Shown piece after piece: positions 1-64,000 of a stretch of 64,000 bases of DNA. The translations under genes and the position numbers were made by a program. The notes beneath the pieces were generated by a model, which worked only from the letters and a program-made list of their open reading frames with translations, made no database searches and was not told the DNA's origin. Source of the DNA: Ancylomarina subtilis (GTDB lineage Bacteria > Bacteroidota > Bacteroidia > Bacteroidales > Marinifilaceae). The stretch spans positions 1,429,781 to 1,493,780 of the forward strand of contig NZ_SHKN01000001.1 of assembly GCF_004217115.1 (NCBI RefSeq). Direction: 5' to 3'. Position 1 is the first letter of the stretch, and each line of letters opens with the position of its first letter.

Positions 1-2
1 CT

Positions 3-830
3 ACCGAAGTTGCCAATGTCAAACACGTTTTCGAAGCGCTTAAATATGGGGTGGATATTTTATGGGTTGGTGCCCGTACATCAGCAAATCCATTTGCCAT
101 GCAAGAAATTGCAGATGCTCTAAAGGGTGTGGATATTCCTGTTTTGGTTAAGAACCCGGTAAACCCGGATGTCGAACTGTGGATGGGAGCTTTGGAACGA
201 TTGGAAAAAGCAGGCATCAAACAGCTTGGAGCCATTCATCGTGGATTCTCGAGCTACGAACACAGCATTTACAGAAACATACCACAATGGCAAATTCCAA
301 TTGAACTGAAAAGACGTATGCCAAATATGCCGATTATCTGCGATCCAAGTCATATTTGTGGCAATCGGGAGCTTTTACAATCGGTTTCACAAAAAGCCAT
401 GGACCTCAACTTCGATGGTTTGATGATTGAAACACACCCCACTCCGGATCAGGCCTGGAGTGATGCCAAACAACAAATTACGCCAAGTCAGCTCACACAA
501 CTTCTTACTAAATTGGAATTACGTGTGGAGCATCCGGATGGCATTTCCCTGGATACGCTTGAAGATTTGAGATATAAAATTGATCAATACGATAATGAAG
601 TTATGGCTATTCTTCAAAAGAGAATGGAAGCAGCCAATGCAATTGGACAGTACAAAAAAGCCAATAATATGACCATTCTTCAATCTGGACGTTGGGAAAG
701 TATTCTTGAAAAGCATTTGGCTCAGTCAAAAGACACCAATCTAAGTGAACGATTCATCAGTAAGCTTTTCAAAGCGATTCACGAAGAATCGATAGCTCAC
801 CAAACTGAAGTGATGAATGTGAAGAAATAA
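3..830 (+). CDS. Bifunctional DAHP synthase / chorismate mutase (5' end outside window)
   Basis: The frame is open from the left edge (position 3), so the real start lies upstream and only about 275 C-terminal residues are seen. The first part is the C-terminal half of a class I 3-deoxy-7-phosphoheptulonate synthase barrel (VGARTSANPFAMQEIADAL, LVKNPVNPD, CDPSHICGNRELL), which joins phosphoenolpyruvate and erythrose 4-phosphate at the entry to the shikimate pathway. The last ~95 residues form an all-helical AroQ-type chorismate mutase (LEDLRYKIDQYDNEVMAIL followed by KRMEAANAIGQYKK), which turns chorismate into prephenate. This fusion is usual in Bacteroidota and couples entry into aromatic biosynthesis to the Phe/Tyr branch. 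A terminator follows closely. Confidence 0.93.
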   Translation, partial: TEVANVKHVFEALKYGVDILWVGARTSANPFAMQEIADALKGVDIPVLVKNPVNPDVELWMGALERLEKAGIKQLGAIHRGFSSYEHSIYRNIPQWQIPIELKRRMPNMPIICDPSHICGNRELLQSVSQKAMDLNFDGLMIETHPTPDQAWSDAKQQITPSQLTQLLTKLELRVEHPDGISLDTLEDLRYKIDQYDNEVMAILQKRMEAANAIGQYKKANNMTILQSGRWESILEKHLAQSKDTNLSERFISKLFKAIHEESIAHQTEVMNVKK

Positions 831-856
831 ATTCAGATTCTAATGAAAAAAGAAAC

Positions 857-895
857 GCGCCATTCAAAATCAAATTGAATGGCGCTTCTGTATTT
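857..895. terminator. Bidirectional intrinsic terminator
   Basis: Perfect 11-bp inverted repeat (gcgccattcaa at 857-867, ttgaatggcgc at 875-885) with A-rich sequence on the left and T-rich on the right. It lies between two convergent genes and can serve both. Confidence 0.8.
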
Positions 896-904
896 TATGT
901 GCTA

Positions 905-1714
905 CTATCGTTTACAAATAAACCAGGGGTTCAGTAAATCAGCCTTATTGTATTCCAAATCTTTATCCGAATCAAGCTGTTTGACAAATCCACCCGCTGC
1001 TGAAACAATCGCATGACCGGCTGCAATATCCCACTCCATGGTTGGTGCATAACGCGGATACACATCGGCTGCTCCTTCTGCAATCAAACAAAGCTTTAGC
1101 GAACTCCCTTTGGTCACCAAATCAACCTCATTCCCATTGTCTTTTAAAGATTCAATGAATAGGCGAGTTTCCTCATTCATGTGCGATCGGGAACCAACCA
1201 CTTTAATTGTTGATCGATCCTGGTCAAGAGGTAGTTGCGCTGCTTCTGCTATCAACTTATCCAATACATTTATTTCATTCTCAACACCATCACAACGGAA
1301 TGAACCCAAGAGCTCATCAGCAAAATAGAGTTGCTTATACACCGGCACATAAATCACACCAGCAACCGCTTTCCCATCAATCACCAAAGCCACATTCACC
1401 GTAAATTCATCGTTACGTTTGATAAATTCCTTAGTTCCATCCAATGGGTCAACAATCCAACATGCTTGCCAGTTTTTACGCTCATCGTAAGGCAGATGTG
1501 TTCCCTCTTCACTCAAAATTGGAATCTCAAATTGATTCAAAACCGAAACAATCGCATTGTGTGCTCTCTGATCGGCAAGGGTCAACGGACTATCATCCGA
1601 TTTCAATTGCACATTAAAATCATCCGACTGATAAACATCCAATATCTCTTTCCCTGCTTTTATGCAAGCCTCAATGGCTGCTGATAAAAGCTCTTTTCTA
1701 TATTCTTTATTCAT
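905..1714 (-). CDS. cysQ: 3'(2'),5'-bisphosphate nucleotidase CysQ
   Basis: A 269-residue inositol-monophosphatase-fold, metal-dependent phosphatase. The family signature is complete: acidic pair E69-E70, DPLDGT at 89-94 and WDIAAG at 228-233, all metal ligands. CysQ hydrolyses 3'-phosphoadenosine 5'-phosphate (PAP) left from sulfate activation, relieving its toxicity. The gene starts 3 bases after the stop of the TonB-like gene and lies downstream of an SLC13-type permease, so the three probably form an operon. The sulfur context supports CysQ rather than a generic inositol phosphatase. Confidence 0.92.
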   Translation of the reverse strand: MNKEYRKELLSAAIEACIKAGKEILDVYQSDDFNVQLKSDDSPLTLADQRAHNAIVSVLNQFEIPILSEEGTHLPYDERKNWQACWIVDPLDGTKEFIKRNDEFTVNVALVIDGKAVAGVIYVPVYKQLYFADELLGSFRCDGVENEINVLDKLIAEAAQLPLDQDRSTIKVVGSRSHMNEETRLFIESLKDNGNEVDLVTKGSSLKLCLIAEGAADVYPRYAPTMEWDIAAGHAIVSAAGGFVKQLDSDKDLEYNKADLLNPWFICKR

Positions 1715-1717
1715 AAT

Positions 1718-2545
1718 TTAATGCATTCTAAATTTGATTGGAACCGTATAACAGACCTTCACAGGTTTGCCATCCAACTTCCCTGCAGTCCATTTCGGCA
1801 TTCCAGACACAACCCTTAAAGCTTCCTGATCAAAATCTGAATTCAAAGACTTACTAATATTCGTACCAACAACCGATCCATCCTCATCTATAACAAAACT
1901 AACATAAACATCTCCATAAAATCTTTTTTCGACAGCTTCTTGCGGGTATTTTAAATTAGCAGTCAGATATTTTTTCAATTCCAGCTCTCCGCCCGGAAAC
2001 TGAGGCATCACATCAACATTAGTGTAAATATTGTCAATAAATGGTTTCCCATTCTTTAGCCAGTTCTTATTTCCTCTTACCTGATTGTTCTTGTATCTGC
2101 TAATCGAAGCTAATTCCCCAGAAGTAAAGTATCGCTTAACCTGTCCTTCCCAATGATTATAAATATTCGATTTAGAAAGCCCTTCAATTCTCAAATTCCC
2201 ATTTTTGTGATATTCTTTGATATAGAAATAATCACCTACTGGCTTAAACGTTTTATAATATTCATTCCTTGTGAATTGATTCAATATTTTAATAGTCGAA
2301 TCATTTTCAACAGTAAGTATTCTAGTGTGCTTTGATCTGATCCATCGCTCTCCTTTCTTACCAAAATAAAGAAATTTACACTCATTCTCACTTTTCTTTT
2401 TAATCTTCGTAAAAGCTAAGGCATCTTCTTTACCCAGCGCCGGCTTTTGATTCGCTTTATAATAAATTGTGGTATCGTTCTGAGAATAGCCTAAATGGAA
2501 TAGAAAGATAAAACTGATTAATAGTAAAGATGATTTCATCTGCAT
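1718..2545 (-). CDS. TonB C-terminal domain protein with MORN/YwqK-like repeats
   Basis: Residues 1-21 are a Sec signal or anchor. The middle (about 95-165) holds repeated Y-x-x-G-x-L-x-x-x-x-x-Y units of the kind found in MORN/YwqK-type proteins (HKNGNLRIEGLS, FTSGELASISRYKNNQVRGN). The last ~85 residues form a TonB_C domain (PQFPGGELELKKYL, YPQEAVEKRFYGDVYVSFVI, then WTAGKLDGKPVKVCYTVPIKF). Such proteins are periplasmic and may energise a TonB-dependent receptor, but Bacteroidota carry many copies without a known partner. A second in-frame ATG two codons in makes the start uncertain by 6 bases. It sits between the permease and cysQ. Confidence 0.82.
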   Translation of the reverse strand: MQMKSSLLLISFIFLFHLGYSQNDTTIYYKANQKPALGKEDALAFTKIKKKSENECKFLYFGKKGERWIRSKHTRILTVENDSTIKILNQFTRNEYYKTFKPVGDYFYIKEYHKNGNLRIEGLSKSNIYNHWEGQVKRYFTSGELASISRYKNNQVRGNKNWLKNGKPFIDNIYTNVDVMPQFPGGELELKKYLTANLKYPQEAVEKRFYGDVYVSFVIDEDGSVVGTNISKSLNSDFDQEALRVVSGMPKWTAGKLDGKPVKVCYTVPIKFRMH

Positions 2546-2620
2546 TCAATATATTATGTGAATAAATATTGTCTAAAATTAAACAAAACATTTACACAAT
2601 AAAACATAAAATGATCATTC

Positions 2621-4402
2621 CTAATAAAAGTAAATGTATGACAAGATAGATACACAAACCACCATATAAATAATAGTCAATGGGAAACCAATTTTAAAGA
2701 AATCGCCAAATTTATAACTTCCCGGACCATAAACCATCAGATTGGTTTGGTAACCAATGGGTGTCATAAAATTGGCAGCCGCAGCAAAAGCCACAATCAA
2801 AACAAAAGGTTCCGGGTTGAGATGCAGGTGCAGCGCCATACTCAATGAGATTGGAAAAATAATGGCAACGGCAGCCTTATTGGTGACATAAGCCGCCAAA
2901 ACGGTTGTTATTAAATAGATCCCGAAAAGTATCCCCACCTTACCCAAAGGCAAAAATACGGATATTAGCAAGTCGGCAATCATCTCAGCAAGACCGGATT
3001 TGATCATCGCGGTGCCAAAAGCCAGCGAAAGTGCAATAATCATAGCCAGATTAAAATCGATACTGGCGGCAATATCTTTAGGGTTGGTGATTTTCAAAGC
3101 CAAAATCACAATAATCATCACAATTAAAGTCATGAACAGGGGTACAATATTACAAGCCGATAGAATCACAGCCAGAATCGTTCCACCCAATAACAACCCA
3201 ATCTTATAGTTTTCCTGTTTACGGAATTCTTTCACTTTTGATATAAAGTAGAAATCCTGAACGCGTTGTGTTCTTGCCGTAAAATCATCGCCACCCAATA
3301 AAAGCAGAACATCACCGGCACGAACTTTCACATCACCAATTTTACCAGACATACGCTCACCATTGCGGTGTATGGCAATAACAGCAGCGTCATACTTCCC
3401 TCGGAAATTGGCTTCTTTTACCGTCTTCGAAATCAGAGTGGAGTTATGCGAAACCACAATTTCAACCACCTCCAATTGTTTTTTATGACTCAACATGCCA
3501 ACCGTTGGCAAAGTCAGTCCCTTGTTTGCAAGAATCAAATCGGCAATGGTCTCGGTAGCCCCTGCAAAAAACAGACAGTCCCCTTCGGCCAATATAAATT
3601 CAGGTGAAACGGCCGCAATCTTTGAACCATTCCTCTTAATTTGAAACAAATACAAGCCCTGCAGGTTACGCAGATTTGCCTCACCAATGGTTTTTCCATT
3701 CAAGTCAGATCCCGGACGAACATGGGCCTCAACAATATACTGACGTGAATTTTCGGAGAATTTATCCAGTGTATCTGCATTATCGGGTAAGAGTTTTTTA
3801 CCAACAAACAAGATGTAAATCGACCCGATAATCATCATGGGAATCCCCACATAAGCAAAATCAAACATATCCAGAGATTTTAAACCCGGGATAATATTCT
3901 GATCCACCACCATACCGTTTACAATCAGGTTGGTTGATGTTCCAATTAGGGTGATACACCCCCCCAGAATAGCTGAGTATGAAAGAGGTATTAGAAGCTT
4001 AGACGGGGATATTTTGTTGCGTTTACTCCAGGAATGCACATAGGGCATCATGACAGCAACCAGAGGTGTGTTATTCAAAAAAGCTGAAAATCCACCCACC
4101 AAAAGCATCATTCGCCCCATAAATTGGCGGTACGTTTTTGCCCTTTGAAAAACCTTATCAAAAAGATTCTCTACAATACCTAAATCGCGAATGATATCAC
4201 CAATCAGTAAAAGCATGAGGATGACAACAACCTGATCGTTAGCAAAACCACCCATAATTTCAGAAGGTGTCAGCACGCCAAAAATTCCCAATGCGACAAC
4301 GCCAATCAGAAAGGTAAAAGCAGGCCCAACCCATTCCTTATAGAAAGAGAGAACAATAAAAATTAAAACAATTGATACGACAATGGCATCAAAACTGAGC
4401 AT
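2621..4402 (-). CDS. SLC13/DASS-family anion permease with two TrkA-C domains
   Basis: A polytopic membrane protein: a hydrophobic N-terminal half, two soluble RCK_C/TrkA-C domains in tandem (approximately residues 220-370, each rich in V/I strands and ending LAEGDCLFFAG or VRAGDVLLLLGG), then a second hydrophobic half. The family signature around SAFLNNTPLVAVMMPYV and ILGGCITLIGTSTNLIVNG matches SLC13-type Na+/sulfate or dicarboxylate carriers. Because cysQ lies downstream, sulfate is the most likely substrate, but substrate cannot be read from sequence. The frame is open up to 4483; I chose the ATG at 4402 because the first membrane segment (MLSFDAIVVSIVLIFIVL) begins there and the upstream 27 residues are basic and atypical. 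Confidence 0.85.
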   Translation of the reverse strand: MLSFDAIVVSIVLIFIVLSFYKEWVGPAFTFLIGVVALGIFGVLTPSEIMGGFANDQVVVILMLLLIGDIIRDLGIVENLFDKVFQRAKTYRQFMGRMMLLVGGFSAFLNNTPLVAVMMPYVHSWSKRNKISPSKLLIPLSYSAILGGCITLIGTSTNLIVNGMVVDQNIIPGLKSLDMFDFAYVGIPMMIIGSIYILFVGKKLLPDNADTLDKFSENSRQYIVEAHVRPGSDLNGKTIGEANLRNLQGLYLFQIKRNGSKIAAVSPEFILAEGDCLFFAGATETIADLILANKGLTLPTVGMLSHKKQLEVVEIVVSHNSTLISKTVKEANFRGKYDAAVIAIHRNGERMSGKIGDVKVRAGDVLLLLGGDDFTARTQRVQDFYFISKVKEFRKQENYKIGLLLGGTILAVILSACNIVPLFMTLIVMIIVILALKITNPKDIAASIDFNLAMIIALSLAFGTAMIKSGLAEMIADLLISVFLPLGKVGILFGIYLITTVLAAYVTNKAAVAIIFPISLSMALHLHLNPEPFVLIVAFAAAANFMTPIGYQTNLMVYGPGSYKFGDFFKIGFPLTIIYMVVCVSILSYIYFY

Positions 4403-4750
4403 ATGGTGGATTTTATAGTATCGCTTCTTAAAAGCTTCAAATGAACGAATTAAGTGCATAAAGCTGAATACACAGCTTCGCACAAGTATTTTAAAATACG
4501 AATATACGAAAAAACTAGTCTGTCAGACTCTATTCTTATGCTTATTTAAGATCATTATAATTAAGACCTTCTATTAGTCATAAGATTTTCAAACAAACCT
4601 AATTAACTCATTCCATGATGTTAAGGAAACATCTAATATAGATCCTTTTTTTCTTAAAAAAATCCCAAACATTTAGATACAAAAAAGTAACAATCCATAC
4701 ACGCATCATGATTGAAAATGAATGAATTCTGTTTTCAATCATTTCACTCG

Positions 4751-4920
4751 AGCCCTTAGGCTTCTACTTTTCTCCTTAGATGAGAAAAGTAGACAACACC
4801 GAAGGGCTCATGAGCACATTTTGAAAATTTGCTTCGCGAATAAAAGAATCAAGTCAGCCTGATCCTTGTTTACTCTATGTAATTAAAATCGGAGCACGCC
4901 TCACGGCAGGCTGACAAGGC
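4751..4920. repeat. Dispersed hairpin repeat, left copy
   Basis: Starts with a hairpin (ctacttttct ... agaaaagtag) bounded by agccctt and aagggct, followed by a stem gtcagcctg (4853-4861) paired with caggctgac (4907-4915). A diverged copy in inverted orientation lies at 6881-7006 and a partial copy at 12110-12160. It lies in the 818-bp stretch between the permease start and the DUF2284 gene; 4403-4750 shows nothing else recognisable. Confidence 0.7.
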
Positions 4921-4985
4921 ACGCACGAACCAGTATTTTCTGATGAAGAACCAATAAATATTTTTATAAGTCTATAAAAATAACA

Positions 4986-5114
4986 GGCCCAAAGGGCTAG
5001 AATATCTATAACCCGGGGTAAAGTCACAAAGTGACTGAAACCTCGGGTATTGACCTTACTAACAACCGTCGCACAGATAGATATTACGAATGATGATCAT
5101 GCTTTTAGCGACGG
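4986..5114. repeat. Nested palindromic element
   Basis: Four stems in a row: gccc/gggc (4987-4997), acccgggg (5011-5018) with cctcgggt (5041-5048) enclosing agtcac/gtgact (5022-5036), and ccgtcgc (5066-5072) with gcgacgg (5108-5114). No coding potential was seen. It resembles interspersed structured repeats of Bacteroidota; function unknown. Confidence 0.55.
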
Positions 5115-5220
5115 AATATAATGATGGCTACTACAGACAACAAACACATTTTCAATCTGTCCTCGATCAATAATGCAGTTTAAGAGAATAAATGTAATTT
5201 TATCAGCCTAAAAAATATCG

Positions 5221-5796
5221 ATGATGCAAACCGTAGCGACACCACATATAAAAACCCTGTTTCAGGATAAAGAAATTCAGATTGAAAACAAAGAAATTGA
5301 ATTGCCAATAGAAGCCATTCTCCCCTATTTAAATCCTGAAGAGTTTAACGCCTACTGTCAAACAGGTTGCGAGAATTATTCCAATAAATGGACCTGTCCG
5401 CCACACTGCCCCTCCTTTATGGACTATGCGGCTAATTATACACACATCCGATTGATTTTATACAAGACCGATTGTGATCAATTTTCCTTTGTTGAATCAG
5501 ATGAACGCGCACTGACCGCTTATAATTTCGCCAAAGATTTATTGCAACAGAATTTAAGAAAGTCTGAAACTGAAGCCGAGCGTTTCATTGGTCCCAACTC
5601 GTGCGAAATTTGCACCATTTGCAAAGCCGCCAGTGCTGATGCCTGTCATCTGCCCCACTTAATTCGCTACAATTTAGTGGCCTTTGGTTTTAATGTGACT
5701 AAAATAATGGAAGACTTATTCAACCACCAGCTGGAATGGGCTAAGGCTGGTCAGGTTCCCAAGCATGTCAGCTCTGTTGGTGCCATTTTATTTTAA
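5221..5796 (+). CDS. DUF2284 domain protein (predicted metal-binding)
   Basis: A 191-residue soluble protein with many cysteines in DUF2284 arrangement: CQTGCENYSNKWTCPPHCP (about residues 52-70) and GPNSCEICTICKAASADACHLP (about 124-146). The clusters could hold iron-sulfur centres or zinc; function of the family is unknown. Two adjacent ATG codons start the frame; the first is used here. It stands alone between two inverted copies of a hairpin repeat, with the propeller-like gene 54 bases downstream, so the two may be cotranscribed. Confidence 0.8.
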   Translation: MMQTVATPHIKTLFQDKEIQIENKEIELPIEAILPYLNPEEFNAYCQTGCENYSNKWTCPPHCPSFMDYAANYTHIRLILYKTDCDQFSFVESDERALTAYNFAKDLLQQNLRKSETEAERFIGPNSCEICTICKAASADACHLPHLIRYNLVAFGFNVTKIMEDLFNHQLEWAKAGQVPKHVSSVGAILF

Positions 5797-5850
5797 AGGT
5801 AGATAACTAAGCATTTTTTGTAAATTAGCAATTCCAAAAAAACAATATAA

Positions 5851-6756
5851 ATGAGATACTTCACCTATACAATCCTGGCTGTTTTAATTTCTACATTAGG
5901 AATGGCTCAGAATACCTGTTGTCATAAAGCCCATTCGGTTAAAACAATCGTTTATTCCCCTGAATTGATCAGCGATCAACTTTCACCAAAGGTGAATGAA
6001 CAATCGGGGCTGGCTTGGCATGATGACCTGTTTTGGGTGATTAACGATAGCGATTGCCCGGCTGAATTACTGGCTTACGATTTAAAAGGGGAACTAAAAA
6101 AGACGCTCCAAATTAACAATGCCAGCAATAAGGATTGGGAAGATCTGGCTGAGGATGAAAACTACATTTACATAGGCGACTTTGGCAACAACCGAGGCGC
6201 CAGAAAAGATTTGCGTGTGCTTCGCGTTTTGAAAACAGACATGCTAACCCAAACTGAATTGAGGGTTGATTCCATCACTTTTGCCTGGGCCGATCAGCAG
6301 GACTTTAGCAAACGAAATATGAAACACGATTTCGATTGTGAGGCCTTTTTTGCCTATGGCGATTCCCTTTACTTTTTTACAAAAAACTGGGCCAACAAGA
6401 AAACCCGCCTGTACAGCATGTCGAAACAACCTGGTGACTATCAATTAAAGCCCATTGCAGAGTTCGATGTGGATTTTATGGTGACCGGGGCCGACATTAC
6501 AGCCGATGGCAAAACCGTGGCACTGGTTGGCTACAAAAACTTCCGCACCTATATGATGCTCTTTACAAACATCGAAGAACAGAACTTCTTTACTGGTGAT
6601 GCACTACGATTAGATTTGAAATCATTAGGTGGCAGCCAAACCGAAGGCCTGGTTTTCACCGATAAAAATGAGCTCTACATCAGCACTGAGGAAACGAGAC
6701 AACCACAGGCGCTTTATCGTGTGAATTGGGTGAAACTTTTAAATATTAAAAAATAA
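5851..6756 (+). CDS. Exported beta-propeller-like protein
   Basis: A 301-residue protein with a signal peptide (MRYFTYTILAVLISTLGMAQ, cleavage after about residue 20). The mature part has recurring strand-turn units with acidic loops (WEDLAEDENYIYIGDFGNN, LSTEETRQPQALYRV-like end), as in secreted SdiA-regulated or esterase-like propellers. LSPKVNEQSGLAWHDDLFWV near the start and SLGGSQTEGLVF near the end fit a closed propeller. I recognise no catalytic motif. Location is probably periplasmic or outer-membrane-associated. The substrate is unknown. Confidence 0.65.
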   Translation: MRYFTYTILAVLISTLGMAQNTCCHKAHSVKTIVYSPELISDQLSPKVNEQSGLAWHDDLFWVINDSDCPAELLAYDLKGELKKTLQINNASNKDWEDLAEDENYIYIGDFGNNRGARKDLRVLRVLKTDMLTQTELRVDSITFAWADQQDFSKRNMKHDFDCEAFFAYGDSLYFFTKNWANKKTRLYSMSKQPGDYQLKPIAEFDVDFMVTGADITADGKTVALVGYKNFRTYMMLFTNIEEQNFFTGDALRLDLKSLGGSQTEGLVFTDKNELYISTEETRQPQALYRVNWVKLLNIKK

Positions 6757-6880
6757 AGAGTCACAGATATTTTAAGGCACTTACGTGTAAAGTTTTTTTA
6801 ATGGACTTTTTGCGCTGCCGAGGCCAGTAATAAAAATCCGTCACACAATCTTAATCATATTTCATCAAAATGTTTTGGGC

Positions 6881-7006
6881 GGGCTTTGTCAGCCTGCCGT
6901 GAGGCGCGAGATTAGCTTAACTACTAAAAGCTAACAAGGATTAGGCTGACTTGATTTTTTGCTTACTTTTTTATCTAAGAAAAAAGTAAGAGCCCAGCGG
7001 CTAGAG
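6881..7006. repeat. Dispersed hairpin repeat, right (inverted) copy
   Basis: Read on the minus strand it matches 4751-4920: a strong hairpin (cttacttttt / aaaaagtaag, 6962-6990) beside agcccagcgg, then the gtcagcctg stem at 6888-6896 with a near match at 6932-6940. The hairpin may also end the ppc or propeller transcript. Confidence 0.68.
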
Positions 7007-7047
7007 CGAAAAAGTATTAGAAGTAACACTAAAAATGATTAAGACTC

Positions 7048-9594
7048 TTAGACTGAGTTTCTGCTGGCATTAATGTTCCCATATACTGATCGGACCACCA
7101 TTTTCTCAAAAACGCTTTCATTACCCGTATTCTGACTCAATTTTTGTAAAGCATATTGTTGAATCACCAATAACGGGAGTACAATGGCTTCCCGATTCTC
7201 TATCGATCGTTTTGAAATCGGTTCATCAGCCATCAGTTCATCGTATTCAGTGATTTCAAGAATCATCTTTTTAGACAATTGATATTCATCAAACAAAATG
7301 CGCCAAAAATCGCTATAAGCATCCTGTTTTTCCATATAAGCAGTCAGTTCGAAATAGCATTTCGACAAAGACATCATACTGTTTGAAATCAAAGCCTTAA
7401 AATATGGCACCTCTTTATATAAGGCTTTTAAATCGTCCAGGCGATTCTGGTCTTTGAGATTTTTCAGGGCCGTGCCAATACCAAAATAACCGGGTATGTT
7501 CTGCTTCAGCAAGCTCCAGGACCCCACAAAGGAGATGGCTCTCAAATCGGTTAATTCGAGTTGTTTCTTTTGCCCGCGTTTTGCTGGGCGGCTTCCAATC
7601 TTGGCTTTTGAATAATATTTTAAAGGACTAACATTCTCCAAATAAGGGATAAACATTTCATGCTGCTTTAACGCATTATATTTCCTGAAACTCAATTCAC
7701 TTAAATCTTCGAGTAAGCGTCGGTTCTCTTCAGAAATCGAAGCCTCATCATGATAGGTGAAATTGTAGAGCCCTGCTGATATCAATTGCTCACAAGAGTG
7801 TTGAAATTGTTCTTTTGTACCATAAGTGCTGGTAATGGTTTGCCCTTGTATGGTCAGCTGAATTTCTTCATTCGAAATTTTGGCTCCCTGCGAAGCATAA
7901 AAGCGATGTGTCTTTCCGCCTCCGCGAGCAGGTGGTCCGCCTCTGCCATCGAAAAAAATGGATTTGATCTGATACCTCTCACACAAGGCGGTCAAAGCTT
8001 CTTTGGTTTTGTATATAGACCAGTTTGCCTTTAAATAGCCCCCATCTTTGGTTCCATCAGAGAATCCCAACATCATGGTTTGCCTCATATTTCTTCGTTT
8101 CAGATGATCAGCATAAGGCACTGTATTGAATATTTTTTCCATAATCACACTAGCCTCACTCATACCTTTCATGGTTTCAAATAAGGGAACAATATCAAAA
8201 TTGATATAGCTGATATCATTAGTCGTCCATCGGAATAAAGCAAAGACGAATAGTATGGAAAAGATATCTTCAGAATTACTGATGATATACCTGTGACAGC
8301 CTTGTTCTCCATTTGACACCTGAATGGAAGAAAGCTGAATGATATTGGCTATCGTGTCGGCAATAAGTGGATCATCAGCATAAAAATTAGACAAATCAAT
8401 TTCCTGCGTCAGAAGAATATTTATCAGTTCCTCTTTTGAAAGTTCTTCAATACTCTTCTCTATTAAGCCCTCTTCCCTTAGGATATAAGTGATGACTTGC
8501 TTATGTGCAGAATGATCCTGTCGGATATCAAGACTGGCAAAATGCGTTTTAAAAATAGTCACCTTATCAATTGTATTCTGAAGATCGTTTAAATACAAAT
8601 CATTATACTTTTCCTGAATAATCTGTTTAATCTCCAGCAAAGGATCCAATATAGATCGATATGGCAAACAATAGTCGGCGTTAAACATGGCCAGATAGAG
8701 CTTTTCTCTGAGTGCTTCAATTTTCTCGTCAACATGCTTAAAGGTGATTTTACTGCACAGTCGCTTAACATCGGAGTAATAACATTTCATTAGAGACATT
8801 CTTAGCTCATCCGCCACTTTTTTAGTTATCTCACTGGTGACGTAAGGATTCCCATCCCGATCGCCTCCCGGCCAAAACCCCAAGGAAACAATCTCAGGAT
8901 TATCCAGATTGGTGACTTTGCACTTCATCCGGCTATAGAGTTCACCAATAGCGTTGTAGTAGACATTTTTGCAGAAATAAATGATATTCTTGGCCTCTTC
9001 CAAAGGTGTGGGACTTTCCGAATTGATCAGTGATGTTAGGCCCAATTGGTTCAATAATAAATCAATCTCATTCACATTGTTCTGCACAATCTGTCCTCTT
9101 AACTCGCTCATAATATCGAGAACTGCGGGCTGGTAGAATTGCGTGGGGTGTGCCGTTAAAACAATATGAACTTTAAACGTATCAAGCTTTTGATAGATGT
9201 CTTCCCCATGCCCCCCATTCTTGCTTTGACTCATCAAATCAGATAATCGTAAATCATCAGCACTCTCTCGAATTTCGGGCAAAGCAGCATCTTCAACACT
9301 ATCGAATAATACGACTTGCCTCTCAACGTAAGAAATCACACGAAACAAGAAATCATTCCTCTCATTCTCTGTTTTAAGATGGGTATGTGTATCAAAAAAA
9401 GAATCGATGATCGCAATGGGACTTTTTGATACACTCAAGCTTTCTTCACAATAAGCAGAAAGCAAAGGCAGAAGCTGCCCAACATCAACCCCTTGATAAG
9501 GCAAATTGAGAAATAGGCTATTATAAACCAGGTATTTCTTTTCGATTAAATTCTCAAACTTCTTTAGACTGGTATTTTCGAACGGGCTTTTCAT
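7048..9594 (-). CDS. ppc: Phosphoenolpyruvate carboxylase
   Basis: Carboxylates phosphoenolpyruvate to oxaloacetate, an anaplerotic step. All catalytic blocks are present: VLTAHPTQF with the active-site His, FWPGGDRDGNPYV (Asp/Arg metal and PEP contacts), MLGFSDGTKDGGY, and FFDGRGGPPARGGG with the catalytic Arg. The C-terminus reads NINASRNSV, a variant of the usual ...RNTG end. Length about 848 residues is slightly below the 880-930 typical of proteobacterial enzymes, as in other Bacteroidota. The frame is open to 9621; the ATG at 9594 (MKSPFENTSLKKFENL) is preferred because the extra nine residues look non-native. Confidence 0.95.
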   Translation of the reverse strand: MKSPFENTSLKKFENLIEKKYLVYNSLFLNLPYQGVDVGQLLPLLSAYCEESLSVSKSPIAIIDSFFDTHTHLKTENERNDFLFRVISYVERQVVLFDSVEDAALPEIRESADDLRLSDLMSQSKNGGHGEDIYQKLDTFKVHIVLTAHPTQFYQPAVLDIMSELRGQIVQNNVNEIDLLLNQLGLTSLINSESPTPLEEAKNIIYFCKNVYYNAIGELYSRMKCKVTNLDNPEIVSLGFWPGGDRDGNPYVTSEITKKVADELRMSLMKCYYSDVKRLCSKITFKHVDEKIEALREKLYLAMFNADYCLPYRSILDPLLEIKQIIQEKYNDLYLNDLQNTIDKVTIFKTHFASLDIRQDHSAHKQVITYILREEGLIEKSIEELSKEELINILLTQEIDLSNFYADDPLIADTIANIIQLSSIQVSNGEQGCHRYIISNSEDIFSILFVFALFRWTTNDISYINFDIVPLFETMKGMSEASVIMEKIFNTVPYADHLKRRNMRQTMMLGFSDGTKDGGYLKANWSIYKTKEALTALCERYQIKSIFFDGRGGPPARGGGKTHRFYASQGAKISNEEIQLTIQGQTITSTYGTKEQFQHSCEQLISAGLYNFTYHDEASISEENRRLLEDLSELSFRKYNALKQHEMFIPYLENVSPLKYYSKAKIGSRPAKRGQKKQLELTDLRAISFVGSWSLLKQNIPGYFGIGTALKNLKDQNRLDDLKALYKEVPYFKALISNSMMSLSKCYFELTAYMEKQDAYSDFWRILFDEYQLSKKMILEITEYDELMADEPISKRSIENREAIVLPLLVIQQYALQKLSQNTGNESVFEKMVVRSVYGNINASRNSV

Positions 9595-9650
9595 GGGCAG
9601 ACGATTGCAAGGGTGATACAATAGTCTTAAAATACAAATTTTAGGGGAGA

Positions 9651-9763
9651 CTTAAGTGTTTTGAGAAACTTTGTTCGAAACACTCGCATCTCCCAAAAGT
9701 TATCTGATGAATTTTCTTAAACGTGACAAATCATCAGATAACTTGATAGGCTTCAGCTCAGAG
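9651..9763. repeat. 113-bp direct repeat, copy 1
   Basis: Matches 9883-9995 over its whole length with only a few differences. It contains an 11-bp stem (ttatctgatga / tcatcagataa) with a 20-nt loop. It follows the ppc start region; no gene is seen here. Confidence 0.8.
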
Positions 9764-9880
9764 GCTGCCGCACGAATCCTTTCGTGTGGCTTCTACAGAA
9801 CAAAGCTGCCCCTTTAAAATAGAGTTTTTGTTATTTTGAATTAGTTAATCACACGATACAATCGTGCGACAGCGGGGGGA
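9764..9880. repeat. Spacer with two REP-like hairpins
   Basis: Between the 113-bp direct repeats are cacgaa-tcct-ttcgtg (9771-9786) and cacgat-aca-atcgtg (9851-9866) followed by cgacagcgggg, the same layout as the REP hairpins of the 30-39 kb island. Confidence 0.6.
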
Positions 9881-9882
9881 AA

Positions 9883-9995
9883 CTTAAGGCTTTTGAGAAA
9901 CTTTGTTCGAAACACTCGCATCTCCCAAAAGTTATATGATGAATTTTCTTAAACGTGATAAATCATCAGATAACTTGATAGGCTTCAGCTCAGAG
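9883..9995. repeat. 113-bp direct repeat, copy 2
   Basis: Second copy of the element at 9651-9763, same orientation, offset 232 bp. Same hairpin with one stem change (ttatatgatga). Confidence 0.8.
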
Positions 9996-10044
9996 TAAAG
10001 TAAACAATCACAGGTACAGTTATAAGGTAAATTGGACAAAGCTC

Positions 10045-10395
10045 TTAAATATTACTTTTAAAAAAATGAATTTCAATTATAGCTGTTGAATTATCACCTA
10101 ATTCCAGCACTTTACATATATCATTTTCACCTATTTTATGCTGAAATATAATACAAACATTAGTCGTTTTCCTACTCAGAAACTCTTTATAGATACCTGT
10201 TAATTTTTCAATCATATCCTTATCAGTTACATAATTAAACGAAGAACGTCCATAAGAATTATCAGTGTTAATAGATTTCTCTTCACCTCTTATTTTGATT
10301 ATATCAATAGGTGGATAAATACTAGTTTTTTTCTCAATTTTAACACTATCTACTACATAATATGAACTACCATGTTCTATAAACTTTAGATCCAT
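10045..10395 (-). CDS. Hypothetical protein, 116 residues
   Basis: I do not recognise this family. It is a soluble, AT-rich gene with no signal peptide or membrane segment; the sequence alternates strands and short helices and ends EIHFFKSNI. It stands alone, flanked on one side by hairpin repeats and on the other by a long non-coding stretch, which suits an accessory gene. Only codon usage and a clean ATG-to-stop frame support it. Confidence 0.5.
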   Translation of the reverse strand: MDLKFIEHGSSYYVVDSVKIEKKTSIYPPIDIIKIRGEEKSINTDNSYGRSSFNYVTDKDMIEKLTGIYKEFLSRKTTNVCIIFQHKIGENDICKVLELGDNSTAIIEIHFFKSNI

Positions 10396-10660
10396 TATAT
10401 TAGGCTTTTGAATTAAAATGCATCAATAATCCTAAAATTACTACTTCGCTAGTATTAAAAAAAATATATTAATTAATACCTTAAATAATGTATTCTATTT
10501 AAGGATATCATCTTTCCCTGCAAAATTTAAAGACTAAAAAAATCTCCCGATACTATTACCATGCATTTAGAAAAATAAGTCGTAACGTTACTTTCAGCCT
10601 CTTTTTATTGAGCATCAAGGCTAAAGAATTTGTCTGCTTTTAAAAATAGGGGCTAATTGC

Positions 10661-10945
10661 GGTTGGAAACTCTTCAAAAAAGCAAGAAAATGACTTTTTC
10701 CATTTAAGTATTGATCGTCTTTTCAATTTGTTGGCCTATTTCCATCGGAAATTCATCAACTTTTCAAAATTTAAAGGCATTGCCGTGGGAAATTCCACGA
10801 AAAAACAAAAAGGAAACTCGTTTCTTTTGGAAATTGCTCAACAGTTCAAAATGCTGGTGCATTGCCGTTGGCAATTCCTCTAAAAAAGGAAAAGATGACT
10901 TTTCCCATCCGAATAATGAGTTGTCCTTTCAAAAAGTTACCCCAT
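10661..10945. repeat. Degenerate ~80-bp repeat in non-coding region
   Basis: Stretches beginning gttgg[ac]aa[ac]tc at 10661 and 10867 align over about 75 bp, and related shorter pieces (gtgggaaattccacgaaaa at 10785, tcggaaattcatcaac at 10745) lie between them. An open frame of 154 codons crosses the region (10711-11175) but its product is low-complexity repetition with no domain, so I do not call it a gene. The stretch 10396-10660 shows nothing else. Confidence 0.5.
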
Positions 10946-11171
10946 TCGGGTTTCAAATCGCATTTCTATCGAAAAAATCAGTTCGAACCACGTGTATGAT
11001 GGCTTTCACAAAAAAAGACTTCCCCATTCCTTTTTTAATCCTAATAAAGCACTTATTTTTGTCATCCATTTTTATAAGCGTTATTTTGAGCGATATGGCA
11101 GATGCTCATCGCAAGACAGATACCATCTCCGCAAAGACTAAAACTTTAAATTTAGTTTGTAAGCAAATATC

Positions 11172-11810
11172 ATGATGAGAGATAAGTACAAAGAAATATT
11201 CGAAGCCGGAACCGATTTACCCTTGGTTGAGGACTTCTATACCATACAGGGCGAGGGTTACCACACGGGTAAACCTGCCTATTTTATTCGTATTGGCGGT
11301 TGCGATATAGGCTGCCGTTGGTGTGATTCTAAAATTTCGTGGAACCCTAAAGAGCATCGTTTAATCTCGGTTGAAGAGGTTGTTCGCAAAGCGGTTGAAT
11401 CGCCTGCCAAATCGGTGGTGGTAACCGGTGGTGAGCCATCGCTATACAATTTGGAGCCTTTGTGTACCGAGCTAAAGAAGCACAATATCGAGAATTTCCT
11501 GGAGACTTCAGGCGCATACGAAATCACTGGTGAGTGGGATTGGATTTGTTTATCGCCCAAAGCGAACAAAGCACCCGTTGAAAGCTCATACAAAAAAGCC
11601 AACGAATTGAAGTTTATCATTTTCGATTTGGAAAAGGATTTTGCCTTGGCTGAAGAGCACGCCAAATTGGTGGGTGACGATTGTTTGCTTTATCTGCAAT
11701 CGGAATGGAGCCAATACGTTCACAACATTAAAGCCATTGTGGAGTATGTGAAGAACAATCCCAAGTGGAATATCTCCTTACAGTCGCACAAGTTTATGCG
11801 CATTCCTTAA
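11172..11810 (+). CDS. queE: 7-carboxy-7-deazaguanine synthase QueE (radical SAM)
   Basis: Converts 6-carboxy-tetrahydropterin to 7-carboxy-7-deazaguanine in queuosine/7-deazapurine biosynthesis. The radical-SAM [4Fe-4S] ligands are C44, C48 and C51 in GGCDIGCRWCDSK (C-x3-C-x2-C), preceded by the QueE hallmark FYTIQGEGYHTGKPAYFIR. VVVTGGEPSLYNL is the SAM-binding GGEP motif. Length 212 residues is typical. Two adjacent ATGs start the gene. QueC/QueD are not in the window; the gene is monocistronic with its own terminator. Confidence 0.94.
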   Translation: MMRDKYKEIFEAGTDLPLVEDFYTIQGEGYHTGKPAYFIRIGGCDIGCRWCDSKISWNPKEHRLISVEEVVRKAVESPAKSVVVTGGEPSLYNLEPLCTELKKHNIENFLETSGAYEITGEWDWICLSPKANKAPVESSYKKANELKFIIFDLEKDFALAEEHAKLVGDDCLLYLQSEWSQYVHNIKAIVEYVKNNPKWNISLQSHKFMRIP

Positions 11811-11835
11811 GCAGAACTAAAGCTTTGAAAAATAA

Positions 11836-11890
11836 AATGACCATGAATCAGAAAGATAAATTTCTCTCTAATTCATGGTCATTCTTTATT
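11836..11890 (+). terminator. Intrinsic terminator of queE
   Basis: 13-bp perfect inverted repeat (aatgaccatgaat 11836-11848; attcatggtcatt 11871-11883) followed by ctttattt. Confidence 0.8.
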
Positions 11891-12109
11891 TAATCCCTAA
11901 TTTCGGATTCAAACAAGAAACTGTCAGAAACTAACATTTGTGATTTCTTATTAAAAGGCCATCACTTATTGTAGGGTCGGCCTCAGCGGCGCAGATGGGG
12001 TACCCATAGACGAGAAGACGTAAAAAAAAGAATGCTGTTTGAACGAGGAACGAGTGAGTTCATTCTTTTTAGTCTTTGAGTCGTAATGGGTCATCGAGCG
12101 CTGGAGCCG

Positions 12110-12160
12110 TTGATTTTTTGCTTACTTTTTTATCAAGAAAAAAGTAAGAGCCCAGCGGCT
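12110..12160. repeat. Dispersed hairpin repeat, partial copy
   Basis: Near-identical to the hairpin part of 6950-7002: ttgattttttg, stem cttacttttt/aaaaagtaag (12121-12148), then agcccagcggct. The rest of 11891-12109 has no recognisable gene. Confidence 0.68.
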
Positions 12161-12190
12161 TAAGCTTAGAAAAAACAATAAAATCAAATC

Positions 12191-13147
12191 GTGAAGAAAA
12201 CCATCCTTATTCAATATGCCATTCCCAAAGAAGGACTTGAGCTTCTCAGTCAATCCTATCATCTGATTTATCCTGAAAAGGACTGTTTCTCAGAAGATGA
12301 ACTCATCGGACATATTCCCAATTGCGAAGCCTTGCTTTCCATCTTTAATCAGCCCGTGAGCAAAAAAGTAATTGAAGCTGGTCAAAAACTCGAAATCATC
12401 TCCAATTATGGCGTGGGTTACAATAATATTGATGTGGCGGCTGCCACAGCAAAGGGCATTGCAGTTTGCAACACCCCTGAGGCCGTTTGCGAGCCAACAG
12501 CGGAACTTTGTTTAAGCTTGATGCTCTCGTTGAGTCGACGTGTGGCTGAATGCAACCACAGGCTTCGTACCGAGGATGATTTTAAATGGGGCGTCATGCG
12601 CAATCTGGGGCAAACCCTTCGGGGAAAAACCTTAGGGATTATCGGTATGGGTAAAATTGGCAAATCGGTGGCTCAAAAAGCACAAGCCTTTGGCATGAAG
12701 GTGATTTACAACAATCGCACTCAACTTTCGGCAAATGAAGAAAAGGATCTGAACATCAAATTTTGCGATTTTGATGCGCTTCTAAAAACGGCTGATATCA
12801 TATCCTTGCATTGTCCTTTGAACGAATCAAGCCATCATCTGATTGGAGAAAAAGAACTCGCAAAAATGAAGCATTCGGCTTATCTGATTAACACGGCTCG
12901 CGGCCCTGTTGTTGATGAACAAGCCCTGACACAAGCTTTAATAAATAAACAGATTGCCGGTGCAGCTTTGGATGTATTCGAAAATGAACCCCAAATTACA
13001 CCACAGCTTTTAGAACTCGATCATGTGGTCTTGGTTCCACATATCGGCACAGCTTGCATCGAAACCCGAATTGAAATGGCTGAGGAAGCCGCACAAAATA
13101 TGATTGATCATTGGGAATACGGGAAATCGAAAAATCAAGTAAATTGA
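12191..13147 (+). CDS. D-isomer-specific 2-hydroxyacid dehydrogenase
   Basis: A 318-residue NAD(P)-dependent reductase of the glyoxylate/hydroxypyruvate reductase group. The Rossmann motif is G152-M-G154-K-I-G157, and the catalytic triad is visible as R237 (NTARGP), E266 (DVFENEP) and H284 (VPHIGT). The substrate may be glyoxylate, hydroxypyruvate or another 2-oxoacid and cannot be settled from sequence. The start codon is GTG at 12191; no ATG nearby fits the conserved first strand (KKTILIQYAIP). A CYTH gene follows after 150 bp with a different upstream sequence. Confidence 0.88.
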   Translation: MKKTILIQYAIPKEGLELLSQSYHLIYPEKDCFSEDELIGHIPNCEALLSIFNQPVSKKVIEAGQKLEIISNYGVGYNNIDVAAATAKGIAVCNTPEAVCEPTAELCLSLMLSLSRRVAECNHRLRTEDDFKWGVMRNLGQTLRGKTLGIIGMGKIGKSVAQKAQAFGMKVIYNNRTQLSANEEKDLNIKFCDFDALLKTADIISLHCPLNESSHHLIGEKELAKMKHSAYLINTARGPVVDEQALTQALINKQIAGAALDVFENEPQITPQLLELDHVVLVPHIGTACIETRIEMAEEAAQNMIDHWEYGKSKNQVN

Positions 13148-13245
13148 TGTGAGGACGTGGTGATGTGCTAATTTGGAGATTTGATGCATATTAATTGCAC
13201 TTCAACTCCAATCAGTACTCAACAACTGAAAACCGACAACAAAAC

Positions 13246-13297
13246 TTTATACTTTAACCTTTAAACTTTATCCTTATCAACTTTAACCTTTAAAACC
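13246..13297 (+). repeat. Heptamer-like tandem repeat
   Basis: A run of degenerate 7-mers of the form ACTTTAW/CCTTTAA sits directly before the CYTH start codon. A similar run occurs at 24604-24662. Confidence 0.5.
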
Positions 13298-13756
13298 ATG
13301 GCAACCGAAATAGAACGCAAATACCTGATAAAAGAAGATCTTCTGAATTTACCTGCTGAAGGGAATCGTATCGTTCAAGGCTACCTTTGGAGTGAGAAAG
13401 GGAAAAGTCTGCGAATTCGCATCACAAAAAACAAAGGTTTTTTAACCATCAAAACAGGAACCAATCCCCTATCGAGATTGGAGTATGAATACGAGATTCC
13501 ATTGACAGACGCCGAAGAGCTTTTATCGCAATGTGAGAAAAAAATAGAGAAAACCCGATTCATTATTGAGCTTGACGGAATGAATTGGGAGATTGATGTG
13601 TTCGAGGGAGAAAATAAGGGTCTGGTAATGGCGGAAATTGAACTGGAGTCGGCAGATCAGAAATTTGAAAAACCGGAATGGTTAGGCATAGAAGTCACTG
13701 ATGACAAACGCTATTTAAACGTAAACCTAATCAATCAGCCTTATAGCTTGTGGTAG
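13298..13756 (+). CDS. CYTH domain protein (triphosphate tunnel enzyme-like)
   Basis: A 152-residue single-domain CYTH protein. The signature ExExK is at residues 4-8 (EIERK), followed by paired basic strands (SLRIRITK, GFLTIKTG) and acidic strands (EYEYEIPL, WEIDVFEG, LVMAEIELES) that line the triphosphate tunnel. Family members hydrolyse tripolyphosphate or nucleoside triphosphates, and a few are class IV adenylate cyclases; the short bacterial form seen here is usually an inorganic triphosphatase. Its last 26 bases overlap the 3' end of the convergent GH3 gene. Confidence 0.87.
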   Translation: MATEIERKYLIKEDLLNLPAEGNRIVQGYLWSEKGKSLRIRITKNKGFLTIKTGTNPLSRLEYEYEIPLTDAEELLSQCEKKIEKTRFIIELDGMNWEIDVFEGENKGLVMAEIELESADQKFEKPEWLGIEVTDDKRYLNVNLINQPYSLW

Positions 13757-16700
13757 TGTCCACAATATTCTCAATCGGATTGATAAGCACTGGTGGGACA
13801 ATAGCATCATAAAGACATTCCTGAATTTTGGTTCTCACATCCATCTTCATCAACTTGGTGTTCCACTCATCAGGAAAAACACGGTTCGATAAAAAAACAT
13901 AAACCAAATCGTAATCCGGGTCAACCCAAACCATGGTTCCGGTAAAACCTGTATGTCCAAAACTATGAGGAGAAGCCTTGGTTGTTGTAGGTCCTGTGGT
14001 ATCTGTACGATCTAAAAAAGGCTTATCAAAACCGATTCCTCTTCTGTTTTCTCCATCAGGATAAGCACGAGAACTGAATGCCTCAAGGGTTTCAGGTTGG
14101 AAAAAAGTCACACCGCCATAGCTTCCTTTCTGCAAATACATTTGCATGAGCTTAGCCAAATCTTCGGCGTTACCAAAAACTCCGGCATGACCCGCTACAC
14201 CCCCCAGCATGGCTGCTGTAGGATCTTGAACATACCCTTTAATCATCTGCTTTCTGAAAAATTGATCCCTTTGAGTAGGCGCAATTCTCGATAAACTAAA
14301 TCGCTGACGGGGATGATAGCCCAAAGTGCCCGCACCGAGCTTCCGATAGATGTTTTTCTTCACATAGCTTTCCATACTGCAAGACAACTGCTCTTCAAAC
14401 AATTTCTTCAGCAAGATAAAACCCAGGTCGCTGTATTTATAACCATTGGTCTCACGGTATTCAGTGGCCAGTATTTGCTTGTAGATGGTATCGCTATACC
14501 CTTCTCTGATGTATAAATGATTAGCCACCTGAACGGGATATTCTTTTGAAGCACTTGAACTGAAAATGGACTTACGAAAGCGATAATTCTTATTCGCAAA
14601 AAGATGATTGCCAACCTTCACCCGGTAGATTCTCGACGAATCGCGACTAAACAGGTCTTTGCGCAAACGCGCGGTGTCCACAGCTTCGCGATGAAAAGGT
14701 TTCCAGGGTAATAAGCGAGCCTCATGTGCTAAAATCTTACGCAAAACCAGGGTGTCCTTATTGGTTCCTTTTGCCACAGACAAATAATCGCCCAATTGGC
14801 CATCGATATCGACCTTCCCTTCGTCAACCAGCTGCATTAAAATGGGTAAGGAAGCCGCCACCTTAGTCACCGATGCCAAATCATACAGATCAGATGTTTT
14901 AACATTCACATTCTTCTTGTAAGTATGATAACCATAAGCTTTATCGAGAATAATACGTCCCTTATGCGCAACCAAAATCTGACAGCCGGGTGTTGCCTTT
15001 TGCTCAATGGCATCCAAAGCAATCGAGTCTATTTTTTTAAGTTGAGAAGGATCAAAACCCGTTTGTTCCGCATAGGCATACCCCAACCTGTTTTTTTTTG
15101 TGTCGATACCTGTTCCTTCCGGGATATCCTTATTGACTGAAACAGGCAAACGTCCCTTGGCTCCTATGCCTCCAAAAATAATTTGAGCGGATGCCATTTG
15201 TGTCTCGATATTATCTTCATACGACACGATGATTGATTCCAGTCGGTCGAGTTTTTTATAAAAGTCAAGTGCGTACGGACTGGCAAACAAATCAAAAATA
15301 ACCTTCTTGCGTTTCGAAAGGCTGTTCACAAATGAAACGGTCTGATCGGTCACTCCAAATTTTTTCGATGCCCTCAAATTACTGTCGTGCTTACTCACAA
15401 TAACCAAATTGTACGACTCAAGATTCTTCAAAAGCGTGTTATATTGTTTTTGAGATGCATTCTTATCAATCTGATAAAAATCGATATGGGTATAGCGACC
15501 CAAATATTCCTGAAAGCGGTTGCGTTTTCTGGCTCCCATTGCAACAGAGGCAATTCGTAAAGTATCCAATTGTTTCAATGGCAACAAATCGTCTTTATTA
15601 CTCACCACTGTCATGGCATTTTCAATCAACATGCGTCGTAAAATCATACCTTGCTGTGTGTTCAATCCCGACCACAGACGATCAGACTCCACCGCTTTAT
15701 AATTGTTGAGTCCCAACCAATATTTGGTCTTCAGAATCTTCAAGCAAGACTGATTGATATTTTCCTGCGAAAGCTCTCCCCTTGCGATAGCTGCCTTTAT
15801 CTCTTCAATGGCCTTAGGCACGTCTTCTGAAAATAAAAGCACATCATTACCCGCAATAGCTGCCTTGGCATCCACCTCTCCCGGTTTATAAAACTTTCTA
15901 ACCCCTTGCATGTTTAGAGCATCAGTAAACACCAAGCCTTTAAAACCCAATTCTTCTTTTAGTAAACCGGTTACAATAGGTTGAGATAGAGTTGCTGCTT
16001 TGGCCTCCTTATCCAGAGCCGGTACATTCAGGTGAGCCACCATTATGCCACCAATCCCGGCTTCTATCGATTGCTTGAACGGATGCAGTTCAACATCATC
16101 CAACGCCTCTCTTGAACGATCGACAACAGGCAAATCGAGATGAGAATCGGTATCGGTATCCCCATGACCCGGAAAATGTTTTCCTACGGCCACAACACCT
16201 CCACTTTGAAGGCCTGAGGCAAAAGCAATGCCCTTATCAGCCACATTAATTTTTCCCTCACCGTATGAACGTGAGTTGATAACCGGATTTTTAGGGTTAC
16301 TGTTGACATCCAAAACGGGGGCAAAATTGACATGAATGCCCATTCTTCGACATTCAATCGCCATCTCTCTACCCAACTGGAAAAGTAAATGATTATCCTG
16401 AACAGCTCCAACAGTAATTTGTTGCGGAAATTTTAATGTTTGCTTTAGTCGGGCTCCCAAACCATATTCAGCATCCATTCCAATCCAAAGTGGCAAATTG
16501 GATTTGCTTTGATATAAGTTGGTCAAACGAGCTTGCTCCTGAGGAGTGCCCTGAAAAAATATCAAACCACCGATCTGAAACTTTTCGATCAGATTCAAAA
16601 TTTTCTTTTCCTCGGCAGAGGTCTTATTTGAATAAGCAGCCACCATAAACAACTGAGCAATGCGTTGATCCTGGTTCATGCCCGCCATTATGGAATCGGC

Positions 16701-16835
16701 CCAGGAGACATCTTTTTCAAACATTGAGGACAATGGCTCTGTACCCAGCGAAACGGACTGAGCATAACTTGACAAACTCAAAAAACAGAAAATAGCTAAA
16801 ACTAAATGTTTTAAGTTTGGAATCTTTAAAATCAT
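13731..16835 (-). CDS. GH3 beta-N-acetylhexosaminidase fused to class C beta-lactamase-like serine hydrolase
   Basis: Two enzymes in one exported chain of about 1034 residues. After a signal peptide (MILKIPNLKHLVLAIFCFLS to SSYAQ) comes a NagZ-like GH3 domain with KHFPGHGDTDTDSH (catalytic His/Asp loop) and FTDALNM with the nucleophile Asp; then a GH3 C-terminal-like linker; then a penicillin-recognising serine hydrolase from about residue 600 with S-x-x-K (SVTK), Y-S-D and GHTGFTG. It probably cuts muropeptide glycans, and the second half acts on peptides or esters, in the periplasm. The frame is open to 16889, but the ATG at 16835 starts a proper signal peptide. This fusion recurs in Bacteroidota. 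Confidence 0.9.
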   Translation of the reverse strand: MILKIPNLKHLVLAIFCFLSLSSYAQSVSLGTEPLSSMFEKDVSWADSIMAGMNQDQRIAQLFMVAAYSNKTSAEEKKILNLIEKFQIGGLIFFQGTPQEQARLTNLYQSKSNLPLWIGMDAEYGLGARLKQTLKFPQQITVGAVQDNHLLFQLGREMAIECRRMGIHVNFAPVLDVNSNPKNPVINSRSYGEGKINVADKGIAFASGLQSGGVVAVGKHFPGHGDTDTDSHLDLPVVDRSREALDDVELHPFKQSIEAGIGGIMVAHLNVPALDKEAKAATLSQPIVTGLLKEELGFKGLVFTDALNMQGVRKFYKPGEVDAKAAIAGNDVLLFSEDVPKAIEEIKAAIARGELSQENINQSCLKILKTKYWLGLNNYKAVESDRLWSGLNTQQGMILRRMLIENAMTVVSNKDDLLPLKQLDTLRIASVAMGARKRNRFQEYLGRYTHIDFYQIDKNASQKQYNTLLKNLESYNLVIVSKHDSNLRASKKFGVTDQTVSFVNSLSKRKKVIFDLFASPYALDFYKKLDRLESIIVSYEDNIETQMASAQIIFGGIGAKGRLPVSVNKDIPEGTGIDTKKNRLGYAYAEQTGFDPSQLKKIDSIALDAIEQKATPGCQILVAHKGRIILDKAYGYHTYKKNVNVKTSDLYDLASVTKVAASLPILMQLVDEGKVDIDGQLGDYLSVAKGTNKDTLVLRKILAHEARLLPWKPFHREAVDTARLRKDLFSRDSSRIYRVKVGNHLFANKNYRFRKSIFSSSASKEYPVQVANHLYIREGYSDTIYKQILATEYRETNGYKYSDLGFILLKKLFEEQLSCSMESYVKKNIYRKLGAGTLGYHPRQRFSLSRIAPTQRDQFFRKQMIKGYVQDPTAAMLGGVAGHAGVFGNAEDLAKLMQMYLQKGSYGGVTFFQPETLEAFSSRAYPDGENRRGIGFDKPFLDRTDTTGPTTTKASPHSFGHTGFTGTMVWVDPDYDLVYVFLSNRVFPDEWNTKLMKMDVRTKIQECLYDAIVPPVLINPIENIVDTTTSYKAD

Positions 16836-16954
16836 ATTAACAAAAGGGTTTTTATCTATGGTTGATGTAATAAATTGTCGTCGTGTCAAACAAAAGTAGG
16901 AATCCCAATTAGAATAAAACAGAAAATTAAGGAATAATAACAGAGAAAGGAGAA

Positions 16955-16984
16955 ATAAAAAAAGGGGCCTCCGCCCCTTTTTTA
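16955..16984. terminator. Strong bidirectional terminator hairpin without an obvious gene
   Basis: aaaaaggggc / gccccttttt stem with A- and T-tracts on both sides. It lies upstream of the leftward GH3 gene and upstream of the rightward gene at 17330, so no called gene ends here; it could close a short RNA transcribed leftward from 17.0-17.3 kb. Confidence 0.65.
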
Positions 16985-17126
16985 TTACTTACAACTAAAC
17001 CATATTTAAAACTCGATCGAATGATACAAGCACTAATATGCAAATTAAACATCAAACTGATGTGATCAACAAAAGCAAGATTTATCTTCTTTTGTATCTG
17101 CTCATGTAAAAGTATTAGATACCTAC

Positions 17127-17231
17127 ATGATATCCAAGTGTCAAGTTTGTCAAGTTTGTCACGGTGAACATAAATACATCGTATTCGATTTCGAATACCT
17201 TGAAAACAATTGCAAGCATTACAACAGATAG
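17127..17231 (+). CDS. Possible 34-residue cysteine-rich small protein
   Basis: A short ATG-initiated frame encodes a 34-residue peptide with four Cys and three His, beginning MISKCQVCQVCHGEHKY (C-x2-C-x2-C-H). The cysteine spacing is zinc-ribbon-like, but part of it comes from a 9-bp direct repeat (caagtttgt twice), so it may be chance. It is the only open frame of note in the 494-bp gap 16836-17329. Confidence 0.2.
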   Translation: MISKCQVCQVCHGEHKYIVFDFEYLENNCKHYNR

Positions 17232-17329
17232 AGGAGATAACAACAAAAATCAGCTTGGAATTATCGTAAATAAAAGCTACATTTAAGAGACTTAAATAAA
17301 AATCTACTTTTTACTAAAATATTCATAGC

Positions 17330-17857
17330 ATGAGAGTATTTATGATTATTCCGATACTCATCTTGTGTCAATTCTCCATTTGGGCACAAAACAAAAACTC
17401 GATCAAATCGAATATCGATTCCAACGGTGAATTACAGGTTGAACTGCAATTGAACCAACAAGAATTCCAATTTGATCAGTATCAAAATTGGATTAAATCC
17501 GTCGATCACTTTGTTTCTGGTGAAATTGTTCAGGTCAATTCTGAAAAATTCGTTTACAAAGGAAAAACACTTATTTATTTGAGTGAGAAACCTTCGACAT
17601 TTCAAACAGAACTCCTATTCACTCTAAGTATCACCCAAAATCAGAAAGGAACGAAACTTATCCTAAACGATATCCATTACAAATCGCTTCCGGAGTATGG
17701 CAAACAGGGAACACCAGCCATACAAACAAATTGTCAGGATTGGTTTGCCAGGAAAAAGCTTTATAAAAAATCTGGTAAAATGAGAACGCTTAATCAAAAC
17801 CTGATGAAAAACTCAACCCAATTTGCCGAAAAACTCATTCTTTCTTGTTTAGATTAA
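17330..17857 (+). CDS. Secreted protein, DUF4468-like
   Basis: A 175-residue protein with a signal peptide (cleavage after FSIWAQ, about residue 20). The mature sequence alternates strands in the order seen in DUF4468 (TBP-like fold) proteins of Bacteroidota: a helix with NWIKSV, strands around KFVYKGKTLIYL and LLFTLSITQN, then LILNDIHY and a C-terminal helix after the NCQDWFARKK segment. Function unknown; the family call rests on pattern memory only. It is followed at 17875 by a strong terminator shared with the convergent methyltransferase operon. Confidence 0.6.
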   Translation: MRVFMIIPILILCQFSIWAQNKNSIKSNIDSNGELQVELQLNQQEFQFDQYQNWIKSVDHFVSGEIVQVNSEKFVYKGKTLIYLSEKPSTFQTELLFTLSITQNQKGTKLILNDIHYKSLPEYGKQGTPAIQTNCQDWFARKKLYKKSGKMRTLNQNLMKNSTQFAEKLILSCLD

Positions 17858-17874
17858 ATCATAAGCCACTTATT

Positions 17875-17908
17875 AAAAAAGGACTGCAATACCAGCAGTC
17901 CTTTTTAT
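17875..17908. terminator. Bidirectional intrinsic terminator
   Basis: aaaaaaggactgc (17875-17887) and gcagtccttttt (17895-17906) with A/T tracts, between convergent genes. Confidence 0.85.
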
Positions 17909-17911
17909 TGT

Positions 17912-18523
17912 CTATGCTTTTTTCTTTCCAATATATCGAATGACAGAAGCCTTTCCTTGATGAAACGCCCCTTCAGAGAGATCTACATCCAATTCTTGTA
18001 GCTTTATCGTTTCCAATTCTGAGAAGTCATTTAACACGTTTTCCTTTGAAAAGAGCATTTCCACTTTACCCGGTCCGCCCGATGCTTTCCCCAGTTGTTC
18101 CTTTGAAAAGCCTTCAAGTATCAATACACCCCCTGGCTTTAGATATTGGGTAATTGAAGCGTGATACTCCTTTCTCTTATTCTCCGGCACATGCGCATAA
18201 ATTAAAGCAATACAATCAAAGTGCTCTTTCTCTGTGATAAAATCTTCAAAACCTGCCGTCACATATTCAATCTCTACCTGATTTTCATGTGCTAATTCCA
18301 AAGCTTTTTGTCGACCTTGTTTACTCTGATCAAAAGCGACGACCTGCCACAATTGCTTTGCCGCAAACACAGCATTTCGCCCTTCCCCTTCAGCTGGCAA
18401 CAAAATCTGACCTGCTTTTAATTTCAAAAGCTCCTCCTTAAAAAACGCATTCGGTTCGGTGCCATAAGCGAACGTTTCATTTGCATAACGTTGGTCCCAC
18501 ATTTCACTGGCTGATTTCATCAT
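17912..18523 (-). CDS. Class I SAM-dependent methyltransferase (TehB/TPMT-like)
   Basis: A 203-residue Rossmann-fold methyltransferase. MWDQRYANETFAYGTEPNAF at the start and ILLPAEGEGRNAVFAA (SAM-binding loop with acidic residue) match the TehB/thiopurine methyltransferase-like group, followed by VVAFDQS (ribose-binding Asp) and FDCIALIYAHVP. It starts one base after the stop of the cysteine desulfurase gene, so both are cotranscribed. Such enzymes methylate small thiol, selenium or tellurium compounds; the link to a selenocysteine-lyase-like partner makes a chalcogen substrate attractive but unproven. Confidence 0.82.
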   Translation of the reverse strand: MMKSASEMWDQRYANETFAYGTEPNAFFKEELLKLKAGQILLPAEGEGRNAVFAAKQLWQVVAFDQSKQGRQKALELAHENQVEIEYVTAGFEDFITEKEHFDCIALIYAHVPENKRKEYHASITQYLKPGGVLILEGFSKEQLGKASGGPGKVEMLFSKENVLNDFSELETIKLQELDVDLSEGAFHQGKASVIRYIGKKKA

Positions 18524-18524
18524 C

Positions 18525-19655
18525 TTAATTTCTTAAATTATTAACCGCTTGAATAATAACTTCTGATGCCCGATCCATTTCATCTTCGGTACTGTATTTT
18601 CCAACTGAAAAACGAATGGTTCCCATTGCATAGGCCTGATCGATCTGCATGGCTGCAAGGGTTGCTGATACCGAAATCGAATCGGTATGACAGGCTGCCC
18701 CTGCTGACGCAGCCACTTGCGGTAAATTTGCCAATAGCGTATTGGCTTCAATATTTTTGAAAGAGGCGCTCAATGTATTAGGCAAACAAAAATCCGCATT
18801 TCCATTAAACTGCACCTCATCAAGAACTGATAAAGCTTTCTTCAATCGACTTATCAAAACCTTATCGTGAACCATGCCTGTTGACAAATTTGCCTCACAC
18901 AATTCTGCTGCTGCACCCAAGCCAACAATTTCAAGCACATTTTCGGTTCCGGCTCTTAGATTATTTTCATGATCGGCACCGTGCATGAGTTTTTGCAATT
19001 TTATGCCATCAGCAATATACAATGCACCTATTCCTTTAGGTCCGTACAGCTTATGCCCGGCCACCGTCAACAAATCAACGCCCAGTTTCTGAATATCCAC
19101 AGGGACTTTCCCCACGGCCTGTGCACAATCGGAATGAACGGCAATGCCCCGTTTTTTTGCAATGGCACTAATCTCTGAAATGGGCTGTAAGGTCCCTACT
19201 TCATTATTGGCATACATCACCGAAATTAAAATGGTTTCAGGACGAATGGCCGCTTCTACATCAGTAAGCTGAACACGCCCCGTTTCATCGACAGGCAAAT
19301 AGGTGATCTCAAAACCTTCCGTTTCCAAATACTTACACACCTCACTCACTGCCGGATGTTCGATACGCGTTGTGATAATATGATTCCCCTTGCTTTTATT
19401 AGCAAAAGCATAACCCTTAATCGCATAATTATTAGACTCAGTCCCACCACTGGTAAAAATCAAATTCCCTGCTTTACAATTGAGTAACGACGCAAGTTGC
19501 TGACGTCCTTTTTCCACCGCTTTCTTGCAAGTCTGTCCATAAACATGAGAGCTGGACGGGTTGCCAAAATGATCATACAAAAAAGGTTTCATGGCATCTC
19601 CAACCTCTTTTGCAATCGGAGTTGTGGCATTGTAATCTAAGTATATCGGTAGCAT
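18525..19655 (-). CDS. Cysteine desulfurase / selenocysteine lyase-like, PLP-dependent
   Basis: A 376-residue class V aminotransferase-fold enzyme. The PLP lysine is K202 in AGHKLYGPKG, the cofactor contacts are SGGTESNN (69-76) and HSDCAQ, and the catalytic Cys is C322 in ASAGAACHTDS. The AACH-T/S-D form of the loop is closer to eukaryotic selenocysteine lyase than to IscS, whose loop reads SGSACTS, so it may release selenide as well as sulfide. No IscU or SufE gene is adjacent. It is the first gene of a two-gene unit with the methyltransferase at 17912-18523. Confidence 0.87.
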   Translation of the reverse strand: MLPIYLDYNATTPIAKEVGDAMKPFLYDHFGNPSSSHVYGQTCKKAVEKGRQQLASLLNCKAGNLIFTSGGTESNNYAIKGYAFANKSKGNHIITTRIEHPAVSEVCKYLETEGFEITYLPVDETGRVQLTDVEAAIRPETILISVMYANNEVGTLQPISEISAIAKKRGIAVHSDCAQAVGKVPVDIQKLGVDLLTVAGHKLYGPKGIGALYIADGIKLQKLMHGADHENNLRAGTENVLEIVGLGAAAELCEANLSTGMVHDKVLISRLKKALSVLDEVQFNGNADFCLPNTLSASFKNIEANTLLANLPQVAASAGAACHTDSISVSATLAAMQIDQAYAMGTIRFSVGKYSTEDEMDRASEVIIQAVNNLRN

Positions 19656-19681
19656 AACTTATCGTTTATCTGTTATCTGAT

Positions 19682-21619
19682 TTATTTCTTAATCACTTTA
19701 AATTCAGTCCGACGATTCATCGCCTTTCCTTCTTCTGTTCTGTTATCGCCAATTGGTTTACTCGAAGCATAACCTTTAAAAGACAATCGATCTGCCTGAA
19801 TGCCTCTCTTAATTAGAGAGGAATAAACCGCTTTGGCTCTATTCTCTGATAGGGTTTGGTTTTTTAATTCTGATCCGGTATTATCCGTATGTCCGGCAAT
19901 TTCGATGCTCAAATTCTTATTCAAAGCAAGTAAATTATAAAGACTGTTTAATTCACTTTCAGATTCGGGTTTGATTTCCCAGGAATCTGTTTCAAAGAAA
20001 ATATTTTTTAAAACAACTTCTGTTCCCACTTGGATGGCTTGCAAAGGAATATCTTTCTTTTGAGCTTGGTCAAACTCTCCCTCTTTCATTTTAAAATGAT
20101 CGGAATAAAACAAATAGCCATCCGCTTCAGCGTGGAACAGATAATCCTGACCTTCAGGCAAACAAACCAAATACTCGCCTTTTTGTCTATCAGAATACAG
20201 ATAAGCAATCGTATCCCGACTTTCGATATCAAGAAGAATTAATTTTGCTGATAAGGGTCTCTTATCATCCATATCGTAAACCTTCCCTTTTAAATAACTC
20301 ACCTTAGGAGGTTGCAAATCAAGAGGCATATCAAACTCATAAATATCCCGGCCCTTTGAGGCCACCCGGTTCGACGAAAAGTAGCCCTTATCCCCTTTGG
20401 CATTAATAAATAAGCCAATCTCATCATTGTAAGTATTGATTGGATAGGATAAATTTTTAGGTTCGGACCATTCTCCATTTGCTAGTCGATTAACCTGAAA
20501 CAGATCGTAAGCGCCCATCCCCACCAAAGCATCGGATGCAAAAACCAAATACTTATTGCTGGCATGAATAAACGGGGACATTTCATTTCCTGCTGTATTA
20601 ATTATCAAATTCTCAGCCTGAGTCCAGCGCTGTCTGCCATCCTCTAATATTTCCAATAGCTCAGATTTCCAGATATCCATCTTGCCTTTACCCGATTTAC
20701 GATTACTCACAAAATAAAGACAACGGCCATCAGCCGAAATACTCGGCTGGGCTTCCCATGCTTTTGTGTTGATATTGGCCCCGCAATTGATAGGTTTCGA
20801 CCAGGTATCACCCTCTTTTTTCGAATAATAAATATCGCATCGGCCTCTGCCATCCTTTCGTCCACAAGCTGTAAAATACATATAACGACCATCAGCCGTA
20901 ATCGTCTGAGCACCCTCGTTCCTATCAGTATTTATGGCTTCGGATAAGGCTTGGGATTCCATCCAGATTTCATCTTGTTTTTCAGAATAACAGAAATCTT
21001 CCTGAAATAGCTCTCTCTGATTTTTATCAAATCGCCCTGTAGGAATCAAACGTGTAAAAATCAATGTTTGCTCATCGGCTGTTAAACTTGGCCAATACTC
21101 ATCCGCCTTTGTATTGATGGAATCGCTTAAACATTGTGCATTAAAATCACTTGGATGCTTCATCGCTTCCAGAGCAAACTCACAACATTTTAATTGATGC
21201 AAACTGATATTTCTGTTTCGAACTGATATTTTACCGATATTCAAAAAAGCTTGATAAGCACTTAAAGCCTTTTCATATTTCCCTTGTTTCAAATAGGCAT
21301 TGGCGAGATTGAATTGGGCATTGGGAAAAAAAGAAGGATTGATGGCAACAGCTTGCTCATAAACAGCAATCATCTTCTGACTTTTCCCCTGATCGCTATA
21401 AAGATCGGCTGAAAACAAAAGCGCCTCCATAAAACGATTATCCCGCTCCACAGCCTTCTCCAAATAAACCAAAGCCTCATCTGTATGTCTCAATCGGCTT
21501 AATTCCTGAGCCTTTTTATAGAATTTAATGGCTTTCTTGTCTTCTGTTGTGTATTTCTTCTGTGAAAAAGACACAAAAGAAAAACTTAGAAAAAGAAAAA
21601 TAAACAGGATACGTTGCAT
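19682..21619 (-). CDS. OmpA-family protein with TPR and PD40 propeller (PorE-like)
   Basis: A 645-residue envelope protein: signal peptide 1-19; TPR helices about 25-145 (LRHTDEALVYLEKAVERDN and repeats); WD40-like PD40 propeller about 165-415 with repeated S-x-x-G-x-x-L/M-Y-F (ITADGRYMYFTA, ISADGRCLYFVS); a carboxypeptidase-regulatory-like domain about 440-520; and a C-terminal OmpA peptidoglycan-binding domain (IEIAGHTDNTG, LSENRAKAVYSSL, NRRTEFKV). This order is that of PorE, a type IX secretion component that ties the machine to peptidoglycan, but Bacteroidota carry several such paralogues. The next gene starts 30 bases upstream. Confidence 0.85.
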   Translation of the reverse strand: MQRILFIFLFLSFSFVSFSQKKYTTEDKKAIKFYKKAQELSRLRHTDEALVYLEKAVERDNRFMEALLFSADLYSDQGKSQKMIAVYEQAVAINPSFFPNAQFNLANAYLKQGKYEKALSAYQAFLNIGKISVRNRNISLHQLKCCEFALEAMKHPSDFNAQCLSDSINTKADEYWPSLTADEQTLIFTRLIPTGRFDKNQRELFQEDFCYSEKQDEIWMESQALSEAINTDRNEGAQTITADGRYMYFTACGRKDGRGRCDIYYSKKEGDTWSKPINCGANINTKAWEAQPSISADGRCLYFVSNRKSGKGKMDIWKSELLEILEDGRQRWTQAENLIINTAGNEMSPFIHASNKYLVFASDALVGMGAYDLFQVNRLANGEWSEPKNLSYPINTYNDEIGLFINAKGDKGYFSSNRVASKGRDIYEFDMPLDLQPPKVSYLKGKVYDMDDKRPLSAKLILLDIESRDTIAYLYSDRQKGEYLVCLPEGQDYLFHAEADGYLFYSDHFKMKEGEFDQAQKKDIPLQAIQVGTEVVLKNIFFETDSWEIKPESESELNSLYNLLALNKNLSIEIAGHTDNTGSELKNQTLSENRAKAVYSSLIKRGIQADRLSFKGYASSKPIGDNRTEEGKAMNRRTEFKVIKK

Positions 21620-21649
21620 AATGGCTTAGCTAATAATTGGAAATTCTAT

Positions 21650-24517
21650 TTATCTGTGACAAACTTCAATATACGGACAAGTTCGACAAACATCGACATC
21701 CTCAACCTGACGAAACGGAATCTCCGGATTAAATATCTCTTCTAAAAGATCTGTAAATCCATCTAAAAATTCTTGTTTGTAAGCCAAATAACTGCCCACA
21801 GGAACCCCTTTACTTCTGCCTTCTTTTTGTTCGAGAACACAAGCAAATTTTGGCGTGAAAATTGATTTTAAACCATAAACATTAGGCGATATGGCCAGAT
21901 CATCACCATGTTTCATATCGTAAAACAAGCAGTACAAAAAGGTTTGAAATGCCGCCTTATTTCGTTTCTTATTCTCGGAATCAAAGAGCGATTCAATATC
22001 CTTAAAAACCAGCTCAGCTGATCCCGTTTTGTAATCAATCACACGAATGGTGTTGTCTACCTGATCGACTCTATCAATAATCCCTGCAATATTAACCTTT
22101 CTCCCATCTGATTTTAATGGGATTTGTATGCTATAAGGCCCTTCAACAGCCAACATTTTAAAAGGTGCAAATTCAGTATCCACCTTCAACAGTCGGTCAA
22201 TAAATTTCATCAGAATATTAAAAATCAATCTGTTTCGACCAACAATCTCAATCGACTTTTTATTATCTAAATTAAAATACAACTCTTTAAAAGCTTCTTC
22301 CAAAACTATCGTTTGCTTCTTCTTATCTTTTCTCAAAGCTTCAAGATCGTCTTTCGTTATTGTTTTGTTGATAAAAGGCTCGTACAATTTCTCCATTGCC
22401 TGGTGAAAAAGGTTACCAAACATGGGCGGATCAATCTCTTCCAAAATGGTATCAGGCTCCTTCATTCCAGCCAAATAACGATAATAAAAGCGAAGACTAC
22501 AGCCCATATATGAATTGAGTGCCGATGGCGAAAAACGTCGTTTGTTTCCCTCGCAATATTCATTTAATTGTTTCAGAATTCGTTCATTTTTCTCAATACT
22601 TATGGGCTTGGCATTGGACAGAACGATATCATAAGAAGGATGCTTCTCTTCAACCTGAAAGGCCGATTCGTATTTCAATTGATACAGGAATCGACTCATT
22701 TCACCCGTTCGAATCCCATCGCTTTGTGTGCTATATAAAAGTTTAATTTCTTCAGGACGCTGAATCAGTCGATAAAAATAATAGGCAAAAATCGCATCCT
22801 GATGATCGATGGTTGGCATGCCAAAACCCTGACGCAAATGGTAAGGCACAAAGGAATTGGAGGTTCCTGTTTTTGGCAACTTTCCCTCGTTCATCGACAG
22901 CACAATTATTTTCTTAAAATCGAGCAGACGGGTTTCGAGTATCCCCATCACCTGCAAGCCTGCCAGCGGCTCTCCCTCAAAAGGAATGCTCAATGATTGA
23001 ATCATTTTATCCAGTAAACGATAAAAAGTATCCAATTTTATCTCAATTTTATGCTCATTTAAAAGGCCCGTGAGACGTTTTATCGCTAAAAACAGATGGT
23101 AGATGTATTCCTTCTCAATTTTATCCAATCGCCCCTCATCTTCTTTATTTAAGTCCAGATTTTTGTAAATGGCTTGCAATAGATCGAGCAAATAAGAAGA
23201 AACCTCTTCAACCGAACTTAAAGGCACGAATAATTTTTCCAAAACCGGATCGCCAACCAATAATTTACGATCGACATGCACCCAATTGCTCTTTATAATT
23301 TGTTGAGCTAAGCTATCAGCCAATTCAGGATTAATGGCATTCAGATACTGATGATTCAAAAGTGACAACACCTGCTTGTGATGAAAAACAAAGCCCGATT
23401 TTTGTTTCCGTCCTCCCTTTTGAAGATCGATAATCAAGCCCAACAAACTCGCAACCGGCGTGTTTTTTGCCGGATATCCCATGGTCACATTCACATGCTC
23501 CACATTCTTGGGAATCGAATTTAAAACGGGCAAAAGCAGCTCCTCATCAGCCAAAATAATTGCCGTTTCTTCCAAAGGGACATCCTTCTGATCGGCATAT
23601 GTCTTCAGATAATTATGTGCAAACTTGGCCTGACCAACTTCCGACGATAAGGAGATAAACTCGATTGGAGCTCGTTCTGCGACAATATTTTTAAAGGAAA
23701 TAGCACTCTTGGGGGCTGGGAAACGTTTCAAATTATCGCGCATGAACAAACCCGCTTCGTGATAGGGGTTTTTCACATAGGACTCATCGTAATCCCAATA
23801 AAAATCGGCCACTCCCATATCTCTAAGAGAAGAAAAAATATCCTTCTCACATTTATTCAAGGCATTGAATCCGGCAAAAATAATCTTCTCATAATCAATC
23901 TCAACCTCCTTCTTCTCGAGGCTATCAACAACCAATCGACTCGCCATTCCCTCATAAGCCAATCCTTCTTTGGTCAACTCTTCTTTCAGGTTTGAATAGA
24001 TCGTAAACAAGCGCTCCCAAACCGAAACAAACTGATGCTGATGTTCCGATAATTTTTCAGGATTGAAGGTGCTCCAAAAAGAGCGAATCGCTTCAATCTG
24101 TTCTTCATCCAGATAATCGAATATATTTTCAATCTCTTTCTCATCTGCTAAATTCTGAAAAAGATGTTTGGCATCCACACGATACTTATCCAGATCATCA
24201 AAATCACCCAATATCATTTCGCCCCAATGGTAAAACTCATCGAAGGTTTCCTTGCTATTACAAACAGAGCAATAAATTTTATACAAACGACACAATAGAG
24301 CCAGATTATCCTCAACCATCAAAGGTGACCATTTTTTGATCAGTTCATTAATCGTCAGAACCTCCGGCGAAAATGTCGGCTTAGTCACCAGTTCGTTTAA
24401 GTATTTTGAGAAAAATAAACCCGCACGTCTGTTGGGAAAAACCAATAAGCAATTGGCTAATTGATCGCCATATTGCTCAAATAATTCTTTGGTGACTTGT
24501 TTTAAAAAAGTGGACAT
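21650..24517 (-). CDS. PD-(D/E)XK nuclease family protein, AddB-like
   Basis: A 955-residue protein with a degenerate helicase-like N-terminal region (ANCLLVFPNRRAGLFFSKYL) and a C-terminal RecB-type nuclease: GNLFHQAMEKLYEP, then IAGIIDRVDQVDN and RVIDYKTGSAEL with the D/x-K catalytic residues. C-terminal cysteines C944, C947 and C953 (CRTCPYIEVC) with an upstream Cys in YMGCSLRFYYRYLAG fit the Fe-S staple of AddB-type nucleases. It should help process double-strand breaks with an AddA-like helicase, but no AddA gene is adjacent here. The downstream OmpA gene follows after 30 bases. Confidence 0.85.
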   Translation of the reverse strand: MSTFLKQVTKELFEQYGDQLANCLLVFPNRRAGLFFSKYLNELVTKPTFSPEVLTINELIKKWSPLMVEDNLALLCRLYKIYCSVCNSKETFDEFYHWGEMILGDFDDLDKYRVDAKHLFQNLADEKEIENIFDYLDEEQIEAIRSFWSTFNPEKLSEHQHQFVSVWERLFTIYSNLKEELTKEGLAYEGMASRLVVDSLEKKEVEIDYEKIIFAGFNALNKCEKDIFSSLRDMGVADFYWDYDESYVKNPYHEAGLFMRDNLKRFPAPKSAISFKNIVAERAPIEFISLSSEVGQAKFAHNYLKTYADQKDVPLEETAIILADEELLLPVLNSIPKNVEHVNVTMGYPAKNTPVASLLGLIIDLQKGGRKQKSGFVFHHKQVLSLLNHQYLNAINPELADSLAQQIIKSNWVHVDRKLLVGDPVLEKLFVPLSSVEEVSSYLLDLLQAIYKNLDLNKEDEGRLDKIEKEYIYHLFLAIKRLTGLLNEHKIEIKLDTFYRLLDKMIQSLSIPFEGEPLAGLQVMGILETRLLDFKKIIVLSMNEGKLPKTGTSNSFVPYHLRQGFGMPTIDHQDAIFAYYFYRLIQRPEEIKLLYSTQSDGIRTGEMSRFLYQLKYESAFQVEEKHPSYDIVLSNAKPISIEKNERILKQLNEYCEGNKRRFSPSALNSYMGCSLRFYYRYLAGMKEPDTILEEIDPPMFGNLFHQAMEKLYEPFINKTITKDDLEALRKDKKKQTIVLEEAFKELYFNLDNKKSIEIVGRNRLIFNILMKFIDRLLKVDTEFAPFKMLAVEGPYSIQIPLKSDGRKVNIAGIIDRVDQVDNTIRVIDYKTGSAELVFKDIESLFDSENKKRNKAAFQTFLYCLFYDMKHGDDLAISPNVYGLKSIFTPKFACVLEQKEGRSKGVPVGSYLAYKQEFLDGFTDLLEEIFNPEIPFRQVEDVDVCRTCPYIEVCHR

Positions 24518-24603
24518 ATCTATTATGAATGAGTGTATTTAGCTATATTTTAAGCTTTGTTTCGTTATCGGTTGTCATGGTCATTAGTTGAATTTCAATT
24601 TAC

Positions 24604-24662
24604 CTTTAAACTTTTCGACTTTTCCGACCTTTAGACTTTTTAATCTTTATCCTTTAACCTTG
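24604..24662. repeat. Heptamer-like tandem repeat
   Basis: Degenerate 7-mers of the CCTTTAA/ACTTTTC type in the gap between the AddB-like and YiiX-like genes, like those at 13246-13297. Confidence 0.45.
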
Positions 24663-24671
24663 AGATTTTCT

Positions 24672-25343
24672 TTATTTACTGTAATCGAAAACCCAATCGA
24701 TCTCTTTAGATTCTGACATACCGTTTGGATTACAGCCGGGCTCTCCCTCAGGAATTTCAACGCCCAGTTTCTTATAATAATCAAGCCAAACCGGATGAAA
24801 CTTTCCCGTTTTAGAATCCTTAAATGTCATCGGCTTTAACTTGAATATTTCAGAACCATCGCCTGAATGTTTAAACATGTCGTAAATCAATTCGGAACAG
24901 TAATAGCTTGAATCAGACATTAAATAAACCGAATCGTAAGGCAAGCCCAGTAAACTTTTCCCAAAGGACACGGCTTCGGGAATTCGAGCCTGATGGTATT
25001 TTTTTAAACGGGCAACACGAACCTTAGGCATTCTGTCAGTATTCAAACTTCGGGTTAAGAAACTGTCAACCGAGGTCAATTGAACAGCTTCACCTATAGC
25101 CTCCAAAACCACTAAATCTTCATTCTCGTCAGGTACGATTATGCCGACATGAGAAAAGCTCATGGGTTTATTTTCGGCCGTCACCTCTTCAATAGCATCA
25201 GATAAGGAACTGCCATCCAAATCCTGAAACAAGAGATCTCCCCTTTGCAATTCAAAAGTGTCAGAAGCATTCTGCGATGCGCAAGAAAAAAGAAGAATGG
25301 CTAAAAAAAAGAGGCTAAAACGAGGTATCGTGTTGAATTTCAT
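24672..25343 (-). CDS. YiiX/YebB-like permuted NlpC/P60 (C92) lipoprotein
   Basis: A 223-residue lipoprotein (lipobox LLFSC, Cys21) of the permuted papain-fold amidases. The catalytic pair is H65 in FSHVGIIV and C149 in YYCSELIYDMF, with RGDLLFQD at the start of the domain and LLGLPYD between. Family members cut peptide or lipid amides in the envelope; the substrate here is unknown. It lies upstream of the AddB-like gene but separated by 154 bases with repeats, so operon membership is doubtful. Confidence 0.85.
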   Translation of the reverse strand: MKFNTIPRFSLFFLAILLFSCASQNASDTFELQRGDLLFQDLDGSSLSDAIEEVTAENKPMSFSHVGIIVPDENEDLVVLEAIGEAVQLTSVDSFLTRSLNTDRMPKVRVARLKKYHQARIPEAVSFGKSLLGLPYDSVYLMSDSSYYCSELIYDMFKHSGDGSEIFKLKPMTFKDSKTGKFHPVWLDYYKKLGVEIPEGEPGCNPNGMSESKEIDWVFDYSK

Positions 25344-25540
25344 ATGATCTTTATGGTTAAAAACAGATGGCTTTTAAAACAAGCTCAATCAAAATTAATC
25401 AATTCCCATTAGCCATCAAATATTGCGTGACAAACTATGCTTTAAATTAAAAAAAGCACATGCATTCCGATTGATAGAAAACCTCTATGTGCATATTAAA
25501 AAAAAAGATGATTTTTTTATCTTTTAATCCTTTATAAACA

Positions 25541-25570
25541 TTCGGATAAGACCCAATTTTAATACATTTG
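25541..25570 (+). promoter_or_regulatory. Candidate Bacteroidota promoter of sucA-odhB
   Basis: TACATTTG at 25563-25570 fits the -7 consensus TAnnTTTG; TTCG at 25541-25544 is a weak -33 match with an 18-nt spacer. It lies 187 bases before the chosen sucA start in a 413-bp gap that is otherwise AT-rich and empty, apart from a gcacat/atgtgc inverted repeat near 25458-25493. Confidence 0.4.
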
Positions 25571-25756
25571 TTAATGTACAAGCGTTCTAAATTATTTTTT
25601 ATAATTTAATACTTGCGTTTATCAACAGGTCGAATGCTCTAAATATTTAAGAACAGGATCTAAAAATCGATCTTATTAGATAGTCTTAGAGTCATTTTCG
25701 TCTTATTGATTGAATCAGAACAAAAACAAAACTTGACCCAACAACTTAATAATTTT

Positions 25757-28606
25757 ATGGATAAATTCAGTTTTTTAGGTAATAGCGAAATCGAATTCAT
25801 CGATGCCTTATACCAGTCCTATAAAAAAGACCCCAACTCGGTTGAAGAATCCTGGCAAAAATTTTTCCAGGGCTTTGACTTTGCTTCTGAAAAATTCCCA
25901 AGTAAAGCTCAAACTGCAGCATCAGGCACTGTTCCTGCTAAATCGATGAGTAAAGAATTCAATGTGATTAACTTGATTCAAGCCTTTCGTCAGCGAGGTC
26001 ACCTGTTTACAAAAACCAATCCTGTTCGTACACGTCGTAAATATTTCCCTACTCTTGACATTGAGAACTTCGATCTGTCTCAATCCGATATGGAAACCGT
26101 GTTTCAAGCCGGTAACGAATTGGGAATTGGTCCTTCAAAACTTAAGGATATTCTGGAACATCTTCAAGAGACCTATTGTCACTCGGTAGGTGTTGAATAC
26201 CTTTATTTGCGTACGCCAGACAAGATCAAATGGCTGCAACACAAAATGGAAACCAGTAAAAACAAACCTAATTTCACCGATGAGCAGCGCAAGCATATTT
26301 ATTATCATCTGAAATTAGCCGTTGGTTTTGAAAATTATATTCACAAAAAATTCGTCGGGCAAAAACGTTTCTCTCTTGAAGGAACCGAAACCCTTATCCC
26401 TGCCCTTGATGCCCTGATTGAAAAAGGGGCTCAGCTGGGGGTTGAGGAATTTATTTTTGGTATGTCGCATCGAGGCAGACTTAATGTCCTGGCTAATATT
26501 CTTGAAAAACCTTACGAGAATATTTTCAAGGAATTTGTTGGCGAAGAATTTGAAGATGATATCGCCCTGGGTGATGTCAAATACCACCTGGGATATGGCA
26601 ATACGGTTAAAACCGATGATGGCAATGAAGTGAAACTTCATCTAACGCCTAACCCATCTCACCTTGAAACTGTGGGAGCTGTGGTTGAAGGGATTTCACG
26701 CTCTAAAATTGACAACGATTACCAGGGCGATGAGAACAAACTTGTCCCAATCGTCATTCACGGCGATGCTGCTATTGCAGGTCAGGGGATTGTCTATGAA
26801 ACGGTTCAAATGGCTGATTTGCAAGCCTACAAAACAGGGGGAACCATTCACTTGGTTGTGAACAATCAGATTGGTTTTACAACGAACTACCTCGATGCCC
26901 GTTCAAGTACGTATTGTACCGATGTGGCTAAGGTGACCCGATGTCCTGTTTTCCATATCAATGGTGACGATGTTGAAGCTCTGATTTACACAATCGGATT
27001 AGCTATGGAATACCGTCAGGAATTTAAGACGGATGTTTTCATCGATATTCTTTCGTACAGAAAATATGGCCACAACGAAGGTGATGAGCCACGTTTTACT
27101 CAGCCATTATTATACAACCAAATTGCCAAGCACAAAAATCCCAGAGATATTTATGGCGACTTCCTGATCAGTAAAGGAATTTACCAAACTGAAAATCTGA
27201 AAGAGCTAACGACAGAATTCAACAGTCTTCTTAATGAGAAATTTGAACTTTCTAAACAAATTAAGAAGCTATACATTCAACCCTTCTTAGCAGAAAACTA
27301 TAAAGGAATTCGTTACTCCAATAATGAAGACTTTTTGGAAACACCTGCTTTCAAAACTGAAAAAAGCAAGCTCCTCCAATTGGCCGATAAAATTACGACT
27401 TTACCCAAAGACATTCAGTTTTTCAAGAAAGTGGGTAAGTTAATGGCAGATCGTAAAAAAATGATTAGTGAAGATCGTTTGGATTGGGCTATGGGTGAGT
27501 TATTGGCGTATGCCAGTTTGCTGGATGAAGGCCATGGTGTCAGAATTAGTGGACAGGATTCAGAACGTGGAACATTTTCCCACCGACATGCATCGCTGAC
27601 CATACATGATTCGGCACAAAAGTATTTCCCATTAAAACATGTTAGCGACAATCAAGCCCCTTGTCATATCTACAATTCGCATTTGAGTGAATATGCAGTT
27701 CTGGGTTTTGAATATGGATATGCTTTAGCGCATCCTTCAGGATTAACCATCTGGGAAGCGCAGTTTGGCGATTTCCATAATGTGGCCCAAGCCGTAATCG
27801 ACCAATACATCAGTGCTGCAGAAGACAAGTGGGGAATTAAAAATGGCTTGGTTCTTTTCTTACCGCATGGTTACGAAGGACAAGGTGCCGAGCATTCCAG
27901 CTCGAGAATTGAACGATTTCTAACCCTTTGCGCCAATAACAACATGCAGGTTATTAATCCAACAACACCGGCCAATCATTATCATGCTTTGCGTCGTCAG
28001 GTTAAGCGAGACATCAGAATTCCTTTAATATGCTTCACGCCTAAGAGTTTATTGCGACACCCCAATTGTGTTTCAACTCTAGATGATTTGGCAGAAGGTA
28101 AATTTCAGGAGGTGATTGATGACACTAACGTGATTGCCGAAGAAGTGAGCCGAGTGGTTTTCTGTTCGGGTAAAATCTACTACGACTTACTTGCTAAGAA
28201 AACAGAACTTAACGCTCAGGATGTGGCTTTGGTTCGTATCGAACAGCTTTATCCTTTCCCACAAAAACAAGTGGACGACGTTTTGGCTAGATATCCTAAA
28301 GCGATTCTACACCTTTGGGTACAGGAAGAACCTGAGAATATGGGGCCATGGCAGTTTATCAATTACAACATTAAAAATGTAGAACTGGTACCCGTAGCAA
28401 GACTTGCTAGTGGTAGTCCAGCGACTGGGCTTGCGAAAATTCACAATATCGGACAAAATGAAATCATCCGTAAGGTATTCAGAAGATGCGATTGTGAACG
28501 AGAATTGAAATATTGTGGCTTGCAATGTGTGGTTGGAAGTTCAAAGGAAGATATCCACCGTCAGCACGAATATTTCCAGGATCAGAAAAGCAAATTACTG
28601 ATGTAA
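25757..28606 (+). CDS. sucA: 2-oxoglutarate dehydrogenase E1 component
   Basis: A thiamin-diphosphate-dependent decarboxylase of the TCA cycle; hands succinyl groups to the E2 encoded next. MDKFSFLGNSEIEFIDALYQ is the usual N-terminus of this family, so the ATG at 25757 is chosen over the TTG at 25706. Conserved blocks include FGMSHRGRLNVLAN, IHGDAAIAGQG and NNQIGFTT (ThDP/Mg site), RKYGHNEGDEPRFTQP and EYGYALAHP with FLPHGYEGQGAEHSS. About 949 residues. The last ~41 residues form an extra tail with four Cys (C911, C913, C920, C924) that I do not know from textbook SucA proteins. It is followed after 56 bases by the E2 gene; no E3 gene is present. Confidence 0.95.
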   Translation: MDKFSFLGNSEIEFIDALYQSYKKDPNSVEESWQKFFQGFDFASEKFPSKAQTAASGTVPAKSMSKEFNVINLIQAFRQRGHLFTKTNPVRTRRKYFPTLDIENFDLSQSDMETVFQAGNELGIGPSKLKDILEHLQETYCHSVGVEYLYLRTPDKIKWLQHKMETSKNKPNFTDEQRKHIYYHLKLAVGFENYIHKKFVGQKRFSLEGTETLIPALDALIEKGAQLGVEEFIFGMSHRGRLNVLANILEKPYENIFKEFVGEEFEDDIALGDVKYHLGYGNTVKTDDGNEVKLHLTPNPSHLETVGAVVEGISRSKIDNDYQGDENKLVPIVIHGDAAIAGQGIVYETVQMADLQAYKTGGTIHLVVNNQIGFTTNYLDARSSTYCTDVAKVTRCPVFHINGDDVEALIYTIGLAMEYRQEFKTDVFIDILSYRKYGHNEGDEPRFTQPLLYNQIAKHKNPRDIYGDFLISKGIYQTENLKELTTEFNSLLNEKFELSKQIKKLYIQPFLAENYKGIRYSNNEDFLETPAFKTEKSKLLQLADKITTLPKDIQFFKKVGKLMADRKKMISEDRLDWAMGELLAYASLLDEGHGVRISGQDSERGTFSHRHASLTIHDSAQKYFPLKHVSDNQAPCHIYNSHLSEYAVLGFEYGYALAHPSGLTIWEAQFGDFHNVAQAVIDQYISAAEDKWGIKNGLVLFLPHGYEGQGAEHSSSRIERFLTLCANNNMQVINPTTPANHYHALRRQVKRDIRIPLICFTPKSLLRHPNCVSTLDDLAEGKFQEVIDDTNVIAEEVSRVVFCSGKIYYDLLAKKTELNAQDVALVRIEQLYPFPQKQVDDVLARYPKAILHLWVQEEPENMGPWQFINYNIKNVELVPVARLASGSPATGLAKIHNIGQNEIIRKVFRRCDCERELKYCGLQCVVGSSKEDIHRQHEYFQDQKSKLLM

Positions 28607-28662
28607 GAATCAGAATCAAAAAATAAAACACAAAAACACCAACAACTAATAATATCAAAAAC

Positions 28663-29901
28663 ATGCTTGAAATAAAAATTCCCAGCCCGGGAGAATCCAT
28701 ATCCGAAGTTGAAATTGCCAATTGGTTTGTCGCCGATGGCGATATAGTTGAGAAAGAACAGGAAATTGCTGAAATCGAATCAGACAAAGCCACTCTAACG
28801 CTTGTTGCCGATGAAGGCGGTAAGATTTCAATTATAGCAAACGAAGGTGATACTGTAGCTGTTGGGTCAGTTGCTTGTACCATCGACACCAGTTTTGCAG
28901 GATCAGCGGCACCATCTGCTCCAAAAATTGAGGCCAAAGAAGAGGCTCCCAAAAAAGAAGTTGTAAAAACTGCTGCCGAGCCTGTCAAAACTTCAGAAGA
29001 GTACAAGGATGTTAAAATTTCTCCGGTAGCTAAAAAACTGATGGAAGAAAACCAGCTTTCAGTTGATGATGTGATTGCCGGACTACAGCGTCTTTCGAAA
29101 AAAGATATCGAGCAAGTTGTGGCGAATAAAAATCAGGCACCTGCTACCTTCACTCAGGAAGAACCTGTGGCTCGAGATATCGATCGCAAGAAAATGACTA
29201 ACCTTCGTAAGAAGTTAAGTGCCCGTTTGGTTTCGGTGAAAAACGAAACGGCCATGCTAACCACTTTCAACGAGGTGGATATGTCGGCTGTGATGCAATT
29301 GAGAAAGAAGTACCAAAAGCAATTTGTCGAAACACATGACATCAAATTGGGATTCATGTCCTTCTTCACCAAAGCTGTGAGTATTGCTCTAAAAGCCCAT
29401 CCTGCGGTTAATTCAATGATAGATGGTGATGAAATTATCACCCCAAACTATATGGATGTGGCAATGGCCGTTCAAACACCCAAAGGTTTGATGGTTCCTG
29501 TGATTAGAGACACGCAAAACATGAGTCTGGCCGATATCGAAAGAGAACTAATGCGCTTGGCTAATAAGGCTCGCTCAGGAAAAATCAGTTTGGATGAAAT
29601 GACAGGCGGTACCTTTACCATTACCAATGGTGGGGTTTTCGGATCACTATTGAGTACACCAATAATAAACCCACCACAGTCGGGTATCTTGGGGATGCAC
29701 AATATTGTAGAACGCCCTGTAGCTGTCAATGGCAAGGTTGAGATCCGCCCAATGATGTATATCGCTCTTTCATACGATCACCGTGTGATTGATGGAAAAG
29801 ACTCTGTTGGTTTCCTTGTGAAGATTAAAGAGCTGATTGAGAATCCACATCGCATGATCACCATGGGACAAGATCCAGATAGCTTACTGCTTGGAATCTA
29901 G
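28663..29901 (+). CDS. odhB: Dihydrolipoamide succinyltransferase E2
   Basis: A 412-residue core enzyme of the 2-oxoglutarate dehydrogenase complex. Lipoyl domain 1-77 with K42 in [11 protein letters not shown]; a charged linker; peripheral-subunit-binding domain about 112-150 ([20 protein letters not shown]); catalytic acyltransferase domain from about 180 with H373 and D377 in SYDHRVIDG. It transfers the succinyl group to CoA. Cotranscribed with sucA (56-bp gap) and closed by a strong terminator. The dihydrolipoamide dehydrogenase must be encoded elsewhere. Confidence 0.95.
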
Positions 29902-29930
29902 ATTTTTGAATTAAGATTTAGGAATAGTAT

Positions 29931-29970
29931 AAAGGCCAGATTCTCGATTGAGATTCTGGCCTTTGCAATT
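29931..29970 (+). terminator. Intrinsic terminator of sucA-odhB
   Basis: aaaggccaga (29931-29940) pairs with tctggccttt (29955-29964), then a T-rich tract. Confidence 0.8.
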
Positions 29971-30134
29971 CTTTTAATTCTAATTTGAGAGGCTCTCAAT
30001 AAATGGAAATATTAGTCATCCCCTGACATTTACCCAAAAGAATTCGGGGTTCTTAGAGGCTGAGTATAATCACCCAAAGGTTTCTCCTGTTCCTTTAAAG
30101 GCAGTTCCCAAGCCGCAGCAGTATGCCCTTTAGG

Positions 30135-30154
30135 ATTCCGAAAGCTTTCGGAAT
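30135..30154. repeat. 20-bp perfect palindrome
   Basis: attccgaaagctttcggaat reads the same on both strands. It lies in the gap 29971-30327, where no gene is seen; function unknown. Confidence 0.5.
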
Positions 30155-30195
30155 GAGTAATAAGTTTCGTGAAACAATTTGCACTTATAAAGGAT

Positions 30196-30299
30196 AAACA
30201 AAGCCCACCAAAATTTTACTGTAGCGGGCTTAGATATTTTACTTCTTTATTTTTACTGCTAACGCAGAATACGAGCTACAAGCTCGCACTAGCAGGGGG
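30196..30299. repeat. REP-like element, type with GAGCT stem
   Basis: About 104 bp shared with 34093-34196: aacaaagcccac..., a T-rich centre, then cgagct-aca-agctcg and cactagcagggg. The same end (agctacaagctcgcactagcggggg) lies at 38172-38197. It marks the left end of the accessory island. Confidence 0.7.
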
Positions 30300-30327
30300 A
30301 GGGGGGCAACAATTAGATATCAAGAAA

Positions 30328-30831
30328 CTATTTCCCTAATATTTCTTTCCTCTTTTCATCCGAAACAAGGTAGGTAATATAAAATCCCCAAATACACCAT
30401 GATATCGCCAGAATGAATAAACATGATAACAATAAAAAAGGAACGAATCCCCTATCATTTTTTTTAACAATTGATCGTCCACCTACCTTAAGGTCTCTAA
30501 TTATTTTATACTCACCCTTATTGTTAAATTGAATTGATACATTTTTCTCTAATAGATTTTTCGCACCAAAATAATTTATTTCACTTATTGAATAACACCT
30601 ATAAGGAACCTGATCCTGTTTCAATATTATTTCATAAAAATCAGAATAACCTCTTGAAGCTGATTTAACAGAAGAACTATATTCTCGTTCTAAACGAATA
30701 TCATCTATTACACCCTTACCAACACCCATAGACGAAACAAATGCTGTAGGAGTTAAGAAATATGCTATGCTTGCAAATAGTATTGCAAGAGCAACTGAAT
30801 ATTCGTAATTTCTCAACAAAAATATCTTCAT
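30328..30831 (-). CDS. Two-helix membrane protein, possible immunity protein
   Basis: A 167-residue protein with hydrophobic segments at about 13-33 (ALAILFASIAYFLTPTAFV) and 130-155 (FVPFLLLSCLFILAISWCIW), and a soluble stretch of about 95 residues between them. I know no family. It starts 2 bases after the stop of the large toxin-like gene, which is the position of an immunity gene in polymorphic toxin loci; a membrane immunity protein would suit a toxin that acts at the inner membrane. Role is inferred from position only. Confidence 0.6.
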   Translation of the reverse strand: MKIFLLRNYEYSVALAILFASIAYFLTPTAFVSSMGVGKGVIDDIRLEREYSSSVKSASRGYSDFYEIILKQDQVPYRCYSISEINYFGAKNLLEKNVSIQFNNKGEYKIIRDLKVGGRSIVKKNDRGFVPFLLLSCLFILAISWCIWGFYITYLVSDEKRKEILGK

Positions 30832-30833
30832 AA

Positions 30834-32000
30834 TTAGTATATAATATTTTCACTATCTAAATGATTTTTCACATCCTCAATAGCCTTATTCAATTCATCT
30901 ACCGTAGTTTTTGAAATTTTGTTATTCAAAGCTTTATTTGCCTGTACTGCTTTCCAATTTGTATAGAACGTTCCAAACCAATTTTGTTTGGTTACAACTC
31001 CAACTATTGTGTTTACGTTTGCTTTTGTAATTTCTAAAGCATTTATATAATCCCAATATGTGAAGAAATCTTTGGACATTCCTAATTCTCTCTTAGCCCA
31101 ATCTTGAAAGTCATTGTTGCTAAATACCGGATCAGCAACATCCTTCAACAACAACAGCGAAGGTATAATTTTACTTCCTTTAGTCACAATTAATTTTCTA
31201 CCCGCACCATAAATATTTGTACAGGTAATTATAAATTTTGCAATGTCTTCTTTTATTGCATCATCCTCGTGATTCAACAAATATGCCAAACAAAATGCAG
31301 GTATGGCAATAACAGGTTTTGTTCCTTCAGGTATAAATGTAAACTTACGATTAAAACCAACATTCACAATATCATTAGGATTAAGGTCTATTACTCCATT
31401 AACAAGGGGTATTCTATATTTATCAGATTTCAATTGGACATTCATACCACCGATTTTTGACCAGTTATAAAAATAATAAGGTGTGGAATTTTTGATAACA
31501 AACCCACTCGGAAATACAGTTTTTGACTCAGGATATTTGCCTGTTTTTAATTCTTCGCTATATGCCGCAGTAAAAAGATTCGTTAACTCTTTTATCCACT
31601 CAGCATAGTTTTGTTTACCATTAAAATTGTCAATATTGGTACTCAAAACATCAAATAAAGATCTCTTCCTTTTATCTATTAGTTCTCCAAAAAAACTTCT
31701 TTCCGCCTTTTCATTAAATATATGATCTAATACCTTAACAATCTCCCCTTTATCATCAGAAGAATATGTTGATCGTATTAAATTAAGAACCATGTCTTCG
31801 TAATTCTCTAACAAGTTTGTTTTGCCAGCAAATGCAGATAACAGTTTTTTCCGCTCAATTATTGATAATTTTTCATAAATGCAATAAGAATAATTATATA
31901 ATTCATCAATGGCTTCAGATTCTCTATTTTCAGAAATTAATTGAGAAACATTATTATATTCTTTTGTAAAATCATAATTATTAACATAATTATCAAACAC
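30834..32000 (-). CDS. C-terminal part of a polymorphic-toxin-like protein (frame-broken)
   Basis: The continuous frame encodes about 388 residues after a GTG; there is no ATG at the proper place. The first half (AIDELYNYSYCIYEKLSIIERKKLL-type helices, then FFGELIDKRKRSLFDVLS) and the segment AIPAFCLAYLLNHEDDAI followed by a hydrophobic helix resemble the pre-toxin region that precedes the tip in large Bacteroidota Rhs/CDI-like toxins, from memory. The frame continues backwards into 32021-32295 if the (AT)7 tract at 32024-32037 loses one unit. A membrane protein gene follows after 2 bases. Probably a truncated, frame-broken remnant or a phase-off copy. Confidence 0.55.
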   Translation of the reverse strand: MFDNYVNNYDFTKEYNNVSQLISENRESEAIDELYNYSYCIYEKLSIIERKKLLSAFAGKTNLLENYEDMVLNLIRSTYSSDDKGEIVKVLDHIFNEKAERSFFGELIDKRKRSLFDVLSTNIDNFNGKQNYAEWIKELTNLFTAAYSEELKTGKYPESKTVFPSGFVIKNSTPYYFYNWSKIGGMNVQLKSDKYRIPLVNGVIDLNPNDIVNVGFNRKFTFIPEGTKPVIAIPAFCLAYLLNHEDDAIKEDIAKFIITCTNIYGAGRKLIVTKGSKIIPSLLLLKDVADPVFSNNDFQDWAKRELGMSKDFFTYWDYINALEITKANVNTIVGVVTKQNWFGTFYTNWKAVQANKALNNKISKTTVDELNKAIEDVKNHLDSENIIY

Positions 32001-32020
32001 CCCAGCCTTTTCCTTATTGA

Positions 32021-32295
32021 TTAATATATATATATATCGTTACCAAAATCATATTTAAATTTAGAGGCATTATATTCACTTTTTGTGTATTCCAGATTTA
32101 TATCATAATAGTCGTACCTAGTCTTCTTTTCACTAAGGTATATTTCAATATAAATTTCTGGAGTAAGAATCGTACCTGACACATACCTACCATTAGAACC
32201 AATAAATATTTTCGACTTATTAGAAGCCTTAGCACAACGCAATTTACCAATCACATCTGTTATCAAGTCATCATCTGACTTTAACACCCCATACC
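32021..32295 (-). pseudogene. Upstream fragment of the polymorphic-toxin-like gene
   Basis: About 90 codons, open into the REP hairpin at 32294-32314 and without its own ATG. It ends at a TAA formed by the (AT)7 tract, exactly where the frame of 30834-32000 opens. The 5' part of the parent gene is missing, cut at the REP boundary. The product is charged and strand-rich (SKIFIGSNGRYVSG, YIEIYLSEKK) with no recognised domain. Confidence 0.55.
32024..32037. repeat. (AT)7 dinucleotide tract inside coding sequence
   Basis: Seven AT units form the frame break between the two toxin-like fragments. Six or nine units would join them in one frame. Confidence 0.75.
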
Positions 32296-32370
32296 GCAAG
32301 TCTGTGACTTGTGGTTTCTATACTAGCGAAACGTCTATTAATCCTTTTCCATCGGCGTAATCTATTGCTC
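32290..32370 (-). mobile_element. REP hairpin plus 3' stub of RAYT transposase
   Basis: REP hairpin ccgcaagtc-tgt-gacttgtgg (32294-32314) joined to the last 17 codons of the RAYT gene (32318-32368, ending DVSLV). It matches the left ends of the three larger copies, but the rest of the gene is gone and a second REP-like end (ccccgctcc...gtgcgacagtgggg) follows to 32405. Confidence 0.75.
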
Positions 32371-32447
32371 CCCGCTCCAGAACTTTGTTTCGTGCGACAG
32401 TGGGGGATATAAATTAGAATATTAAAGTAACATAAATTCATGGATAC

Positions 32448-32480
32448 AAAAAAAACCTGGCATTTCTGCCAGGTCATATT
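32448..32480 (-). terminator. Intrinsic terminator for the 32575-33057 unit
   Basis: acctggc (32455-32461) and gccaggt (32468-32474); on the minus strand followed by eight T. Confidence 0.8.
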
Positions 32481-32532
32481 TGTTGGTTTAATTCTACATA
32501 GCTATACCAGAAAATTCATGTATAACTTTGAA

Positions 32533-32573
32533 CGCGATACAATCGCGCACTAGCGGGGCTCGCACTAGCGGGG
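32533..32573. repeat. REP-like hairpin, CGCGAT stem
   Basis: cgcgat-aca-atcgcg followed by cactagcgggg and a second partial end ctcgcactagcgggg. Lies directly at the 3' end of the small gene at 32575. Confidence 0.7.
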
Positions 32574-32574
32574 A

Positions 32575-33057
32575 TTAAAAAAATGATATTTTACACTTTT
32601 CAAAACACATTCTATTAATTCTAGAAATCTCTTCCCATACTCCATTCTCCTCACCTTCACCTTCCCATTCAAAATAACTACGTAATTTATCTTCATTCCT
32701 TATTAAAGAAAATCTCAATTTGGGCAAAATGTTATCCCAATCAATCGAAAATGGAGAATCTTGATATTTTATTTCATTCAATATTTGGACATACGTATAC
32801 TTTGTGACTAAATATAGATCAAAAAGCTCTTTATCCATCATGGAGATCAAAGCTTCTTCAAATCTTTTTTTTACATCTAGTTTAGGTTCTTTTCGAAATG
32901 CTATATATATTCCCTCTGACAAAACTCTAGTAATATCTGTTGGTATTTTAGCACCAACCCAATGATGCAAATCAATTTTGTAGGCTCCTTTACCTTCGAG
33001 ATAAGAAATCAATTCTTCATTCTGAATAGCAGAAACTACTTTTTTATACTCTTTCAT
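32575..33057 (-). CDS. Small acidic protein, putative immunity protein
   Basis: About 160 residues, soluble, acidic, no signal peptide (MKEYKKVVSAIQNEELISYL at the start, FEWEGEGEENGVWEEI near the end). I do not recognise the family. The ATG at 33057 comes one base after the TGA of a toxin-tip-like tail (33059-33247), giving a coupled pair, and a terminator follows. This position, the acidity and the lack of known enzyme motifs fit an immunity protein for a cytoplasm-acting toxin. An in-frame TTG at 33066 is a less likely start. Confidence 0.6.
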   Translation of the reverse strand: MKEYKKVVSAIQNEELISYLEGKGAYKIDLHHWVGAKIPTDITRVLSEGIYIAFRKEPKLDVKKRFEEALISMMDKELFDLYLVTKYTYVQILNEIKYQDSPFSIDWDNILPKLRFSLIRNEDKLRSYFEWEGEGEENGVWEEISRINRMCFEKCKISFF

Positions 33058-33058
33058 A

Positions 33059-33247
33059 TCAATCAAAATTTAATTTATTGATTTTGACAAAATCACTATT
33101 ATTAGGTATTTGGTTTACCACTCCTTCTGGTACTCCGCCATCAGTAAAACCACCAGGAACCCATCTACTATTAGCTCCCATTTCATTACCTGTAGAAAGA
33201 CGTAGATTTAAATCATTCAGATTTTTTATATCAATCCTTCTAAGGCC
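33059..33247 (-). pseudogene. Toxin-tip remnant, last 62 codons
   Basis: An open tail with no start codon of its own, cut at the REP boundary (33248). It reads NSRWVPGGFTDGGVPEGVV and ends FVKINKLNFD, glycine/proline-rich as in the C-terminal tips of polymorphic toxins. The stop is one base from the start of the next small gene. Confidence 0.55.
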
Positions 33248-33964
33248 TCCCCCCCATACCGCAAGTCTGCGACTTGTGGTTTAAACTAACAAAACGTCTA
33301 TTAATCCTTTTCCATCGGCGTAATCTATTGCACTGCTATATTTGTAGTGATGTGACTCAATCACGATACCTTCTTCAACAGGATTATTGTGCAAATAATT
33401 CAGTTTTTGATCTATCATTTTAGTATCGCTTAATTCAATTGGCTTATTATTTTGTTGCCAAAATTGAAAGTTCATATTGTTTCCATTCTTCTTCCCTGCA
33501 CGCTCAAACATCCACAACATCCATTCTCTTCTACTTTCCCGTGGGTTTTCTCGAATGGCTTGTACAATGGCTTTAGATGTGTATTTTTTAAGATCACGAA
33601 CAATATTCTGCATGGGCTCCTGCTTTGTTCCAATAATCAAATGAATATGACTTGTCATTATTACCCATCCATAAATCACCAAACCCTTGTTTTCAACACA
33701 ATAATTTATACTTTCGACAAGTATATCTTTGTATTCTGACCGAACAAAAACATCTATCCAATGTACTGTTGCAAAGCTTATAAAATATGGACTTTCCTGA
33801 CCCCTAAATTTATAATTACGACTCATAATACTTCCATTAGTAAAAACAAACTAATGTAACAATAATTTATAAAATCGAGATTATCATAAGGCACTTACAG
33901 CCGCTAGTCATAGGCTTGAGAGTTTTGGAATGGCCACTAGTTACAAACTGGCGGCAGATGGGGG
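33248..33964 (-). mobile_element. REP-RAYT-REP unit A
   Basis: A ~716-bp unit: REP hairpin ccgcaagtc-tgc-gacttgtgg (33259-33279) after a C-tract, the RAYT gene, and a right-hand REP with ggccactagtt-aca-aactggcggc (33932-33955) ending agatgggg. The whole unit matches unit B (34784-35496) end to end; outside it the two flanks are unrelated. That defines it as the mobile unit. Confidence 0.8.
33281..33826 (-). CDS. REP-associated tyrosine transposase (RAYT), intact
   Basis: A 181-residue IS200/IS605-type Y1 transposase. The HUH motif is H60-I-H62 in MTSHIHLIIG and the likely nucleophile is Y82 in KKYTSKAIVQ. RAYTs cut and rejoin single-stranded REP hairpins, here present on both sides of the gene. 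It is the only full-length copy among four in the island, so it could be the sole active enzyme and act on all the REP elements in trans. Confidence 0.88.
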   Translation of the reverse strand: MSRNYKFRGQESPYFISFATVHWIDVFVRSEYKDILVESINYCVENKGLVIYGWVIMTSHIHLIIGTKQEPMQNIVRDLKKYTSKAIVQAIRENPRESRREWMLWMFERAGKKNGNNMNFQFWQQNNKPIELSDTKMIDQKLNYLHNNPVEEGIVIESHHYKYSSAIDYADGKGLIDVLLV

Positions 33965-34092
33965 CAACGCCTAAACGATATTTCACAATTTAAGGAGAAC
34001 GACCGTGAACATATTCTATATACCCTCGATGCGATCGATTAGGAATATTAAAACAAGACAGGCTTATAGCGGGTAATTTGCACACAAGAATA

Positions 34093-34196
34093 CAAACAAA
34101 GCCCACAAACATTTTACGGTAGTGCGCTTTGATGTTTTACTTCTTTATTTTTACTGCTTACGCAGAATACGAGCTAAAAAATTGCATTAGTGAGAA
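34093..34196. repeat. REP-like element, decayed copy
   Basis: Copy of 30196-30299 in which the terminal hairpin has decayed (cgagctaaaaaattgcattagtg). Between unit A and the small gene at 34213; 33965-34092 shows nothing else. Confidence 0.6.
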
Positions 34197-34212
34197 GATA
34201 CTATCAAAGCAA

Positions 34213-34719
34213 TTATTTAAAAAGTAGGCTACCATTTTCAACTTTTATCCTATTTGTTGTTATTCTATTAATTGTAGGGACAGTGTTTTCTTTTCGAGTA
34301 TAAGGAGTAAACACATAATTAATCTCGAACTCAACCGACAAATCTCCTTTTATATTATAAAAATATCTCCTAAGATTTATATCAAAGCTCAACGTCGTTG
34401 ATGGGGGAATAAAGATAAACCTTTCCTTCGCAATATTAATGTACTGCTGATCCTGCATATCTCCATAATTAGCCAATCTAAAGAAATTATCGTTTTTATA
34501 TGTTAGAATATTTATTCCTTGGGAAGACTCCCATCCTAAATAAAAGTTTTTGAACTTTGACGAAACAATAACAGTATCTAACATCTGGTTTTCAATATTT
34601 AAGCAGGTATGTAGTATCGAATCAGATTTAGTTAAAAAAACCTTAACCTGTGCATTAACATTTATTACCGTGAATAAAAGAACTATAAATAACATCTTAA
34701 TTTTCATAACCTTCAGCAT
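34213..34719 (-). CDS. Exported small protein, putative immunity protein
   Basis: 168 residues with a signal peptide (MKIKMLFIVLLFTVINVNAQ from the second ATG). The mature part is strand-rich (KVFLTKSDSILHTCL, RFIFIPPSTTLSFDINL) without known motifs. The start codons (34719 or 34707) lie inside the end of a toxin-tip-like tail that stops at 34697, so the two are translationally coupled. A periplasmic immunity protein is plausible. Not recognised by family. Confidence 0.6.
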   Translation of the reverse strand: MLKVMKIKMLFIVLLFTVINVNAQVKVFLTKSDSILHTCLNIENQMLDTVIVSSKFKNFYLGWESSQGINILTYKNDNFFRLANYGDMQDQQYINIAKERFIFIPPSTTLSFDINLRRYFYNIKGDLSVEFEINYVFTPYTRKENTVPTINRITTNRIKVENGSLLFK

Positions 34720-34783
34720 TTAAATTATATTCTCTTTCGTATTTTTCATCTTTTGCTTTTTTTAATAAATAGCGATTAATCTC
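34697..34783 (-). pseudogene. Toxin-tip remnant, last 28 codons
   Basis: Open, start-less tail that begins at the REP boundary (34784) and ends NLNAEGYEN inside the start of the next small gene. Charged, Lys/Glu-rich. Too short for a family call. Confidence 0.45.
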
Positions 34784-35496
34784 CCCCCATACCGCAAGTC
34801 TGCGACTTGTGGTTTCTATACTAGCGAAACGTCTATTAATCCTTTTCCATCGGCATAATCTATTGCACTGCTATATTTGTAATGATGCGACTCAATCACA
34901 AAACCTTCTTCAACTGGATTATTGTGCAAATAATTCAGTTTTTGATCTATCATTTTAGTATCGATTAATTCAATTGGCTTATTATTTTGTTGCCAAAATT
35001 GAAAGTTCATATTGTTTCCATTCTTCTTTCCTGCACGCTCAAAAATCCACAACATCCATTCCCTTCTACTTTCCCGTGGGTTTTCTCGAATGGCTTGTAC
35101 AATGGCTTTAGATGTGTATTTTTTAAGATCACGAACAATATTCTGCATGGGCTCCTGCTTTGTTCCAATAATCAAATGAACATGACTTGTCATTATTACC
35201 CATCCATAAATCACCAAACCTTGTTTTCAACACAATAATTTATGCTTTCGACAAGTATATCTTTGTATTCTGACCGAACAAAAACATCTATCCAATGTAC
35301 TGTTACAAAGCTTATAAAATATGGACTTTCCTGATCCCTAAATTTATAATTACGACTCATAATAGTTTCATTAGTAAAAACGAACCAATGTAACAATATT
35401 TATAAAATCGAGGTTATCATAAGGTACTTACAGCCGCTAGTCATAGGCTTGAGAGTTTTGGAATGGCCACCAGTTACAAACTGGCGGCAGATGGGG
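34784..35496 (-). mobile_element. REP-RAYT-REP unit B
   Basis: Same structure and ends as unit A: left REP 34792-34812, broken RAYT, right REP with gccaccagtt-aca-aactggcggc (35466-35488) ending agatgggg at 35495. It abuts a toxin-tip tail on the left and stops 9 bases from the stop codon of the small gene on the right. Confidence 0.8.
34816..35360 (-). pseudogene. RAYT transposase, frameshifted copy B
   Basis: Closely similar to copy A but lacks one G (AAC-AAG-GTT instead of AAC-AAG-GGT, near 35219), so translation stops after the motif CVENKVW. The HUH and Tyr motifs lie beyond the break. The same deletion is present in copy C. Confidence 0.88.
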
Positions 35497-35504
35497 TTAC
35501 TATA

Positions 35505-36239
35505 CTACAACCACTCAATCTCAACACAATTTTCAATGGCATTAATTTTATTATAGATATCAATATCAGGGTTTCTTAAATCAAGTTCTAATATTTCTTT
35601 TTTGCCGTTATACTCATGATGCTTATCAGTTCCTATATGGGCAGGGTTAATGAAAAATTTAGTTAAAAATATTTTCTCTATACGTGATATATGAATTCTA
35701 TATTCATCCATCATCCTCCATTGATCGGATTGGTGCCAATTGTTTGTTTGGTAGCGGGGACCAAATTTTGCATCTAAACTTTTAATATGCTTTACAAAAT
35801 CAGCAGGAAATGAACCATCAACAATTTTAGCCTCAAAAGTAATATAGTCATTATTAAATGTCTCCTTATCATCTTCTACCATGGTGTAAAAACTTCTAAT
35901 TCTTTCGCCTTCAATTTGTATATCAAGCTCAAAATCGAAAAACTCGGACACATCATCTGTGTTAATTGGTTTTATAGCAACAAAGAAATCCCTATGTTTA
36001 TCATAGAAATTATTTATAATATTTGTACAATTCAGCTCTACTAGTTTTTTTTCTTTTCTGCTATCTAAAAAGCAAAAACCCTTTGACTTTAAGCTTTGAA
36101 TAATATCTGAATAATCTGAAGTATGTTTTGAAAAAGAGACTCTCTTAAAAACATTTCGCTCAAAAGAATAAGAATAAAACTCATTATCAATTAGAATGCA
36201 CTTTCCTTGGTGTTTTTTGAAAATTATTGAAGTTCCCAT
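35505..36239 (-). CDS. Soluble 244-residue protein, putative immunity protein
   Basis: No signal peptide or membrane segment; a strand-rich first half (IIFKKHQGKCILIDNEFYSYSF) and an acidic middle (DDVSEFFDFELDIQIEGERI). I do not recognise it. The ATG at 36239 lies inside the last codons of a toxin-tip-like tail (stop at 36224-36226), as for the other small genes in the island. The gene ends 9 bases from the REP end of unit B. Confidence 0.6.
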   Translation of the reverse strand: MGTSIIFKKHQGKCILIDNEFYSYSFERNVFKRVSFSKHTSDYSDIIQSLKSKGFCFLDSRKEKKLVELNCTNIINNFYDKHRDFFVAIKPINTDDVSEFFDFELDIQIEGERIRSFYTMVEDDKETFNNDYITFEAKIVDGSFPADFVKHIKSLDAKFGPRYQTNNWHQSDQWRMMDEYRIHISRIEKIFLTKFFINPAHIGTDKHHEYNGKKEILELDLRNPDIDIYNKINAIENCVEIEWL

Positions 36240-36322
36240 CCTCCTTCTTTATAATTAAATTTATACTTAAATGTCAACTTACCATTCACATCGTAATATT
36301 CTAAAATATCATCATCTTCACC
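36224..36322 (-). pseudogene. Toxin-tip remnant, last 32 codons
   Basis: Start-less tail (GEDDDILEYYDVNGKL then KFNYKEGGWELQ) overlapping the next small gene by 16 bases. It is cut on its 5' side exactly where the + strand YitT-like fragment begins (36322/36323), so this edge is a recombination junction and not a REP boundary. Confidence 0.5.
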
Positions 36323-36445
36323 GCACTAAATAGAAAAGAACTTGGCTTACTGGAAAGCTTTGTAAAAGAAATTGATTCGGAAGCTTTCATTGCAACTTTG
36401 AACACCAATGATGTGTATGGGCATGGTTTTAAACCCATACAATAA
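36323..36445 (+). pseudogene. 3' fragment of a YitT/DUF2179-like gene
   Basis: Forty codons read RKELGLLESFVKEIDSEAF then NTNDVYGHGFKPIQ and stop. This resembles the C-terminal DUF2179 domain of YitT-family membrane proteins. No start and no 5' part is present anywhere in the window. It is therefore the far side of an insertion or deletion that created the island. Confidence 0.5.
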
Positions 36446-36563
36446 CTTCTCATGATATAACACGCCCTGACATAAACAACTTATCTATATCATATAGATA
36501 GCTACCGGGACATGTCAAATAAAGACCAGACTGGCTTTAATGAATAGAATAACAAAAGTATAC

Positions 36564-36600
36564 AAAACAGACCAACTGTAGTAGTTGGCCTGTTTTTGTT
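36564..36600. terminator. Intrinsic terminator
   Basis: aacagaccaact / agttggcctgtt with one mismatch, followed by tttttgttt. It could end the broken YitT-like gene; the leftward module starting at 37394 ends at 36684, just right of it. Confidence 0.65.
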
Positions 36601-36683
36601 TAATCATTTTTAAGTTTGATAGAAAAACTATTTTTTTATTTATATCATAATTGACCTAACACCACACTGACAATAATATTACA

Positions 36684-37394
36684 CTAGAAAGGGGTGTTAT
36701 TAATATCAGAAGGTCTAATAAAACCTGTAATTACAGTTTCATCATTTCTTAAGAAATTAAAATGTACAAATCCAGAATCAATAGATAAAATCTCTATTAT
36801 ATCACCTTTTGACAGATATTCATTTGTTTTCTCTTTCTGGTCATTATAAATTAAAGCATTACTAGATATTATTTCTCGGATATCAATTTCTAAAAATTCC
36901 AAAATATAATTTCTTTTATCATATTTAGATTGTTGATATAACCATGATAAAACTAATTTAGGTAATCTATCGAGTTTCTTATATCTATTGTAGAATAATA
37001 TCAAGTAGTCATCATCATCTTCACCTTCATATCCTTTTCCTATTTCATAATAATTACCTAAACTACTGCTCATTTCCTCCATAGAGTTCTCAATACTTTG
37101 CACATAATACCGACCTGGTGTCGATAATTTACCATTTGCTTTTATTGACTCATCTTCGTCTTCATTTGAAAACCAAAAATTCTTAACATATACTCCACAT
37201 TTTGAATTTAACTTAAACTTCAATAATTTATCGTTGTTATAGATTAAATATCGTTTACTAATATCAGACATAGGTTCCTTTACTCTAGAAACTCCTTTCC
37301 AAATACCTTTAAATTCTTCCTGTGAGTGTATCTCTGATTGTGCTATTAAATTATAACTCAAAAATAAAAACAGATATACTAATACATTTCTCAT
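36684..37394 (-). CDS. Exported protein with SH3-like end, putative immunity protein
   Basis: 236 residues: signal peptide (MRNVLVYLFLFLSYNLIAQ), a lipocalin-like strand region (FKGIWKGVSR, KRYLIYNNDKLLKFKL) and an SH3-like C-terminus (GDIIEILSIDSGFVHFNFL). Its ATG shares one base with the stop of a toxin-tip-like tail. It resembles the product of 38175-38666 over about 100 residues (I-W, YL[IV]YN[ND], G[RK]YY, LP at matching places), so the two may be diverged paralogues. Confidence 0.6.
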   Translation of the reverse strand: MRNVLVYLFLFLSYNLIAQSEIHSQEEFKGIWKGVSRVKEPMSDISKRYLIYNNDKLLKFKLNSKCGVYVKNFWFSNEDEDESIKANGKLSTPGRYYVQSIENSMEEMSSSLGNYYEIGKGYEGEDDDDYLILFYNRYKKLDRLPKLVLSWLYQQSKYDKRNYILEFLEIDIREIISSNALIYNDQKEKTNEYLSKGDIIEILSIDSGFVHFNFLRNDETVITGFIRPSDINNTPF

Positions 37395-37474
37395 TATTCA
37401 GTTGGGTTTAATTGTTTATAAACATCTTTGCTTTTACTGACTCTTTCATCGTAGCCATTTATTTCATCAGTACC
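37394..37474 (-). pseudogene. Toxin-tip remnant, last 26 codons
   Basis: Start-less tail (INGYDERVSKSKDVYKQLNP) running from the REP boundary of unit C to a TAA that overlaps the ATG of the next gene by one base. Confidence 0.45.
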
Positions 37475-38197
37475 CCCCCATACCGCAAGTCTGTGACTTG
37501 TGGTTTCTATACTAGCGAAACTTCTATTAAGCCTTTTCCATCGGCGTAATCTATTGCACTGCTATATTTGTAGTGATGTGACTCAATCACGATACCTTCT
37601 TCAACAGGATTATTGTGCAAATAATTCAGTTTTTGATCTATCATTTTAGTATCGCTTAATTCAATTGGCTTATTATTTTGTTGCCAAAATTGAAAGTTCA
37701 TATTGTTTCCATTCTTCTTCCCTGCACGCTCAAAAATCCACAACATCCATTCCCTTCTACTTTCCCGTGGGTTTTCTCGAATGGCTTGTACAATGGCTTT
37801 AGATGTGTATTTTTTAAGATCACGAACAATATTCTGCATGGGCTCCTGCTTTGTTCCAATAATCAAATGAACATGACTTGTCATTATTACCCATCCATAA
37901 ATCACCAAACCTTGTTTTCAACACAATAATTTATGCTTTCGACAAGTATATCTTTGTATTCTGACCGAACAAAAACATCTATCCAATGTACTGTTGCAAA
38001 GCTAAGAAAGTACAGGCCTTCTTTGTTATGAAACTTATATTTTCGACTCAAAACCTTTTGCTTTTTATTCTCTCTAAAATAAACAATATATTGAAATTAT
38101 GAAGAATAAAATCATATGTTGACTATTATAATCAACCTACAGCTTGGTTCTTCTTCTGCTACACAGAATACGAGCTACAAGCTCGCACTAGCGGGGG
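37475..38197 (-). mobile_element. REP-RAYT-REP unit C, chimeric right end
   Basis: Left end as in units A and B (REP ccgcaagtc-tgt-gacttgtgg at 37483-37503). To the right, similarity to A and B stops near 38005, inside the RAYT N-terminus. The right end is instead the gagct-type REP (cgagct-aca-agctcgcactagcggggg, 38170-38197). The unit looks like a recombinant of two REP-RAYT lineages. Confidence 0.7.
37507..38051 (-). pseudogene. RAYT transposase, frameshifted copy C
   Basis: Carries the same one-base deletion as copy B (near 37910), so it cannot make the full protein. The first ~20 codons differ from copies A and B (YKFHNKEGLYFLSF instead of YKFRGQESPYFISF) and begin with TTG rather than ATG. 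Confidence 0.85.
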
Positions 38198-38666
38198 TCT
38201 CTATCCCTTTCTTCTTTAAATATTTTTGAATTTTAATTGGAAGCTCGTCCACCTTCAGGTAAATCGCAATTTGCTGAGAGTTACTATAATAAATATTCAT
38301 CATGGTTTCATCTCCTTCTTTATAAATTTCCACTTCACCACATTCACTCTCAAAACTTTCCCCTTCTTCAAGATCTTCTGGATCAATTTCAAAATAATAT
38401 TTACCACTTTGCTTTAAACTATCAATACTTGGAAGGTCATATTTACTATAAAAACCATAAAGATTAGCCGATATTGTTATTCCTCCCTCCGGGTAACCAG
38501 CACTAGTATAATCAGTCACATCATATACTTTATTATCGTTGTAAACTAAATAAATATAATCCTCAGATGTAGACTGCCAAATAGTATTAGCTAGTTTATT
38601 TTCATCAGCCTGACCATATACATCACATATAACGAACACCAATATAATTATTACTAAATATTTCAT
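38175..38666 (-). CDS. Exported small protein ending in REP sequence
   Basis: 163 residues with a signal peptide (MKYLVIIILVFVICDVYGQ) and an acidic strand-rich body (YLVYNDNKVYDVTD, GEVEIYKEGDETMMNIYY). It appears related to the 36684-37394 product. Its last seven residues (TPASASL) and stop codon are encoded by the REP element (GCTAGTGCGAGCTTGTAG), so the native 3' end was replaced by the REP insertion. Putative immunity protein by position; the tail upstream of its ATG is too short to judge. Confidence 0.6.
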   Translation of the reverse strand: MKYLVIIILVFVICDVYGQADENKLANTIWQSTSEDYIYLVYNDNKVYDVTDYTSAGYPEGGITISANLYGFYSKYDLPSIDSLKQSGKYYFEIDPEDLEEGESFESECGEVEIYKEGDETMMNIYYSNSQQIAIYLKVDELPIKIQKYLKKKGIETPASASL

Positions 38667-38799
38667 TTTAATAATTCTATTAAACTATCAACACATTCAA
38701 CAAGAAATCATAACCAATACAAACCTAATAAAAGTTATGAAAATACACAAAATACAATATAGTTGCATTAAGAATTACTCATTCATGTCTATATTGAGT

Positions 38800-38995
38800 T
38801 GTATTCGTGAATCGCTTCGCTTATTTGCAGTGGAAACCCCACAGGATGGTTTGAGGTACGAAAGCCATACGAGGAGTTGTAGCGAAAAGCCTGCCCCGAA
38901 GGGAACGCCCAGGAAACTTTTACAACCACCTCCCCCCTCGCATACTCGGGTACTCCTCCTGCCCTTCGACTCCGCTCTGGGACCAAGAGGGGAAA
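38800..38995. repeat. GC-rich interspersed element
   Basis: A locally GC-rich stretch (gaagggaacgcccaggaaac, then cctcccccctcgcatactcg) with no convincing gene in the 407-bp gap 38667-39073. Its composition and short inverted motifs suggest another dispersed repeat at the right edge of the island. Confidence 0.4.
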
Positions 38996-39013
38996 CTAAA
39001 AGTGTAAATGCAC

Positions 39014-39049
39014 AAAAAGCCCCGACAAGTTCGAGAACCTATCGGGGCT
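39014..39049 (-). terminator. Intrinsic terminator of ftcD
   Basis: agccccga (39018-39025) pairs with tcggggct (39042-39049); five T follow on the minus strand. Confidence 0.85.
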
Positions 39050-39073
39050 AATACTATATAGTGTGGTTTGCTA

Positions 39074-40774
39074 TTAGATCTTAGCGTTTACCATAGCTAC
39101 AATTTCGTTTTCAAGAGCTTGTGCCTTATCAACAATGGCTTGTCCTTTAGCGATGATGTCAGCAGCCCAAGCCTTGTCAGTTAGGTCAGCAGCATTGATC
39201 TTCACATTCATGAAAGCACCAATAACACCTGAACGAGCAGCTAATGCACCAACACCCGCATCAGTTACTGAGTTAGGGTTTCCGATTTCAGCCATAGCCT
39301 TAGCAACGTCCATAGAACCTAAGCAAAGCTCCATCGTTTGGAAAGGAACCATAGTTGCAAACTTGGTTGCTTCTTCCATTGCCTCAGCACGAGCAGCTTT
39401 CTCCTCCTCAGTTTTCTTAGGCATACGAACAGCATCCATAATTTTGTTGAAAGCATTGGTATCTTCGTCAACCAACCAATTCAACTTTGTATGGTACTCT
39501 TTACCTTTCTCAGCCCAATCAGAGAACTCTTCCCAACGGTCGTCCCATCCTGGCTTGTGAGCAGAAAGGTTAGCAACCATTGAACCCAAAGCAGCACCCA
39601 TGGCACCCATATAAGCAGAGATAGATCCTCCACCCGGAGCCATCGATTCAGAAGCAGTTTCTTCAACAAATGCCGTTAAGCTCATGTCAACCAATTTCTT
39701 TGCTCCTTTTTTAGCTTCGTTCTCAAGAATATACTCGATAATTTTCTTATCCGGATCGAATGGGTAAAGCTCATCTAAACCTAGTGACTTAACCGCAATC
39801 TTGATGATTTCGCGATCAGCAATACCTGTAGAACGACCTTGCATGCGAAGGTAATGCTTCCCTGCATCCAACATTGCTTTCAATGGCACAACACCAACCA
39901 ACTCTGATCCCGTTACACGGATACCACGAGCTTGCGCCTTAGCACAAACTTCATCAAAAGCCTGGTGGATTGAAGTGATCGAGATATCCGTCATGTTCAT
40001 TGAGATCTGAGCAACGCCAAATTCTTCAATAAACCAACCAATCGCCTTAGTCGCTTTCAATGTACCTGGAATCATTACTGGATTTCCATTCTCATCCTTC
40101 ACGATTTTTCCAGTTGAAGGATTTCCTTCACGCTTGGTACGACCTCTTTCACGCACGTCGAATGCAATAGCATTAGCACGACGAGTAGAAGTTGTGTTTA
40201 GGTTAAAGTTGTAAGCTACCAGGAAGTTACGAGCACTTACTGCAGTCACACCCGACTTAGCAACAGCCTCAGTAAACTCAGCAGGACCAAAATCTGGTTT
40301 CCAACGTTCAGTTCCAATACGATCTTTTACAGCTTCGTACTCCCCTGCACGACATGTAGCAAGGTTTTTACGCTCTTCGATACGTGCAGCATTCTCGTAG
40401 CAATAAACAGGAATACCTAACTCTGTACCAATACGCTCAGCTAATTTATGTGCTAATTTCACAGTCTCTTCCATAGTGATATTAGCAACTGGTACCAATG
40501 GACAAACGTCAGTTGCACCAAAACGTGGGTGAGCACCAGAATGCTTACTCATATCGATTAACTCAGCCGCTTTCTTAACAGCTTTTACAGCTGCTTCTAA
40601 AACCTCATCAGGTGTACCAACCATCGTTACAACCGTACGGTTAGTTGCTTTACCCGGATCAACATCAACAAGGCTTACCCCTTCAACAGATTCAATTTCG
40701 TTTGTAATCTGCTTAATAATATTCATGTCGTTCCCTTCAGAGAAATTAGGAACACATTCGATTAATTGTTTCAT
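39074..40774 (-). CDS. ftcD: Glutamate formimidoyltransferase / formimino-THF cyclodeaminase
   Basis: A fused bifunctional enzyme of histidine degradation. The N-terminal ~325 residues transfer the formimino group of formiminoglutamate to tetrahydrofolate (MKQLIECVPNFSEGND, GAHPRFGATDVCPLVP with the catalytic His, SMNMTDISITSIHQAF). The C-terminal ~200 residues are the cyclodeaminase (SLTAFVEETASESMAPGGGS, MGAMGAALGSMVANLS) that releases ammonia to give methenyl-THF. The frame is open to 40798; MKQLIECVPNF at 40774 is the proper start. hutI lies 80 bases upstream on the same strand, which fits an operon. Confidence 0.95.
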   Translation of the reverse strand: MKQLIECVPNFSEGNDMNIIKQITNEIESVEGVSLVDVDPGKATNRTVVTMVGTPDEVLEAAVKAVKKAAELIDMSKHSGAHPRFGATDVCPLVPVANITMEETVKLAHKLAERIGTELGIPVYCYENAARIEERKNLATCRAGEYEAVKDRIGTERWKPDFGPAEFTEAVAKSGVTAVSARNFLVAYNFNLNTTSTRRANAIAFDVRERGRTKREGNPSTGKIVKDENGNPVMIPGTLKATKAIGWFIEEFGVAQISMNMTDISITSIHQAFDEVCAKAQARGIRVTGSELVGVVPLKAMLDAGKHYLRMQGRSTGIADREIIKIAVKSLGLDELYPFDPDKKIIEYILENEAKKGAKKLVDMSLTAFVEETASESMAPGGGSISAYMGAMGAALGSMVANLSAHKPGWDDRWEEFSDWAEKGKEYHTKLNWLVDEDTNAFNKIMDAVRMPKKTEEEKAARAEAMEEATKFATMVPFQTMELCLGSMDVAKAMAEIGNPNSVTDAGVGALAARSGVIGAFMNVKINAADLTDKAWAADIIAKGQAIVDKAQALENEIVAMVNAKI

Positions 40775-40853
40775 TATATTGTAATTAGTAATTATCAATG
40801 AGTAATTAATGATTAGGGACTATTACTTATCCTCAATTATTAATCGTTAATTA

Positions 40854-42107
40854 TTATAATACCTGTCCCTTAAGGATAACCGTGTCCACTAAATTGCTAC
40901 CATAAGCATAGGGCATAAATTCGATGGATGGAATTTCTTTTGTAATAAATACGTTAGCGATTTTACCACGAGCAATACTTCCCACTTCATCCTCAACGCC
41001 CATAGCGTATGCCGAATTGATAGTAGTCGCATTAATGGCTTCCTCAGGCAACATCTTGTAATTGATACAAGCCAATGACAGAATAAATTTCATATTACCC
41101 GATGGCGATGAACCCGGATTAAAATCAGAAGCCAAAGCTACTGGCAAACCAGCTTCCATCATCTTACGTACCGGAGAGCAAACCATGTTTAAGAAGAAAG
41201 CAGCTCCCGGCAAAACAGTTGGCATTGTTTCCGATCCTTTTAAAGCTTCAATTTCGGCATCTCCAACAAATTCTAGATGATCAACAGAAAGGGCATTGTA
41301 CTTAACCCCTACCTGAATACCACCTGAATAATCCAGCTCATTGGCATGAATTTTTGGACGCATACCGTGTTTCATACCCGCATTCAAAATACGATCGGTT
41401 TCTTCAACGGTGAAAAAACCCTTGTCGCAGAACACATCAATATAATCAGCTAAATCCTCCGCTGCTACCAAAGGAATCATCTCATTGATTACCATATCAA
41501 CATATTCGCCCTGACGTCCTCTGTAATCAGCAGGCACCGCATGAGCTCCAAGGAAACTAGACTTAATCGTAAGAGGTGTGGTTTCTTTCAATCGCTTAAT
41601 CACACGCAACATCTTCAACTCATCTTCAACAGTCAGACCGTATCCTGATTTAATCTCAACAGCACCGGTTCCCAAACTGATAATCTCATGCAGACGTTCC
41701 ATAGCAGATTCATACAATTCGTCTTCAGTTGCTTCGTGCATACGCTTGGCTGAATTTAAAATTCCACCTCCGCGTTTGGCAATTTCTTCATAAGACAAGC
41801 CTTTAATTTTATCGGTATATTCAATCTCACGAGATCCGGCGTAAACCAGGTGGGTATGTGAATCGCAAAAAGATGGGAAAACCATACGTCCGGTAGCATC
41901 AATTTCCTGCATCATATCAGCACCTTCCATCTCATCAAAATCAGGGATAGAAGCCATCTGTCCAAAATCTTCGATTTTCCCCTCATCTATTAATAAAAAG
42001 GCATCATCAATGCAATTAAGCTTTGCCATATCGGCACCAGCGACCCACCTTCTTGGCTCATCTTCAACCTGAACCAATCGTTTTATATTCTTAATAAGTA
42101 ATTTCAT
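40854..42107 (-). CDS. hutI: Imidazolonepropionase
   Basis: A 417-residue amidohydrolase-superfamily enzyme that opens imidazolonepropionate to formiminoglutamate, the substrate of the next gene product. The metal site is seen as H-x-H in FCDSHTHLVYAGSRE and later His residues in FLGAHAVP and KIHANELDYSGG; SAVDHLEF-type block appears as LSVDHLEFVG, and ASDFNPGSSPS holds the active-site Asp. Together with ftcD it covers the last steps of the pathway; hutH and hutU are not in the window. Confidence 0.95.
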   Translation of the reverse strand: MKLLIKNIKRLVQVEDEPRRWVAGADMAKLNCIDDAFLLIDEGKIEDFGQMASIPDFDEMEGADMMQEIDATGRMVFPSFCDSHTHLVYAGSREIEYTDKIKGLSYEEIAKRGGGILNSAKRMHEATEDELYESAMERLHEIISLGTGAVEIKSGYGLTVEDELKMLRVIKRLKETTPLTIKSSFLGAHAVPADYRGRQGEYVDMVINEMIPLVAAEDLADYIDVFCDKGFFTVEETDRILNAGMKHGMRPKIHANELDYSGGIQVGVKYNALSVDHLEFVGDAEIEALKGSETMPTVLPGAAFFLNMVCSPVRKMMEAGLPVALASDFNPGSSPSGNMKFILSLACINYKMLPEEAINATTINSAYAMGVEDEVGSIARGKIANVFITKEIPSIEFMPYAYGSNLVDTVILKGQVL

Positions 42108-42131
42108 ACTATATCCAATTAATAACTAATG

Positions 42132-42168
42132 ATTATCAACTCATTCATTACTGTAATGAATTGATAAT
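42132..42168. promoter_or_regulatory. Large inverted repeat between divergent hutI and yfcC
   Basis: attcattac-t-gtaatgaat (9-bp perfect arms) enclosed by ttatca / tgataa. It lies close to the hutI start in the 301-bp divergent gap and could be an operator shared by both genes; AT-rich relatives (taatgatta) occur in the ftcD-hutI gap at 40790-40850, so a dispersed repeat is the alternative. Confidence 0.4.
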
Positions 42169-42408
42169 TGTTAATTTAACTCCTTTGCGAAAGTAGAAAA
42201 AATGCTAGAATATTACACCTTAATACAATTAAAAATCGCAAAATTGCAAACCTTTTCGAAAACATACAAAGCTCAATTCATTATATAAATAATATTGACT
42301 GTATTCTATGGAATGTTCTTATTTTTACGGTTCGAAATTTGAAGATCGAGTTTAGAAAACGATGCTCTTTCTGATAAGTCTCAAGACTAATACCTCAAAC
42401 TAAAAAAT

Positions 42409-44004
42409 ATGTTTAAGAAAGTACCTCACACTTACGTTATTGTATTTGCAATCGTGATTCTATCTGCCATTTTAACCTGGATTATTCCAGGAGGAGAATA
42501 TGATCGAACCGTTGTAAATGTTAACGGCACCGACCGTTCTGTCATTGTTCAAGACTCCTATCATCAAGTGGAAAATAGTGGACAAAGCTGGGAAGTTTTT
42601 GCCTCATTTTTCAAAGGCTTTGTTGATAAGGCCGATATCATCATGTTTATCCTGATTATTGGTGGTGCCTTTTGGATTATGAATGCCAGTAAGTCAATTG
42701 ATGTGGGAATCTACTCCTTTCTGGAGTTTACCAAAAAGCTCGAAAAAAACAAGTTCATTCGGAAAATAGGCGTCAACAATATTATACTGACGCTAATCAT
42801 GCTCATATTCTCCATCTTTGGAGCCACCTTTGGGATGAGTGAGGAAACCATTGCCTTTACCATTATTTTTGTTCCGATGGCCATTAAAATGGGCTATGAT
42901 TCTATTGTTGGGGTTGCCATCTGCTTTGTAGCAGCGGGGCTTGGGTTTGCTGGAGCACTCCTAAATCCATTTACAATTGGTATTGCGCAGGGTTTATCAA
43001 ACCTACCCTTATTCTCGGGTATTGAATACCGCTTTTTCTGCTGGTTTGTAATTAATATTATCGGGTTCACGTTCATCCTGCGTTATGCAGCAAAAGTTCG
43101 TAAAAACCCCGAAAAATCATTGGTTTATACCGATGACAATTACTGGAGAAAACATCACGACTCAGATGTTGAAAATATTGAATTTTACACCCCGATTTCA
43201 GCATGGATAAGCTATATCATTATACTAGCTGCAATGATTGGTTTCTCATTCTATTACCCACAAAGCACCTTAAAAATCGGTAATGCCGAAACCACAACTT
43301 ACGTACTGCCAATTGTAACCGCATTATTTGCTTTATTAGGCTTTGTGTCATTGCGTAAATCAGTTCATTTCTTTATTCTGAACCTTTTACTTTTCACAAT
43401 CATTTTTCTGATTGTAGGTGTTATGGGGTACGGTTGGTACATCATGGAGATTGCAACCTTGTTCTTTGCCATGGGAATTTTCTCGGGTATTGCCTACAAT
43501 AAATCGGCTAACGACATCACCAAACTTTTCCTTGAAGGTGTTAGCGATATTCTATCTGCAGCACTTATTGTTGGTCTAGCTGGTGGGATTCTGATTGTTT
43601 TGGAAGAAGGTCAAATCATTGATTCTATCCTGTTCTATATCTCAAAATCGATGAATGATTTTGGTAAAATCGCTTCGGTTGGCATGATGTATTTTATCCA
43701 AAATGTAATTAATGTGATTATCCCTTCAGGATCAGCAAAAGCTGCTTTAACCATGCCAATGATGTCACAATTTTCAGACCTGATTGGTGTATCCCGTCAA
43801 GCAACTGTGATGGCTTTCCAGTTTGGTGATGGTTTTACCAATATGATTACGCCAACATCAGGAGTATTAATTGGGGTGCTTGGTGTAGCTAAAATTCCTT
43901 ACGACAAGTGGGTGAAGTGGATAGGAGGCTTTATGGCCATTCTTATCTTATTAGGATTCCTTCTCCTTATTCCAACAGTAACCATGGAGTTGAATGGGTT
44001 TTAA
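42409..44004 (+). CDS. YfcC-family transporter (DcuC/ArsB fold)
   Basis: A 531-residue polytopic membrane protein of the YfcC family. The start MFKKVPHTYVIVFAIVILSAIL followed by WIIPGGEYDR is diagnostic, with a cytoplasmic loop after FILRYAAKVRKNPEKS and conserved helix breaks at GATFGMSEETIAF and IPSGSAKAALTMPMM. Relatives carry amino acids or dicarboxylates. It is divergent from hutI, so histidine, urocanate or glutamate are candidates; that is inference from context. Confidence 0.88.
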   Translation: MFKKVPHTYVIVFAIVILSAILTWIIPGGEYDRTVVNVNGTDRSVIVQDSYHQVENSGQSWEVFASFFKGFVDKADIIMFILIIGGAFWIMNASKSIDVGIYSFLEFTKKLEKNKFIRKIGVNNIILTLIMLIFSIFGATFGMSEETIAFTIIFVPMAIKMGYDSIVGVAICFVAAGLGFAGALLNPFTIGIAQGLSNLPLFSGIEYRFFCWFVINIIGFTFILRYAAKVRKNPEKSLVYTDDNYWRKHHDSDVENIEFYTPISAWISYIIILAAMIGFSFYYPQSTLKIGNAETTTYVLPIVTALFALLGFVSLRKSVHFFILNLLLFTIIFLIVGVMGYGWYIMEIATLFFAMGIFSGIAYNKSANDITKLFLEGVSDILSAALIVGLAGGILIVLEEGQIIDSILFYISKSMNDFGKIASVGMMYFIQNVINVIIPSGSAKAALTMPMMSQFSDLIGVSRQATVMAFQFGDGFTNMITPTSGVLIGVLGVAKIPYDKWVKWIGGFMAILILLGFLLLIPTVTMELNGF

Positions 44005-44017
44005 ATAAAAATATAAA

Positions 44018-44060
44018 AAGACCGCTTCAAACAGAGCTTGAAGCGGTCTTAGTTTTTTGC
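44018..44060 (+). terminator. Intrinsic terminator of the YfcC gene
   Basis: 13-bp perfect inverted repeat (aagaccgcttcaa / ttgaagcggtctt) followed by gttttttg. Confidence 0.88.
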
Positions 44061-44084
44061 TCTTTTACTTAAAATCTAACTAAA

Positions 44085-44885
44085 TTAATTCCTTGTAAAT
44101 AAGAAATTATAGGTTCCAAATGAACCTTCATCGACTGTGATTTTGAATTGCATTTCAAAAGATCCGTCACATGATTTAAACAAACCTCCACCAGGGCCAT
44201 AATAATAATTCGTGTATGCTCCCCAAGGTGCAGTTGGACCTAAAACTGATTTAACAACACCAACCTTAAATGAATTAGGGTCAATATTAAGTTCCAATTT
44301 ATTATCATTTGCAGCCCCACCTTCCATTTCAAAAATACCAGTTACAAATATCTTATATGGATCATCTGGATCTGCGGTAAAAGTCACATCACCAACAACT
44401 TCCCAATCTTCTGAAACAACGTGATAACTACCTACTGCCATTGCTGGATCAAACTCACATGTTACGAACACATTTAAGGCAGCAGTTGATCGTGATGAAG
44501 CCCCATTAGAGGTCGTTACAACATGAAAAAGAAATGAATCATCAATTGCAACATCACTCGCATTAATTCCAAGAATTGAAATCACTTCAAGAGCTTCCAG
44601 AGTTATAGTAGTCGGGAATGTTGATATTTCCTGAACAACAGCATTCTTACCTTTATAGGTCACTTGAACTTCTGCCGCATCAACAGTCATCCCTTCAGGC
44701 AAATCAACTACAAATTGAACATAGGAATTTGCTAAATCTGAAGTATAAAAAGCAGGATTCACATCTGTAATTACTGGAATTACAGCAACCCCTCTTGATC
44801 CAACTAAATTCTCATTGGTGTCGTCACATGCTACAAAAATCATTGCAAGTGCGACAATCAGACTATATAATTTGTATATTTTCAT
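44085..44885 (-). CDS. Surface lipoprotein of SusC/SusD locus
   Basis: A 266-residue lipoprotein (lipobox MIFVACDD, Cys at about 20). The N-terminal half looks like an Ig-like domain (DVNPAFYTSDLANSYVQFVV), the C-terminal half like a small beta-barrel (GSYHVVSEDWEVVGDVTF, YNFLFTRN). It is the third gene of the operon, 30 bases after susD, in the place of SusE/F-type accessory binding proteins. Probably an outer-surface binding protein; ligand unknown. Confidence 0.75.
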   Translation of the reverse strand: MKIYKLYSLIVALAMIFVACDDTNENLVGSRGVAVIPVITDVNPAFYTSDLANSYVQFVVDLPEGMTVDAAEVQVTYKGKNAVVQEISTFPTTITLEALEVISILGINASDVAIDDSFLFHVVTTSNGASSRSTAALNVFVTCEFDPAMAVGSYHVVSEDWEVVGDVTFTADPDDPYKIFVTGIFEMEGGAANDNKLELNIDPNSFKVGVVKSVLGPTAPWGAYTNYYYGPGGGLFKSCDGSFEMQFKITVDEGSFGTYNFLFTRN

Positions 44886-44915
44886 TGTTCTTATTTTTAA
44901 ATTATAAAATATGAA

Positions 44916-46382
44916 TTATCGTGAACCACCTGCCCACCAAACATTTTCAGTATAAACATATGATCCGTCACCATAAGCATCTCGAACATTTACATTGGTC
45001 GTGACATCCTCAGACCCATAAGTAAATCGCAATGGAAATTTTGTTGAGTTCAATGGGTTATCTAATTGAATGAAATTGTTGCCCATGGCTCTTAGTCTAC
45101 GGATATCATTGTAAGCTTCAAAAGCTTCCTCTTCAAAAAATGCTAAATATTTCTGAACCATGATCTCTTTTAAAGTTGTAGCCTGATCTAATAAAACAGG
45201 TTCCACTTCATCAGTATAGTAATCCATAGCATCAGCTTCTGAAATATCAATATTCGTCTTTGCAAAAGCAGCAACGATTCCTGCCTCTAAAGCAATTTTT
45301 GCATTAACCAGATCATTCTTCCTTGCATATGCCTCTGCTTTTAAAAACTCAATTTCATGATAACTCATAAGGTAAGTTGGCGCTGTAATGGAACTAATTG
45401 CTGAAATACCATATTTCCCTTGCTCCTGACTCGGAGCTCCATTAGGAGCAAACTCCAAAGTTCCTCCTTCGTCATAAGGCTTGAAGAAAATAGCATCTCG
45501 AGGATCATTCCTTGCCGTTAATTTATTGTGCAAACTCGTACTCGCACCAAAATAATCTCTATCTAAAAAGAATTGCTGAAACGGACTTTTTGAGGACGTC
45601 CCATTATAATCAAATTGAGCTTGCTCAGAAGCATCAGCAAAAGAATTATTAGCAAATGTAATAACATCATCATAATTTGGAGACTTCATTGACATCCTCA
45701 TCGTATACCTAGCCTTTAATCCGTAAGCGAATTTGATCCAGTTATCAATACTAGCTTCATCTCCCCCGTATATGAAATCTTGATTTCCTAAATATGGAAA
45801 TGTGGATTCCTTATTAAGATTAGCAATTGCATCATCTAAAAAAGAAAAAATGTCAGTATAGATAGCTTCTTGTTTATCTATCACAGGTGTAAAAATTACA
45901 CCCGGCTGAAGAGCTTCAGACCATGGAACATCACCCATAGCATCGGTTAAAATAGCTAAATTATAAGCTGATAAAATTTGAGCAATACCCAAATTATAGA
46001 AATTACCTTCCTCAGATCCTCCTTCGGAACATTTTACAATTATGTCTTGAAGATTTAGTAAATTCTGATAGATCGAATTCCATGAGTTATTATAAGTCGT
46101 ACTACTCGTTGGTTCATTTGATCTAATTTCAGCATTATACATTTGATTGAAAGAACCTACATTATGCTCAATATAAACCGAAGAGTAAAATGCAAGATCA
46201 CTTCCGGTTACACTGAAAGCCGAATTGGTCATTACATCAGTAATGATCAAATTTGAAGCCACATTTGCAGGATCGTTCACATTCTTGTTAATATCATCCA
46301 TCAGATCTTCAGAACAAGAACTTAAAGTAATTGCAAATAAGACTATCGCAATATTATAAATATTTTTTTTCATATTGTTCAT
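44916..46382 (-). CDS. SusD/RagB-family outer-membrane lipoprotein
   Basis: A 488-residue lipoprotein (LSSCSED, Cys at about 23) of the SusD-like-2 type: helical TPR-like repeats with NLIITDVMTNSAFSV near the start, YNNSWNSIYQNLLNLQDII, ILTDAMGDVPWSEAL, and the conserved C-terminal MVQKYLAFFEEEAFEAYNDI. It forms the lid of the SusC barrel and binds the nutrient. Two possible ATGs lie three codons apart. It starts 10 bases after susC. No carbohydrate-active enzyme is adjacent, so the substrate could be a peptide or glycan. Confidence 0.92.
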   Translation of the reverse strand: MNNMKKNIYNIAIVLFAITLSSCSEDLMDDINKNVNDPANVASNLIITDVMTNSAFSVTGSDLAFYSSVYIEHNVGSFNQMYNAEIRSNEPTSSTTYNNSWNSIYQNLLNLQDIIVKCSEGGSEEGNFYNLGIAQILSAYNLAILTDAMGDVPWSEALQPGVIFTPVIDKQEAIYTDIFSFLDDAIANLNKESTFPYLGNQDFIYGGDEASIDNWIKFAYGLKARYTMRMSMKSPNYDDVITFANNSFADASEQAQFDYNGTSSKSPFQQFFLDRDYFGASTSLHNKLTARNDPRDAIFFKPYDEGGTLEFAPNGAPSQEQGKYGISAISSITAPTYLMSYHEIEFLKAEAYARKNDLVNAKIALEAGIVAAFAKTNIDISEADAMDYYTDEVEPVLLDQATTLKEIMVQKYLAFFEEEAFEAYNDIRRLRAMGNNFIQLDNPLNSTKFPLRFTYGSEDVTTNVNVRDAYGDGSYVYTENVWWAGGSR

Positions 46383-46392
46383 AAATTAATGG

Positions 46393-49300
46393 TTAGAATT
46401 TAACATCTACACTGAATCCAAAACTTGTGGTTTGAGGTAATGAAAAACGCTCAAATCCTCCAGCCATATTATTATTACCCTGAGAAGATTCTGGATCAAA
46501 ATTATCCAACTCCGTCCATAGCAATATATTCCTTACAAAACCTGACAATGTTAGATCAACTTTTGGAATAATCGTTTTAGGGAAATTATATTTCAGTGAT
46601 AGTTCTCTAAGCTTGATAAAAGAATTTCCATGGATGTAATATTCATCAATATTTGTCAATACATCAGAAAAAAGAACTTGTGTTGCATTAGGGTCACCTG
46701 GTCCGCCACGGGCAATATCATTTTTAGATCCATCTGCTTTATATCCTTCAAAAATAAAGGTAGATTCCCGATCTTCTGTTCTCTTTGACATTCCATATAA
46801 ATCTAACAAACCATTGGATCCTGAATACATTTGGCCTCCTTCTTTCCATTCAAAAGTTGCTCCTAATGACCAGTTTTTATAAATAAAATTAGTTGAAGCC
46901 CCTACAATAAAATCAGGAGAAATAGATCCAATTACACCAGGTTCACCCGACATCGGCATACCATAATCAGACGCATTAGGATCCTCATTGACTAAAATCT
47001 GTCCTAACTCATTCTTTTTATACTGAGATCCATAAATTACAGGGTATGTATCACCAATACCGGCTCGAACCTGAGGCGTTGTAAAGCCACCTAAAAAGAT
47101 ACTCTCAACTCCAGTAGCTAATTTGTCAACAACATTATCAATCTTCGAATAATTAATATTAACATTCCATGTAAAATCAGATGTGACAATTGGTGTAATG
47201 TACAAAACGACTTCGTGTCCGTTTGTGTGCACCTCACCCCCATTAGCAGTCAAACTACCGGCTCCGGTAGAACCAGCTAAAGGAATATTAAAAATCTGGT
47301 CTTTTACATTCTGTCTGGAGTATGTATAATCAACTCCAAATCGATTGTTGACAAACTTTAAGTTGATACCAACTTCATAAGATTTAGTATTTTGAGGCTT
47401 AAGATTTGGATCATATAAATCATTATTAGGAATATAAGTATTTACACCATCTAATGGATAAGTAATGGGTTCATCAGTCCAGAAGCCCCCTCCATAATTT
47501 GGTTTCGTATAATAATTCTCCAAAAAGGTTCCAGCTTGTCCAACCTCAGCATAAGACCCTCTAATTTTAGCAAAAGTTATCCAATTTATACTCTTAACAA
47601 ATTCAAGTTCAGAAGCTACAAATCCAAGTGATACTGATGGATAAAAGAATGAACGATTATCTCTTGGCATAGAAGAAGCGACATCGTTTCTTCCCGTCAT
47701 ATTTAGGAATATCATATTTTTCCATGATAGAGATAAACTACTAAATAACCCAAAAGTTCGATCCTTATATTGTGCCTCAGATGCTGTTACCGTATTAGCA
47801 TTATCAATATGATTCCATCCGCCAAAATTAAACTCCTGCCCAAATTGATCATAGGTCTTTGTTTCGTTATGATTCAACTCATTACCTAAAATTGCAGTAA
47901 ACTGAAGATCATCATTTATTTTCCAATCAAAACTTGCAGTTATGAGTGAGTTATAGGTCTGATCGGTTACTCCATAATTATTTATTGAACCTGATTTCCC
48001 CTTACTTCCAAAACCAAAAATATCTTGATAATGTGTTGTATAAGAATCAATACCAAGTTGGTATTTAATTCTGAAATCTAAATCAGCTGCTAATGCTGTT
48101 TCAAATGTTACAAATGCATTACCAAAGAAACGATCCGTTTTCTCATTAAATGTATTATTGTGTGCGAGCCAGTATGGGTTATCAAAAGTTAATGAGCGAT
48201 AATAAATTTGACTATATGGATCACCAACCACATGATAAGGATAACCTTTAAGATTATAACTACTAGGAGCGGACAAGACCCCTGCCAACGATGCATCATT
48301 AGCACCTGATAACTTATCCACTTCTGTTTTTGCATAATTTGCAGAAAATCCAACCGTAAAATTTTCATTAAGCTTACTTTCTGCAGCTGCTTTGGCATTC
48401 CAACGTTCCATTCCTGTACTCAAAGCAATACCTTCCTGTTCTGTGTATCCAATACCAATAGAAAAGTTTCCTTTTTCTGTGGCTTGACTCACATTTATAC
48501 CAGTTGTAGATGTATAACCTGTCTCGTAATAATCGTCCCAATTATTAAAAACTTTAGGTGTTACCCATGGATCAAGACCTCCCTCTTCTAATTGAGGAAC
48601 TTTATACATTCCTTCATGTCCATTTCCATTTCCACCATAAGTTGGATCATTAGGAAGTTCATTAATTTTTGCTCCCCATGACAAAGAGGTTGTTGGACCA
48701 TAAACACCAGCATTACCTTGGGACCAAACTTTCTGGTAATCGGGAGTTCTAGAGACAATATCAAAACTTGTCGTTTGATTTAATGATATAATTGGTTTCC
48801 CTTTTTTACCGCCCTTACCACTTTTAGTTGTGATAATTACAACCCCATTTGAAGCTCGTAGTCCATATAATGCAGCAGCTGCTTGGCCTTTAAGTACATT
48901 AATGCTTTCAATATCATTAGGATTCAGGTCCAGTGCTCTATTGGAAATATCGGCACCAGTAACACTGTTTCCAGTACTAAAAGCTGCAGTACTCGCGATA
49001 GGCATTCCATCTACCACATACAATGGCGTATTATTTCCGGTAAATGAACGTGACCCACGAATTACAATTTGTGAAGAAGCACCAGGCATACCACTGGATA
49101 ATTTTATATCAATACCAGATACCTTTCCCTGAAGTGCTTTTGCCAAATCGGGAGTCCCAGTTTTTGTAAGCTCATCAGATTTCACCTCTTGGACAGAATA
49201 TCCCAGAGCTTTTTTAGATCTTTTAATACCTAACGCAGTTACTATTACTTCATCTACTCCAATAGATTCTGTAACCATAACAACATTAATAACAGTTTGG

Positions 49301-49557
49301 TTTCCAATGGGGATTTCTTGGGAAACCATACCCACAAAACTAAATAATAAAACATCCGATGCCTTTGCTTCTAGCATATACTTTCCATCAATATCGGTAC
49401 TCGCACCTACTGTTGTTCCTTTAATAACAACAGATACTCCAGGCATTCCCATGCCATCATCAGCACTTGTAACCGTACCAGTAATTTGCTTCGTTTGTGC
49501 ATTAACAATTAAAGATGTTAACATGAAAACACAAACAATTAAGGTAAGTTTTTTCAT
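46393..49557 (-). CDS. SusC/RagA-family TonB-linked outer-membrane protein
   Basis: A 1054-residue TonB-dependent transporter: signal peptide 1-20, carboxypeptidase-regulatory-like domain about 25-100 (GTVTSADDGMGMPGVSVVIK), plug with the SusC signature VIRGSRSFTGNNTPLYVVDG and ALYGLRASNGVVIITTKSG, then a long beta-barrel ending FSVDVKF. It carries the nutrient captured by the SusD partner across the outer membrane. First gene of a three-gene operon read leftward. Confidence 0.95.
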   Translation of the reverse strand: MKKLTLIVCVFMLTSLIVNAQTKQITGTVTSADDGMGMPGVSVVIKGTTVGASTDIDGKYMLEAKASDVLLFSFVGMVSQEIPIGNQTVINVVMVTESIGVDEVIVTALGIKRSKKALGYSVQEVKSDELTKTGTPDLAKALQGKVSGIDIKLSSGMPGASSQIVIRGSRSFTGNNTPLYVVDGMPIASTAAFSTGNSVTGADISNRALDLNPNDIESINVLKGQAAAALYGLRASNGVVIITTKSGKGGKKGKPIISLNQTTSFDIVSRTPDYQKVWSQGNAGVYGPTTSLSWGAKINELPNDPTYGGNGNGHEGMYKVPQLEEGGLDPWVTPKVFNNWDDYYETGYTSTTGINVSQATEKGNFSIGIGYTEQEGIALSTGMERWNAKAAAESKLNENFTVGFSANYAKTEVDKLSGANDASLAGVLSAPSSYNLKGYPYHVVGDPYSQIYYRSLTFDNPYWLAHNNTFNEKTDRFFGNAFVTFETALAADLDFRIKYQLGIDSYTTHYQDIFGFGSKGKSGSINNYGVTDQTYNSLITASFDWKINDDLQFTAILGNELNHNETKTYDQFGQEFNFGGWNHIDNANTVTASEAQYKDRTFGLFSSLSLSWKNMIFLNMTGRNDVASSMPRDNRSFFYPSVSLGFVASELEFVKSINWITFAKIRGSYAEVGQAGTFLENYYTKPNYGGGFWTDEPITYPLDGVNTYIPNNDLYDPNLKPQNTKSYEVGINLKFVNNRFGVDYTYSRQNVKDQIFNIPLAGSTGAGSLTANGGEVHTNGHEVVLYITPIVTSDFTWNVNINYSKIDNVVDKLATGVESIFLGGFTTPQVRAGIGDTYPVIYGSQYKKNELGQILVNEDPNASDYGMPMSGEPGVIGSISPDFIVGASTNFIYKNWSLGATFEWKEGGQMYSGSNGLLDLYGMSKRTEDRESTFIFEGYKADGSKNDIARGGPGDPNATQVLFSDVLTNIDEYYIHGNSFIKLRELSLKYNFPKTIIPKVDLTLSGFVRNILLWTELDNFDPESSQGNNNMAGGFERFSLPQTTSFGFSVDVKF

Positions 49558-50111
49558 AGATTAAATTTTTAGTTAATTATAAACTTGTGGTCAACAAGAA
49601 GATAATTTAACTAATAAATTCATCTTTTAAAAATTTTTAACACTTAACAATACACTCAAGCACAACTTCTTACACATAAAAAACGTAATATTAAATTAAT
49701 ATAAGCAAAAAAACACTTTAATTGACAATAAACATAATATATTAGTTTGCTTGTAATTATTGACATTATATCAAGAAACAATCCTACATATTATAAACAC
49801 TACGACATCTTAATATCTTTTAATCATATATAAATTTGTTTTAAAATTAGAATAGGATCATCTTAAATTGAGCTAATTGATTTATATTGAGATAAATGAA
49901 ATTATTTTTTTTTCTCAATTTCTCACATTTTAATAAAAAAATTAGCTCAAGATGAACTAATTCACTGTTAAAATCTTCTTTCAGAATAACAATCTCATCA
50001 AAATATTGATGAAATAAACAAGTGGAATGCAAAAATCCATACCTCTTTATAGTAATCTAGAAAATTTGACCAGGAGTTGTAATTATTTAAATCAAGGGAA
50101 AAGATATTTGC
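49558..50111. other. AT-rich intergenic stretch, no gene seen
   Basis: Upstream of susC. Strongly AT-rich with no credible gene; a 61-codon minus-strand frame at 49847-50032 is low complexity and not called. The susC promoter should lie here but I could not place it with confidence. Confidence 0.5.
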
Positions 50112-50140
50112 AAAAAGAGGATATTCAACCATGAATATCC
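50112..50140 (-). terminator. Intrinsic terminator of ferredoxin gene
   Basis: ggatattc (50119-50126) pairs with gaatatcc (50133-50140); tctttttg follows on the minus strand. Confidence 0.75.
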
Positions 50141-50166
50141 CCCCTTACAATTTTATTTAATAAGAA

Positions 50167-50334
50167 CTAGATTTCGGAAATTGCATCAACTGGGCATACT
50201 TCGGCGCAAGCTGCACAATCAATACAATCATCGGCATTGACTATAAATATATCTCCAGCTGAAATCGCATCAACGGGGCATTCATTCATACAAGAACCGC
50301 AAGCAATACATTCATCTGAAATAAAATAAGTCAT
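50167..50334 (-). CDS. Small 2[4Fe-4S] ferredoxin
   Basis: A 55-residue protein with two complete clostridial-type cluster motifs: C9-I-A-C12-G-S-C15-M-N-E-C19-P and C37-I-D-C40-A-A-C43-A-E-V-C47-P, each closed by PVDAIS. It is a low-potential electron carrier of anaerobic metabolism. The gene is monocistronic with its own terminator; no partner oxidoreductase is adjacent. Confidence 0.93.
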   Translation of the reverse strand: MTYFISDECIACGSCMNECPVDAISAGDIFIVNADDCIDCAACAEVCPVDAISEI

Positions 50335-50516
50335 AATAGAAACTTTTAATTAAACGTGTAGTAATAATTATACTAAATTTAAGACATCATTTATTTAATG
50401 TCAAGCAAAAATATCTAAACTTATTTAGATTTCATCTAGATTAATTCCTTTTTATATGGAAAGACGGTATCGCCCATAAACATATTCTTTTCAGATATTA
50501 TTACCGAAAACAAATA

Positions 50517-50542
50517 ATGCCGCTATTCGAGAATAACGGCAT
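50517..50542 (-). terminator. Hairpin terminator of NlpC/P60 gene
   Basis: atgccgctatt / aataacggcat with one mismatch, 25 bases past the stop of the leftward gene; the following T-tract is weak. Confidence 0.55.
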
Positions 50543-50566
50543 CAATTATGATATTAAAAATTTAGA

Positions 50567-51361
50567 TCAGGAAATAATCCTCTTTATTACTCTCAGTTTG
50601 TGCGAATATTGTTGGGTGTCCACATTAAATATACCAATGTGATCCACATTATCTATACGAACTTTCCCCGAAGCATGTATAATTTTATGCCTATCCCAAA
50701 TAATGCCCACATGCGTTATATGGCCTTCTTCATTATCAAAAAAAGCCAAATCACCAGGCAAGGCCTCTTCAACAAAAGTTAAGACCTCCCCTTTTTTCAC
50801 TTGCTGGCTTGCATCACGTGGCAAACAAATCCCATTCAACTTATAGACTATCTGACTAAGACCTGAACAGTCTATCCCGTAAGGTGTGCGTCCTCCCCAC
50901 AAATAAGGAGCATTGAAATATTTGAGTGCCGATTCAATAATAGAATTCCTTAAATCCTCCTGCTTTTTTCCATTTGATGATACCACACCTTGATAATGAT
51001 AAAGCTTATCGGCTAAAAAGAAAGTCTTTTTCTCTAAATCGCAAAAAGGGAAAGAACTCCCCGGAACAATTAATTTGTTAGAATAATCCTCTTCCTGAAA
51101 AACCAGATTGAACGTATCGTTTGCAACAACAGGAAATTCCTTATTCAGTTTATTAAAAAGGACCTCATCAATATTAGTGATCATCTTGCTATCAACCCAA
51201 CCCTCGTAATCGTCAAAGGCTAACTTAACCTTCGACCATTTTTCAGTCGCCTCAATTATTTCGAAATGCTCACCAAAAAGAATTTGACTCACCATCTCAC
51301 TTTTTTCAGTGGGTTCACTTCGAACGGGAATGATACTTAAATCAGAAATGCCATAAGTCAT
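50567..51361 (-). CDS. NlpC/P60-family peptidoglycan hydrolase with SH3 domain
   Basis: About 264 residues from the ATG at 51361 (MTYGISDLSIIPVRSEPTEK); the frame is open to a TTG at 51424, but the extra residues do not fit. N-terminal SH3-like domain (VSQILFGEHFEIIE, WSKVKLAFDDYEGWVDS), then a second strand region, then an NlpC/P60 domain with Cys165 in GIDCSGLS, His217 in ITHVGII and His229 in IIHASG (numbered from 51361). The order matches gamma-D-glutamyl-L-diamino-acid endopeptidases of the YkfC type that recycle wall peptides. No signal peptide is seen, which favours a cytoplasmic role. Confidence 0.88.
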   Translation of the reverse strand: MTYGISDLSIIPVRSEPTEKSEMVSQILFGEHFEIIEATEKWSKVKLAFDDYEGWVDSKMITNIDEVLFNKLNKEFPVVANDTFNLVFQEEDYSNKLIVPGSSFPFCDLEKKTFFLADKLYHYQGVVSSNGKKQEDLRNSIIESALKYFNAPYLWGGRTPYGIDCSGLSQIVYKLNGICLPRDASQQVKKGEVLTFVEEALPGDLAFFDNEEGHITHVGIIWDRHKIIHASGKVRIDNVDHIGIFNVDTQQYSHKLRVIKRIIS

Positions 51362-51583
51362 TTGCAATACAAGTTTTAGGAACAGATTAATATTAAATTC
51401 TTTTGTTGAACGTAATTGTATCAAATATATAAATAATTCAAATCAATCTTCATCTTTTTCCTCAGAGGTTTAAGATTAGAGCAAAAAGAAACAATAAGTC
51501 CTAATTTTAAAGGATAATGATTACTTTTATCTAAACATTTTAAATCAAAATTTAGGTTTAAAACTGATTCCAATCTATAAATT

Positions 51584-53701
51584 ATGAAAAAATACATTCG
51601 CTGGATTCGACAGAATACAAAAGTTATATACCGTGTTTTACTATTTATTATCACTCTAGGAGTCTTATCTCTAATATATCCGAATATAGGTAACTTCAGA
51701 TATGAATATCAGAAAGGAAAACCATGGATGCACGAAACATTGATCGCACCATTTGACTTTGCCATTCATAAAACAGAAGCTGAGCTGGCTGCAAACAGAG
51801 ACAGCCTTTTAGCTAATTTCTCCCCTTACTACGAATACAAACCTGAAGTTCTAGTTAATGTAAGCAATAAATTCAATGCTGATTTTGACAAGAAATGGAA
51901 TGCTTACATTCAAACAGAGCATTTCAAAAATTTAAACTATAACGAATCAAGCACATCAATAGAAAAAAAACGTATTCGTCTCTATTTCCAAGACATTATA
52001 TCAGGTATTTATGATGTCGGAATTATTGAGGCTTCAACAGACCAACTTCAAATTCCCGAAAAAATTAATCGTTCTCTGAATAATATTAGCGAAAAGATTG
52101 AAACCAAAAGCTTATACACACCTCAAACAGCCTACGAGTTTATAAACAAGAGTTTAAAAGATGATTTTAAGGATCAAAACTATCATGTTTTTTTCCAGAA
52201 CTTAAATCTGGACACCTACTTAACACCGAATCTTATTTACAATGAGGATATGTCTGAGAAAGTTAGAAACAGCATGCTCAGCAGTATTTCTCTGACCAAA
52301 GGTTTAGTTAAAGCGGGGACCCGTATCACTTTAATTGGTGATATTATTGATGATGATACCTTTAGAGTTCTGGAATCTTTAAAAAGAGAATACGAGAGCA
52401 TTCTGGGCTCCTCACAGAGCCATTATCTGATTATGGGAGGACAAAGTCTATTGATTTTAGCCTGTCTGATTTTGCTTTTCTTATACCTAAGGAACTTTCG
52501 AATACAGATACTGGAAGATAATAAGAAACTTCTGTTTATTTTGCTTCTGATTGTGATATTTGTCGGGCTTTCAAGCCTTGCTATGAAGTTCCCTATCATC
52601 AACATATACATCATCCCTTTTGTATTGATTCCCGTTGTTCTTAGAACGCTTCTCGATTCCAGATCGGCTCTGTTTATTTTTATTATTTCCTTGCTTTTAA
52701 ATGGATTCTTAGCTCCCAATAGTTTTGAGTTTCTTTTCTTACAATTATCAGCAGGAATTATGGCTATTTACTCTTTGCCTCAACTTGAACGTAGGGGTCA
52801 ACTTGTTATCACAGCCATAATTACTTTCTTCACTTATAGCATTGTTTATTTTGCTTTCGCCATTACTCAGGAGGGAAGCATTCAGGAAATTGAATGGAAG
52901 AATTTCATTTGGTTTGCCATCAACGGCCTTTTATTGACTTTCTCATATTCTCTTATTTACATTTTCGAAAAGCTTTTTGGTTTTATTTCCGATGTGACTT
53001 TAATTGAGCTCGCGAATCAAAACCACCCCGTTTTGCGCCAATTGATTCAGCATGCACCCGGAACTTTTCAACATTCCCTAACCGTAGCCAATTTAGCTGA
53101 GGCTGCAATTAACGAAATCGGTGGTAATCCCCTTTTGGTGAGAACCGGGGCTCTTTATCATGATATTGGGAAAATGAAAAACCCGGTATATTTCATTGAA
53201 AATCAAATGACCAATAGGAATCCTCATGATAGTCTGGAATTTGACAAATCGGCACAAGTCATTACCGACCATGTTAAATATGGTATACAAATCGCAAAGA
53301 AACACAAATTACCACAACAAATTATCGATTTCATTCAAACTCATCATGGTGCAGGACGTGTGCAGTATTTCTATACCTCTTTCAAAAATAAATATCCCGA
53401 TAAGGAGATTGATGAAGAAAAGTTCACTTACCCCGGACCAGATCCATTTTCAAAGGAAACAGCTGTGCTAATGATGGCTGACTCCGTAGAAGCAGCGTCA
53501 AGAAGTCTGAAAGAAAAAACACCTGAAAGTATCGAAAATTTGGTTATCAGTCTTATTGACAAACAGATTTCTGAAAATCGTTTTGAAATGGCAGATATTA
53601 GTTTTAAAAATATTCACCAAGTCAAAAAGATATTCATCCAAATGCTAATTAATATTTATCACGCCAGAATAGAATATCCTAAAGAGATAATCCGAGACTA
53701 A
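51584..53701 (+). CDS. pgpH: 7TM-HD phosphohydrolase, PgpH-like c-di-AMP phosphodiesterase
   Basis: A 705-residue membrane enzyme: N-terminal membrane anchor (VLLFIITLGVLSLIYP), an extracytoplasmic 7TMR-HDED domain about 45-275, seven membrane helices about 280-475, and a C-terminal HD domain with H497 (FQHSLTVANLAE) and the metal pair H526-D527 (GALYHDIGKMKNP). PgpH-type proteins hydrolyse cyclic di-AMP and so tune turgor and wall stress responses. Closed by a strong terminator; divergent from the NlpC/P60 gene. Confidence 0.92.
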   Translation: MKKYIRWIRQNTKVIYRVLLFIITLGVLSLIYPNIGNFRYEYQKGKPWMHETLIAPFDFAIHKTEAELAANRDSLLANFSPYYEYKPEVLVNVSNKFNADFDKKWNAYIQTEHFKNLNYNESSTSIEKKRIRLYFQDIISGIYDVGIIEASTDQLQIPEKINRSLNNISEKIETKSLYTPQTAYEFINKSLKDDFKDQNYHVFFQNLNLDTYLTPNLIYNEDMSEKVRNSMLSSISLTKGLVKAGTRITLIGDIIDDDTFRVLESLKREYESILGSSQSHYLIMGGQSLLILACLILLFLYLRNFRIQILEDNKKLLFILLLIVIFVGLSSLAMKFPIINIYIIPFVLIPVVLRTLLDSRSALFIFIISLLLNGFLAPNSFEFLFLQLSAGIMAIYSLPQLERRGQLVITAIITFFTYSIVYFAFAITQEGSIQEIEWKNFIWFAINGLLLTFSYSLIYIFEKLFGFISDVTLIELANQNHPVLRQLIQHAPGTFQHSLTVANLAEAAINEIGGNPLLVRTGALYHDIGKMKNPVYFIENQMTNRNPHDSLEFDKSAQVITDHVKYGIQIAKKHKLPQQIIDFIQTHHGAGRVQYFYTSFKNKYPDKEIDEEKFTYPGPDPFSKETAVLMMADSVEAASRSLKEKTPESIENLVISLIDKQISENRFEMADISFKNIHQVKKIFIQMLINIYHARIEYPKEIIRD

Positions 53702-53703
53702 AC

Positions 53704-53742
53704 AAAAAACTTGACTGAAAGCTATCAGTCAAGTTTTTTTTT
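53704..53742 (+). terminator. Intrinsic terminator of pgpH
   Basis: aaaaaacttgactga / tcagtcaagtttttt, followed by a run of T. Confidence 0.88.
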
Positions 53743-53937
53743 AGCATAAACGAAAATAAAATTTTTAATATGTCTCCTTTTACTCATCCGTTAATTAACA
53801 ATGAGTCCTAAAAAATTTTCTTGTAATTAATAGAAACAATCCTTAACTTAGAAATTAAACAATTCATTATTATTTGTTTGCAAAGAATAATTACTAACAG
53901 AAATCGAATAATTTTCTAACGCCAAACTCTCACTATT

Positions 53938-55587
53938 ATGAAACGTTATACCCTTTATTGCCTAAGTTTCTTCATGCTTCTTTTATCTTTCAGTGCCTGT
54001 CAATCCCCAAAAAAAGAAGTAAAAACCACAAAAGACACAGTCATGCAACGTAAGTTGGCTAATTATGCTAAAGTTAAGCTAAATGCTGATTTAAGCAGCT
54101 TATCTGAAGGGCATGTCAAACTGCTCTCTCACCTCTTAAAAGCTGCAGATGCCATTGATGAATTATACTGGAAACAAGCTTATGGTGATAAAAATGCGCT
54201 TCTAAATAAAATTGGTAATGATCCTGATATGAAAGCATACGCCATGATTAATTATGGTCCCTGGGATAGATTAGATGGTAACGCTCCTTTCACTGACGAT
54301 TTCCCTCCTCGCCCACTTGGTATCGGTTTTTTCCCAAGTGACATCAACCAAAATGATTTCTTTGCAATCCCTGGAAATGAAAAATTTGAGCCATTAACAA
54401 TTGTAAAAAAAGATGCACAAGGAAATCTGAAAGTTGTGCCTTATCACAAAGCCTATAAAGATCAAATAAGTAAAGCTGTTGATCATATTCGTAAAGGTGC
54501 CGAGTTTTGTGACTGTCCTGATTTTAAAAAATATTTATTGCAGCGTGCAGAAGATTTATTAACCGATAACTTTGAAAAAAGTGACGCACTTTGGTTGAAT
54601 TTGAAAGATAATAAAATTGACTTTATTGCTGGGCCTATTGAAAATATCGAAGATCATTTGATCTGGACAAAATACTCTTATGGCGCCTTCATTTTATTAA
54701 GAAATATGGAATGGACAGATGAAGTTAAAAAATTCTCCCTACTTCTTCCATACTTGCAAAAGAACTTACCTGTAGAAGATAAGTACAAGTCTGAAACACC
54801 TGTAGAAAATTCAGATATTGTGATTTACGATGTATTGTACAATTCAGGTTATTGCAATGCAGGGAATAAACTAATTGGGTTGAATCTTCCAATTGGAACT
54901 GAACGTGTGGTCGCCCATTCCAGAAAAGTTCACTTCAAGAATGTTGTTGAAGCAAAATTCCAAAAAATCCTGCAACCTATTACTAATCTTGTCATCGATG
55001 AGAAACAAAGAAAACATGTCAAGTTTAACTCTTTCTTCCAAAATACAATCTTTTATGAGATCAGTAACAGTCTTGGAATTTCACAAACAATAAATAATAA
55101 GGGAAGCGTTAAAGACGCACTTAAGGAACATCACGCAATTATTCGCGAACTTAAAAATGATGTACTGAGAATGTTCTTCATTACCAAATTGCACGAAATG
55201 AATGAACTTAAAGATGTTGATCTGATGGATAACTATGTAACACATATGGCCGACGTTTTCCGTTCAGTCCGATTTGGGGTTACAGATGCACAGGGGGTTG
55301 CGAATATGATTCGTTTCAATTATTTCAAAGAGCAAGAAGCTTTTAAATACGACTCAAAAACCGGAACATATAAAATTAACGATTATAAAATGAAGAAAGC
55401 AATTGAGTCACTATCCAAATTAGTTTTAGAGATTCAGGGAAATGGCGATTATGAAAAAGCTGCTGAATTAATTCAGGATAAAGGTTATATTCATAACGAA
55501 CTTCTTAACGACTTATATCGCATTCAAAGAGCTCACATTCCTAAGGATATAGTTTACGATCAAGGTGATCAACTTGCTATGGAATAA
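53938..55587 (+). CDS. DPP III-like (M49) lipoprotein lacking zinc ligands
   Basis: A 549-residue lipoprotein (LSFSACQS, Cys21). From residue 40 on it follows the M49-like family of Bacteroidota: MINYGPWDRLDGNAPF, RPLGIGFFPSDI, DFIAGPIENIEDHLIW, SGYCNAGNKLIGLNLP, RFGVTDAQGVANMIRFNYF. In active members, as I remember them, the segment after FFQNT-F carries H-E-x-x-H; here it reads Y373-E374-I-S-N377-S, so both zinc-binding His are replaced. The second motif, which should start E-E, reads R403-E404-L-K-N-D408. It is therefore probably not a zinc peptidase but a pseudoenzyme, perhaps a peptide-binding protein. Its own terminator makes it monocistronic. Confidence 0.75.
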   Translation: MKRYTLYCLSFFMLLLSFSACQSPKKEVKTTKDTVMQRKLANYAKVKLNADLSSLSEGHVKLLSHLLKAADAIDELYWKQAYGDKNALLNKIGNDPDMKAYAMINYGPWDRLDGNAPFTDDFPPRPLGIGFFPSDINQNDFFAIPGNEKFEPLTIVKKDAQGNLKVVPYHKAYKDQISKAVDHIRKGAEFCDCPDFKKYLLQRAEDLLTDNFEKSDALWLNLKDNKIDFIAGPIENIEDHLIWTKYSYGAFILLRNMEWTDEVKKFSLLLPYLQKNLPVEDKYKSETPVENSDIVIYDVLYNSGYCNAGNKLIGLNLPIGTERVVAHSRKVHFKNVVEAKFQKILQPITNLVIDEKQRKHVKFNSFFQNTIFYEISNSLGISQTINNKGSVKDALKEHHAIIRELKNDVLRMFFITKLHEMNELKDVDLMDNYVTHMADVFRSVRFGVTDAQGVANMIRFNYFKEQEAFKYDSKTGTYKINDYKMKKAIESLSKLVLEIQGNGDYEKAAELIQDKGYIHNELLNDLYRIQRAHIPKDIVYDQGDQLAME

Positions 55588-55604
55588 AGGAAAATCGTTC
55601 ATAG

Positions 55605-55646
55605 AAAAACAAAAGCTTGTCAACATCGACAAGCTTTTGTTTTTTA
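55605..55646 (+). terminator. Intrinsic terminator
   Basis: aaaacaaaagcttgtc / gacaagcttttgtttt, a 16-bp perfect inverted repeat followed by T-rich sequence. Confidence 0.88.
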
Positions 55647-55737
55647 TGATTTATTTCAAAGTTTATTCTAATTTTGTATTGTTCATAAATACAATTTGAA
55701 TTTAAACTAGACTTCAAATCGAGCCTAAAAATATCAT

Positions 55738-58131
55738 ATGCAAAAATTTCTACTCATCCTGCTCCTATTAATCTGTTCATTTGCATCTCAATCACAGACG
55801 ATTAAAATTATAAATAAGAAAACTCAGCTACCCATTGAGGATGTCTATATTTACACTCAAAAAACATCTACTAATAGTTCAAAAATTGGGCAAGCCGATT
55901 TATCAAAATTCTCTAAAGACGCAATCATATTTTTTCAGCATCCCTCGTTTCAGAATTTACATTTGCCTTATAAAACCATTGCAGAAGAAAAATTCATTGT
56001 CCAACTTACACCACAACTGTTTAAAATAAATGAGGTAACCATTGCAGCGAATAAATGGGAACAAAACCCCAAAGAAGTTCCGGTGAATTTAATTCAAATT
56101 GATAATAAAGCAATCAGAAACAGTGAAGTATCAACCTCAGCTGATTTACTAAAAGAAAGCGGACAGATCTTTATTCAAAAGAGTCAAATGGGAGGTGGAA
56201 GCCCAATGATTAGAGGATTTGCTGCTAATAGGGTATTAATTGTTCTCGATGGTGTGCGCTTGAATAATGCCATCTATAGATCCGGAAACCTACAAAACCT
56301 TCTTAATATCGATCCAAACAGCCTGGAATCAGCCGAAGTTATTCTGGGCCCGGGTTCCGTTATTTATGGTAGCGATGCCATTGGTGGTGTCATGGATTTT
56401 CATACCATTAAACCTCAATTATCTACCGACAGCTCTATAAACTTCCAATTAAATCACAAAACCAGATATGCCTCAGCAAATCACGAATTAGGCTTTCATA
56501 CCCGTTATTTTGTTGGAAATCATAAATGGAGCTATGCGGGAAACATTAGTCATTCTGACTATTCCGATTTAACAATGGGACGTAATGGCACCAACCAATA
56601 CAATAGAACCGAATACGTTATCAGAGAGAATGATGTGGATGAAATTGTGAAAAACTCAAAACCTTATGTCCAGGAAGGAAGTCAGTTTAATCAACTAAAT
56701 ATCATCCAAAAACTAAGATATAACGTTTCGAAAAACACAGATTTACAGTATAACTTTCTCTATTCTTCCACCTCTGATATTCCCCGTTACGACAGATTAA
56801 CACAATACTCCGGTGATAAACTGAAATATGCCGAATGGTATTATGGCCCGCAAAGATTACAATTCCATTCGTTAAATCTCACCAACAAAAACACCAATGC
56901 TCTATTCGATAACTTTAAACTTATCTCAGCCTATCAAACTTACGAAGAAAGTCGACATTCCAGAAAATTGAATAACAATGATATTAGTAAACGTTTTGAG
57001 GCTCTGGATATTTTCTCAACCAATCTGGATTTTAATAAAAAACTGAATTCTGAAATTGATTTATTTTATGGCTTTGAATATTTATACAATTACTTAAATT
57101 CAACAGCCTATAAAAAGAATGTCCTAAACTCAACAACTTCTCCTTTAGCAAGTCGGTATCCGGATAACTCAAGCTATTCCAGCTTGGCATCCTATACAAA
57201 TGTAAAATGGAAACCCAATGATATGTGGACATTTAATGGTGGGTTGCGTTATTCCCATGTCTGGATAAAATCAAAACTCAACAAGGATTTCTATACTTTT
57301 CCTTTCACCAGTCTTAATTTAAATACCGGAGCTTTAAATGGGAGTTTAGGCGCAACCTTACAAACCAATAATAACTATTTATTAAAACTAAATATGACAA
57401 CCGGTTTTAGAGCGCCAAATATCGATGATATTGGTAAGGTTTTCGACTCTGAACCTGGTAAGGTTGTTGTTCCCAATAAGGATTTAAAATCAGAATATGC
57501 CTACAACTTTGATTTTAGCCTTAGTAAAAATATCACCAAAGACTTTTTTATCGACTTCAATGCATTTTACTCCATCTTAAAAGATGCAATGGTACGACGA
57601 GACTTTACATTTGATGGACAATCTACTTTGATGTATGATGGTGTGGAAAGTCAGGTGCAAGCCATAGTTAATGACGACAAAGCCATTGTTTATGGCTTAA
57701 GCCTAAAAGCTAAAGCACAACTCTCATCAAATTTCATACTGGATGCCTATTACAACCGTTCTAAGGGAGAATACAAAGATGGAACACCTGTGAGACATGT
57801 ACCGCCTACTTTTGCTTCTGTAGCTTTGAAATTTAAGTCAAAAAAATTAAAATCGAAGCTATCAATTGATTACAATGGTGAAATTGCCAATCGAGATTTA
57901 GCTGATACAGAAAAAAGCAAGGCTTACATGTATGCAAAAGATCGCAATGGTCTTCCCTACTCCCCGGAATGGGTTTGCGTCAACTTAAATAACAGCTATG
58001 TGTTTAGAGATAAAATTATTTTAGGCTTCAGCATCGAAAATATCTTTGACACAGCTTACCGTCCCTATTCGTCAGGAATATCTGCTCCCGGGAGAAATTT
58101 TATTTTGAGTTTAGCTTTTGAAATAAAATAA
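55738..58131 (+). CDS. TonB-dependent receptor, heme/siderophore type
   Basis: A 797-residue outer-membrane receptor: signal peptide 1-19, a short carboxypeptidase-regulatory-like domain 20-95, a plug domain with GGGSPMIRGFAANRVLIVLD, YRSGNLQNLLNIDP and GPGSVIYGSDAIGGVMDF, then a beta-barrel ending in FILSLAFEIK. The plug motifs match the hemoglobin/transferrin/heme receptor group rather than SusC, so an iron compound is the likely cargo. The PepSY membrane protein 1.5 kb away fits an iron-uptake neighbourhood. The stop lies 9 bases from that of the convergent antiporter. Confidence 0.88.
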   Translation: MQKFLLILLLLICSFASQSQTIKIINKKTQLPIEDVYIYTQKTSTNSSKIGQADLSKFSKDAIIFFQHPSFQNLHLPYKTIAEEKFIVQLTPQLFKINEVTIAANKWEQNPKEVPVNLIQIDNKAIRNSEVSTSADLLKESGQIFIQKSQMGGGSPMIRGFAANRVLIVLDGVRLNNAIYRSGNLQNLLNIDPNSLESAEVILGPGSVIYGSDAIGGVMDFHTIKPQLSTDSSINFQLNHKTRYASANHELGFHTRYFVGNHKWSYAGNISHSDYSDLTMGRNGTNQYNRTEYVIRENDVDEIVKNSKPYVQEGSQFNQLNIIQKLRYNVSKNTDLQYNFLYSSTSDIPRYDRLTQYSGDKLKYAEWYYGPQRLQFHSLNLTNKNTNALFDNFKLISAYQTYEESRHSRKLNNNDISKRFEALDIFSTNLDFNKKLNSEIDLFYGFEYLYNYLNSTAYKKNVLNSTTSPLASRYPDNSSYSSLASYTNVKWKPNDMWTFNGGLRYSHVWIKSKLNKDFYTFPFTSLNLNTGALNGSLGATLQTNNNYLLKLNMTTGFRAPNIDDIGKVFDSEPGKVVVPNKDLKSEYAYNFDFSLSKNITKDFFIDFNAFYSILKDAMVRRDFTFDGQSTLMYDGVESQVQAIVNDDKAIVYGLSLKAKAQLSSNFILDAYYNRSKGEYKDGTPVRHVPPTFASVALKFKSKKLKSKLSIDYNGEIANRDLADTEKSKAYMYAKDRNGLPYSPEWVCVNLNNSYVFRDKIILGFSIENIFDTAYRPYSSGISAPGRNFILSLAFEIK

Positions 58132-58140
58132 ACGATTAAA

Positions 58141-59457
58141 CTATTCCTTAATAGATTCTTTTTCAGATTTATTTATCACATCATGAGAAGGTTCATCATC
58201 GAATTTATCCTCATCGATAATTGGATTAATAACTAAGGGAATGTCCTGTATTTTTGCAGAACCAATCAAACCAAATGTCATAACTAAGCTGGTGGCGATG
58301 ATGATAAACAAGAGTATTCCTGAATCAAAAGATTCACTCCCATATTCTGGAGGAATTGCATAATACAGTAACACAGTTATTAAGCCTCGTGGTGCAATCC
58401 AAAGTTGTGGGAAAATATCAATTCCCATAAAAGCACGAAGAAACAGCCAACGAATTGCATATATACTAACTAACAGGAGTAGACTGACTTCTAAAACCCT
58501 AAAATTAAAAATACTGGAAACAACAATACTCGCTCCAAAAATCACAAAAAAGAAAGTTCGAACAACAAAGGCTGACTCTCTGGTTATGATATGAAGCTCA
58601 CGTTGAAGTATTTCAAACTTCTCTACATGCAAATACTTACGAAGAAAACCTCGATAAAAAAGTTCATTATTCTGAACTATAACTCCAAAAACCAGAATAA
58701 TAATTAATGGAGATAAATGCAACATTTTTCCAACGGCATACAGCAAAATCAGAAGTGAGATTAACAAGAATAAACGTGCCCCATCATTAATAAACTGGAA
58801 AATATACAAGAGAATATAACTCGCTAAAAAAGCAACAAGCAGAGAAACGCCGGTACTAATAATAAAACTAAACGTGGGGTGCATGATTACCGAATCTGAT
58901 ATTGGTGTGGGATTCTGATACTCCACCAAATTGAGCATAAAATAGAAAATCATAATCCCAATAATATCCGAAAATGTACTCTCATAAACATGAAACTCCT
59001 TTTTTTCTTCACTAAGCTTTCCAACACTTGGAATTATAATCGCACTGGATAAAATTGATAAAGGCGTGGCATACAACAAAGACGTCAACCAATCCATCTC
59101 AGGAATCGAATAATGTATGATTGCAGAAGCTGCAAACAATGACACAACTAATCCCAGACCGGCAATCAGCAGGGATTTTACAATCAACTCTGTCTTCTCT
59201 TTTTTCAGTTCCAATTCGAGTGCTGCTTCCAGCACAATCATAATCAAACCAATAATCCCAATCACTTCAAGAATTGGAAAAAAATTAATTTCATGTACAT
59301 GAATCAATTTCAACCCATACTGTATCAGAACACCTAAACCAATCAGCATTAAAACTGAAGGTATATTCGTTTTATAAGCCAACTTAGAAAAAAGAAAAGA
59401 GAGCAAAATGATTAAGCAGCCTGCAATAATTAAAGGATATGAGCCGAATTCTACCAT
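58141..59457 (-). CDS. Cation:proton antiporter, CPA1/NhaP-like
   Basis: A 438-residue protein with about 12 membrane helices and a short polar C-terminal tail. The helices with VLMLIGLGVLI, LEAALELELKK, PLSILSSAIIIPSVGKL and STFSDIIGIMIFYFML match the Na+/H+ exchanger family (the acidic residue of FSDIIGI is the ion-binding site). It likely exports Na+ or K+ in exchange for protons, fitting a marine host. It starts after a terminator that separates it from the PepSY gene. Confidence 0.87.
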   Translation of the reverse strand: MVEFGSYPLIIAGCLIILLSFLFSKLAYKTNIPSVLMLIGLGVLIQYGLKLIHVHEINFFPILEVIGIIGLIMIVLEAALELELKKEKTELIVKSLLIAGLGLVVSLFAASAIIHYSIPEMDWLTSLLYATPLSILSSAIIIPSVGKLSEEKKEFHVYESTFSDIIGIMIFYFMLNLVEYQNPTPISDSVIMHPTFSFIISTGVSLLVAFLASYILLYIFQFINDGARLFLLISLLILLYAVGKMLHLSPLIIILVFGVIVQNNELFYRGFLRKYLHVEKFEILQRELHIITRESAFVVRTFFFVIFGASIVVSSIFNFRVLEVSLLLLVSIYAIRWLFLRAFMGIDIFPQLWIAPRGLITVLLYYAIPPEYGSESFDSGILLFIIIATSLVMTFGLIGSAKIQDIPLVINPIIDEDKFDDEPSHDVINKSEKESIKE

Positions 59458-59540
59458 TTATGAAAAATTAAGTTATATTTCATACCTAAAATAAACATTT
59501 TTTAAGATAATCAGCCTGCCCAAGACTAATTGCTGCAATA

Positions 59541-59568
59541 AAAAAAGCCCCGAGAAAACTCGAAGCTT
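59541..59568 (-). terminator. Intrinsic terminator of the PepSY gene
   Basis: aagccccgag / ctcgaagctt; on the minus strand the two mismatches become G-U pairs and seven T follow. Confidence 0.7.
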
Positions 59569-59587
59569 ATTAAATATCATCTTAACA

Positions 59588-61096
59588 TTAGTATTTTTTC
59601 TTTCGTTTTAGAAATAAAACTAAACCTGTGATCAAAATCCAAAGTATAGTCAAACCAGCCAGAGGTATAAACAAAATGTAAAATTTACCGAAAAGGTATT
59701 GATAGATACGCCCAGTATGAATTTCGAGACAAAGGTTCCATAATGATATCGGTGCTTCCCGAACTTGCTGAGGCATCTTAACAAAATGCCTATCATCCGT
59801 CATATTTCCGACACCCAGATTATAATCGAAAACAAACTCCCGTCCGTTAGTATCTCGCAAATATCCTGCTATCGGATGTGCTGAGATAGGTGGTCCCATT
59901 TGTTTAACTGCCACATACGGTTTCTTTGTAAAATAATCGAAATTTAAGTTTCGTTCAGGAATCCAATAAAACAAGCCTGAAAATGAGCCAATGAGATATT
60001 GCCCGGGCTTAATCACCTCAAATACATTGACTCCCATAACTGAAACAGGTGCCTGAGATGAGAACAATACCGGTGCTGTTTCAAATAAATCATCCGAATA
60101 ATAAATAGCCTCATTAGTAGCTAAGAGAACGCGATTTAATTCTTCGTCGTATGCAATTCGCCTCAATTGATCGTACCAGGGATTAGGGTCATCGAGATGT
60201 GTGAAGGGTAATTTATCAACTTTGGCATTTGCAATAGAAATTAATAAGGGGGGACGTAAAAACATCCCCGTCAGTGCAGATAGTATCAGAAAAATAATCA
60301 TCCAATATCCCAAACGATTGTGCCATTTCAGATTAAATTTTAGAAATTTAGCTTTTCCTTTTACATTTTTACTCTTAGCTTTTAGTCGTTTTATCCATTT
60401 AGGATAAATGAAATAGATGAGACCTGAAATTGAAAGAAGAATAAAAATCAAACCTATAAAATCGACAAATAGTTTTCCTATTAAACCAAAAGCTTCTCCT
60501 GAATGAATTTCCCAAAGTGTTTTAAACAAAGATATTTTCCCATCATAATCCGATTTTGCTAAGAGCTTAATTTTCTCGAAACCATTTGAATCTTTCTTAA
60601 GCAAATTGGAACGGGTCAGAACATAGAACTCCCCCTTCATCTCAATCAAATCGACCACCCGCTTTTCTGAAACAGGTAATTCAATTTTCATCCAGGCATC
60701 ATTCTGAAACTTATAAAGTCCCTTTAGCGTCCCGGCATAAATATCTCCAGAACTGGTTCGAAGTAGTTTTTCAATCTTGGCATTATCTATTCCCTCGGGA
60801 AATCCTTGATTAAAATTCTCAAAAGTTTGATAATTATCGGTCGTTTTCCAAACACCTATATTGCCATAAATAAGAGCCGTATCACCTTCAAGCTTTAAGG
60901 CAGATTTCACTGCCGCCTTATTCCAATTATGATACTGGTATTCACTTCCCAAATAATCGCGATTAACATCTACTGACGAGAAGGCTTCCCTATGATTCAT
61001 CACAATACCGGAAACGGCAAATAAGAGGATAAAAAAAGAGAGAACCAGAGATGGCCACTTATGATGTTTTTTAAAAAACTTAGTCCAATTCTTCAT
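59588..61096 (-). CDS. PepSY-associated membrane protein
   Basis: A 502-residue inner-membrane protein with helices at about 15-35 (LVLSFFILLFAVSGIVMNHR), 205-230, 260-285 and 475-495, the conserved KKHHKWPSLVLSF start and LKWHNRLGYWMII. Between them is a large periplasmic domain with strands such as GDIYAGTLKGLYKF. PepSY_TM proteins in Bacteroidota are often next to iron-siderophore or heme receptors and are thought to move electrons or assist uptake, which suits the TonB receptor nearby. No cofactor site can be claimed beyond conserved His in the helices. Confidence 0.82.
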   Translation of the reverse strand: MKNWTKFFKKHHKWPSLVLSFFILLFAVSGIVMNHREAFSSVDVNRDYLGSEYQYHNWNKAAVKSALKLEGDTALIYGNIGVWKTTDNYQTFENFNQGFPEGIDNAKIEKLLRTSSGDIYAGTLKGLYKFQNDAWMKIELPVSEKRVVDLIEMKGEFYVLTRSNLLKKDSNGFEKIKLLAKSDYDGKISLFKTLWEIHSGEAFGLIGKLFVDFIGLIFILLSISGLIYFIYPKWIKRLKAKSKNVKGKAKFLKFNLKWHNRLGYWMIIFLILSALTGMFLRPPLLISIANAKVDKLPFTHLDDPNPWYDQLRRIAYDEELNRVLLATNEAIYYSDDLFETAPVLFSSQAPVSVMGVNVFEVIKPGQYLIGSFSGLFYWIPERNLNFDYFTKKPYVAVKQMGPPISAHPIAGYLRDTNGREFVFDYNLGVGNMTDDRHFVKMPQQVREAPISLWNLCLEIHTGRIYQYLFGKFYILFIPLAGLTILWILITGLVLFLKRKKKY

Positions 61097-61274
61097 TGAT
61101 AATCTTCGTTTCTACAGCTAAAAACTGATGTCTAAAATAGACAAAAACCGCTCAAAAAGAATAAACACCTTTCTGAACAGTTTTAGTCATTACCCCAAAT
61201 ATGATCTAACTACAATTCTGAAAAATATGTAGTGACAATATTGCCACTACATATTTATGATTTAGTTGTGAAGT

Positions 61275-62921
61275 TTAGTTTAAAAACATTTTCATGTCCT
61301 CGTCAACAGTACCAATTCCACCAATTCCAAAAGTATCGATCAATATTTTAGCCACATTGGGAGAAAGGAAAGCTGGCAATGTTGGTCCCAGGTGAATATT
61401 CTTAACACCTAATGAAAGAAGAGCCAACAATACGATAACAGCTTTTTGCTCGTACCATGCAATATTGTATGCAATTGGTAAATCATTAATATCGTTTAAT
61501 TCAAAAACTTCTTTCAATTTCATTGCAATCACAGCTAATGAATATGAATCGTTACACTGACCTGCATCCAATACTCTTGGAATACCTCCAATATCACCTA
61601 ACTCCAGCTTATTGTAACGATACTTAGCACAACCTGCTGTTAAGATTACAGTGTCCTTTGGAAGGGCTGCAGCAAATTCAGTATAGTAATCACGACCTTT
61701 CATACGACCATCGCAACCTGCCATCACAAAGAACTTACGAATAGCTCCGGACTTAACCGCATCAACAACTTTGTCTGCTAGTTGCATCACCTGATTGTGA
61801 GCAAATCCACCAACAATTGTTCCGTTTTCAATCTCAGTTGGAGCAGCACATTTCTTAGCTAACTCAATAATTTCAGAGAAGTCTTTCTTTCCGTTTTCAT
61901 CCGCTTCAATATGCTTGAATCCTGGGAAACCGGAAGCTCCAGTTGTGTATACTTTATCCTGGTATGTTGAATCCGCCTTAGGAGGAACAATACAGTTGGT
62001 TGTGAACAAAATCGGTCCGTTAAATGTTTCGAACTCTTCGTTTTGCTTCCACCATGCATTTCCGTAGTTACCTACAAAGTGCTCGTACTTTTTAAATGCT
62101 GGATAATAGTTGGCTGGTAACATCTCAGAGTGAGTGTAAACATCAACACCAGTTCCTTCGGTTTGCTTCAATAGCTCTTCCATATCCTTAAGATCATGAC
62201 CTGAAATTAGAATACCTGGCTTATCACTAACACCTATGTTTACCTCTGTAATTTCAGGGTTACCATAAGCACCTGTATTCGCTTCGTCAAGTGTTGCCAT
62301 AGCTGTCACACCATTGGCACCACATTCCATAACAAGAGCGACTAAATCGTCAGCACTTAATGTATCATCAGTAGTTGCTTGTAAAGCTTTTTGCATGAAA
62401 GCGTACATTTCAGCTTTTTCAACGCCAAGATTATAAGCATGCTCGGCATAAGCGGCAAAACCTTTCAATCCGTATATCAACAATTCTCTTAAAGAACGAA
62501 TATCTTCATTTTCAGTAGAAAGCACACCAATCACACGAGCTTTTGCATCAAAATCGTTTTCCGCATCGGCAAACCATGTTGCAGAATGGTGTAGGTTTTC
62601 GAAAGTAAGCCCAGCAGATTCGGCTTGAGTTTTGATCTCTTCACGTAGCTTAAGACCATTTCGAATCGCATCAACAAACTTTACTTTATCAAAATTGGCA
62701 TTGGTAATAGTCATGAACAAACCATTCATAATAAAGTTGTTCACTTTATCATTTTCAATACCTGCTTCACGAGCTTTGGTACTGAAAACAGAAATACCTT
62801 TCATCACATACATCAATAAATCCTGAATGTTTGCAACCTCATCGGTTTTTCCACAAACACCTTTAACTGTACATCCGGTTCCTTTAGCTGCCTCTTGGCA
62901 CTGATAACAAAACATAGCCAT
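61275..62921 (-). CDS. hcp: Hybrid cluster protein / hydroxylamine reductase
   Basis: A 548-residue Fe-S enzyme. The N-terminal cubane is bound by C5, C8, C17 and C23 (C-x2-C-x8-C-x5-C), the spacing of the anaerobe-type enzymes. Hybrid-cluster ligands lie in [47 protein letters not shown] and AWYEQKAV. Hcp reduces NO to N2O (and hydroxylamine in vitro) and guards against nitrosative stress. The upstream region carries two palindromes in a tandem duplication, a likely control region. No hcr gene is adjacent. Confidence 0.95.
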
Positions 62922-63095
62922 AATAATTTTTTATTTAAGTTATTGTATATTAGTTATATCTATTTATCTGTATAATTATCTTTCTTGTCCTCAAACCTCT
63001 ATATGCTTCCTAATTTGCTTCCTAATTTTTGCATTCACTAATTTAAGAAGCTATATTTATATCGGATTTCGAAGCCGTTTAAATTGTTTCGACAT

Positions 63096-63144
63096 CACAA
63101 ATATGAAGCATTAATTTTTTAAAAAGTGTATCATATGATACAAA
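63096..63144. repeat. Tandem duplication upstream of hcp, copy 1
   Basis: 49 bp (cacaaatatgaagcatta ... gtgtatcatatgatacaaa) nearly identical to 63185-63233, offset 89 bp. Confidence 0.8.
63128..63141. promoter_or_regulatory. Palindromic operator candidate 1
   Basis: gtatcatatgatac is a perfect 14-bp palindrome. It overlaps, on the minus strand, a -7-like box TAAGTTTG (63148-63141), so a bound regulator could control hcp; a FNR/CRP-type NO sensor (HcpR) is the obvious guess, not proven. Confidence 0.5.
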
Positions 63145-63184
63145 CTTAAAATATTTTCAGATTTTTTTATCCTTTTTTTGATAC

Positions 63185-63234
63185 CACAAATATGAAGCAT
63201 TAAAATTCTAAAAAGTGTATCAAATGATACAAAA
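63185..63234. repeat. Tandem duplication upstream of hcp, copy 2
   Basis: Second copy of 63096-63144, 43 bases before the recombinase start. Confidence 0.8.
63217..63230. promoter_or_regulatory. Palindromic operator candidate 2
   Basis: gtatcaaatgatac, the same half-sites (gtatca/tgatac) as candidate 1, exactly 89 bp away. Confidence 0.5.
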
Positions 63235-63276
63235 TCAAAAAAAACTGATTTTTTTTATTCTATTTAATCAAAGATA

Positions 63277-64000
63277 ATGAATATCGAACCAAAACTACCA
63301 ACAATCAAAGGCGGAATAAATACTTATCCTTCTAAAAAAGGTCTTGCTATTGTAATAAGACTTCAATATTCCAGAGATAAAAAAACGGAAATCAAAACGG
63401 GCGAATATATCGAGCATAAAGAAGACTTCGATTCAAAGTCAGGATATGTGAAGAATAAAAAAAGAGTTGACCACGCACGTATTAATGCAATCATTGACCA
63501 AAAGAAAGTTGAAATAAGAGAACAACTATTAGCCGAACTTGAAGAAAAGGAAAAAGCCGAAGAAATTGAAGCAGCAACCAAACCCGAAGACATAGACGAA
63601 GTTTTAACCGAATTCAATCGATTAATAACAAATCTTGAAAAAGAAGGTAAAGAGAATTCAAGACGTTTATTCTTTAATGTTAAGAATCATATTATTGATG
63701 TCTTAAACACCACAAACAAACCGCATAAATTAAGATTAGAAGATATCAACGACATTTTTTTAGATGATTTTAGAATTCATCTAACTGCAAAAGGTTTGGC
63801 AATATCTACGATTAAATCGTATATGGATAAAATCACAACCGTTTTTTCAAATTGTAATAAAAGAAGACCGCATTTAATTTTAAACCCAATTAAAGAGTAT
63901 AAAAAGAAAGTAAGGAATCAAGATAAAAGCCTTTCATTCGAAGATAATCTTTTTGATACTTTCAAAGGCTATATTCCTAAATCGAAGGAAAGGACATTAT
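63277..64000 (+). CDS. Tyrosine recombinase / integrase, N-terminal part (3' end outside window)
   Basis: An open frame of 241 codons runs from the ATG at 63277 to the right edge. The N-terminal part is an Arm-binding-like strand domain (GINTYPSKKGLAIVIRLQYS, KTEIKTGEYI), then a charged coiled-coil stretch (REQLLAELEEKEKAEEIEAA), then a SAM-like core-binding domain (DIFLDDFRIHLTAKGLAIST and SYMDKITTVFSNC). This is the usual layout of Bacteroidota phage/transposon integrases; the catalytic R-H-R-Y half lies beyond the window. It may mark the end of an integrated element starting next to hcp. Confidence 0.8.
   Translation, partial: MNIEPKLPTIKGGINTYPSKKGLAIVIRLQYSRDKKTEIKTGEYIEHKEDFDSKSGYVKNKKRVDHARINAIIDQKKVEIREQLLAELEEKEKAEEIEAATKPEDIDEVLTEFNRLITNLEKEGKENSRRLFFNVKNHIIDVLNTTNKPHKLRLEDINDIFLDDFRIHLTAKGLAISTIKSYMDKITTVFSNCNKRRPHLILNPIKEYKKKVRNQDKSLSFEDNLFDTFKGYIPKSKERTL

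Follow-up and report, generated by a model that had tools for sequence, protein, structure and literature searches.

The window analyzed here is a stretch of 64,000 nucleotides from the genome of Ancylomarina subtilis, a genus placed by the NCBI taxonomy in Marinifilaceae, Marinilabiliales, Bacteroidia. The gene under study lies at positions 53938–55587 of its plus strand, starts with ATG and encodes a protein of 549 amino acids, annotated as a putative pseudo-DPP III lipoprotein from the open reading frame, a phmmer match to the structure 6eom and an AlphaFold2 model. The reading frame was as stated in the preliminary description, and the strings regarded there as fold-defining (PWDRLDG, AGPIENIEDHLIW, CNAGNK and RFNYFKEQEAF) were all found in it. 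The first codons (53938–54000, plus strand) specify a lipoprotein-type signal peptide with Cys21 at its end (LSFSA-C), which we take to be a lipobox; Cys21 was conserved without exception in 17 of 17 relatives aligned. The closest named orthologue, from Ancylomarina salipaludis, was 94% identical. Throughout this work, "pseudo" designates an M49 copy lacking both histidines of the HExxH motif, and "HExxH group" the relatives with both.

The expected terminator was also present as a terminator-like hairpin of 18 pairs immediately 3' of the pseudo gene (55604–55645, plus strand). A similar hairpin (53704–53739), scored on the minus strand but followed by a T run on the plus strand too, separates it from an upstream 7TM-HD phosphohydrolase gene (51584–53701, plus strand; Pfam), which is a conserved neighbour in Ancylomarina, Labilibaculum and Marinifilum. 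Hairpins both before and after the gene suggest that it may form a single-gene unit, although they are pattern matches only. Downstream lies a gene for a TonB-dependent receptor (55738–58131, plus strand), whose nearest models were haem/haemoglobin receptors, all below their cut-offs (194 bits against TIGR01786, where the cut-off is 324). The order NlpC/P60 gene, 7TM-HD phosphohydrolase gene and pseudo gene was kept in 15 named loci (Ancylomarina, Labilibaculum, Marinifilum and Marinifilaceae), with the phosphohydrolase present in 15/15 and the NlpC gene in 14/15, the remaining locus being too short.

The nearest solved structure by sequence was the DPP III of Caldithrix abyssi (6eom; phmmer E 2.9e-86), and the Corallococcus enzyme (5zum) was matched with an E of 4.1e-65. 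An AlphaFold2 model built with 17 aligned sequences as input (pLDDT 82.9, pTM 0.82) likewise had 6eom as its closest solved structure, with TM scores of 0.85/0.89, a Z of 44 and an rmsd of 2.0 Å over 507 residues; weaker VIA-align matches (Z < 8), to other peptidases, were set aside. Homology along the chain and the model, which was run as the preliminary description had proposed, thus both assign to the protein a predicted two-lobed DPP III (M49) fold. It shares length, fold and 28–33% identity with the short (pentapeptide) bacterial DPP IIIs 6eom and 5zum, but lacks their zinc histidines, catalytic histidine and substrate Tyr/Asn (Y242/N324), and has no Pfam M49 match. PF03571 (Peptidase_M49) was absent from a Pfam scan of the protein even at E values up to 10, and Pfam and NCBIfam together returned chance matches only; the same Pfam family was matched by the HExxH paralogue of the same genome. 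The two members of the pseudo clade that were scanned gave no Pfam match above chance.

Residues were mapped by hand through the phmmer alignment to 6eom and a MAFFT alignment against HExxH relatives. In Caldithrix DPP III, zinc is bound by H379, H383 and the second glutamate of EECKAD, E412, as described in PMC5805324. The former HExxH site of the 549-residue protein (55054–55068, plus strand), aligned to 6eom, 5zum and 180 HExxH relatives, reads Y373-E-I-S-N377, exactly as had been claimed: it aligns with Caldithrix H379-E-I-S-H383, so that H379 is replaced by Y373 and H383 by N377, and it departs from the HExxGH/HExxH zinc motif of active M49 members. The claim that the zinc site is lost stood with regard to both histidines and to the presence of RELKND (R403-E-L-K-N-D408; 55144–55161, plus strand), but not for the third ligand. 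In this second motif, placed by the alignments and PMC5805324, E411 of EECKAD is lost to R403, whereas the ligand E412 is retained as E404. The string as a whole does not fit the EExR(K)AE(D) form described for M49 in PMC9101112.

The substrate carbonyl is contacted by His465 in Corallococcus DPP III (PMC9820243) and by His568 in the human enzyme (PMC9079729, PMC9101112), where Tyr318 and His568 are described as crucial for activity (PMC9101112). By hand mapping and the alignment of relatives, this position is occupied by Q452 (55291–55293, plus strand). Among the residues reported to hold the substrate in Caldithrix DPP III (PMC5805324), Y242, D310 and N324 are replaced by I237, Y305 and I319, while E240 and N321 are retained as E235 and N316. 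The active-site loss is therefore wider than the two histidines, yet one zinc-ligand position remains. Since the substrate tyrosine (Y242), the asparagine that binds the N-terminus (N324) and the catalytic histidine are all replaced, a plain retention of DPP III-style peptide binding appears doubtful.

A zinc motif elsewhere in the chain was rejected, as none of HExxH, HExxxH or HxxEH was found along the rest of the 549 residues; the alignment with active M49 members and this search, both of which the preliminary description had called for, left the loss standing. Strings resembling HExxH or HExxxH occurred at other places in 4/61 pseudo relatives, and the only histidine present in 75% of the 61 pseudo sequences, H170, was also found in 68% of the HExxH group. 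An error in sequencing or a local decay was likewise rejected, given that orthologues from other assemblies carry the same change. In all, the 549-residue protein is very probably not a zinc peptidase.

To what extent the change is shared was determined at several taxonomic levels. A family-level search found a pseudo orthologue at ≥63% identity in 22/56 genomes, and all 22 lacked both histidines. An order-level sample of 393 genomes, with follow-ups, added families f98, f90, f66, f64, f67 and f48, bringing the genomes with a pseudo copy to at least 60, spread over seven families within a single order, with the motif read in each (f1 22, f98 18, f64 9, f90 5, f67 3, f66 2 and f48 1). These counts are lower bounds, as genomes with two matches, including G091 and G228, have copies outside them; further second copies outside the counts include those of G307, G137, G240, G328, G112, G081, G201, G294, G377 and G437. 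Beyond the order, no pseudo copy was detected among 395 genomes sampled at class level, in which the 29 newly fetched loci were all of the HExxH type and 28 lower-scoring listed matches were left out, nor in a phylum sample of 296 genomes, in which all 49 loci were HExxH.

Trees were built from identity-thinned representatives with the active-site columns removed. In the careful tree (42 rows), the pseudo sequences formed one clade with 100/99 bootstrap/SH-aLRT support, the bootstrap being not quite settled. This tree, rooted on five distant HExxH relatives and leaving out half of the HExxH representatives as well as the long outgroup row L240, placed the HExxH sequences as paraphyletic to the pseudo clade. 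Two quick trees again recovered the pseudo sequences as one clade (SH-aLRT 97–100). The simplest account would be a single loss before the copies of the seven families diverged or spread, and independent losses in several families are unneeded given the single-clade tree. The change is not a product of chance, as every one of the 22 orthologues from the family-level search carries it, and so does every relative in the clade.

Motifs were counted over long sequences, 61 pseudo and 180 HExxH, which were mostly best-scoring matches rather than a random sample; frames with fewer than 480 query positions (e.g., L026, L051, L071, L173 and frames cut by the locus end) were dropped, and sequences sharing identical last 380 residues were counted once. 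Both zinc histidines were absent from 61/61 pseudo sequences and present in 180/180 of the others, the groups being defined by these letters. The first motif position was always aromatic in the pseudo group (Y 54, F 6, W 1), the following glutamate (E374) was invariant (61/61), and the fifth position varied (S 23, D 18, N 15, G 3, E 2) but was never histidine. At position 452, 58 sequences had Gln and 3 had Tyr, and E404 was retained in 44/61 and lost in 17/61. By comparison, all 180 HExxH sequences had H, E, H, H and E at motif position 1, the Glu, motif position 5, position 452 and E404, respectively. Among 111 positions conserved at ≥90% in the HExxH group, 11 were lost in the pseudo group, and 7 of these lay among the 11 active-site positions that were conserved (Fisher p 2.8e-6, only indicative, as the active-site positions had been selected from papers and the alignment, with the group-defining motif among them).

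Two further features of the clade were recorded. Outside the listed active-site residues, D439 (codon 55252–55254) was clade-specific, with Asp in 82% of the 61 pseudo sequences and in 0/180 HExxH sequences. Separately, the pseudo copies of f67 (L264, L265 and L266) formed a fast-evolving branch that has also lost the third zinc ligand, together with the acidic residue closing the second motif; their motifs read YEMAG, YEMAN and YEMGG, with SYIKNY, SHIKNY and DYIKNY.

Within Ancylomarina, the median dN/dS of the pseudo gene was 0.041 (Nei-Gojobori, 12 usable of 15 pairs), compared to 0.043 for the active paralogue (3 pairs), both rough values since many dS exceeded 1; the closest pseudo pair (dS 0.77) gave 0.034. 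Pseudo pairs from other families yielded 0.048, 0.057 and 0.116, and two more pairs were not computable. Protein distances among pseudo copies were on average 1.76 times those among active copies (17 genomes with both, of 19 intended). The pseudo gene is under strong purifying selection, with the fold, the lipobox cysteine and the HExxH glutamate kept. A non-catalytic role maintained by selection, as put forward in the preliminary description, is well supported by the existence of one old clade, a dN/dS of about 0.04 and a loss aimed at the active site (7/11 lost positions).

The search for a catalytic paralogue elsewhere in the genome, also suggested there, was successful. A short copy (L005, at G000:C1:2285604-2287247) 0.8 Mb from the pseudo gene carries intact HEVAH and EEGKAD motifs. 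It resembles the 549-residue protein in its 46% identity over residues 13–545 and its lipoprotein-type N-terminus, and differs in keeping both motifs. The genome also carries a long M49 in a 660-residue frame.

A closer association was observed in family f64, where the pseudo gene immediately preceded an HExxH gene in 9/9 genomes with a match (10 searched). Taking the first Met as the start, the gap was 7–13 nt in eight of them and 171 nt in the other. The members of the f64 pair sit in two different tree groups, so that neither arose by recent duplication of the other. In four loci (L267, L268, L289 and L290) the active partner starts with a signal-like stretch without a lipobox cysteine, so that shared anchoring is not general. 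In L291–L295 and L300–L304 (g80, g513), the active partner has an extra N-terminal stretch of about 90 residues after a lipoprotein-type signal.

More generally, a short HExxH copy was also present in 56/60 pseudo-bearing genomes, uninterrupted in 54 as far as seen (f1 21/22, f98 18/18, f64 9/9, f90 2/5, f66 2/2, f67 3/3 and f48 1/1), while 214/393 genomes of the order sample had a short copy, whether pseudo or HExxH; co-occurrence was above background, with genome kinship ignored. Among the exceptions, no short HExxH gene was found in the pseudo-bearing genomes G144, G245 and G847 (completeness 98, 88 and 77%), and G003 (99%) had only an HExxH-type fragment of 41 residues. The active paralogue of G025 (f1) was broken into two pieces (G025:C1:1146403-1148036; L071, L312) and that of G831 (f98; G831:C324, L162) was interrupted by a stop, with the pseudo frame long and open in both; the HExxH copy of G839 was cut by a contig end. 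The genomes with a pseudo copy only indicate that it is not strictly dependent on an active one.

We consider the protein to be a catalytically dead DPP III lipoprotein of an ancient pseudopeptidase clade, whose most likely partner is the active short DPP III, and assign this reading a probability of roughly 0.55. Presumably devoid of zinc, it would be unable to cut peptides, and its two-lobed body, which the lipoprotein-type N-terminus would anchor in the membrane facing the periplasm or the outside, may be used for binding instead. In a mixed pair with the active short DPP III, it could modulate the activity, stability or substrate delivery of that enzyme. A partner role is favoured by the tandem in f64, by co-occurrence in nearly all pseudo-bearing genomes and by a description of the short Corallococcus DPP III as dimeric in its crystal (PMC9820243). 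Several observations speak against it: G144 and G245 hold lone pseudo copies, and in the genome of the window the two genes lie far apart, with the pseudo gene on its own between its two hairpins; the findings in G003 and G847, the broken copy of G025, the stop in G831, the varied neighbours, the faster divergence and the unshared anchoring also count against it. The protein probably functions as a partner or a ligand-binding relative of the active enzyme; the partner role taken singly is put forward tentatively, and most of what remains falls to a stand-alone binding role. A full two-subunit DPP III system, in which the ancient zinc-less M49 lipoprotein would serve the active short enzyme as a subunit that regulates it or presents its substrate across seven families, encoded next to it in one family and separately elsewhere, is more speculative still.

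A role in binding a ligand on its own is almost as probable as the partner role, though by itself a minority view. Here, the cleft would close on a peptide or small ligand and the protein would act in reception or delivery, for example for the neighbouring TonB-dependent receptor. The retained DPP III fold fits this, as does the persistence of the pseudo gene in G144 and G245, where no HExxH gene was found, and a TonB receptor adjoins the pseudo gene in 12/13 named loci with enough flank; in f64, a TonB-plug protein likewise comes after the pseudo-active pair in L268 (Pfam) and L267 (by its N-terminus). Conversely, several substrate-binding residues of DPP III are mostly lost, a hairpin separates the pseudo gene from the receptor gene in the window, and A. 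salipaludis (L035) keeps the pseudo gene with no receptor at that place. Neighbours also vary among families; in f98, for instance, a lipoate-ligase-like gene was upstream in 7/10 loci by N-terminal look, one of them Pfam-tested. Uptake with a neighbouring TonB receptor was rejected as a general rule on account of A. salipaludis and the different neighbours of the other families.

A new zinc-free enzyme, with Glu374, the aromatic residue 373 and Gln452 as a different active centre, seems improbable. The conservation of E374 and Q452 would agree with it, and reuse of the fold has a precedent in PolE/DUF6421, an Fe/pterin-dependent oxidase that matched the DPP III-like fold with a Z of 19 and in which the catalytic His is described as not conserved (PMC12614342). 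In PolE, however, the metal is still held by two His and a Glu, in an iron site of the form HE/DxxH-x(21-23)-E (PMC12614342); the aligned site of the 549-residue protein is YEISN, its chain holds no HExxH-type string, and no such histidines are conserved in the pseudo clade. With position 377 and E404 both variable, the clade has no conserved set of metal ligands. The same variation makes a surviving metallopeptidase with E374, E404 and position 377 (N/D/S/G/E) as ligands highly unlikely: E374 is invariant and E404 frequent, but E404 is lost in 17 sequences, position 377 drifts, and the catalytic His and substrate Tyr are gone. A decaying gene on its way out, which the faster divergence relative to the active paralogue might suggest, can practically be discounted in view of the dN/dS of about 0.04, the long open frames in seven families and the single old clade.

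With regard to known systems, pseudopeptidases occur in other metallopeptidase families too, and the bacterial M16B heterosubunit enzyme pairs an inactive homologue with an active one; this inactive/active pairing may be a likeness, although that family is unrelated to M49. No description of a non-catalytic or zinc-less M49 lineage was found among the titles and abstract openings listed by searches of one open-literature library, MEROPS may list non-peptidase homologues of M49, and a term search of the metallopeptidase pseudoenzyme review PMC11266112 returned neither "M49" nor "dipeptidyl peptidase". At subfamily level, the pseudo clade adds a variant to a fold already described and to pseudopeptidases as an established phenomenon. 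As an old and conserved clade, two scanned members of which had no above-chance Pfam match, its genes have likely been left unnamed or misnamed as zinc peptidases, and the tandem arrangement with an active homologue offers a way into the question of a regulatory subunit for bacterial DPP III.
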